From positions 1 to 37,553 of IMG/VR virus record IMGVR_UViG_3300046028_003957: a DNA stretch of 37,553 bases, one strand, 5' to 3'. The notes below the pieces were generated by a model, which ran no database searches, was not told where the DNA came from, and saw only the letters and a list, made by a program, of their open reading frames with translations. Below are positions 1 through 37,553 of the stretch, in pieces. Position 1 is the first letter of the stretch. Every line of letters starts with the position of its first letter. Both the position numbers and the translations under genes were made by a program. Source of the stretch: a virus.

Positions 1-3000
1 TAGATGTTGATGTTCTTGTCGGTACCGGTGTTACGTTTCCACAGGAACTAATATTTCTTATATATGTTTTTAAATCTGTAAATCTAGTTGTTTCATAACA
101 ATAACTAGTACCAGAATAATAAAAATAGGTTGGTGTTGAGGTCCCTGATGAACCATTTAAACAACTATCTATGTTATTGAATATTTCAACATTTTGCAAT
201 AAAGTTGGACTTTTTGAATAAATTTTAACTGTTATTGGTTCTACTGCATTATAATATTGACAGGTATTAAAACAACTATTAAACAAATTATAAATTGGTT
301 CATTATTTAAATCGTATGTAACATAACCCACAATTATATTAAATTCATGACAAATATTTGTTGGTGTTGGTGTTGATGTTAATGTTTGTGTAAGGGTTTG
401 TGTTGGCGTAACTGTTCTTGTTGATGTAAGTGTAGGTGTTTGTGTTGGTGTAGAAGTTAATGTTATAGTCGGTGTAGAAGTTAATGTCGAAGTTGGTGTT
501 GGTGTTGATGTTGGAACGGGTGGACAATTTAAAATAAAATTCCAAACTGTTCCATCTAAAGGTGCGGTAACTACAACAGTTACTATTGAAGGAGAAACAT
601 TTGTTTTATTAAAAGATATACTATCATACCCAGTACCTGAAATATTAGGATACCCTAACGAATTTAAGACACCATTAAAGGTATCACTACCTCTAAAACC
701 GGTATCAATAACTTTATTACCATCCCAAAACACTTCAAATTTATCAGGTACATAATATGAATCAAAATCTAATGTGAAAAAACCAGTTAATGTGCCAGTA
801 TCAATTGTTATTGTTTGAATTGATTTTCCACCAGTCCCACCAGATGCGTCAACTTGTTCACCACAAGATGCTGTTTTATTAATTAATTCAAATCCTGTTT
901 GAGTTGGTGTTGGTGTTGATGTTAATGTTGGTGTAGGCGTTGATGTACCCGTATTTGTTGGTGTTGGTGTTGGTGTGAGTGTAGAAGTAGATGTTGGTGT
1001 TAAAGTTGGTGTTGGTGTTAATGTAGATGTTGATGTAGGAGTATTAGTTAATGTTTGTGTTGGTGTACTAGTTAATGTTTGTGTTGGTGTTGGTGTATTA
1101 GTTAATGTTTGTGTTGGTGTAGGTGTTGGAGTACTAGTTAATGTTTGTGTTATAGTTGGCGTTGGTGTTCCACTTAATGTTTGTGTAGGTGTCGGTGTAC
1201 TAGTTAATGTTTGTGTAGGTGTCGGTGTTAAAGTACTAGTCCTAGTTTGTGTGACAGTTTGTGTTGGTGTTGGTGTACTAGTTAATGTTTGTGTTAAAGT
1301 TGGCGTTGGTGTACTAGTTCTAGTTTGTGTGACAGTTTGTGTTGGTGTTAATGTTGGTGTACTAGTTCTAGTTTGTGTGACAGTTTGTGTTGGTGTTAAT
1401 GTTGGTGTACTAGTTAATGTTTGTGTTAGAGTTGGTGTTGGTGTTTGTGTTGGAGATAAAACACAACTACAAACTATAGACCAATTTGGCGTGAAATTTA
1501 ATACCGAAGTAACTTTAATTAAAACATCAGTAGATGATGAATTTTTACTAAATGAAAAACTACCTAAACCACCACCATTAACTGATGGATAACCTAAATT
1601 ATTTAATAAAGAATTAAACGTCTCATCACCTCTAAACCCTAAATCACTTATTAATATTCCATCAAAATAAACTTCAATTTTATCTGGAATACCACCAGTA
1701 TTATAATTTAACATTATATTGCCAATATCTTCACCAACGTTAACCGTCACGTAATAAATAACTTTATTAGTTAAATTTCCAGTAGAATCTATTATTTCAT
1801 CACAAGAACCTGTTTTATAAACTTCTTCAAATAATGTTTGTGTTTCAGTTAGTGTTGGTGTTTGTGTTGGTGTTTGTGTCTGCGTTGGTGTGGTAGTTAA
1901 TGTTTGTGTTGGTGTCGATGTCGGAGTACTAGTTAATGTTTGTGTTTGTGTTTGAGTAGATGTTAATGTTTGTGTTGGTGTTTGTGTTGGTGTTTGTGTC
2001 GGAGTACTAGTTAATGTTTGTGTTAGAGTTGGGGTTGGGGTTATTGAAGGAATACAATCAAAAATAGATTTTTCAAGTTCTTGATTTGATGGAATAACGT
2101 TACAATTTAATGAGTCAATATAATATTGTCCTGATTTAAAACTAACATTAGGATGTTTATCATATAAATGTCTCATTAATAGTTGATGATTTAAATTACC
2201 ACCAAATATTGTCAAAAATTGGTCAGAAAATATATTCCCATTTTTAGAAACATTTATATTATAATATAAACTAATATCACTATAATTTAAATCTACAGAA
2301 ATAACTTCAATTAAATTACCATATTGGTCAATTAAAAAATCTCCATTATCATATGGTTCATCTATTGTTAACGATTTTATTTGTAATTCCTCGGGAAATC
2401 TGTCATCAAAATGATAGATACCGTTTTTTATTAAACCAAAATTTTCAATATATTTATTTGTATATACACGTAATTCTGTATTTGGTAAAACTTCAAATAT
2501 TTCAATATTACCATTTTTTGTTTGACCTGTGATTATATTTTTTTTAACTGAACCTAAACATATTTTATCAGTTACCAATAATTTTGAATATTTGTAAATA
2601 AAAGATAAATCACCATAATTACCATTAATAAATTGTTGATTAGTAAGTCCTGAAACAGGTAAATAATTTACAGATAAAATATAATCACCTATTTGTAAAT
2701 CGTACACTGTTTTTTTATCTATTGTACCACCATATATATACGATTCAATTTCTTCTTTTGTTGTTGAATCATTAATTACAATATTTTGAGGTACAACTAA
2801 AACAAAACTATTTTCTTTTAATCCATAATTGTAATTTGAAGTATATTCTACATTAGGTTGTATTGTATAACACACATAATCATCACATAATGTAACACCA
2901 GAAATTTTAGATATAGTATTTCCAGTTGTTCCCTGATATGCAATTAATTCGAAAATTTCAATGTGACTTTTTTCATTTGATGTAGTTAATGGATCATATT

Positions 3001-6000
3001 CCATTTTAGGTTTTAACCCTACTAATTTAAATTTAACTTCATTATTTGCTGCATCAATAATATTGAAATCTATAACATCGTTTTCAGTAATACCTGTTAA
3101 TTTGAATCTATTATCGTACCCTTCAACTTTTTCAATAAAAATACTACTATTTTCACTATGTCCATTTATAGAATTAGTATATATATAAAATGGCCAGTTA
3201 TTACCATTTTGAATACTGAATTTTGTTCCAACAATATCAATAAAAATATCTGAAGATAAAAGACAATTTTCAGGTTCTTCACAATATTGTTCACCATCAC
3301 CACTTAATTGTACACTTAATCTATCTGTTAATTTAATTATTTGATAATCAGTTTCAAATCTATAACTAAAATAATCTTTTACTGAACAATCTTCAATACC
3401 GTATTTACAAGATGAAAATTTAATCAATTCAATACCATTTTCACCTATTGTTATAGAATATGTTAACATTGGTAAAGTTTCAACACTATATGTTTGACCC
3501 GTTGTTCCTGTAAATGGTCCATAATTTTCATATCCAGACGTATTTCTAGATATTGTCATAGAATTAATTAAATTAATTAACGCCCTCACCCATAAACTTT
3601 TTATTTTATTTAAATCAGTATTTAAATAATTTTTATATTCAGAAATTAACGCAATGTTTATCGGATCGTTACTAATCAAATCAGTACTACCTGTCATCGG
3701 GAATGGGTTGAATAGTTTAGCACTATTCGTTGTATTTGTTATTCCACTAACAACAACAACCATATCGTCAGTCAACATATCATAATTCGGACCACCAAAT
3801 ATTTTACTATCAATTTCTATTACAGGATAAAACGTAACTCCTGTTAAATTAATTAAACCTCTAAAATTTTCTTCTTCACCAATTAATGTTTCAATATCTT
3901 CAATAATTGCAGATTCAAAATCTGGATATACTTCTTCATAAAAATATTTAGGTTGACACCCAAATTTATACTGATATTTAGAACGACCAAATACATTATT
4001 TTCAATTAAATTACCACCACTCCATAATGTTGTTGATGGTAATAATTGTTCAATTAATTTAACCCAATATGGACTAATTTTATTCACAAACTCTTGAGAA
4101 TCAATAAAGGTAAAAGACGTAAATCCAGCCTTTGAAACATAATCTCTGTATATATCTTCAAGAACTATATAATTTTTCTTATACCTTATTATGTGTGAAT
4201 TTTTCACTTGTTTGTGTATAAAATTATTCACAAATTCAGCAAAAGTAACACCTGTTTGTGGAGGTAAAGTAGCACTACCAAAAGAAATTCCTAAATCTCT
4301 CGATTTCCTATATATGTCATAATTTATAGAATTAGACGCAGAAATATGTATTGAAATATTTTTTCTATTAAGAATTAATTTAGAATCACTATCAATATTA
4401 TGTGCTTTTATATTATCAATTTCAGATTTTAAACCGAAACCCGTATCTAATCCAGGTAATGTTCTGTATATATCAAAATAATCTTCACCATAAGTGTAAT
4501 CCTTATTTTTTGTTTTAATAATTTTAGTTCTACCTGTTAAATCTGAATTTTCATTATCAATAACTGTTGGTGAACGATGGTCAAGAGTTACATCATACCA
4601 CCCAGCACCTTTTTCAAAGAAAATATCATCAGATTCACTAAAAGCCCTTCTAGGTAAACCAGTATTTTCATCAACAGGATAACCATATCTACTGAAATTT
4701 GTTATACCATTAGTTTCAGATTTTGTATATGAATATGTGGTTGGGTTAAATTCAGCAACATAATATTTTTTTTCACCTGAAATAACATCATAAATGTCTT
4801 GTTCTAAATCAAAACTATTAGGAAATGATGTTACTTGGTAAACATATTCATCAATCTTTATTAATGGTTCAGGTGCACCTAAAAATTTTAAAAAAAATTC
4901 AATTGAAGATCTGGTTCCTTTAGATTTAAAAATAAAAGATAAATTTACTAACAACCTTTTATAAAATTCATATTCAGATTCTACTAAATTTAATCCTATT
5001 GGTGAACCTTCATAAGATGAGATTGATCTAGTATATAAAACATCGTTTAATGTTTTTTCATCAAATAAATTAGTCGTCGAAAAACCTAAATTTTCTGATA
5101 AATTTTTTAATAAAATATCAGGTAAATTATTAATCCCATCATAACTTACATTTCTCATATAAGCTATATTATCAATATATTTTTTTACATTATCAAAACT
5201 TTGCCCATATAATTGAAAAACATTTTGTGCTCTTTTATCTTCCGTATCAAATTCAAACAATTGAGGGGAGGATAAAAATCTAACCATAATGTTTGATTTA
5301 TAGTTATCCACTTCATCTGATATTGTTTTTAAATTTTCAACATATGTTTCAAATTCTAAACCTGTAATAGCAATATTCCACCCATCACTAGATAATGGCC
5401 AATTATATTCAACATTTTGTAATGTTATACTTGAACCATCATCACTATTTGAAGGTATTTCAAATCTAGAAGAATAAATTGGTACAGTTTCTCTATTCAA
5501 AAGAGATTCTTCAATATCATCTAAATCAGAAAAAAAATCTTCAACTATACCATCATTAGGCCGGATTATAAAATTTTTATTATATGATGTTTCTGAATTA
5601 AATGGATTTCCATTGACAACTAAGATTATTTCATTAGATGAATTTGATTCAGTATAATTAATTATTGGATAATTTTCATTATTAACTAATATAACATATT
5701 TCGTATATGATGAATAAAAATTTCTTATCTCATTTTCTGTAGGTGACTTTATTAAACTATTAGGTGTGATTAATGAAATATCAAATGGATTAAAAATTTT
5801 ACTTTCTTGAATATAAAAAGTTGTTCTATTTAAACCATAATCATATGTTATATTATATGCAGAATATGAATTATTCGAAATTGGACCAGATGCATTTATT
5901 TCAAATCCACTAGGAAATTTATTTATTATTTTAGTTATCGATACTAATAATCTTTCTTTTAATGAACCAAATAAAGATTTATCTGCATTTCTTTTATTTG

Positions 6001-6271
6001 TTTTAAAACGAATTGAATTTTTTTTATTTTTTTGTCCTGTTGGTTCAATTACATCAATATTTTCTTTTTTATTGATGTCCTCTAAAGTTATAAATTCTGA
6101 AAATGGTTCAGACCTAAAAGATTTTTCATCTTTTTCTGGTATAACTTTATCTATTTCAAATACAGTATTAGCAAGCGAAGGACTACCTGTAGTAATTTGT
6201 CTTCCAACTAAATTATCATTAAATGTTTCTGACCCATTGGCCGCTTGATTTGGTACTTTTCTATTCGCCAT
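1..6271 (-). CDS. Giant baseplate wedge/adhesin-like protein (gpI/gp7-like), 3' end outside window
   Basis: An open frame starts at ATG 6271-6269 and I read it without a stop to the left edge, at least 2090 codons; the C-terminus lies outside the window. The start overlaps the previous gene's stop as TAATG. Around residues 390-480 there is a pattern resembling the P2 gpI / T4 gp7 wedge family: an Arg-Leu-Leu helix, then KSKGTR (about residue 450), then a helix ending FLGAPEP. Downstream of residue 1400 the protein alternates Thr/Pro repeats (about 1410-1479, 1606-1791, 1917-1971, and from 2080) with globular domains (about 1480-1605, 1792-1916, 1972-2080). The first two globular domains are clear duplicates; the third is Cys-rich and different. 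Position after gp25 and gp6 homologues supports a baseplate role. I infer a wedge protein carrying a stalked receptor-binding extension. The gp7 assignment is moderate; coding status is firm. Confidence 0.85.
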   Translation of the reverse strand, partial: MANRKVPNQAANGSETFNDNLVGRQITTGSPSLANTVFEIDKVIPEKDEKSFRSEPFSEFITLEDINKKENIDVIEPTGQKNKKNSIRFKTNKRNADKSLFGSLKERLLVSITKIINKFPSGFEINASGPISNNSYSAYNITYDYGLNRTTFYIQESKIFNPFDISLITPNSLIKSPTENEIRNFYSSYTKYVILVNNENYPIINYTESNSSNEIILVVNGNPFNSETSYNKNFIIRPNDGIVEDFFSDLDDIEESLLNRETVPIYSSRFEIPSNSDDGSSITLQNVEYNWPLSSDGWNIAITGLEFETYVENLKTISDEVDNYKSNIMVRFLSSPQLFEFDTEDKRAQNVFQLYGQSFDNVKKYIDNIAYMRNVSYDGINNLPDILLKNLSENLGFSTTNLFDEKTLNDVLYTRSISSYEGSPIGLNLVESEYEFYKRLLVNLSFIFKSKGTRSSIEFFLKFLGAPEPLIKIDEYVYQVTSFPNSFDLEQDIYDVISGEKKYYVAEFNPTTYSYTKSETNGITNFSRYGYPVDENTGLPRRAFSESDDIFFEKGAGWYDVTLDHRSPTVIDNENSDLTGRTKIIKTKNKDYTYGEDYFDIYRTLPGLDTGFGLKSEIDNIKAHNIDSDSKLILNRKNISIHISASNSINYDIYRKSRDLGISFGSATLPPQTGVTFAEFVNNFIHKQVKNSHIIRYKKNYIVLEDIYRDYVSKAGFTSFTFIDSQEFVNKISPYWVKLIEQLLPSTTLWSGGNLIENNVFGRSKYQYKFGCQPKYFYEEVYPDFESAIIEDIETLIGEEENFRGLINLTGVTFYPVIEIDSKIFGGPNYDMLTDDMVVVVSGITNTTNSAKLFNPFPMTGSTDLISNDPINIALISEYKNYLNTDLNKIKSLWVRALINLINSMTISRNTSGYENYGPFTGTTGQTYSVETLPMLTYSITIGENGIELIKFSSCKYGIEDCSVKDYFSYRFETDYQIIKLTDRLSVQLSGDGEQYCEEPENCLLSSDIFIDIVGTKFSIQNGNNWPFYIYTNSINGHSENSSIFIEKVEGYDNRFKLTGITENDVIDFNIIDAANNEVKFKLVGLKPKMEYDPLTTSNEKSHIEIFELIAYQGTTGNTISKISGVTLCDDYVCYTIQPNVEYTSNYNYGLKENSFVLVVPQNIVINDSTTKEEIESYIYGGTIDKKTVYDLQIGDYILSVNYLPVSGLTNQQFINGNYGDLSFIYKYSKLLVTDKICLGSVKKNIITGQTKNGNIEIFEVLPNTELRVYTNKYIENFGLIKNGIYHFDDRFPEELQIKSLTIDEPYDNGDFLIDQYGNLIEVISVDLNYSDISLYYNINVSKNGNIFSDQFLTIFGGNLNHQLLMRHLYDKHPNVSFKSGQYYIDSLNCNVIPSNQELEKSIFDCIPSITPTPTLTQTLTSTPTQTPTQTPTQTLTSTQTQTQTLTSTPTSTPTQTLTTTPTQTQTPTQTPTLTETQTLFEEVYKTGSCDEIIDSTGNLTNKVIYYVTVNVGEDIGNIMLNYNTGGIPDKIEVYFDGILISDLGFRGDETFNSLLNNLGYPSVNGGGLGSFSFSKNSSSTDVLIKVTSVLNFTPNWSIVCSCVLSPTQTPTPTLTQTLTSTPTLTPTQTVTQTRTSTPTLTPTQTVTQTRTSTPTPTLTQTLTSTPTPTQTVTQTRTSTLTPTPTQTLTSTPTPTQTLSGTPTPTITQTLTSTPTPTPTQTLTNTPTPTQTLTSTPTQTLTNTPTSTSTLTPTPTLTPTSTSTLTPTPTPTNTGTSTPTPTLTSTPTPTQTGFELINKTASCGEQVDASGGTGGKSIQTITIDTGTLTGFFTLDFDSYYVPDKFEVFWDGNKVIDTGFRGSDTFNGVLNSLGYPNISGTGYDSISFNKTNVSPSIVTVVVTAPLDGTVWNFILNCPPVPTSTPTPTSTLTSTPTITLTSTPTQTPTLTSTRTVTPTQTLTQTLTSTPTPTNICHEFNIIVGYVTYDLNNEPIYNLFNSCFNTCQYYNAVEPITVKIYSKSPTLLQNVEIFNNIDSCLNGSSGTSTPTYFYYSGTSYCYETTRFTDLKTYIRNISSCGNVTPVPTRTSTS
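359..523 (-). repeat. Thr/Pro low-complexity tract 3
   Basis: CA-rich on the coding strand and GT-rich on the plus strand. It encodes alternating Thr with Pro, Ser, Leu, Gln or Arg in the TPTPTST style, about 55 residues, linking duplicated domain B to the Cys-rich third domain of the giant protein. A further tract begins at the left edge (about 1-35), so the pattern continues outside the window. Confidence 0.85.
524..898 (-). repeat. Duplicated globular domain, copy B
   Basis: About 125 residues of the giant protein. It shares with copy A an ordered set of motifs: an early SCGE (SCDE in A), PDKFEVFWDG, DTGFRGSDTFN, LNSLGYP, then SISFNK, and a Cys near the end. Both copies are in the same reading frame and bracketed by Thr/Pro tracts. 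The composition suggests a beta-sandwich, possibly carbohydrate- or receptor-binding; I do not recognise the family. Confidence 0.8.
899..1455 (-). repeat. Thr/Pro low-complexity tract 2 (longest)
   Basis: About 185 residues built from units such as TPTQTLTS and TPTLTPTQTVTQTRTS. It includes a near-perfect tandem 48-bp duplication at 1323-1418 and a related partial copy just to its left. The tract separates duplicated domains A and B and is likely an extended, possibly glycosylated, stalk. Repeats of this type are prone to copy-number change. Confidence 0.85.
1323..1418 (-). repeat. Tandem 48-bp repeat, two copies
   Basis: Unit 1323-1370 is followed directly by 1371-1418. They match at the first 45 positions and diverge only in the last three bases. 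The unit is 48 bp, so it adds or removes exactly 16 codons without changing frame. It encodes a TPTLTPTQTVTQTR-type peptide within tract 2. Confidence 0.9.
1456..1834 (-). repeat. Duplicated globular domain, copy A
   Basis: About 125 residues of the giant protein, paralogous to copy B (524-898). It contains PDKIEVYFDG, SDLGFRGDETFN, LNNLGYP and SFSFSK in the same order, with Cys residues near both ends (SCDE at the start, CSC at the end). Both copies keep the frame fixed by ATG 6271, which argues for an internal duplication. Function unknown. Confidence 0.8.
1835..2043 (-). repeat. Thr/Pro low-complexity tract 1
   Basis: About 70 residues of Thr alternating with Pro, Gln, Leu and Ser, starting after the CIPSI motif that closes the N-terminal structural part of the giant protein. 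It is the first of at least four such tracts and marks the change from wedge-like sequence to modular extension. Confidence 0.85.
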
Positions 6272-7188
6272 TATTCAGTAATAGTATCAAAATTTAAAGT
6301 TTCATCAATATCAGTTCTTTCTTCACGAATTTCATATAAAGTTTCATTTAATTCGTCCTTAACTTCATAAAGATTATACTGTTTATATATATTGTTATTA
6401 TTATCATAAATCGTATAGATACCTTGAGACACCGCCTTACTTTGATTACCATATAACGCATGAGCTAATGTTGTGGTATCATGTTCAACCATTTCAACTT
6501 CAATTGTTGTTGGATTTAAAAAAGTGTTTGTTAATATAATTTTTTGTGAAGGTAATCCAATAAAAGGTACTGTATTAGGTTTATTCGAAGGTGCCGATGA
6601 TGGTGTTACTGTTAAAAATAAAAAAGATGTGACTTGTTCACTATATTGATATCTTATAGATTTATCACTAGTACTATTTAAATTTGAAACTATAGGTGTA
6701 CAATAAAACGAAGATGTAACTATTCTATAAAAATTAGGTATTTTTTTATTATCTGAACTGTTTATATATTCAATTCGATAACCTACTAATCCTTGTGATG
6801 TAAATTTATTTCTATCTGTTACTGAAACATTACTTAAATCAATAATTAATCCTCTAACAGAAGGTAATGATGCTAAAATACCACAATCAGTTATAGTTGT
6901 TCTTATTTGTTTAGGTCTAATATGTATTGTATATACACCTAATTCTGAAAAATCTACTGATGATAATTTTAAATTATATAATCCACCTAATATTTCAACA
7001 TCCGGCGCGGAAGAATCATCTGTTGTATTCACGTTATGAAAAACAGGTGTTAAAACATCGGATGAATTTAATCTTTTTAATTCTGCGGTTACGTCACTAG
7101 TTCTTTCCGGAACATAATGATAATATATTTCAACATCTTCCGGTGAAACATCTGATGGTCTAATTATTCCATATGATCCTTGTGCCAT
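6271..7188 (-). CDS. Phage structural protein, unknown (305 aa)
   Basis: I do not recognise a family. The sequence is rich in Ser, Thr, Asn and beta-forming residues with no membrane segment or signal peptide, typical of a virion component. The N-terminus includes YGIIRPSDVSPEDVEIYYHY and the C-terminus is acidic (ERTDIDETLNFDTITE). It lies between the PKD-domain protein and the giant wedge protein. Its TAA stop shares bases with the next ATG (TAATG at 6273-6269), suggesting coupled translation and matched stoichiometry. A 39-nt A/T-rich spacer precedes it and the ATG follows an A-run, with no Shine-Dalgarno. A baseplate or tail-fibre role is inferred from position only. Confidence 0.8.
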   Translation of the reverse strand: MAQGSYGIIRPSDVSPEDVEIYYHYVPERTSDVTAELKRLNSSDVLTPVFHNVNTTDDSSAPDVEILGGLYNLKLSSVDFSELGVYTIHIRPKQIRTTITDCGILASLPSVRGLIIDLSNVSVTDRNKFTSQGLVGYRIEYINSSDNKKIPNFYRIVTSSFYCTPIVSNLNSTSDKSIRYQYSEQVTSFLFLTVTPSSAPSNKPNTVPFIGLPSQKIILTNTFLNPTTIEVEMVEHDTTTLAHALYGNQSKAVSQGIYTIYDNNNNIYKQYNLYEVKDELNETLYEIREERTDIDETLNFDTITE

Positions 7189-7227
7189 TTTTTTATTTTT
7201 TTTATATGTTATTAATAAATATAAATC

Positions 7228-8340
7228 TTATTGTTTTTTTATGTTAAAATATCCATTACCATATATATTTAATTCACCAATGTTATCTATTTCAGATAAT
7301 CTTAAAGTTTTTTCTAAAACACCTTGTTTACCTCTTTCAACAAATATATCAGAAAAAATCGTTGGTTCGTCAATAAAACCAATAAAATGTTCATTTCTAG
7401 TTAATACAAGATTGATAACATCTTCTTTAGTATAACCTGATGTTGATCCTGTTATTACTGTTATACCATCACTAAAATCTTTATAGAAAAGACCATCTAT
7501 TGTATAACCACTATATGTTAATCCTGATTCAGTACCTGTTATCACACCAGAATATGTATTTGAACCATAAAGTTTTTTTTCATTAATTCTACTACTACCT
7601 ATCGAAGCAAAATTAAATGTTGTATTTCCTGTTATATTATTTCTTGTATGATCTAAATTATTTATATAATCTAACGTTTGATTAGTAATAGTTGTAAATG
7701 GTATCGTGAAACCACTAAACGTACCCAAAGGATTTGAAATCGTTATATTTGATGGTACTGTTATATTTTTTGATAATTTAAAATCTAACCATGGTGTGTT
7801 AAGTGATATTGTGACTATTTTAACACCTGAAGATGAATATGTTTTAGTTACAGAATTTAGTGTTGTTCCAACATGTGATGTAAATGTACTTGTTGTTGAA
7901 TCACCCCAATCAATTGTAAAATTAATCTCATTAATTTCTGATACTTTACTTGTATCTACTGTGTTATATACTTGTACCGTGTTACCTGATTGAGTGTACG
8001 AAAAATTACATACTTGTTCAACTTGATGTATATTTCCATCAAACCCAACCATAACACCCATTTCATCAACTGATGATTCTAAAAATATTGGAATCTCATG
8101 ACTTCCTATTGCAGTTGATTCACTAATAGAAACCCACGTAGACCCTGACCATACATAATAACCTTGAGGTGGGTTAGTTGATATATTGTATACAAAATCC
8201 CCATTTGATGGTGGAAGATTTATTGAATCAGTCCAAGGAACTAAATTATTAAAATTATCATACCAATATTGTCCTGTTAAAGAATGTAATTTAATTTTTG
8301 GTATATTTTTTCTTAATAATTTATATGAGTTTTTTTCCAT
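7228..8340 (-). CDS. Structural protein with PKD-like domain (370 aa)
   Basis: Residues about 125-190 match the PKD/Ig-like pattern: FTIDWGDSTTSTF followed by a TYSSSGVKIVTISL strand, like the WGDG...Y..G.Y.VTL core of PKD domains. Such folds in phage virions usually mediate protein-protein or surface-glycan contacts. The last about 45 residues hold a distinct block (SDIFVERGKQ, TLRLSEID, YGNGYFNI) that may dock the protein onto the baseplate. The N-terminal KLLRKN motif recurs at the start of the upstream 283-aa protein. The ATG overlaps that gene's stop as TAATG. I infer a baseplate-attached accessory or fibre protein; the exact role is unknown. Confidence 0.8.
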   Translation of the reverse strand: MEKNSYKLLRKNIPKIKLHSLTGQYWYDNFNNLVPWTDSINLPPSNGDFVYNISTNPPQGYYVWSGSTWVSISESTAIGSHEIPIFLESSVDEMGVMVGFDGNIHQVEQVCNFSYTQSGNTVQVYNTVDTSKVSEINEINFTIDWGDSTTSTFTSHVGTTLNSVTKTYSSSGVKIVTISLNTPWLDFKLSKNITVPSNITISNPLGTFSGFTIPFTTITNQTLDYINNLDHTRNNITGNTTFNFASIGSSRINEKKLYGSNTYSGVITGTESGLTYSGYTIDGLFYKDFSDGITVITGSTSGYTKEDVINLVLTRNEHFIGFIDEPTIFSDIFVERGKQGVLEKTLRLSEIDNIGELNIYGNGYFNIKKQ

Positions 8341-9191
8341 TATAAAAATCTTTCATAAAACACTATCGGGTTATTAGATTGTCCTATTCTATTACCTAAA
8401 GAACCATTGAATTCAAAAATTTCATAGGTATAGTTTGTTCTATCTATAATTACTTTATAATATAAATCATTTTCTTCAATTATTATACCGTTAGGTGTTT
8501 TTGTTTTATTTGTAAAATCAAATATATTTCCTGTTTTTGAATTATAAAATTTAGCAGTCATATAAAATGTGTTTCCAGTTAAATTAGTTTCATCAAACAT
8601 TGTGTCATCCATAAACCAAAAAAAATACATATTCTCTTTATTTTTATAATTAGACCCAAAAAAAACAGGAAAAAATATATAATCATTAAATGGAATTGAT
8701 CCACCATTTGTAGTGCCTGAATAAAAAACTTTTTCACCTAATGGTACAGATAAATTTTTAGAAAAAACTAATCTTCTATTAGAAATATTTGGTGATTCAT
8801 CATTAGATGTTTTATAAAATTCTAACCTAAAAAAACTTTCACTTAATTGTTTTAACATTAATGCATTTTCTTCTAATGAAATATCCATTAATCTATAATC
8901 TTGTTCGTATGTAACACCAGTTATAACTAAATCAACAGGACTTATTGTTTGATAAGAATACTTACCAAAATAAAAATAAAACCATATATCTGATTGACTA
9001 AAATTATTAGAATTCATATATGGTTTATGAGAATACCTAATAGTTTCATAATTTTCAGTTGGATTAATAATTTGATATAATATTTCTTTTTCCATTATCT
9101 CAGCATTATCTGCCCATCCTAAATCAGTTTTAAATGTTTGTTCACTATTTAAAATTAAATTCTGATCACTATTTTTTCTTAATAATTTCAT
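8340..9191 (-). CDS. Phage structural protein, unknown (283 aa)
   Basis: No family recognised. The protein is rich in Phe, Tyr and Asn with alternating beta-strand patterns and no signal peptide or membrane helix. It starts MKLLRKN, echoing the N-terminus of the next gene, so the two may share a docking peptide or origin. It sits one base downstream of the 580-aa gene's stop and its own TAA shares bases with the following ATG (TAATG), so both junctions point to tight translational coupling. Position among gp25, gp6 and wedge-like genes suggests a baseplate or tail-fibre component. Confidence 0.78.
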   Translation of the reverse strand: MKLLRKNSDQNLILNSEQTFKTDLGWADNAEIMEKEILYQIINPTENYETIRYSHKPYMNSNNFSQSDIWFYFYFGKYSYQTISPVDLVITGVTYEQDYRLMDISLEENALMLKQLSESFFRLEFYKTSNDESPNISNRRLVFSKNLSVPLGEKVFYSGTTNGGSIPFNDYIFFPVFFGSNYKNKENMYFFWFMDDTMFDETNLTGNTFYMTAKFYNSKTGNIFDFTNKTKTPNGIIIEENDLYYKVIIDRTNYTYEIFEFNGSLGNRIGQSNNPIVFYERFL

Positions 9192-9192
9192 T

Positions 9193-10935
9193 TTAACAAT
9201 TAATTCTTATTATTTTCTTTAAACCATCTTGTTTATTTGTGTATTGTTGTTCATTTCTTAAATAAAAATTAATATCATTTTTAACATAATGAATATTATT
9301 CATAAATGGATAATTTGTACCATATCCTTCAGGGTCAATAAATCCATGGTCATAAAGGTCTCTCCATTTCCATAAACCCTCATTTTCAAAATATTTAGCA
9401 TTTTGTGGTAAACCATATATTTCATTCGTTACTGATGTTTCAATATATGGTGATAGTTCTCTAAGTTTTACTTTATAATGTGGTTGATAATATAACCCCA
9501 CTTTATTATTAATCGAAACACCTGAATACGTTGATGAATCATCTTGATTATGGTCAAAAACATTTAAAGGTGATGTTAATTTATGAAACGCTTCACTAAT
9601 AACTCTTTCTTTTAATTCAGATTTGTTGTATTCAATAAACGCACCAATTAATGTGGTACCTGTTGTTATTGTTGAACCAGACGTGAAAGTTATTCCAGAT
9701 TTAACAAATGTTCCGTATGGAACAGTTGTCTCCATTGAAGTACTACCACTAAAATGATTATCAACCCACGTATCATGAAAATTAAATTTATATCCAACTT
9801 TATATGGGTAATCAAAATATCCATTTTTATTTTTAAAAATAATAGATACATAAACATCAGTAGGTAAATAACCTAAATTATTTGTTAAATTTGTTAATGA
9901 AAAAGGCGTTTTAAAATCATAAATTAAAGATTCCATTCTATTTCTAAAAACGACTTTATTATTCTCACCAGCACTATTTTTAAAAATCAATTTTTTTTCA
10001 TCTTCCCAAATAGAAGATTCAAATCCTATATTATCAAGAACAAAACCATCACCCATTGTTAACACTTTATGTTTGTGTACATAATATTCTGATATAGTTT
10101 CATTTAATTTATTTTTATTAACACATCGTTTACCTAAAATAACTGTAGATAATGTTTGACCAGTAGGTATTTCAGATTTATTAATTTCTAAAGTATAATT
10201 TTCAGAATTAAATAAACCGTCACCAACCGAAATAACCGAAAAGGTTCTACCTGATAACGGTACCGAATTATTTAAAGTACCTCCCGATATCACAATGTAT
10301 TCACCTTCATTAATTCCATGATAAACAGGACTTGTAAAAATATATGTTTTCTTTGTTTCAGTTACTCTAAATGGTATCCCGTCTTGTGCCGTAAAACTAT
10401 AAACAGTATTACCCGTTAAAGTGTATTTCATAGGATATGTTGTATCACCATAGTAAACATATGATAAACAAATATTCCAATTATGATATGGTGCAGTTGA
10501 TTGTGTTATTTCAACATGTTCATTTCCTCCATATACTATTATATTTTGAGTAAAAGCTGAAAGAACAGAAGTTGTTACAGGACTGTTAATTTCTCTTTTT
10601 ACATCATTTCTTAAGAATGCAAATTCATTATATGGTATATAACCGTCAAAATTAATTGCATCGTCATTTATTAAATAAAGATTTTTTTTCAATGGTTGAT
10701 ATCCCGTAGACCCACTATATAAATTACGGAAAACCATTTTTAATTTTCCGTGAACCTTATAATATGTACTTTCATTTCGTTCTTTAGTAAAAAGAACTGA
10801 CGTATCTAAAATTGTAGTTCTTTCACCTTCTCTAAGTAAATTTTTAGTTTCATCTAAACTTATTTTTAAATTTAAATCTTCATCTGTTGACCCAAAGAAT
10901 TTTTTAGATGGTAATATTATTTGTTTCTTTTCCAT
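9193..10935 (-). CDS. Phage baseplate/tail structural protein, unknown (580 aa)
   Basis: No confident family assignment. The N-terminal 130 residues contain an ordered block (LREGERTTILDTSVLF, YYKVHGKLK, SGSTGYQPLKKNLYL, GYIPYNEFAFLRND) that looks like a folded structural module. The middle is beta-rich with many Gly/Thr/Ser turns. The C-terminal segment has KYFENEGLWKWRDLYDHGF and an Asn/Gln-rich end. The start shares bases with the upstream stop (TAATG at 10937-10933). Lying downstream of gp25, gp6 and the 1280-aa protein, it is most likely part of the baseplate. No signal peptide or catalytic motif is visible. Confidence 0.8.
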   Translation of the reverse strand: MEKKQIILPSKKFFGSTDEDLNLKISLDETKNLLREGERTTILDTSVLFTKERNESTYYKVHGKLKMVFRNLYSGSTGYQPLKKNLYLINDDAINFDGYIPYNEFAFLRNDVKREINSPVTTSVLSAFTQNIIVYGGNEHVEITQSTAPYHNWNICLSYVYYGDTTYPMKYTLTGNTVYSFTAQDGIPFRVTETKKTYIFTSPVYHGINEGEYIVISGGTLNNSVPLSGRTFSVISVGDGLFNSENYTLEINKSEIPTGQTLSTVILGKRCVNKNKLNETISEYYVHKHKVLTMGDGFVLDNIGFESSIWEDEKKLIFKNSAGENNKVVFRNRMESLIYDFKTPFSLTNLTNNLGYLPTDVYVSIIFKNKNGYFDYPYKVGYKFNFHDTWVDNHFSGSTSMETTVPYGTFVKSGITFTSGSTITTGTTLIGAFIEYNKSELKERVISEAFHKLTSPLNVFDHNQDDSSTYSGVSINNKVGLYYQPHYKVKLRELSPYIETSVTNEIYGLPQNAKYFENEGLWKWRDLYDHGFIDPEGYGTNYPFMNNIHYVKNDINFYLRNEQQYTNKQDGLKKIIRINC

Positions 10936-13900
10936 TATTCAGTTGATGGGAATGCACCTAAAGGTCCAAATCTTTTTATAAATTTATCAACACCTGTATT
11001 TCCTGGTCTTAAACCAAAATAAAATAAAAAAGGTGTTGATAAAATTTGTTTATTTCCATTATAATAATTTTCAGTCTTTTTTATTAAAAAATAAATACTG
11101 TTATTCCAATTTGTTGTTTCCCATGTTCCCGCACTACCATATCTTGTATATAATATACCTGATGTTGGATTAGATTCTGTACCACCTGTTACCCATAAAT
11201 AGGTAAATCCAGGATATTGTGTGTTATATGATGTATGATTATCCGTAAAAGTATCTTCAATAACATCAAATTCTAAAAAATTTTCTATTTCATCAGCAGG
11301 TATTGTTGATCCTGTTATTGTTAAACCACTAAATGTATATGTGATAGGTGGTAATAAATATTTATCTGATGGGTTATCCGTAACTCCAGTTAAATTATAA
11401 CCATATGTCATTCCTTGTAATGGTTGGACTTGTATACTACTATAATCCCATGATTGATTATCTTTTGTACCATCATTATATGGACCAAACCCTGTCCCCT
11501 TTTTATCCCATAAATAAAAAGGTATTTGTTGTGAAGATTCTGTTAATCTACCCACATCATTTAAACAATATCTTACTTTAGTTCCATCATCATCAAATTG
11601 CATGGTAATTGGTAATGGACCCCAAATATTTGTACCCCCAGTAAATACATTTGAATATGTTTCAGGGTCTAAATTTTGATAAGAATACCCTAAGTATTTT
11701 TGATTTTGTAAGTTAAATTGTTCAATACCAACTTCATTATTTATTGATATGAGTTGAAGAATATCCCCATCTAATACTTGATTAGTAAAACCATAAAATA
11801 AAAAACCAGTGTTATCAAATAAATCATTTATACTAAAACCATCTTTAATTTCAACATCCATTCTATAATTAATAGCTAATCCAAGAAGTTCACCAAAATC
11901 TTGAAACGATGTTGGTCCAATTGATCTAACAACAGAGCAACTAGGATCTAACGTTTCATCGGTACAAACTTCTTTAATAAACTCATCTCTTGGTCCTAAA
12001 TCAACCATTGTAGTTGGGTTACCTAATCTTTTTATATTAGAAAATGTAGTATTACCAACTAAAGTACCTGATGAATTAGCTATAGTTGAACGATAATAAA
12101 ATCTTTTAACAGATTCACCCGTTGTTGTCTCACTTACTTTATAGTATAGTAAATCTTTACAATAATTTGTTCTGTTAACATTTAATTCTAATAATGATTC
12201 GTTTTTCCATCTAACTTTTGATTTGAATTGGAAAAAATATAAAGAACCACTTAACCAATTGTCAATAAAACCATAATTAACTATTCCACCACAAAACAAA
12301 AGACCAACTCTTTTCCTTCTTCTATATTCTTTTAATATTTCGAAAATCCTTATTGAATTTTGTGTTCCAGGTATAAAATTGAAAACACCATTACTAAATT
12401 CCGTATACGCTTTACCATCAGTATCTGCGGGTGTGTTTGGTGAATATGTTTCACCATCATATGATGTTGGTAATCCGTAATCATCGTTGTTTGACAATCT
12501 TGTTGCAACAATGTTAGCACCTAATGGTAATGTTCCTTCAGTATATGGTGTTCTTCCTTCACCAACATAATACGTTTCAACAATACTTTCATTATATGGC
12601 ACATCATATAATGAACAACCTTCTTCTATTTGTATTGTAGTGTCTTGTTCACTTTCAAATTTATTTTTATCTCTAATATCACAATTATATGTTGTGGTAT
12701 TATTAAATATACCTTGTGGGTCATTAAATGTTAAAGTATATCCAGTACAAATATTTGAAATATCTAAATATTTTGTTATTTGAAATCCAGTATCACTAGA
12801 TGAATTTACTGTAGATAATCCAACATTTATTATTGTAGAACCCATAGTGTACGTTAACACATAGTTATTTTGATTATTAACAAAATTTTGAGCTTTATTA
12901 CACTGAGAAGTACCTGTAATTAATGTTGTACCACTACATATTGGTGAAGCATACTGAATTGTTTCATCATATTGGTCATTATTTACATTTAAAACCCTAC
13001 CAGTTTCATTACTTGTTCCACTAATTGTTATTGTTCCAACTTTACAATATTTAATATCATCATCTATTTCTCTAGTACCATATTCATTTTCACCATTACA
13101 TTCTTCACATTCAGGATAGTTTATTAAATATAATTTTCTTTGTGTACTATTTTGAAAACGGTATGCGAATTTTCTTATAACTTTTGATAATGATTTTATT
13201 GGAAAAAAATCAACAGCGTCTGATAATCCATGTAAAATATATGATACTGTATTAGTTAAAGAAAATGTAAGTAAATTTATCAAATGTTCAAATAATAATA
13301 AAACATCAGAAATTAGTAACTGAAAAGAATAATTTTTAAATCCAAAATTTACTGGTGGTGTTAATGTGTTACTAGAACAATCATTTTCTTCTGTTGGAAC
13401 TAAATCTTTTAAACCAATAAATTTATTTTTAAATGATGATGATTTAAAATATGAACCTTGAAATGAAGAAACAGTATAAACTTTATTATAGTTTAATCTA
13501 AAAAAATAATCCTGTGGGTAATAAAAACCACCATCATTATTTAAAATATAGTTTTCAACTGCGTGTTGTGGATAATCATCGTAATTAGTTGAAAATGAAT
13601 ATGATTTATCTTTAAATGTATCATATTCTCTAATGTTTGGTACTAAATAACTAGCATTACCTCTAACTCTTTCAAGTCCTTCATTCGATAAACTAAATCT
13701 AAATCTATAACAAGCAGATGTTGCAATACCTTTGTTTGAATCATTTGTATATTCTTGTTCACCAAATTCATTAGTATAAAGATAATCCATGTTCATCGGA
13801 ACTGAAAAAATAAATGAACCATCTTCATCAATTTCCCCGTTTAAATCGAAATTTTCAAGTATAGGTCTATACCCATTATCTTTCCTGTTTGTAAATCTAA

Positions 13901-14777
13901 TAGATTCAACTATACCTGTTTTTGTTGTTAAATCACATTTAGTTCCCATCTTCCCTCTTGGAGAACAATTTTTATTAACTGAATTTTTTCCTATATCTGT
14001 AAATGTACCACCAATAAGATATGCTTTTGGTTCAATTCTTATTCCCTTATTTGATAAATCAAAATCAGTTCTTGTTATACCAATTTCACATAATTCTTCA
14101 TTACCCCAAAATGGATATACATCTATTGTTTGGTCGAATGTAACAATTTGTGGTAGTGAGTCAATATCTTCAGATGTTTTAAACGTATATTCATTTTTAA
14201 AAGAATCAACACCAATACCTTGACGAATAAAATCATCAGGTCTTAAAGAAAAACAACCAACATCAGAAAGGTCAGTATCAACATGAATTGTTTGTGTCCC
14301 AATAGGAACCCCCCAAATCATAAAATCACCAGAGTTATTAGTTTTTACTGTATATTTATAATACTTTTCATAAACTTCTAATATTTCTTCTCTATTTAAA
14401 ACATCTTTTTGATCAGGAAAAGTTCCAGTTGGTGAATGTCCACCATGTTGTTTTCTTGATGGTAGTAAATTGTACCTATATCCATTTTCGTTTTTATCTG
14501 AAATGTCTGTATATGGATATAATTGAGATATAACGGGGTCTTCTTTATCTTCCTCTGTAATGGGTATAAAAATAGAAACTCTAGCGTTAGGTACACCTAA
14601 ACCATTGTTAACTGAAATTCTACCTACAACAACTCCATAGTCGGAGCACATAGATGTATATATATCTGATTGCGTAAATTTAAGTGATAGAATTTCCAAC
14701 AAATCAAAATCGTTTTTAAGTTCAACAATAATTTTTTGGTCAAATCCGATCCTTGTTGAAATTCTGTGTTTCTGCAT
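10935..14777 (-). CDS. Large baseplate structural protein with CarboxypepD_reg-like N-terminus (1280 aa)
   Basis: Residues about 45-170 look like a carboxypeptidase-regulatory (Ig-like) fold interrupted by an insertion: GVPNARVSIFIP first, then KTNNSGDFMIWGVPIG. A second similar strand pair occurs near 312-330 (NGEIDEDGSFIFSVPMN). Residues about 483-525 form an unusually hydrophobic, helix-prone stretch (LLISDVLLLFEHLINLLTF) for a baseplate protein, followed by a Cys cluster (C557, C560, C578) that might bind metal. The rest is beta-rich, with Gly/Thr turns and several Cys. It follows gp6 after a 56-nt A/T spacer and precedes the 580-aa gene with a TAATG overlap. I infer a baseplate protein, possibly peripheral or membrane-contacting; no named orthologue is claimed. 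Confidence 0.8.
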   Translation of the reverse strand: MQKHRISTRIGFDQKIIVELKNDFDLLEILSLKFTQSDIYTSMCSDYGVVVGRISVNNGLGVPNARVSIFIPITEEDKEDPVISQLYPYTDISDKNENGYRYNLLPSRKQHGGHSPTGTFPDQKDVLNREEILEVYEKYYKYTVKTNNSGDFMIWGVPIGTQTIHVDTDLSDVGCFSLRPDDFIRQGIGVDSFKNEYTFKTSEDIDSLPQIVTFDQTIDVYPFWGNEELCEIGITRTDFDLSNKGIRIEPKAYLIGGTFTDIGKNSVNKNCSPRGKMGTKCDLTTKTGIVESIRFTNRKDNGYRPILENFDLNGEIDEDGSFIFSVPMNMDYLYTNEFGEQEYTNDSNKGIATSACYRFRFSLSNEGLERVRGNASYLVPNIREYDTFKDKSYSFSTNYDDYPQHAVENYILNNDGGFYYPQDYFFRLNYNKVYTVSSFQGSYFKSSSFKNKFIGLKDLVPTEENDCSSNTLTPPVNFGFKNYSFQLLISDVLLLFEHLINLLTFSLTNTVSYILHGLSDAVDFFPIKSLSKVIRKFAYRFQNSTQRKLYLINYPECEECNGENEYGTREIDDDIKYCKVGTITISGTSNETGRVLNVNNDQYDETIQYASPICSGTTLITGTSQCNKAQNFVNNQNNYVLTYTMGSTIINVGLSTVNSSSDTGFQITKYLDISNICTGYTLTFNDPQGIFNNTTTYNCDIRDKNKFESEQDTTIQIEEGCSLYDVPYNESIVETYYVGEGRTPYTEGTLPLGANIVATRLSNNDDYGLPTSYDGETYSPNTPADTDGKAYTEFSNGVFNFIPGTQNSIRIFEILKEYRRRKRVGLLFCGGIVNYGFIDNWLSGSLYFFQFKSKVRWKNESLLELNVNRTNYCKDLLYYKVSETTTGESVKRFYYRSTIANSSGTLVGNTTFSNIKRLGNPTTMVDLGPRDEFIKEVCTDETLDPSCSVVRSIGPTSFQDFGELLGLAINYRMDVEIKDGFSINDLFDNTGFLFYGFTNQVLDGDILQLISINNEVGIEQFNLQNQKYLGYSYQNLDPETYSNVFTGGTNIWGPLPITMQFDDDGTKVRYCLNDVGRLTESSQQIPFYLWDKKGTGFGPYNDGTKDNQSWDYSSIQVQPLQGMTYGYNLTGVTDNPSDKYLLPPITYTFSGLTITGSTIPADEIENFLEFDVIEDTFTDNHTSYNTQYPGFTYLWVTGGTESNPTSGILYTRYGSAGTWETTNWNNSIYFLIKKTENYYNGNKQILSTPFLFYFGLRPGNTGVDKFIKRFGPLGAFPSTE

Positions 14778-14833
14778 TTATATTTATTTTTATAAAATAT
14801 ATCTATAATTTTTATATTATTAAATATATTTAA

Positions 14834-16666
14834 TTAAAATGTTGTTGATCCCAATACCTTTGTTCTAATTCTTATATTTTGATTTGGAAATCTAATCTGA
14901 TAAATTTGATTGGATTTCATGAAAATTGTCATATCAGATTGTCTAATTTCTTTTGTTGAATTATCAATATAAGATTGTGAAACTTCAGCACTTGAATATT
15001 CACCACCAATTAAATTATATACTCTTGTATTAACAACATTAATTACACCGTTAATTTGTCCTATCGTTCTATTTAAATCACCAATAAATAATGGATCACC
15101 CATTTTACGTTTTTCTATACTAAAATAATCAATTATTTCTTGTATTGTGTCTGTGATTATTTCTGTTGCACTATTATTTTTATCTATTGCCAAGTCAACT
15201 TCAATTTTAAAATCAATAACTTGTCCACTTTCAATATCAATAAAATCATTTATCATTCGATATTCAGATAAATAATTTAATATGTTATCTTTTAATGTAT
15301 TAGAAACAACATCGGATAAATTACCATTTTCATCATATGATAATAATTTAATTTTTATTTTATTATCTTCTTCCATTACATTAACTTTTGCCGGTGCTCC
15401 ATAAGTTGAGGGCATAGTTTCTATTAATGACTTATAATCGTTTAATGTTACCGCTCTATTTTGTGCTGAAAAATTGAAACCAATCATATTTCTAATCTCT
15501 TCTATTGCAGGGATATCAGCCCCACCAACTGCGGGTGTAATATTTGTAACAATTAATGATTGTGAAACTTGGGTATTAGTAGATATATTAGGACCATTAA
15601 TTACAAAATCAACATTATCTATACTTGTAATAACATTAACACCAAGATTAGTGTCTTTACCTCCACCAATTCTATATTTTATAAATAAAGTTGTTCCGAC
15701 TTTAGGTATCATACCTAATGACATATTATTTAAATAGGTACTTAGATTAACTTTCATCGAACCTGTCATATAATCGTCTAAGTTACTTACTGGGTCAACA
15801 TTACCACTACCAAAAGTTAAATAAAAATAATTTTCTGGTGTGTATTCTGTGATAAATTTATTTGTTACACTAATGTATTTACCTGCCCTAAAATTATCTC
15901 TATCTGAAACACTAGTTGGGTCAGTTATGAATACTTTATCTTGTACTAAAGATTTTACTTCATACCATTTATTTGTAACATCTAAAAATTCTGAATTTGT
16001 TGGATTACCCCCAAAAGATGTTCCATCTTTATGAATTACCGATGTAACACCTAAAATATTTTGTTCGGGTAAATAAATTTTTAAAAATGGTTTTTGGTCA
16101 ACTTCAGTAATTACTTTTCTGAAAATTCTTGTCACTCCATTTATAACTGGTTCTCTTTTTATTATAGTATAAGATATTAGTGTATTATTACCATCAAAAT
16201 TTGGTATCTTTAATCTATTGGGTTCTCCTTTACTATTGAATGGATTTGAAAAGTCTATGTCTTCTAATGTTTCAAAAGATTGCCCACCACCTGAAACTTG
16301 TGCACCTGACTTTATTACTCCCAAATAACTTTCATTCTCTTTATCACCTTTGACAGGTACATTTATTGAAAAATCACATAACGCTACCGATGGTCTATTT
16401 CCAGGGATTTTTAATCCATATGTTTTTGCAATATGGAACAATGATTGTCTTTGTTGAGCAAAATCCAATATAGTTTCTTGCCAAACTCTATCAATATGAA
16501 AATGTAAATTATCCGCAACCGCAGCATTTAAATCTAATAAAACAGAATAAATAGACGCATCATTAGTATTTTTAACTAAATCTGGATAATATTGTTTGGT
16601 TAAATTAACTAATTCTTGTCTTAACCCAGCGAAATCTCTAGTCGCATATGAAATTTTCTTTCCCAT
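14834..16666 (-). CDS. Baseplate wedge protein, gp6 / P2 gpJ-like (610 aa)
   Basis: The N-terminus (YATRDFAGLRQELVNL, then a DASIYSVLLDLNAAVADNL helix) and the C-terminal half (IEEIRNMIGFNFSAQNRAVT, NDYKSLIETMP) match the Baseplate_J / T4 gp6 family. In that family gp6 dimers form the ring of the contractile-tail baseplate wedge. The AQNRAVT...DYKSLI motif (about residues 395-415) is the classic J-family turn after the beta domain, followed by an alpha/beta region near 430-560. Length is close to T4 gp6. The gene lies one base downstream of the gp25 homologue, the conserved W-J order of P2-type and T4-type tails, which strongly supports the assignment. Confidence 0.9.
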   Translation of the reverse strand: MGKKISYATRDFAGLRQELVNLTKQYYPDLVKNTNDASIYSVLLDLNAAVADNLHFHIDRVWQETILDFAQQRQSLFHIAKTYGLKIPGNRPSVALCDFSINVPVKGDKENESYLGVIKSGAQVSGGGQSFETLEDIDFSNPFNSKGEPNRLKIPNFDGNNTLISYTIIKREPVINGVTRIFRKVITEVDQKPFLKIYLPEQNILGVTSVIHKDGTSFGGNPTNSEFLDVTNKWYEVKSLVQDKVFITDPTSVSDRDNFRAGKYISVTNKFITEYTPENYFYLTFGSGNVDPVSNLDDYMTGSMKVNLSTYLNNMSLGMIPKVGTTLFIKYRIGGGKDTNLGVNVITSIDNVDFVINGPNISTNTQVSQSLIVTNITPAVGGADIPAIEEIRNMIGFNFSAQNRAVTLNDYKSLIETMPSTYGAPAKVNVMEEDNKIKIKLLSYDENGNLSDVVSNTLKDNILNYLSEYRMINDFIDIESGQVIDFKIEVDLAIDKNNSATEIITDTIQEIIDYFSIEKRKMGDPLFIGDLNRTIGQINGVINVVNTRVYNLIGGEYSSAEVSQSYIDNSTKEIRQSDMTIFMKSNQIYQIRFPNQNIRIRTKVLGSTTF

Positions 16667-16667
16667 A

Positions 16668-17120
16668 TTATATATTGATAATTATAAAATCTGATGAACT
16701 AAATGGTTCGTTATTAATGTCATAATCAATTCTAACCTTAGCAGTGTAAGGTTTTGTAGAATTACTTGATACTCTGAATAATCTACTATCACTTTCTTCG
16801 CTAACGCTTGAAAGTTCCTCAGTATCTTGATCAGCTTGTACTATTCTTATTTCTGTTATATCTAAATTTGGAATAAATTTTTTAACTGTTGTTCTAATTT
16901 CATCCTCAATCATTTGAAATGTAACAGAATCGTTTGGTTCAAAAATATATTCATAGAGTCTTGTACCAAAATCAGGTAAATAATACCTTGTCCCTCTTCT
17001 AGTTAATATTAAATGTAACAAATTCGCTCTTATTTCTCTGTCAGGCGTTTCAGTCATATTAAAAAATGTACCTCTTCTACTTTCATTAAAAGGAAAATCT
17101 ATACCATACGTTTTTGCCAT
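16668..17120 (-). CDS. Baseplate wedge protein gp25 / GPW family (150 aa)
   Basis: Residues 40-53 hold the family core, TRRGTRYYLPDFGT, followed by an L-Y-E-Y-I-F-E-P helix and a helix ending KKFIPNLDI, as in GPW/gp25 baseplate proteins, which are small wedge proteins that nucleate the sheath. Length (150 aa) is typical. It is first in the wedge module, follows a terminator by about 40 nt and is followed one base later by the gp6/J homologue. The upstream spacer is nearly all A/T with two TATAAT-like hexamers, so a promoter here is likely. Despite the historical 'gp25-like lysozyme' label, a structural role is better supported. Confidence 0.92.
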   Translation of the reverse strand: MAKTYGIDFPFNESRRGTFFNMTETPDREIRANLLHLILTRRGTRYYLPDFGTRLYEYIFEPNDSVTFQMIEDEIRTTVKKFIPNLDITEIRIVQADQDTEELSSVSEESDSRLFRVSSNSTKPYTAKVRIDYDINNEPFSSSDFIIINI

Positions 17121-17160
17121 ATAAAATATTATATTATTTGTTTATAAATATTATAAAATA
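17121..17160 (-). promoter_or_regulatory. Probable promoter region for wedge module
   Basis: A 40-nt, almost purely A/T spacer between the terminator and gp25. The minus strand carries TATAAT at 17155-17150 and 17133-17128. A promoter is expected because the terminator should stop readthrough from nrdA, but in sequence this A/T-rich the hexamers may be chance and no -35 element is evident. Confidence 0.25.
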
Positions 17161-17186
17161 AAAAACCCAACTTTAAGTTGGGTTTT
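17161..17186 (-). terminator. Intrinsic terminator after nrdA
   Basis: Inverted repeat AAAACCCAACT / AGTTGGGTTTT around a TTA loop. On the minus strand the stem is followed by TTTTTTATTTT, as expected for a rho-independent terminator. It would end the replication/dNTP transcript, and any RNA made from 17187-17290, just before gp25. The plus-strand side also has a short T-run, so bidirectional action is possible. Confidence 0.85.
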
Positions 17187-17290
17187 AAAATAATTCGTGT
17201 TTTGATATTCGCCCCCTGTATTTTCAAAACATAGAAGCTTAAGGTACGCCTTAACGACAGTATAGTACTTTGAGGGAGCCTCCCATATAT
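17187..17290 (-). ncRNA. Candidate structured non-coding RNA between nrdA and gp25
   Basis: About 104 nt without a credible ORF and visibly richer in G/C than its surroundings. It contains four inverted repeats in series: TGTTTTGA/TCAAAACA (17198-17205 with 17224-17231), TTAAGG/CCTTAA around a four-base loop (17239-17254), AGTA/TACT (17259-17269), and the 11-base palindrome GGGAGCCTCCC (17274-17284). The last three are each separated by four bases. On the minus strand the loop of the first repeat carries GGGGG, which could pair with CUCCC of the palindrome as a pseudoknot. A terminator follows directly. It could be an independent small RNA, the processed 3' UTR of nrdA, or a protein-binding array; I do not recognise a known RNA family. 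Confidence 0.4.
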
Positions 17291-20200
17291 TTACGAACTA
17301 CAACCTTCACAATCAAATAATGAATCAGTTGGTTTAATGGGTTCTATTATATTAGTATCATTTTTTATTACAAATGTATTAACACTGGAAGTGTCAATAC
17401 CTAAACCTTTTAATGGGTCAACCGCTGACCTTGTTCTTAAATAATACATACCCGTTTTTAATCCAAGTTTCCACCCATAGATATGTGCTGCTAATAATTT
17501 TTGTTTTGTTACATTATCAATAAATAAATTTAACGATTGTGATTGGTCAATATATACTGAACGATTTGATGCCATCATAAGAATTCGTTTCTGTGACATT
17601 TCCCAAACAGTTTTAAATATTTCTTTTATGTCTGTTGGAATTTCAGGTATATTTTGTACTGAACCATTTTCAATAATTAATTTCTTTTTTATATCTTCTG
17701 ACCATAAATCCTTTTCTAATAACATCTTTATCAAATGTTTATTTATCATTACAAATTCACCACTTAATGTTCTCCTCGTATATAAATTTGTAGTGAATGG
17801 TTCAAAAGCCTCATTGTTTCCTAATATTTGTGCAGTGCTCGCTGTCGGCATCGGTGCAACTAAAAGTGAATTTCTAACACCATGTTTTAAAATTTCTTCC
17901 CTTAATGATTTCCAATCCCATCTACCACTATTATCTTCGTCTTTTTTATTCCATAATTGGTATTGAAAAATTCCTTCAGATAGTGGAGACCCATTAAATG
18001 TTTCATATGAACCATTTTTTTGTGCCAAATCTTTTGAAGATGTTAATGCGGCAAAATAAATTGTTTCAAAAATCTCTATTTGTAGTTTATCCGCTTCATT
18101 ACTTTCAAATGGTAATGATAATAAACAAAAAACATCAGCTAAACCTTGTACACCAATACCAATAGGTCTATGTCTCATATTAGACCTTTTTGTTTCTTCA
18201 GTGGGGTAAAAATTTAAATCAATAACATTATTTAAATTTTTAACTACTTGATATGTGTATTCATATAATAATTCATGATTAAAAACATTATCAGTAATAT
18301 ACTTCGGTAAAGCGATGGATGCTAAATTACAAACGGCCTGTTCTTCTGGTGAACTAAATTCTATTATTTCACTACAATTAAATGTTTTTAATCCTTGTGA
18401 AATAAAAATATGTTCGTTATTATAAATTGTTGGGCAATAAACATCTTCTTTTCCTACATAATCAATTGATATAACTTTATAACCTTTTTTTGTATTGTTT
18501 CTGTACGTTTTATTTTCTAGTTTAATACCTTTTCTGTCTAAAAAACCCGTGTTTTCATTTAAAACAAGAGCATCGTTTTTATTACCAATAATCAATCTAA
18601 AACAATCTTTACATTTAAAGTATTTTTTCCCACCTTTTCCATTTGGTAATAAATTGTACGATTCTTTTCTCAATAACCTAATCGATGTTTGTAAACCTAA
18701 ATTATTAAATAAAATCTGTAATTCCTTTAAAAAATCAATATTAATATCAGCATATGATATTTGTATAGGATTTCCTTCACTGTTACTAACATGTACTGTA
18801 CCATCAGTATATAATAATCCCCTTAAATAACTCCATTGTGTTTTTTCATTTGATGACCAAATCCAATTTGGAATGTATCCTTTTTCAAATTTTAAATCTT
18901 TTTTAAAAAACTGTGATGTTAATCTTTTCTTTTTAACTGTTGAGAACTTAACTTCGCAATTAATAAATTCACCACCTTTATTTGAATATCTCGGAGTATA
19001 ATCATATTTTTTATAAAGATTTGAAACTGATTTTTCTATTTCATCTATTAAATCAAAATCATTTTCCCATATATCAAAATAAAGAGTGTTAAGTGATTGT
19101 GTCCCATCTGATTGATATAAACCAAGTAAAAAAGCTTCTTCAACCATTTCAACATTACCAAATAATCCTTTTTTTGTTTGAATTGGTATCTTATCACCTA
19201 TTTTTAAATCTTTACATTCTACACGTGTTATATTATTTCTTAAGTCAATAATAGGTATACCGTGATATGGTGTTACTTTATGTTCCATACCATTTTCTAA
19301 TGTTATTTTATACACATCTTCATTTTCCCCACGTTTAATCATTTTAGATGATTTAACGATTTCAGAATCATTAAAAAGTTCCAATTCTTCATCCATTTCA
19401 TGAAGTTCTTTCGCTGTTAAATATCCTTTTGTTGTTACTACTCTTTGGTCACCAGTTATACAAAGATTTGAAGATTTAATCGTGCCAAGATTTTTTTGAT
19501 TTGATTTATAATTTGCCGCGTCCTTATATAACATATATGGTGTACCAGTTTCTATTTGTGCAGTTAAAATTGCGTCCATTAATTTTCTAGCCTTAACCAC
19601 TTTTCTTGCTCTTCCTTCTTTTTCATACTTCTCATACAATTCTGTAAATTCTTGTGTAAACTTATATGGGTCATCATAAACATCAGATAATCCTGGTGCT
19701 TCGTCAGGTGAAAATAATGACCAATCTCCATCTTCTTCTACACGTTTCATAAACAAATTAGGAGTCCACATTGCTAAAAATAAATCTCTTGCTCTTAATT
19801 CTTCTTTCCCATGATTTTTCCTTAAATCAATGAATTCAAAAATATCTGAATGCCATGGTTCAAGATAAACAGCAAAAGAACCTTTTCTCTTCCCTCCATT
19901 ATGAACTAAACAAGACGTTAAAGTATATGAAGGATCTTCGTCATTTTCTTTTATTTTTAAATCGTAAACTTTACCATCGTAATTGTCTAACATTTTTACA
20001 CTTGTAATTCTAGTGTAAAGAATATTATCCCATATTATCCAATTTTTTTTGGTTATTTCTTCAACATTTAATAAAGTTGCAAGTTCATTAAATGAAGGTA
20101 TTCTTAAATCACAAGACAGTGTAAATTCTTGTGTACAACCATTTTCTTTTAAATAAACACTACTATTTTCTCTATTACTCCATTTACCATATGTTGGTAC

Positions 20201-21853
20201 ACCAAATCTAAGTATTTGATAGGATATATCTTCAATTAAAGATTCACTAGTATTATAGAAATGAATTTCATTTTTTCTATAAACACCACCGTCCGATTTA
20301 ATTAAACCTAAAATTATTTTTATTGATTTTTTTAATGGTAAATGTGAATATTTTTTATGTATTCTTTTTTTCTTCTTATCATCATAAAGTTGTTCATATG
20401 ATAACCAAGATAATTTAGATAAAGAGAATCTAATAGAAAGATATGGTTTATCACTTATAGTGTATTCCCAAAAATTTATATCTTTTTTAGATAGATATTT
20501 TTTAACAAAATCAACTTCTTTATCATTTGTTAATTTATTGAATGATATCCCCACTTCATTTTTAGAAATATGTCCATCACCTAATAATAATCCATAAATA
20601 AATGCGTCATCTTCTGTAAAATCATCAACATCAATAATTTCTTTTGGTATTGGTTTACCAATAAAATCACCAACTTTATATTCTCCACTATCTATCCAAT
20701 CAGGTGAAACTATTCCCTTTTCTAATTGATTAAGGTAATCACTATTTTCTCTAGAAATCCTATTATAGGTATTTTTAAAACCAAATAGTGGATGTCCATC
20801 TGTTAAGATTAATGGTTTTAATGATGATTTTGTTTCAATTTCAATCATGCCACCATTTTGTTGATAACAAAAAACTTCTCCAACTTCAGAATATTTTCTT
20901 TCTTTAGTTAAAACTAAATCACCACTTTTAATTTCATCTATTCTTTTTATACCTTCACTGGTGTATAATAATGTTTCAGGAGAAAAACACTGGTTGATCC
21001 AACGAGCAACTTCATTATATGTCTTCATCATTGGAATAAGTCCGTCAGATTCACCACCAGTCCCTTTTATGTAAGAACCTTTACCTCTAACATCATGAAC
21101 ATGTAATCCAATACCACCAGCCCATTTTGATATTTTTGCAACATCTTTTATAGTGTCAAATAAATTATCGATATCATCACCTTTATTTGCAACTAAAAAA
21201 CAAGAAGACATCTGAGGTCTTACTGTTCCTGCGTTAAATAATGTCGGTGTTGCGTGAGTATAGTATTGTAATGAAAGGTCATCATATATTTTAAGTGCCA
21301 TTTCTATATCTCCATTACATATCCCTACGGCAACTCTCATATACATATATTGTGGTCTTTCAACTATTTTTGAACCGTTTTTTAAAAGATATGAACGTTC
21401 AAGTGTTTTAATACCAAAATAATCAAAATCAAAATCTCTATCTTGTTTAATTGTATTATCTAATATTTCTTTATTTTGAATAACAAATTGATAAACATCA
21501 TTTGCAATTAATGACGTTTCTTTACCTGTTTTTGATTCAACAAACGAATATAATTCTTTAATAGATTGTGAGAATTTTTTTGGTGTTGTTTTATGTAAAT
21601 TAGACACTGCTAACCTTCCCGCTAATTTTGCGTAATCAGGATGTGTTGTCACAAGTGAAGCGGCAGTTTCTGCTGCTAACGTATCTAATTCATTTGTAGT
21701 AATACCATCATATATCCCTTGTGTTACTTTTAAAGTAATTAATGTTGGATCAATATATTCTTTATCTAAATCATCACAAAAATATTGTATTCTCTTTGTA
21801 ATTTTATCATATCTCATTTCCTCTAAGGAACCGTCTCTTTTTTTTACCTTCAT
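17291..21853 (-). CDS. nrdA: Class I ribonucleotide reductase large subunit with two inteins (1520 aa precursor)
   Basis: Reduces ribonucleoside diphosphates to deoxyribonucleotides together with NrdB. Removing the inteins (289-652 and 798-1159) leaves 794 residues, the usual class Ia length. Visible features: N-terminal ATP-cone (KKRDGSLEEM onward, about 1-90); first redox Cys in SSCFL (C218); GGKRKGSFAVYLEPWH after intein 1; SNL-CSEIIEF with the thiyl-radical Cys (C1160) and the Glu two residues on; partner Cys in AVCNLAS (C1175); PMPTASTAQILGNNEAFEP; and a C-terminal CEGC redox pair. The start is six bases after the nrdB stop, with AATAAAAA before ATG. Intein 1 is followed by Gly, not Cys/Ser/Thr, so its splicing may be impaired; this is the main doubt about a single-chain mature product. 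Confidence 0.97.
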   Translation of the reverse strand: MKVKKRDGSLEEMRYDKITKRIQYFCDDLDKEYIDPTLITLKVTQGIYDGITTNELDTLAAETAASLVTTHPDYAKLAGRLAVSNLHKTTPKKFSQSIKELYSFVESKTGKETSLIANDVYQFVIQNKEILDNTIKQDRDFDFDYFGIKTLERSYLLKNGSKIVERPQYMYMRVAVGICNGDIEMALKIYDDLSLQYYTHATPTLFNAGTVRPQMSSCFLVANKGDDIDNLFDTIKDVAKISKWAGGIGLHVHDVRGKGSYIKGTGGESDGLIPMMKTYNEVARWINQCFSPETLLYTSEGIKRIDEIKSGDLVLTKERKYSEVGEVFCYQQNGGMIEIETKSSLKPLILTDGHPLFGFKNTYNRISRENSDYLNQLEKGIVSPDWIDSGEYKVGDFIGKPIPKEIIDVDDFTEDDAFIYGLLLGDGHISKNEVGISFNKLTNDKEVDFVKKYLSKKDINFWEYTISDKPYLSIRFSLSKLSWLSYEQLYDDKKKKRIHKKYSHLPLKKSIKIILGLIKSDGGVYRKNEIHFYNTSESLIEDISYQILRFGVPTYGKWSNRENSSVYLKENGCTQEFTLSCDLRIPSFNELATLLNVEEITKKNWIIWDNILYTRITSVKMLDNYDGKVYDLKIKENDEDPSYTLTSCLVHNGGKRKGSFAVYLEPWHSDIFEFIDLRKNHGKEELRARDLFLAMWTPNLFMKRVEEDGDWSLFSPDEAPGLSDVYDDPYKFTQEFTELYEKYEKEGRARKVVKARKLMDAILTAQIETGTPYMLYKDAANYKSNQKNLGTIKSSNLCITGDQRVVTTKGYLTAKELHEMDEELELFNDSEIVKSSKMIKRGENEDVYKITLENGMEHKVTPYHGIPIIDLRNNITRVECKDLKIGDKIPIQTKKGLFGNVEMVEEAFLLGLYQSDGTQSLNTLYFDIWENDFDLIDEIEKSVSNLYKKYDYTPRYSNKGGEFINCEVKFSTVKKKRLTSQFFKKDLKFEKGYIPNWIWSSNEKTQWSYLRGLLYTDGTVHVSNSEGNPIQISYADINIDFLKELQILFNNLGLQTSIRLLRKESYNLLPNGKGGKKYFKCKDCFRLIIGNKNDALVLNENTGFLDRKGIKLENKTYRNNTKKGYKVISIDYVGKEDVYCPTIYNNEHIFISQGLKTFNCSEIIEFSSPEEQAVCNLASIALPKYITDNVFNHELLYEYTYQVVKNLNNVIDLNFYPTEETKRSNMRHRPIGIGVQGLADVFCLLSLPFESNEADKLQIEIFETIYFAALTSSKDLAQKNGSYETFNGSPLSEGIFQYQLWNKKDEDNSGRWDWKSLREEILKHGVRNSLLVAPMPTASTAQILGNNEAFEPFTTNLYTRRTLSGEFVMINKHLIKMLLEKDLWSEDIKKKLIIENGSVQNIPEIPTDIKEIFKTVWEMSQKRILMMASNRSVYIDQSQSLNLFIDNVTKQKLLAAHIYGWKLGLKTGMYYLRTRSAVDPLKGLGIDTSSVNTFVIKNDTNIIEPIKPTDSLFDCEGCSS
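18377..19462 (-). mobile_element. NrdA intein 2 with LAGLIDADG-type homing endonuclease
   Basis: 362 residues (NrdA 798-1159) between SNL and CSEIIEF. It begins CITGDQRVVT (block A), has TPYH (block B), two dodecapeptides with intact Asp-Gly (GLYQSDG and GLLYTDG), block F VYCPTI, and ends LKTFN before Cys. The penultimate residue is Phe rather than the usual His. The +1 extein Cys is the catalytic thiyl-radical cysteine of NrdA, so splicing chemistry and enzyme chemistry use the same residue. The C-terminal half resembles the NrdB intein (shared LPNGKGG motif and preceding helix). Confidence 0.93.
19898..20989 (-). mobile_element. NrdA intein 1 with LAGLIDADG-type endonuclease and unusual +1 Gly
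   Basis: 364 residues (NrdA 289-652) between ARWINQ and GGKRKGSF. Block A is CFSPETLLYT, block B LTDGHPLF, dodecapeptides are YGLLLGDGH and LGLIKSDGG with intact Asp-Gly, block F is KVYDLKI, and the end is CLVHN. I re-read both junctions in the DNA: TGT (Cys) at 20989-20987 and CAT-AAT followed by GGA. The +1 residue is therefore Gly, which cannot act as the transesterification nucleophile of a class 1 intein. Outcomes could be atypical splicing as in A-type bacterial intein-like domains, or cleavage giving a split NrdA. Confidence 0.92.
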
Positions 21854-21859
21854 TTTTTA

Positions 21860-23821
21860 TTAAAATTCTATATCGTCAATATTATTTATGTCATCAATTG
21901 AACTATTAGTCATAATTCCCGCTTTTTGATATTCGGCAACTCTTTTTTCAAAAAAGTTAGTTTTACCTTGAATAGCAATATTCTCCATAAAATCAAATGG
22001 ATTTGCAGTGTTATAAACTTTAGATACGCCTAAAGAAACTAATAATCTGTCAGTAACAAATTCTAAATATTGTGACATTAATTTTGAATTCATACCAATA
22101 AGACTAACAGGTAAAGATTCAAGAATAAATTCTTTTTCAATTTCTAATGCTCCACATATAACTTCTTTAATTCTTTCATCCGTTAATTTATTAGTTATAT
22201 GGTTCATATATAAATGACAAGCAAAATCACAATGCATACCTTCATCCCTTGAAATAAGTTCATTGGAAAAAGTTAAACCAGGCATTAATCCTCGTTTTTT
22301 TAACCAAAAAATAGAACAAAAAGAACCTGAAAAAAATATACCTTCAACTGCGGCAAATGCAACTAATCTTTCAACAAATGATTCAGAATTAATCCATTTT
22401 ATTGCCCAATCAGCTTTCTTCTTAACAGATGGTATTGTATCAACCGCATTAAACAAATGATTTTGTTCTACTTTATCTTTTATGTATGTGTCAATTAATA
22501 ATGAATACGTTTCACTTTGACTAGTTAAAATACCGTTAAATACCCCCGCATGTTCTTTTGGTTCGTTAAAACAATATGTCATTTCTTCAATATTTTCATC
22601 ACTAATAGATTCTATTCTTATTAATTTTCTTTTTTCTTTAATTTTGGATTTACTTAATAAATTTAACCTTTTTGTATTTAATCCAAGATTTAGTAATTTA
22701 TTTACAGACGACGTTGTTATGTATAAACAGTATGTTGGTTGTGTTGGATAGTTTTCGTACCCACCTTTACCATTTGGTAAATAAGACGTACCTTCTTCTT
22801 TAGTTAATTTTAAATTTGATTTAATACCTAATGTGGTTAATAATAATTTAACTTCTTTTATAAAATCTAAATTAATAGAAGTATACTGTATTGATGTAGC
22901 GGTTTTTGATTTATTCAAATTTATACATCCATCTGCGTCAAATAAACCACTCAACCATTCTAATTTAGTTTTTGTTGAAAAATTAGTTGGTACAAAATAT
23001 TTCTCTTTATTTATTTTATCTGTTAAATAAAATTTAAATTTATCTTTATTATCATTTTCTTTTACATTAAAATATTCAAATAATTTTTCTTTATCACCAT
23101 ATAGTTTTAAGTAGGGGTATCCATTACTATATGACCCATCACCACAAAAGAAACCATGTATATATGGGTTAATGAATATTTCAGGATCAACCACATCAAT
23201 TAATGGTAAATCAAAATCATGAACAACATCACCAATTTGTAGATTTTTTGTTTCAATTAATTCTCTCTTTGTTCTTTCGGGATGTAATTGATTCCCTGTC
23301 CTAATAAACCATTTATGCCCATCAGTACATCTAATAGTAGTCCCGTCACTTAATTTAACACTGTAAATTTTTTGGACCCCTGTTTCTTCAATTAGTACTT
23401 CAGAAAATTGTTTTCCATTCCATACATTAACTTTATTATTAACTAAATTACCAATTTCAATTTGACCTTTATCTGTCAATATTTTAGTTTCTTTTGATAC
23501 GCAATGTATGTTTTCCATCATTATTTGAAAACCATAAAAGAACTTTGCTTCTGTATATTGTACTTCATTAACAAAATTCATTGCTAAATTTTCATTTACA
23601 ATACCATCTGATGCTGCAAAAAACGCTAATACGTTTTTAACGAAATATTTTTCATCATCGTTTAATTTATTTTCCCAATCAGTAATATCTTGACCTAAAT
23701 CAATCTCTTCAGCGGTCCAAAAACACGCTTCTTGTTGTTTATAGTAGTTCCAAATATCGTTATGTTCGATAGGAAAAAGGACAAAACGTCCCTTGTTTTC
23801 TTCTAAAATTTTTTCAATCAT
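21860..23821 (-). CDS. nrdB: Class I ribonucleotide reductase small subunit with one intein (653 aa precursor)
   Basis: Houses the di-iron/tyrosyl radical cofactor for NrdA. Without the intein (107-435) the protein is 324 residues, normal for R2. Ligand motifs are visible: Asp in FFAASDG (D72), E103 and H106 in MMENIH, Glu in AAVEGIFF, and Glu/His in RDEGMH. The probable radical tyrosine is Y439 in SETYSLL, four residues after H106 once spliced. The C-terminal IDDIEF tail resembles the flexible tail through which R2 subunits bind R1. It lies six bases before nrdA and 13 bases after the helicase gene. An unspliced precursor would separate E103/H106 from the radical Tyr by 329 residues, so activity should require splicing. 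Confidence 0.97.
22517..23503 (-). mobile_element. NrdB intein with LAGLIDADG-type endonuclease and C-terminal Gln
   Basis: 329 residues (NrdB 107-435). It begins [10 protein letters not shown], has block B CTDGHKWF, dodecapeptides HGFFCGDGS and SGLFDADGC, block [11 protein letters not shown], and ends FNGILTSQ before Ser. The intein's last residue is Gln instead of Asn and the penultimate is Ser instead of His; Gln-ending inteins are known and can splice. The insertion point lies directly after iron-ligand His106 and before the SETY radical-tyrosine motif. Junction codons checked in the DNA: TGC at 23503-23501, CAA at 22519-22517, AGT at 22516-22514. Confidence 0.94.
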
Positions 23822-23834
23822 TTTAATATATTTT

Positions 23835-25211
23835 TTAATTACGGTTTAACATTTCTTGTCTTTGTTTAAAGACCTCTACTGCCCTATTCATGTTAGTTTT
23901 TACTTGTTCTTCTTTGTGTCCAAGTAATGTTGTCTGTGTTTCTGTATCTATTTCAAGTAATTTATTATCAAATTTACAATTATTCCATATAACACCATCT
24001 TGTCCAATACGTGACTTTAACAAAGTTAACGTAGCTAAATTGTGTTCTTTTTGTTCCATTGTTTTACCGATAGACAAAACGATATGACCAATTTGTGCCT
24101 TTTTTATAGAACCTCCCATTTGATTAGTTGTAACAACTTCAGAAGAAATTGAATTTCTATTTCCTTGTGTTGCCGTCCATATTGCAATATTAAATTCACT
24201 TGTCATTGATTCTAAACTCCTCATTACCGATCCCTCACCTTTCCATTCTTCGTTATAATTTGTTTTTTCAGGTACAATACAATCAACATAATCTATAACT
24301 AATAGATCAACCTTTTTACCATCAGAAATGTGTTTTCTAATTCTAGATTTAATATCGGAAATAGTTACTGAATCACTTGGTAATTTTAATAAACTTAGTG
24401 AACCTTTACTTCTTTTTTTAACTCCATTAATCATTTCTTTCACTTCTTCCCTTCTATGAGATTGTTCATCAGGTTCAATACCCGACCAAATGGTAAAATG
24501 TTTCCTTTTTATATTTACTTGATTATCTTCAAAAAATATTTGTAAAACATGAAAATCATGATTATACGCTGAATTAGAGAACTTAGTTAACATACTAGTT
24601 TTCCCAACTCCTGTTGGTGCCAGTACTATTCCAAGTTCACCCCTACCTATACCACCTTTTAACATGTTATCAACACCACTAATACCTGTTGGTAAGGTTT
24701 CTCTATTAGTACCATCTAAAGCGGTATCTATATCATCAAATATATCAGTTGATTCTTCTACAGGTAAACCAACTTGTAATGCTTTTTGTATGATATTTTC
24801 AATGGTAGGATATTCATGAAATTTACCGTTATCAATTATTGAATTTATTTTTTTTAATTCCTTTTTTAAATTCTGTTGTTTACAAAAATTTAATGCCTCA
24901 TCTTTAACTATTTCAGTTTCTTCTTTATTATTTTTAATACCTTCTAAAGTATCTAAATGAATTCTACCATTTTCTATAGAATTAAATTCAGAAGTCATCT
25001 TTAATGATAATGATTCAAAATTTGGTGTTTTAGAATACTTTGTATAATATTCTTTAATATTTTCACAAATGAATCTAAATGAAACATTGTCGAAATATTT
25101 ACTCTCAATTACATCTATTATTTGTTCACCATACTTTTTATCCTCTATAATCGCTCTTAATAAAGATTGTTGAAATAATGTACCAAGAGTACCAAAATTT
25201 TTGTCGTTCAT
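23835..25211 (-). CDS. Replicative DNA helicase, DnaB / T4 gp41-like (458 aa)
   Basis: A hexameric 5'-3' replicative helicase by homology. The N-terminal about 150 residues form a DnaB-like helical domain ([20 protein letters not shown]). The RecA-type motor follows: Walker A APTGVGKT (198-205), Walker B LLVIDYVD (D307), an ATQGNR motif (Q349) and an SIKKAQIG region near 368-375 typical of the DnaB/gp41 C-terminal core. The [15 protein letters not shown] sequence before Walker A is characteristic. Length matches T4 gp41 (about 475 aa). The ATG is preceded by AAAAAAAATAAA. It lies between the unknown duplicated protein and nrdB, within the replication module. No primase is seen in the window. 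Confidence 0.93.
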
Positions 25212-25221
25212 TTTATTTTTT

Positions 25222-25665
25222 TTAAAGTTCGTAATTTAAATATGTTGTTTCCAGTTCTCTTGAAGATAATATATCTGTAAGGTCAGTTAAATATCTTTTT
25301 AGATATGGTCGAATATCCACGGTATATCTTACTTTTGGATGGAGAAAATAAGCAGGAAATATTCTCTGAATAAATACGTCCTCATTTATTTTAATCTCAA
25401 GTAAAAAGTTCTCCTTGTCCCTATTTTCTGTTTCTTCCACATTTTCTAAACCACCATAATATTCGTAGTTTTCATATAGAAAATCAGAACTTTTTATTAC
25501 CAAATGTTCAGATATTTCTTCACAAATATTTTTTACATATTCGTGTAAATCCATCGATCTTAATGCTTTTGGATTGTAATCTTTTACATTAAAGTATCTT
25601 TGTACGACGATATTTCCTTCTAAACTTAAAAGGAACTCAAATTTAGTTAAATCTTGATTATTCAT
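25222..25665 (-). CDS. Unknown replication-module protein with an internal duplication (147 aa)
   Basis: No family recognised. Two halves align with exact spacing: FLL at 11 and 87, QR at 22 and 100, then F25/F103, P32/P110, D39/D117 and Y43/Y121. The last five steps are equal in both halves, so the protein is an internal tandem repeat of about 60 residues with an acidic linker (about 74-86, EN/EE-rich). No membrane segment and one Cys. The start overlaps the FEN exonuclease stop by eight bases and the gene ends 10 bases before the helicase, so it is co-translated with replisome genes. A helicase-loader, SSB-binding or clamp-like accessory role is possible but not shown. Confidence 0.85.
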   Translation of the reverse strand: MNNQDLTKFEFLLSLEGNIVVQRYFNVKDYNPKALRSMDLHEYVKNICEEISEHLVIKSSDFLYENYEYYGGLENVEETENRDKENFLLEIKINEDVFIQRIFPAYFLHPKVRYTVDIRPYLKRYLTDLTDILSSRELETTYLNYEL

Positions 25666-26683
25666 GTGTTTTTATTTTTATTATTTTTTTATTTTTTTCT
25701 TTTCGTATTAATCTTAGAAATGGATTTAAAAAATTAACCCACGCATCATCAGATTTTGCTAATAAAAGATGTAACCCATCTTCCATCATCATTTTCATTG
25801 TGTTTTTATAAGACCTACCTTCAGGATCTAATAAATCATTTACTAATACCATAATATTTTCTTTTGCTTCTTCGGTTAAAAATGGTTCATCTAAACTAAC
25901 TATTTTTTGGTTTAATAAAAAAAATTCTTCACCTAAAACACCATATTTTGTAACACCAGTTAGTAAATTTGTTACAAAAGTACTGTTTTGTTTTTTTGAA
26001 TTAAACAGTTCATTAAATCTATTTTTAATGAAATCTAAAGATATAATTTCGGTTTTTAACTCAGGCACAACAGAAAGTAATCTTTTTATACCTAAATTTT
26101 TTATTCCCGCAATATTGTCTGAAGGATCACCACATAGTATTTTTATTATTTTAATATTCTCTACCCTGATTTGTTCGTGATTATAAACAAACGTATCTTT
26201 TAAATTATACATCTTACTATGTGATGGATTAAACAATCTAGTATTTTCTGAAACTAATTGAGTTAAATCACCATCTGATGAAAATATTGTTATATTCTCG
26301 TTTTTAGAATTTTGAGAATAATAAGCTATTGCGTCATCTGTTTCACAAAAATCGTACTCTCCTTGACGAACAAATAGTTCTTCTAAGTATTGTTTAACTC
26401 TATTTCTTTGTTGTTCATATGATTGTATTTGTTCTTCAGTTTTGATATTACTCTTCCTGTTTTCTTTATACTGATGGTAATATTTTTTACGTGATAATGA
26501 ACCTTCTTTACCATCCCAAAAAACAACAACTTTATCTAATTTGTAAATTTCAATACCTTTACGAAGGGTATTCACAAAGTGATATAAAGCACCAATGTGA
26601 TTACCCTTGTAAAAATGGTTTTTAAGTCCATAAAAACCTATAGTTAATAAATTATCCCCGTCAACTAATAAAACATTAGACAT
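25658..26683 (-). CDS. 5'-3' exonuclease / flap endonuclease, T4 RNase H-like (341 aa)
   Basis: A FEN/PIN-family nuclease that would remove RNA primers and 5' flaps during lagging-strand maturation. Metal-binding acidic residues appear in order: D8 and D10 (LLVDGDNL), D57 (VFWDGKEGS), E114, D116 and D117 (CETDDAIAYY), D137 and D139 (SSDGDL), D186 and D189 (GDPSDNIAG), the last beginning the helix-hairpin-helix DNA-binding motif that continues IKNLGIKRLL. Basic residues in SRKKYYHQYKENRK fit the helical-arch region. Length is similar to T4 RNase H (305 aa) with a slightly longer, Lys-rich C-terminus. It sits 26 bases after uvsX and overlaps the next gene by eight bases. Confidence 0.92.
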   Translation of the reverse strand: MSNVLLVDGDNLLTIGFYGLKNHFYKGNHIGALYHFVNTLRKGIEIYKLDKVVVFWDGKEGSLSRKKYYHQYKENRKSNIKTEEQIQSYEQQRNRVKQYLEELFVRQGEYDFCETDDAIAYYSQNSKNENITIFSSDGDLTQLVSENTRLFNPSHSKMYNLKDTFVYNHEQIRVENIKIIKILCGDPSDNIAGIKNLGIKRLLSVVPELKTEIISLDFIKNRFNELFNSKKQNSTFVTNLLTGVTKYGVLGEEFFLLNQKIVSLDEPFLTEEAKENIMVLVNDLLDPEGRSYKNTMKMMMEDGLHLLLAKSDDAWVNFLNPFLRLIRKEKNKKIIKIKTHE

Positions 26684-26709
26684 TAATCATTATTAAAATT
26701 GTTTAACAA

Positions 26710-27741
26710 TCATTCTTCGTTTTCTCCTTCAGGAATAGGTTCAAATTTAATTTCTGAAATACTAGTAACTGGTTCACCAAATAATCGACTTACATAATCG
26801 ATATGGTCTTTAATATAAGTTTCCTTAGATAGCTTTTCTTCTGCAGGTTCTCTCATCCTCATGAATCCATGTGGTGTAACCATAATTTTACCGTCACCAA
26901 ATTGAATACCATTAACATGGTTTTTCATTACAGTAATTTTACTTCTAACAGCTATCGTAATTGTTCGTTTATTTCTAGTAATTGGTATTTTTGTTGTTCC
27001 CGCGTTTTTCTCATTACCAAATCTAAATACTAATGTTGAATTTAACCAAACGGATTCACCACCTTTAGCCTTTATTTTTGGTTGTTCATACGGATTACTA
27101 GGTAATTCAACCCATGGTTGATTAATAATAATTAAAGTGTTTGTATGTGGTTTATCGGCTCTTCTTGACCCTGATATTCTTTGGTTAATACCCATACCAA
27201 TTTTATCTGATAAAACAGATGCATTGTGTTGTTTACCTCCTTTACCTTCCCAAGTCATTTTACAAGGAACAGAACCAACAGAATCCCAAAGAAATAATAA
27301 ATCGTAAGGTATTTCACCTTTTTCTTGGTCATCAATCATTTCATTAATAAAATCAGTGATTTGTTCAATATATTCAAAATCATTTCTGAAAATAAAATCT
27401 CCATTAAACGTAACTTCACCTGTTTCAGTATTCACTTCTTCTCTTACAGGTAAACCCATAATACTTGCATGTTCAAACGCAAATTTTTGTTCAGTAATAA
27501 TGAAAACAGGTAAAATACCTTTTTTAACCGCATCTGCAGCTGCAGATAATAATGCCGTTGTTTTACCAGTATCTGAATGACCTATAAACATATTGATATG
27601 ACCTATTGCTGGACCAGGTAATCCAGTTGCATCTAAAAAAGCATCACCCAAATCTAAAAACCTATCTGGTTTATAGGTCATTTTACTAGAATACTTATTT
27701 GTTATATTTGAAATTGAAAAATCTTTTTTCTTGATTGCCAT
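26710..27741 (-). CDS. uvsX: UvsX/RecA-like recombinase (343 aa)
   Basis: ATP-dependent strand-exchange protein for recombination-dependent replication and repair. The core has Walker A GHSDTGKTT (54-62), a catalytic-Glu segment FIITEQKFA (E84), Walker B YDLLFLWDS (D153), and an INQPW motif in the RecA-fold core. The C-terminus is acidic (EGENEE), as in many RecA-family proteins. Length is close to T4 UvsX (about 390) but shorter. It ends with TGA, one of only two TGA stops seen among 20 genes here. It follows the SSB gene, and a strong 9-bp hairpin lies 21 bases before its ATG. The gp32-UvsX pairing supports the call over a host-like RecA. Confidence 0.92.
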   Translation of the reverse strand: MAIKKKDFSISNITNKYSSKMTYKPDRFLDLGDAFLDATGLPGPAIGHINMFIGHSDTGKTTALLSAAADAVKKGILPVFIITEQKFAFEHASIMGLPVREEVNTETGEVTFNGDFIFRNDFEYIEQITDFINEMIDDQEKGEIPYDLLFLWDSVGSVPCKMTWEGKGGKQHNASVLSDKIGMGINQRISGSRRADKPHTNTLIIINQPWVELPSNPYEQPKIKAKGGESVWLNSTLVFRFGNEKNAGTTKIPITRNKRTITIAVRSKITVMKNHVNGIQFGDGKIMVTPHGFMRMREPAEEKLSKETYIKDHIDYVSRLFGEPVTSISEIKFEPIPEGENEE

Positions 27742-27762
27742 GATACTTTAGTTAATTAAAAT

Positions 27763-27786
27763 CTCGAGGACAATATCGTCCTCGAG
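27763..27786 (-). promoter_or_regulatory. Strong hairpin between ssb (gp32-like) and uvsX
   Basis: A perfect 9-bp inverted repeat CTCGAGGAC / GTCCTCGAG with a six-base loop, notably GC-rich for this genome. On the minus strand it is followed by ATTTTAATT, not a strong T-run, so it is a weak terminator at best. It ends 21 bases before the uvsX ATG and lies in the 76-nt spacer after the SSB stop. It could lower readthrough to uvsX, protect the SSB mRNA 3' end, or gate uvsX translation. Confidence 0.7.
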
Positions 27787-27817
27787 TATATATATGTAAA
27801 AAATCGAAAAATTCTAC

Positions 27818-28657
27818 TTAAAATGGTAAATCATCGTCATCAGAAATGACATCTTCTTGAAGATCAAGAATCGGTTCGTGTTGTACAGTATTAATAATGT
27901 TCTCGTCAGAAGATGATACAAACTTTTTATTAACCGAATCCCATTTTGGAACTTCACCTTTAGCTACCATTTCAAGATATTCTTCAGGTTTTTTTGAATA
28001 AACATCTTCCCATGTTAATTCATCAATTACCCAAGAATTTGAAATAACACTATCAGTATGTAGTGGTGTTGCATCATCTGGAATGATAGATGTGATTGTT
28101 GTGTAATCTTTACCATTACCCGATTTTGTAACCCCTAGTGTGATAATTAAATCTCTACCTTGATTAATATCTGTAATGTCCCCTTTGTTTTTAAATAAAG
28201 GTAATAATTTATCAAAAACACCTTCGTTCTTGTAATTATTTTTAAATCTCCAAAACTTTACACCATGACTTTCATTTTCTCTATCGATAACTTTTACGAT
28301 GAAAAATTTTCTTGATCTGTAATCTCTAGCAAGTGTTTTGTCTGATTCTAATCCAGACATCATAAGTGCGTCGTAAACTTCATTTAGTGGTGAACGTTTT
28401 CCCTCTTGTTTCGGATCATATAATTTTAACCAATTACCATCCACCAAAACTTCATGGAAAAAAACTTCAACAAAAGGACTTTCTCCGTTTGCTGTCGGTA
28501 AAATCCTAATCTTTTTTTCTCCTGATGTTACACCCTTTGGTAAAATAGGTGCAAAATACTTTTGTAGTCTTTCCTCTTGAGGAATTTTGTTTGAGTTGCC
28601 GCTTGCGGCCTTGTTGTTTTTTTCGTACTGTTGAAGTACTGCATTTAATGTAGACAT
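27818..28657 (-). CDS. Single-stranded DNA-binding protein, gp32-like (279 aa)
   Basis: Coats ssDNA and organises replisome and recombinase. The arrangement fits T4 gp32: a short basic N-terminal segment (MSTLNAVLQQYEKNNK), a beta-rich central domain (KKIRILPTANGESPFVEVFFHEV, WLKLYDPKQ, YRSRKFFIVKVIDREN, KFWRFKNN) and an acidic C-terminal tail. I see no cysteine in the protein, so the T4 gp32 zinc site is absent. The last residues, DDDDLPF, resemble the protein-interaction tip of bacterial SSB. It is first in the replication module, downstream of a terminator, and followed by uvsX. The gp32 call rests on pattern, length (T4 gp32 is about 301 aa) and context. Confidence 0.85.
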   Translation of the reverse strand: MSTLNAVLQQYEKNNKAASGNSNKIPQEERLQKYFAPILPKGVTSGEKKIRILPTANGESPFVEVFFHEVLVDGNWLKLYDPKQEGKRSPLNEVYDALMMSGLESDKTLARDYRSRKFFIVKVIDRENESHGVKFWRFKNNYKNEGVFDKLLPLFKNKGDITDINQGRDLIITLGVTKSGNGKDYTTITSIIPDDATPLHTDSVISNSWVIDELTWEDVYSKKPEEYLEMVAKGEVPKWDSVNKKFVSSSDENIINTVQHEPILDLQEDVISDDDDLPF

Positions 28658-28691
28658 ATTTAAAAAATTTTAATTAAAAAATCATACTGCA

Positions 28692-28721
28692 ATTATAAGA
28701 AAAAAAAACCAAATTACAAAA
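28692..28721 (-). promoter_or_regulatory. Possible promoter for the replication module
   Basis: On the minus strand TATAAT (28697-28692) lies 34 nt upstream of the SSB ATG, with TTTTGT (28721-28716) 18 nt further up. A promoter is expected because the preceding terminator should block upstream transcription. The -35 match is poor, the element overlaps the terminator stem, and host promoter rules are unknown. Confidence 0.25.
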
Positions 28722-28732
28722 TTTGGTTTTAA
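28700..28732 (-). terminator. Intrinsic terminator between the Dps-like gene and ssb
   Basis: An 11-bp stem AAAACCAAATT / AATTTGGTTTT (28705-28715 with 28720-28730) with a four-base loop. On the minus strand the stem is followed by a run of eight T, a canonical rho-independent terminator. It ends the tail/Dps-like transcript before the replication genes. The plus-strand side is also T-rich. Confidence 0.88.
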
Positions 28733-28761
28733 TTATTTTTCTTTAAAATTGTTTTTCTTTG

Positions 28762-29142
28762 TCATTCTAAACTTAGAAGGTAAATAAGTTGATTTAATGT
28801 ACTCATCATTTCATCCCTTATGTTTAGTAAATCACTATCTTTCTCAGGTTCTAAATCATTAGAAAACTCGATTAACGCATCTATACATACTGAAATCATA
28901 TTTTTTGGATCCATTTCAGACAAATTAATTAATTTTATTTCATTATTTTCATCGTCTAATGTAAACCTACCATATTTTCCCATGGACACTTCAACAAAAG
29001 TATCTATTAAACCACCTAATTTATCGTATGTATCTCCAAAAGCTAAATGTCTCGATAACCCTTTAGTTTGCCAATGGTTTATTTTTAATTGGGTGTGTAA
29101 CCCTAATAAAAAATTTACTTTAGAACTTAAATTCATCGTCAT
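28762..29142 (-). CDS. Dps/ferritin-like small protein (126 aa)
   Basis: Residues 16-58 resemble the Dps ferroxidase signature: H16, NHWQTKGLSRH (H23, H32), Y39-D40, then D47 and E51 four residues apart within a helix ending in a Gly-Lys motif. All-helical composition and a length of 126 residues fit a truncated four-helix bundle. Spacing between the His and Asp/Glu groups is shorter than in classical Dps, so iron oxidation is uncertain; similar Dps-like domains of unknown function occur in other phages. It overlaps the 213-aa gene by 23 bases, has a second in-frame Met (Met3) as alternative start, stops with TGA and precedes a terminator. DNA protection or a structural role is inferred. Confidence 0.7.
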   Translation of the reverse strand: MTMNLSSKVNFLLGLHTQLKINHWQTKGLSRHLAFGDTYDKLGGLIDTFVEVSMGKYGRFTLDDENNEIKLINLSEMDPKNMISVCIDALIEFSNDLEPEKDSDLLNIRDEMMSTLNQLIYLLSLE

Positions 29143-29761
29143 AATCTTGTTTGTTAAAAGTATCTCTTATGGTTTCTTGAGAATAATTCTCAATGTCATT
29201 TTTTGTTAAAATATATTCATTTTTTCCTGATGACCTCATTTGATCTTGTTTCTGTGTAAAAAATTCTTGTGGATTTTGATTAAATGGATACGAATCTAAA
29301 GAACGCATTTGTAATCTTTCTTGTGGTGTAGGTTCTTTCACTTGTTCAATTTTAGCACCTAATTCATCAATCTTAGTTATGATATTATTCATACTAGCTA
29401 ATTTGGATTCTAAATCATTCAATTTTGTGAATACATCATCCATTTTACCAATGACATCTTTATTCTCACCTTTAGTATTTTCAATATCTGTTTTAATAGA
29501 TTTAGTCATATTTACTAAATCTGTTATATCTATTTCTTCAGTATTTGATATATCTGGTGGTGCGACTTCATCACCAGTTGGTGGTGCAACACTTGCATCA
29601 CCAGGTAATGATCCGGTATCTGTCGGTAATTCACCGGTATCGGTTGGTAACCCTTCAGCATCAGGTGCCGGTAATTCTTGCTCTTTCATAAGTTTTCTAG
29701 CGTACTTATTGATTTCATTAAATCTAGCAACTTCTTCTAATAATTTTTTTTCTAATTTCAT
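29120..29761 (-). CDS. Unknown protein with Pro/Asp linker and coiled coil (213 aa)
   Basis: No family recognised. The N-terminal helix is charged (MKLEKKLLEEVARFNEINKY). Residues about 31-75 form a Pro/Gly/Thr/Asp-rich linker with near-repeats (LPTDTG twice). Residues about 78-148 look like a coiled coil (DITDLVNMTKSIKTDIENT, then DVFTKLNDLESKLA and IITKIDELGAKIEQV). The C-terminus is Gln/Asn-rich and ends DDEFKF. Such an architecture is seen in scaffold-like or internal virion proteins and in chaperones, but no specific call is justified. It begins four bases after the 67-aa gene and its end overlaps the Dps-like start, so it is co-expressed with late-type genes. Confidence 0.78.
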   Translation of the reverse strand: MKLEKKLLEEVARFNEINKYARKLMKEQELPAPDAEGLPTDTGELPTDTGSLPGDASVAPPTGDEVAPPDISNTEEIDITDLVNMTKSIKTDIENTKGENKDVIGKMDDVFTKLNDLESKLASMNNIITKIDELGAKIEQVKEPTPQERLQMRSLDSYPFNQNPQEFFTQKQDQMRSSGKNEYILTKNDIENYSQETIRDTFNKQDYDDEFKF

Positions 29762-29765
29762 AATA

Positions 29766-29969
29766 TTAATCTTGTAATAATTGTCTTCCGTCTTCTGTTA
29801 TGAATTTTTTATTAATTCTTTCAACAATACCATCTTTACTTGTGATAACATAACATTCACCTGTCTGTAAATCACACTCTTCTCTTTCCATGTTATTTCT
29901 ATATACTTTTTTAGTATTACTGTTTGACATGTACTTATCCAAAGTTTTATTTATTTTTTCGTTTTCCAT
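29766..29969 (-). CDS. Small hypothetical protein (67 aa)
   Basis: A short charged protein, with EREECDLQTGECYVITSKDG in the middle (two Cys seven residues apart) and a TEDGRQLLQD end. No membrane or signal segment. It lies 38 nt after the 1904-aa gene and four bases before the 213-aa gene, in the same direction with similar A/T-rich leaders, which makes it a likely real gene despite its length. Function unknown. Confidence 0.65.
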   Translation of the reverse strand: MENEKINKTLDKYMSNSNTKKVYRNNMEREECDLQTGECYVITSKDGIVERINKKFITEDGRQLLQD

Positions 29970-30007
29970 ATTTTTTTATATATAAATATCATTCAAGAAT
30001 AAAAAAA

Positions 30008-33000
30008 TTAAGACATTCTAAAATAGATAACTTCACCATCATTAATTTTTAAGTCCGACATTAATTTTGGTGACATACCCATACCATAATTATTTAGTCT
30101 TGGTCCAACAGAAATTGGTCCTTGAACTTTTATATCACCAATAGAACGGTCTAATTGATATTCTGGTTCTAATATTAGTGTTTTATTATTTAATGGGTTT
30201 TTAAATTCTGTTTTTATTAGTCTAATATTTTCAGCGTTTGCTACATTTAATTGGAATTTTACATTATAAAATCTCATGTCAGAATTATTTACATCTGACC
30301 ATAGTACACCTGTTGCGATATTCATCAATGTATTTTCTTCTACTGGATAATTAACACCACCCATTTTCACTACGATTGTCCTTAACCATGTTCCATCATT
30401 ATCAACTTTTTGTACTGATAACTCATTATCATAACCATTGTAAGGTACACCAAATTCTGTAATACCTACTTTCGGTGTAGTTTTGGTTATTTCTTCACCA
30501 GGAATTTTAACATCCCCTAAATTGGTTAAATATACATTACCATCATATTCTACTGAAGTGGTTTTTAGATTTGTTTCTGTTTGTTGTTTTAATATTGCCT
30601 TTGCCCTATTAGAAATTTTATCAAATAATACTCGATAACTAGCAACAAAAGAATCTTTTGGATCTGGTAATGATGTATAAGGGATTCTAGTTCCAACAAA
30701 GTTTGTTGTAATTACATTGTTTTTTATACTATGATTAACCTCACTAATATAATATGATCCCTTAAACATTGGAATATTTTTTAAATAAAAATACATTGTG
30801 GGTTGAATCATGACATTACCCATACATGATACGTCACATTTATAAGATGCTTGTTTATAATAATCAAATAAACCAATATCAACATTATATGTACCTGCGC
30901 CAGATTCAGATCTAGCTAAGTTTTCTAAAACAACATACGATTCTGACGTATTTTTTAGTGACGTTTGGTCTAATGTAACACCTTTAAATATTCCTTGATT
31001 TTGGTCACCAAAACTAACTTCAAAAGCAACAACTTTATTTGATTTACTCAAATCGTTAGTTGAAAAACTTTCTAAACATGTGGTGATTAATGGGTTATTA
31101 TTTACACTACCAATATAAAAACTATCATCAGAAAATTTATAATCTTTACTATATGATAAATCAAGACTTTTAGATGTATTACCGACTAATTGAAGTATAA
31201 TTTTAGGTGATGATTCTTGATAGTCAACTTCTAAAAAAGTACCAAATAGATTATTAGCGATAGTTTTGGATGGTAAAATTTTACTTTTATTTTTTAAATT
31301 AGTACCATAGAAATTCACATAAGAAGGTAATGCCCTCATATCTAAACCAGTACCTTGTATTAAAATAGAAATTGCAGAATATAAATTAATCTTAACATTT
31401 TTAGGGTCTAATAAATGAGTTATTTTATCGATGTTCAAATAAAACTTATCCCCAATATCTCTATTTGATTTATCTAAAATTAAAAACTCTTCTAATAAAA
31501 GTCTTTGTCCTATAGAATTCCCTGACGACCATTTATCATTAAATGATTTAAATGTATTATATAATTCAAGTTTTGTTTGGTCAGTATTATAACCTCTATA
31601 TAAATTTACATAATTATCTTTTATTTTTAATGATTCATTTTTATATGAACTTAGTTTTTTAAATAACAGATTAATAAAATATTCTAATCTTCTTTCAGCC
31701 CCTGTAGCATAAATTCCATTACCACTACCACTAAATATTGATGTCTGTAAATACTGTTTAAACGCCACATTAGTATTGACTCCACCTGATTTAACATAAC
31801 CAGCATAAATTTGTACCATAGGTCGATACAATATAATATTTTCCTCATTTAATTTAATATTATTAGTAATGAAAAAATTATTATAATAACCATCAATATC
31901 TTCACCAATATAAAGTTTTATGAAATTTTGATTACCTATTGTATTGTCAGTTGAATCATAAGTTGATTCGTTAAAGAGTGATAACGTTTTTTTATAATTA
32001 AAAACTTCAGGTTGTGCTATTCCATAAAAAGTGTATGGATCTATTTCTTTTGGATTAGCAACCGTAAATTTAATTAAATTTTGATTATTAAGAATATTTG
32101 ATGTGATATATTCCGATTTAATCGTTTGTTTTTGTTTTATTAAAGTGAGTAATGGGTCACCAGTAATTGTGGTATTCGTATCTTTATCTATTGTACATAT
32201 ATCTTTTAATAAATCTTGAAATTTTGGATAATTTACATTTAAAAATTTTTGATACGGAATTTCATAGTTACCATTTTCAGAAGCAAAATCTAAAAACATT
32301 TCTTCAAATGATTCTAAAATTTTTGGATTAAATGTCCCAATTAAATCAATAACTTTCCTATAATTTGAATCAATAGAAAAAACATTATCAGTGGTAGAAT
32401 TTGGAACATAATTTCTTGGATATTCAGAATAAGACGCGAATGTTTTTCCCGAAAACTCTGAAGTTATAAATTCATCACCCCAAAAGATTCTAATATTATA
32501 TTGTTCAGCAAATGGAAATAATTCGTTATTCTTATTTTTTAAATCATTATTATTAAAACCATTAGAAGGTAATAAAGTATAATAATTTTGTGTTGAATTA
32601 TATTCTGAATTATCAACATATACTGTCCAATAATTATTATTCTTTACTTCTTTTTTATGTATTATTTTATTTGAAACTGTTTGAGCACTGTATGATGTGT
32701 TTCCTGAACTTACATTATAATGAGCATACCCATTTACTATTTGATGAAAGATAGCTTGGTAAAATGGGTTAATGCCCACATTAGTATCGTGTGTTACTGT
32801 TGTTGAATTTATTGTAAATGATGTATATGTTGTACCAGTATAATCCCCATCAAAAAATGTTGTACCTGTTATAGGTTGTGTTATATTATTTAAATTCAAA
32901 AAACCATCTAAAATATCTACATTATTATTTATTTTATTTTTATAACGATGATAAATTGACCCCCATTTTAACATTAAATGATATGGTATAAAATGTGTGG

Positions 33001-35722
33001 ATGATATTTCTCTAAACAATGATGACATTAATATAGACCTACCATTAAATGTTATATTGTCTTCCAAATCAAGAAAGGGTAAAGAATTTAATAACAGATA
33101 AGCTGATCCACTATATTTACCTTCGTCTTTTTTATTAATAAAGTCAGTATAAAGTTGTTTATGGAAATATGGTGTATTTAAAATGTTTATGTTATCATTT
33201 CCATTTTTAATACCATGTAAAAACATATTTTTTACATATGAGGGTTTAACCCATGATTCTGAATTAACAGGTGAACATATGAAACCTTGATTTGGATTCA
33301 CGGTTAAAATACCATTAAAAATAAAATTGTTATCAGTAAATGATGAAACGTCTAAGTAATCTAAATATAAATCTGAATTAAATGGGTATATATTTTTTCT
33401 ATACGGTTCTGGAACATATCTCAATAATTCTGAATTTAATTCATCTTTCTTAAATGAATTTGATGATTTTGAAATGTCACTATATTTTTCGAAATAAAAT
33501 GGATATTCAATAATGTCTTTCAGATAGGATATGGTTGGTAAATTATCTCTAAAATACTGAAACCTATCATTTGGTGATGAATCTACAATAAACCCATTTA
33601 ATATTTTATTATCTACTGAAATAGAAATTAATGAGTCTATTGTTGTTAATTTTTTCATTAGTTGAATCAAATCTATATTTCCATCAATAGATTCTATAAT
33701 ATTTTCATATTCTTCATCAACTAAGTACCTTAAAAAGGTATTATTAAAAGAATCAAATAATGTTATATATTTTGATCTTTCATATATTTCATAAATAAAT
33801 GATGAAAATGTTTTATCAACGTATGGTAAATTTTTATTTACTACATCAATACCACTTATATCATCAATTTTATTCACATCAAAATCACTCTCAAATATAT
33901 AGTTGATATCATTAGTCGTTGGTTCGTTTTTAACATTAGTATCAATTCTGTTGGTGACTATTTTCATAAACTCTTCAACAAAATCAACTTCAGGCCATAT
34001 ATTTTTATCATTTGATTTTAATTTTTCGATTAAGTCTCCTTCTCCAGGGTATGCTAATACATTTTGTTTACACCCTACATTTGGTCTTTTTACTTCCGGC
34101 CATGGATATATTGGTAATGTATTTTTACTTTGTTCATTAGTGAGACCATATAATAAATTTGATCTAACATTTCCATTATCAAAAGACCTATTATGGACAT
34201 CTTTCATTAACCTAATATACACATCAGCGTTTGCTAAAATAACAGCTAATATGTTACGAATAGTCGGTTCAAAACCAAATCCTTTAGATGGGTCTTTGAT
34301 GATTTCATTCATTTTTAATTCAACTTCATTTTGAAGTTTATTTTTTTGTTCATCAAACGATTGTCTAACTTTATAGATGTCATTAATTAAATTATCAATA
34401 CCAACAATCACTTTATTAGTTGAATCCTTCTCATGATAATCTTTAATTGATTTAACACTTTTTAATGTCACTTTTTTAAAATCTGAATTTGTTTTATTTG
34501 AAAAACTATTAACAGTTTCTAATAATTTTGTTATTTGTTCAGTTCCGTTAATGATTAATTTTTCTAACGAACCATTTTTATTTTTATCAATTATCGTCTC
34601 TAATTTTGTTTTATCAGAACCAACAATATAGTACCAATTTTCAGACACAGTACTATTGTTTTGTAAAACTTTTGTTTTAGTTATATATTCTTTAGTTAAA
34701 TTTTTAGAAGCCCAAGCTTTTATTACATTTCCAAAATTTTCAATTTCTTTTTCTAAATCTTTAACACCAGATAAAACTTTCATATCCACAACATTTTTAA
34801 AAATTTCTTTTTCTAAAATTTTATCTAATGATTCTGCAATATATCCTAACTCTTTTAAAGTTTTAACTGGCATATCTTTTGGTACTAAGTTTTTTTGTTT
34901 GTATTCATTAAAAATTGATGTTAATATAGAATAACCTTTCGACCCTTTTGAAACATATTTTTCGTATCTGCCTGTGGATTCATTAAATTTTTTGTTTTCA
35001 ACTTTTTCATTTAAAAACATATATGGTGAATTAACCAACTGAGATAATGTTATATCACTTAGAAAAGCATACGTTGACCCAACAAAAGTTGTTGTTACCT
35101 CAAAATTACCATTTGAATCGTTAAATCTAGTACTAAATTTAATCATATGTAAACGATACCTAATCGCTTTACCATAAAATCCTTTTACTGTTAAATAAAA
35201 AATCGGCCAAGGTAAATGAAAAAATGCTTTATATGGTGAATTAGACGCTGATTCAAATAATACTTTACCTCTAACATCAACAAAATTGATAGTTACTTGT
35301 GGTATGAAATTTGCACCTTTTATATTAATACTTATTGAATCTATACCAAAGTTTTGACCAGATTTATCTGATAAAAAATAATCATCATTATCTTTTGTTG
35401 AATTATTTAATTGAGGGATACCAACAAAAGAATCAGTATATGACGTATCAAAATCACCATCACCTGTTTGTGATCTTAAAAAATTAAGATTACCTTTTGC
35501 TATGTTTGTTAAAGTTGAACCTTGGTCTTTTGACACAAGAATAGATCTTGGTACTAAATCAGCTTCTAAATTAACATACATAACCAAATTTTCTTGTTTT
35601 AAATTTCTTGGTTGTACGTTACCATCATTATCTACTATACTATTTGGGTCAATGTAAATTAAATTATTTTGGTCTACTTTTACTAATATATTTTCATCAC
35701 TATTTAAATTGTTATTCGCCAT
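30008..35722 (-). CDS. Giant tail/baseplate protein with probable hub-like C-terminal domain (1904 aa)
   Basis: The N-terminal about 235 residues form a distinct beta-rich block (IDSISINIKGANFIPQVTI, then SPYKAFFHLPWPIFYLTVKG and a TTTFVGSTYAFLSD segment) that I associate with structural proteins of large myophages. The middle is long, helical and strand-mixed, with no catalytic motif visible. Around residues 1600-1690 a pattern resembles gpD/gp27-type hub proteins: CDVSCMGNVMIQPTMYFYL followed by FKGSYYISEVNHSI and TTNFVGTRIP. It starts 11 bases inside the upstream gp53-like gene, the usual neighbourhood of hub and wedge genes. Size is far above standard hub proteins (about 390 aa), so this is likely a fusion. 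A structural role is well supported, the hub assignment moderate. Confidence 0.8.
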   Translation of the reverse strand: MANNNLNSDENILVKVDQNNLIYIDPNSIVDNDGNVQPRNLKQENLVMYVNLEADLVPRSILVSKDQGSTLTNIAKGNLNFLRSQTGDGDFDTSYTDSFVGIPQLNNSTKDNDDYFLSDKSGQNFGIDSISINIKGANFIPQVTINFVDVRGKVLFESASNSPYKAFFHLPWPIFYLTVKGFYGKAIRYRLHMIKFSTRFNDSNGNFEVTTTFVGSTYAFLSDITLSQLVNSPYMFLNEKVENKKFNESTGRYEKYVSKGSKGYSILTSIFNEYKQKNLVPKDMPVKTLKELGYIAESLDKILEKEIFKNVVDMKVLSGVKDLEKEIENFGNVIKAWASKNLTKEYITKTKVLQNNSTVSENWYYIVGSDKTKLETIIDKNKNGSLEKLIINGTEQITKLLETVNSFSNKTNSDFKKVTLKSVKSIKDYHEKDSTNKVIVGIDNLINDIYKVRQSFDEQKNKLQNEVELKMNEIIKDPSKGFGFEPTIRNILAVILANADVYIRLMKDVHNRSFDNGNVRSNLLYGLTNEQSKNTLPIYPWPEVKRPNVGCKQNVLAYPGEGDLIEKLKSNDKNIWPEVDFVEEFMKIVTNRIDTNVKNEPTTNDINYIFESDFDVNKIDDISGIDVVNKNLPYVDKTFSSFIYEIYERSKYITLFDSFNNTFLRYLVDEEYENIIESIDGNIDLIQLMKKLTTIDSLISISVDNKILNGFIVDSSPNDRFQYFRDNLPTISYLKDIIEYPFYFEKYSDISKSSNSFKKDELNSELLRYVPEPYRKNIYPFNSDLYLDYLDVSSFTDNNFIFNGILTVNPNQGFICSPVNSESWVKPSYVKNMFLHGIKNGNDNINILNTPYFHKQLYTDFINKKDEGKYSGSAYLLLNSLPFLDLEDNITFNGRSILMSSLFREISSTHFIPYHLMLKWGSIYHRYKNKINNNVDILDGFLNLNNITQPITGTTFFDGDYTGTTYTSFTINSTTVTHDTNVGINPFYQAIFHQIVNGYAHYNVSSGNTSYSAQTVSNKIIHKKEVKNNNYWTVYVDNSEYNSTQNYYTLLPSNGFNNNDLKNKNNELFPFAEQYNIRIFWGDEFITSEFSGKTFASYSEYPRNYVPNSTTDNVFSIDSNYRKVIDLIGTFNPKILESFEEMFLDFASENGNYEIPYQKFLNVNYPKFQDLLKDICTIDKDTNTTITGDPLLTLIKQKQTIKSEYITSNILNNQNLIKFTVANPKEIDPYTFYGIAQPEVFNYKKTLSLFNESTYDSTDNTIGNQNFIKLYIGEDIDGYYNNFFITNNIKLNEENIILYRPMVQIYAGYVKSGGVNTNVAFKQYLQTSIFSGSGNGIYATGAERRLEYFINLLFKKLSSYKNESLKIKDNYVNLYRGYNTDQTKLELYNTFKSFNDKWSSGNSIGQRLLLEEFLILDKSNRDIGDKFYLNIDKITHLLDPKNVKINLYSAISILIQGTGLDMRALPSYVNFYGTNLKNKSKILPSKTIANNLFGTFLEVDYQESSPKIILQLVGNTSKSLDLSYSKDYKFSDDSFYIGSVNNNPLITTCLESFSTNDLSKSNKVVAFEVSFGDQNQGIFKGVTLDQTSLKNTSESYVVLENLARSESGAGTYNVDIGLFDYYKQASYKCDVSCMGNVMIQPTMYFYLKNIPMFKGSYYISEVNHSIKNNVITTNFVGTRIPYTSLPDPKDSFVASYRVLFDKISNRAKAILKQQTETNLKTTSVEYDGNVYLTNLGDVKIPGEEITKTTPKVGITEFGVPYNGYDNELSVQKVDNDGTWLRTIVVKMGGVNYPVEENTLMNIATGVLWSDVNNSDMRFYNVKFQLNVANAENIRLIKTEFKNPLNNKTLILEPEYQLDRSIGDIKVQGPISVGPRLNNYGMGMSPKLMSDLKINDGEVIYFRMS

Positions 35723-36035
35723 AATATAAATTGTATAATTCTATGTTTCTATTATAATCTTGTAATGTTGTGATTAATGGAAAAGGTATTCTTAATAAAG
35801 AATTATTTGGTATCATGAACTCTACACTACCAACAAACGGATTTGCAGATAATATTAACCAACCAAATGTTGGTGTGTTATAATATTCTTGTGATATTTT
35901 ATCTAATCTATCTTTTCCTTTTTTATATAAAAAAAATTTATCTGTTGTCTTAATAGGTATTTCGATTCCAGGTACTATCTTGAATTCACCATTTTCAACA
36001 AAAAATTGATATCTATTAAAATATTCTCTTGCCAT
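35712..36035 (-). CDS. Baseplate protein gp53-like / LysM-like (107 aa)
   Basis: A short protein with an N-terminal YFNRYQFF segment and a LysM-like core: KKGKDRLDKISQEYY, then TPTFGWLILSANPFVG and IPNNSLLRIPFP. The 'D.l..IS..yYn.p..gW.i...N' pattern is shared by T4 gp53 and P2 gpX-type LysM proteins of the contractile-tail baseplate, where the fold helps lock wedges around the hub. Length is shorter than T4 gp53 (196 aa). The start shares bases with the upstream stop (TAATG at 36037-36033) and its end overlaps the 1904-aa gene by 11 bases, indicating coupled synthesis. Confidence 0.75.
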   Translation of the reverse strand: MAREYFNRYQFFVENGEFKIVPGIEIPIKTTDKFFLYKKGKDRLDKISQEYYNTPTFGWLILSANPFVGSVEFMIPNNSLLRIPFPLITTLQDYNRNIELYNLYYGE

Positions 36036-37553
36036 TATTTTTTAGTTTTATAAAAATTTAGTTTAGTTGTCACTTCAAAAGAATCTGAATTTATTTTCTT
36101 AATCTCTTCTTTTATATTCTCATTTGTATCTGTAGATTCTGTTATCTTAAACTTTATCCCATTAGAATTTTTTCTCTGAGGAATTTTACTAAATTTAAAA
36201 TCTTTCTGTTTAGGTTTTTCAAGAAAATCTTCAATTCTTTTTCTAATTTTAACTCTTACATTTTCAGGAAAAACTATGGTATCTTTTTCATATTCTTTCA
36301 TGATTAAATCAAGAAATGGTACACTATTAATAGAATTGTTTAATAATACTTTTATGATTTTTTTAAAATCATTATCCAAAATAATAGGGTTATAAAAATC
36401 TATAGTTGTTGTTAAGTCATTATATAATTTAAAAGTATTTTTTTCAATATACTCAATACAAGAAGAATATTCGTTGTAAATAATATCGTATGTGAATCCT
36501 GATAACATTGCGGATGTAACTATTTCTCCTGATATTTTACTATCCTTCCCAAACTTAACAACATAATTAAGTTTATCTAATGTTGATATTAGATTGTTTC
36601 TTGTTTTTTCTAATTCTTGGAATGGATTTTTATCTACTAAATAATTTATTATTTTTTCAGTATATGAAACAATATATGGCGTTATAAATTGATTAGACCT
36701 TGTAACTTTTGCTGGTGATAAATCTTTATCCAAATTAAACATTTCAGATAAATTAGTTGTATTTATTTTCCCTACTAATGCTTCTAATAAACCTCTTTTT
36801 AATATAGATAAGTCTTTATTTTTTTTATAATTACCAAATAGTGATATGGTTTTTCCTGGAGTATTAGATGTTGTTGTATAAACATCATATTCATGAATTG
36901 GTCTATATAAAGTATCAAACAATAATCTACCAATCTCTAATCCATATGTCGGTATTAACTTATTATATAATGTCTCATAAGTTTTTAGATATTGTTCAGT
37001 ATATAAGAAAATATCATTAATGTATTGGGTATATTCTAATGTATTATTTTTTGTATCTAACAACCCAATATATTTTCCTTCACTTATTTTATTTACATTT
37101 TCTGGTTCTATTTTTTGTGTTGGTTTATTTCTTAATTCATATAATTCAGTTAAAAAATCTTTTGTAAATTGTTCTGTTGTTTTACCATTAATTGTTTCAT
37201 TAGTACTTATCGATCTTTCATCATACATTTCAGTATTTGCAAAGAAATTTGATGATAAAGCATTTTGTAGTTTTTCTATTGGTTTTGATAGTCCTTGACC
37301 TCCAATAAACGCTATTGAACATGATACATTTGCAATCATTGGTTGCATTCCAATACCTTCAGGATTCATGTCCCATGTACTATCGTCATATGTGATGTTA
37401 ACATCTCTTATTATTATTTTTGAATGATAAAAATCACCTATTCTTAAAACACTTACTGGTGGTGCACCAAATGAGGTATTTCTAGCATTTAAGTCATTTT
37501 CATCAACAATACCTTTAATTGGTATAGTATCCCCTGGTCTAATACATTGTAAC
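36035..37553 (-). CDS. Tail/baseplate structural protein, 5' end outside window (at least 505 aa)
   Basis: The in-frame reading continues upstream of Met at 37369 without a stop to the right edge (preceding residues include IRDVNITYDDSTWD, SVLRIGDFYHSK and CIRPGD), so that Met is internal and the true start lies outside the window. The conserved block IGMQPMIANVSCSIAFIGG, then KPIEKLQNALSSNFFANT and YDER, resembles sequences in tail/baseplate proteins of large phages. The remainder is helical with Lys-rich segments and ends YKTKK. It is followed by the gp53-like gene through a TAATG overlap. No enzyme motif or transmembrane segment is visible. Structural role inferred from context. Confidence 0.8.
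   Translation of the reverse strand, partial: LQCIRPGDTIPIKGIVDENDLNARNTSFGAPPVSVLRIGDFYHSKIIIRDVNITYDDSTWDMNPEGIGMQPMIANVSCSIAFIGGQGLSKPIEKLQNALSSNFFANTEMYDERSISTNETINGKTTEQFTKDFLTELYELRNKPTQKIEPENVNKISEGKYIGLLDTKNNTLEYTQYINDIFLYTEQYLKTYETLYNKLIPTYGLEIGRLLFDTLYRPIHEYDVYTTTSNTPGKTISLFGNYKKNKDLSILKRGLLEALVGKINTTNLSEMFNLDKDLSPAKVTRSNQFITPYIVSYTEKIINYLVDKNPFQELEKTRNNLISTLDKLNYVVKFGKDSKISGEIVTSAMLSGFTYDIIYNEYSSCIEYIEKNTFKLYNDLTTTIDFYNPIILDNDFKKIIKVLLNNSINSVPFLDLIMKEYEKDTIVFPENVRVKIRKRIEDFLEKPKQKDFKFSKIPQRKNSNGIKFKITESTDTNENIKEEIKKINSDSFEVTTKLNFYKTKK

Follow-up and report, generated by a model that had tools for sequence, protein, structure and literature searches.

We report a conserved RNA of about 95 nt, encoded on the minus strand (the nrdA strand) of an uncultivated phage fragment, where it follows the nrdA stop codon and precedes an intrinsic terminator. 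It is one of a family of small pseudoknotted RNAs of phages that appears to be undescribed. The structure of this RNA, its covariation, strand, distribution, copy number and genomic contexts are established by the comparisons described here. We give a probability of roughly 55% to the reading that it would be the product of a stand-alone, trans-acting RNA gene.

Structure and covariation of the RNA after nrdA

The fragment (IMGVR_UViG_3300046028_003957; 37,553 nt or 37.5 kb, analysed as a whole and called the window) has a G+C content of about 27%, and carries on its minus strand T4-like genes for a UvsX-like recombinase, an exonuclease, a DnaB-like helicase, nrdB, nrdA, and gp25-like and gp6-like baseplate proteins. 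Inteins with LAGLIDADG-type domains interrupt nrdA (two; 17291-21853) and nrdB (one; 21860-23821), and an open frame of at least 2090 amino acids at 2-6271, minus strand, runs off the contig end. The gap between the nrdA stop codon and the gp25-like gene spans 17121-17290. Read along the minus strand, it consists of a G+C-richer segment (41% over 17195-17290, as compared with the window average), followed by an intrinsic terminator at 17186-17162; both the enrichment and the terminator had been noticed in a previous sequence-only reading. The RNA begins 5 nt past the stop codon. Its features are as follows, R1 being a covariance model built from the first nrdA-type variants.

17291 to 21853, minus strand: nrdA, large subunit of class I ribonucleotide reductase, interrupted by two inteins; gene upstream of the RNA, listed for context
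17198 to 17285, minus strand: conserved structured RNA, from P1 5′ strand to stem X 3′ strand; R1 score 83.4 bits, E 1.2e-15, the only strong match in the window; homologues
17280 to 17285, minus strand: P1 5′ strand UGGGAG, pairs with 17232-17237; 99.7-100% of cells paired, with A-U/U-A and GC/AU/GU changes
17273 to 17279, minus strand: pseudoknot 5′ strand GCUCCCU, pairs with 17211-17217; compensated variants GC/AU, UG/GU/CG/AU and CG/UA
17259 to 17269, minus strand: optional hairpin P1.5, AGUA-CUA-UACU, of the long-linker form; AU/GC, GC/CG and UA/CG/AU pairs in the 18 sequences having it
17239 to 17254, minus strand: hairpin P2, UUAAGG-CGUA-CCUUAA; both-side changes in 5 of 6 pairs
17232 to 17237, minus strand: P1 3′ strand CUUCUA; same covariation evidence as the P1 5′ strand
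17224 to 17231, minus strand: stem X 5′ strand; both-side changes in 6 of 7 pairs in the nrdA-type set
17217 to 17221, minus strand: near-invariant AUACA, overlapping the start of the pseudoknot 3′ strand by its final A, which is paired; recovered by a pattern not specifying it
17211 to 17217, minus strand: pseudoknot 3′ strand AGGGGGC, inside the stem X loop; same compensated variants as the 5′ strand
17208 to 17210, minus strand: near-invariant GAA after the pseudoknot 3′ strand; comparison of relatives
17198 to 17205, minus strand: stem X 3′ strand; stem X covariation in the nrdA-type set
17162 to 17186, minus strand: intrinsic terminator that would form the 3′ end; 11-bp stem and T-rich tail, also kept in relatives without the RNA
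16668 to 17120, minus strand: gp25-like baseplate wedge gene (PF04965); downstream gene, context only

The four inverted repeats on which the sequence-only reading was built are all present, and both outer spacings are exactly 4 nt. Three of them are conserved helices, namely stem X (17198-17231), P2 (17239-17254) and P1.5 (17259-17269), whereas the fourth (17274-17284, GGGAGCCTCCC) is not a hairpin but the P1 5′ strand adjoining the pseudoknot 5′ strand. A pairing between a G5 loop and CUCCC had been guessed correctly and extends to 7 bp. The statement that the gap holds no open reading frame was right in substance, as there is no conserved frame opened by a start codon. Read-through of the nrdA stop codon was rejected: the frame stays open for about 50 codons in the window, closes early in relatives, and most other contexts lack a frame upstream of the RNA. 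A 42-nt similarity of stem X to 21912-21953 within nrdB (79%, E 4.6e-4) concerns sequence that varies between relatives; we took it as chance and discarded the idea of a coding remnant.

Folding energy on the sense strand is weak (z = -1.66) and unconvincing, so the case rests on comparison with relatives. A search of viral contigs with the NrdA C-terminus yielded 80 loci. In most of them an RNA of this kind separates the nrdA stop codon from a terminator, and in the rest the terminator stands by itself. In the initial set of 20 variants, 87.6% of cells are paired and double changes number 49, versus 15 in shuffles. A pattern for both pseudoknot strands then recovered at least 120 stretches, most of them clear members and many located away from nrdA. 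The core common to these homologues comprises P1 (GGUG/CAUC), the 7-bp pseudoknot (GCUCCCU/AGGGGGC), P2, the optional small hairpin, and the near-invariant AUACA and GAA.

Across 65 cores, pairing reaches 99.7% in P1, 98.5% in the pseudoknot, 97.2% in P2 and 92.6% in P1.5 of the long-linker form. Overall 98.1% of cells pair, both sides have changed in 129 cells versus 27 in shuffles, and the covariation score is 0.277 versus 0.108 in shuffles, a value that none of 500 shuffles reaches; covariation collapses in slid controls. Stem X is likewise supported by covariation in the nrdA-type set. The constancy of the 65 cores is inflated because they were partly chosen for their pseudoknot strands. 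This bias is removed by patterns with free positions and by a pattern built from P2. When a non-U was required on the pseudoknot 5′ strand and three inner 3′ positions were left free, 20 stretches were found, and all nine distinct variants are compensated at the tested position (GU 5, AU 1, CG 3). Two more, both paired, came from another pattern aimed at the adjacent position. A pattern made from P2 and its flanks only recovered 92 stretches, nearly all of which then continue as AUACAGGGGGYGAA, with few single-base departures. The sequences L013, L021, L038, L040, L057 and L063 come from the NrdA scan, with no selection on the RNA. The sequence-only reading had proposed a structured functional RNA, to be abandoned if relatives lacked conservation or covariation; relatives have both, including covariation of the pseudoknot.

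P1 and the pseudoknot contain 141 G-U cells and a single A-C cell, which indicates function in an RNA of the window's minus strand and rules out an element acting at the DNA level. The conserved structure pairs at 98-100% on this strand and at 77-84% on the opposite strand.

The same core is closed in two interchangeable ways, by an outer stem X or by P0 plus P4. The strand downstream of GAA takes part in both. In X-type members, which include the window copy and have a longer P1, its partner is the strand ahead of AUACA. In P0-type members its partner is the strand that precedes P1, and most of these members have a hairpin P4 between P1 and AUACA. The window copy has the long linker and a P2 loop CGUA; short-linker members have UUAAUGGU or similar, and their P2 loop is mostly YNGA. 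Permuted types of known ribozymes, for example hammerhead, likewise present one core with different strand connections.

Distribution and relation to known RNAs

The family occurs in well over a hundred uncultivated phages, usually as one copy each. By blastn with several variants, only two of 50,697 phage records match, the uncultivated megaphages LR756504 and LR756500, which were confirmed with model R2 at 68 and 57 bits, respectively; a family of isolated phages was rejected on this ground. Plasmids gave no match. Bacterial genomes gave five matches in 84,980 species, one of them real, and R2 found members in 2 of 380 genomes of the phylum of that real match. One member lies beside chromosome-like genes on a Beckwithbacteria contig (L236), and members in two genomes of the surrounding phylum (L302 and L303) also adjoin chromosome-like genes, a transposase-like gene following in L302. 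In a related bacterial genome, a member lies beside folD-like and gyrA-like genes, named from their protein starts rather than by family search.

No match above the gathering cut-off was obtained with the 4,227 models of Rfam 15 in the window or in three nrdA-type loci, in agreement with the earlier view that the RNA fits no known family. In six other loci the same models found tRNA and tmRNA and nothing at the element itself, although the tmRNA match borders or spans it in two of the six; searches by E-value returned chance-level matches only. In open-access literature, preprints excluded, we found no paper describing the RNA, and sequence strings gave nothing relevant, though a description may exist elsewhere. 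The family thus appears to be undescribed and to have no relative among Rfam models, while in biochemical terms it may yet turn out to act in a known way.

Several small or structured RNAs of phages invite comparison. T4 rnaC and rnaD are also small phage RNAs without assigned function that lie beside tRNA genes on the same strand. With filters off, the best R2 match in the T4 tRNA region scores 8.8 bits and falls outside both; neither rnaC nor rnaD (L269:1409-1672) matches the model, and they may still be functional analogues. GOLLD and ROOL are phage-associated structured RNAs of unassigned function, often found near tRNA genes; they are several hundred nt long and unrelated to the RNA described here. 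The X form shares its topology with a circularly permuted pistol ribozyme, but there is no Rfam match, no conserved bases are shared and the linkers differ. The HDV-like, pistol, hammerhead and twister classes were all rejected, as Rfam gave no match and their features were absent.

Gut phages also have HDV-like theta ribozymes, likewise located near tRNAs (PMC10879173), and the likeness extends to the strand order of the pseudoknot, P1-P2-hairpin-P1′-P2′ (PMC10879173). Theta ribozymes place the cleavage site at tRNA 3′ ends and require a catalytic C as the first base of J4/2 (PMC10879173). In our RNA, by contrast, an 8-nt linker precedes the hairpin and the position relative to tRNAs varies. 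The junction reads AUACA, with its only C in last place, next to the pseudoknot strand, and even this C is not invariant, being A in the L021 and L057 lineages. Nor does the RNA fit a P1 that starts at a cleavage site 5 nt or less from a tRNA 3′ end: it is mostly 5′ of tRNAs or tmRNA or far away, and its outer P1 pair is GC, AU, GU, CG or UA.

Genomic contexts and copy number

We counted contexts for 135 distinct elements among the matches listed. By an automatic rule that misses some reductases, such as those of the L123, L177, L209 and L218 group, 47 of these follow class I reductase genes. Another 20 lie in tRNA clusters and 42 in other contexts; 19 precede a phage tmRNA by about 20 nt, and 7 lie within one. 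None is antisense to tRNAs, and tRNA neighbours are always on the same strand; this arrangement, reminiscent of T4 RNA C and D, is absent from the window. The link to nrdA is incidental, as most relatives outside the window's clade carry the RNA elsewhere.

In all nrdA-type phages the RNA begins 0-8 nt past the stop codon, ahead of a terminator, and the same core follows three kinds of reductase gene (two NrdA types and a class II reductase). In L123, L177, L209 and L218 the class II (B12-type) reductase replaces NrdA. These observations favour a cis-acting 3′-UTR element, whose pseudoknot beside the stop codon would protect the nrdA mRNA 3′ end or tune decay or termination, and the fixed post-stop place is the best argument for it, but one confined to the nrdA clade. 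The association is not restricted to nrdA: the same core occurs between tRNA genes, within tmRNA, 5′ of tmRNA and immediately behind a promoter, and on different flanks of one structural gene in the syntenic phages L150 and L205. As a tmRNA leader cut away by RNase P, it would be unable to protect the product, and relatives without the RNA keep only the terminator. We consider this cis role rather improbable. The nrdA setting, in which an aptamer-like core precedes a terminator, might also suggest that a nucleotide-pool ligand is sensed by a riboswitch or attenuator acting on the downstream gene; as the genes downstream are unrelated (tRNAs, tmRNA, baseplate genes and others) and no alternative pairing with the terminator was noticed, this is scarcely credible. 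The RNA is kept where the downstream gene differs among nrdA relatives.

In the tmRNA cases a putative Bacteroidetes-type promoter (TAnnTTTG) ends just before P0, so that the element would be the transcript start. In L122, L133, L144, L149 and other tmRNA cases, a boxA-like GTTCTTTGA separates the RNA from the tmRNA. Antitermination or an anti-Rho function for untranslated transcripts would suit this 5′ position, the tRNA arrays and the boxA-like sequence; it is nevertheless very unlikely, as the nrdA-type RNA is followed at once by a terminator, which relatives without the RNA also have. The core lies inside the tmRNA in L155 (8634-8725), L190, L194, L310, L328, L356 and L357. In L155 it immediately follows the tag reading frame, at the place expected for a tmRNA pseudoknot.

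A new self-cleaving ribozyme, trimming transcripts next to tRNAs, tmRNA and mRNA 3′ ends, would agree with the size, the near-invariant core, the conserved wobble pairs, the two closings with their resemblance to permuted hammerhead types, and the tRNA-side location of the theta ribozymes (PMC10879173). Such a ribozyme would, however, cut internally in seven tmRNAs, its distance to any processing site is not constant, no Rfam ribozyme model matches, and the most catalytic-looking base is the C of AUACA that two lineages have replaced. From sequence, self-cleavage therefore seems unlikely.

When records that bear the element were searched over their whole length with R1 and R2, 65 of 66 distinct ones, up to 311 kb long, had a single strong copy; as the records may be incomplete, such counts are a lower bound. 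One gene per genome, independent of its neighbours, is the pattern of a trans-acting RNA. The only record with two copies is that of L225 (293,850 bases, a 294-kb phage), whose second copy (L276) is diverged, with a different P1 and AUAUA in place of AUACA.

A candidate trans-acting RNA

We infer transcription, trans action and a partner from these comparisons. Trans action is suggested by the single copy per genome, the unrelated neighbours, the constant strand with respect to neighbouring transcription and the tolerance of different ends. Counted against it, the constant distance of 0-8 nt from the stop codon in the nrdA clade would suit a cis role well, and a single copy is also what one would see for a unique cis site that each genome uses once. 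In addition, some close relatives lack the RNA at the nrdA locus; there it is dispensable, replaceable or located elsewhere, the last being conceivable because contigs are fragments.

The trans-acting RNA would probably bind a protein or another RNA through a rigid core made of P1, the pseudoknot directly adjoining it, P2, and the unpaired AUACA and GAA strands beside the pseudoknot. In the window it would be the 3′-terminal piece of the nrdBA transcript, ended by the terminator. In other phages, a flanking tRNA or tmRNA could supply an end via RNase P, or else the RNA may stay embedded as a domain. Bacterial sRNAs derived from 3′-UTRs are likewise RNAs of mRNA ends finished by the gene's own terminator, but these pair antisense through short unpaired seeds, whereas the conserved part here is a compact pseudoknot, with no conserved unpaired stretch long enough for a classical antisense sRNA. 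The compact core, the near-invariant A-rich strands and the conserved wobbles suggest catalysis, or recognition by a protein or another RNA, in preference to antisense pairing.

The core tolerates two strand connections and occurs by itself, within a tRNA array, in the tail of an mRNA or in a tmRNA; tentatively, it could represent a new catalytic or ribonucleoprotein RNA class used by many kinds of phages. Direct tests can build on the covariance models, on the two closings and on its clean presence or absence behind nrdA. A single-copy and strongly conserved RNA in phages that differ widely in genome size and base composition is almost missing from catalogued phages, and such a distribution points to a common, undescribed phage need.
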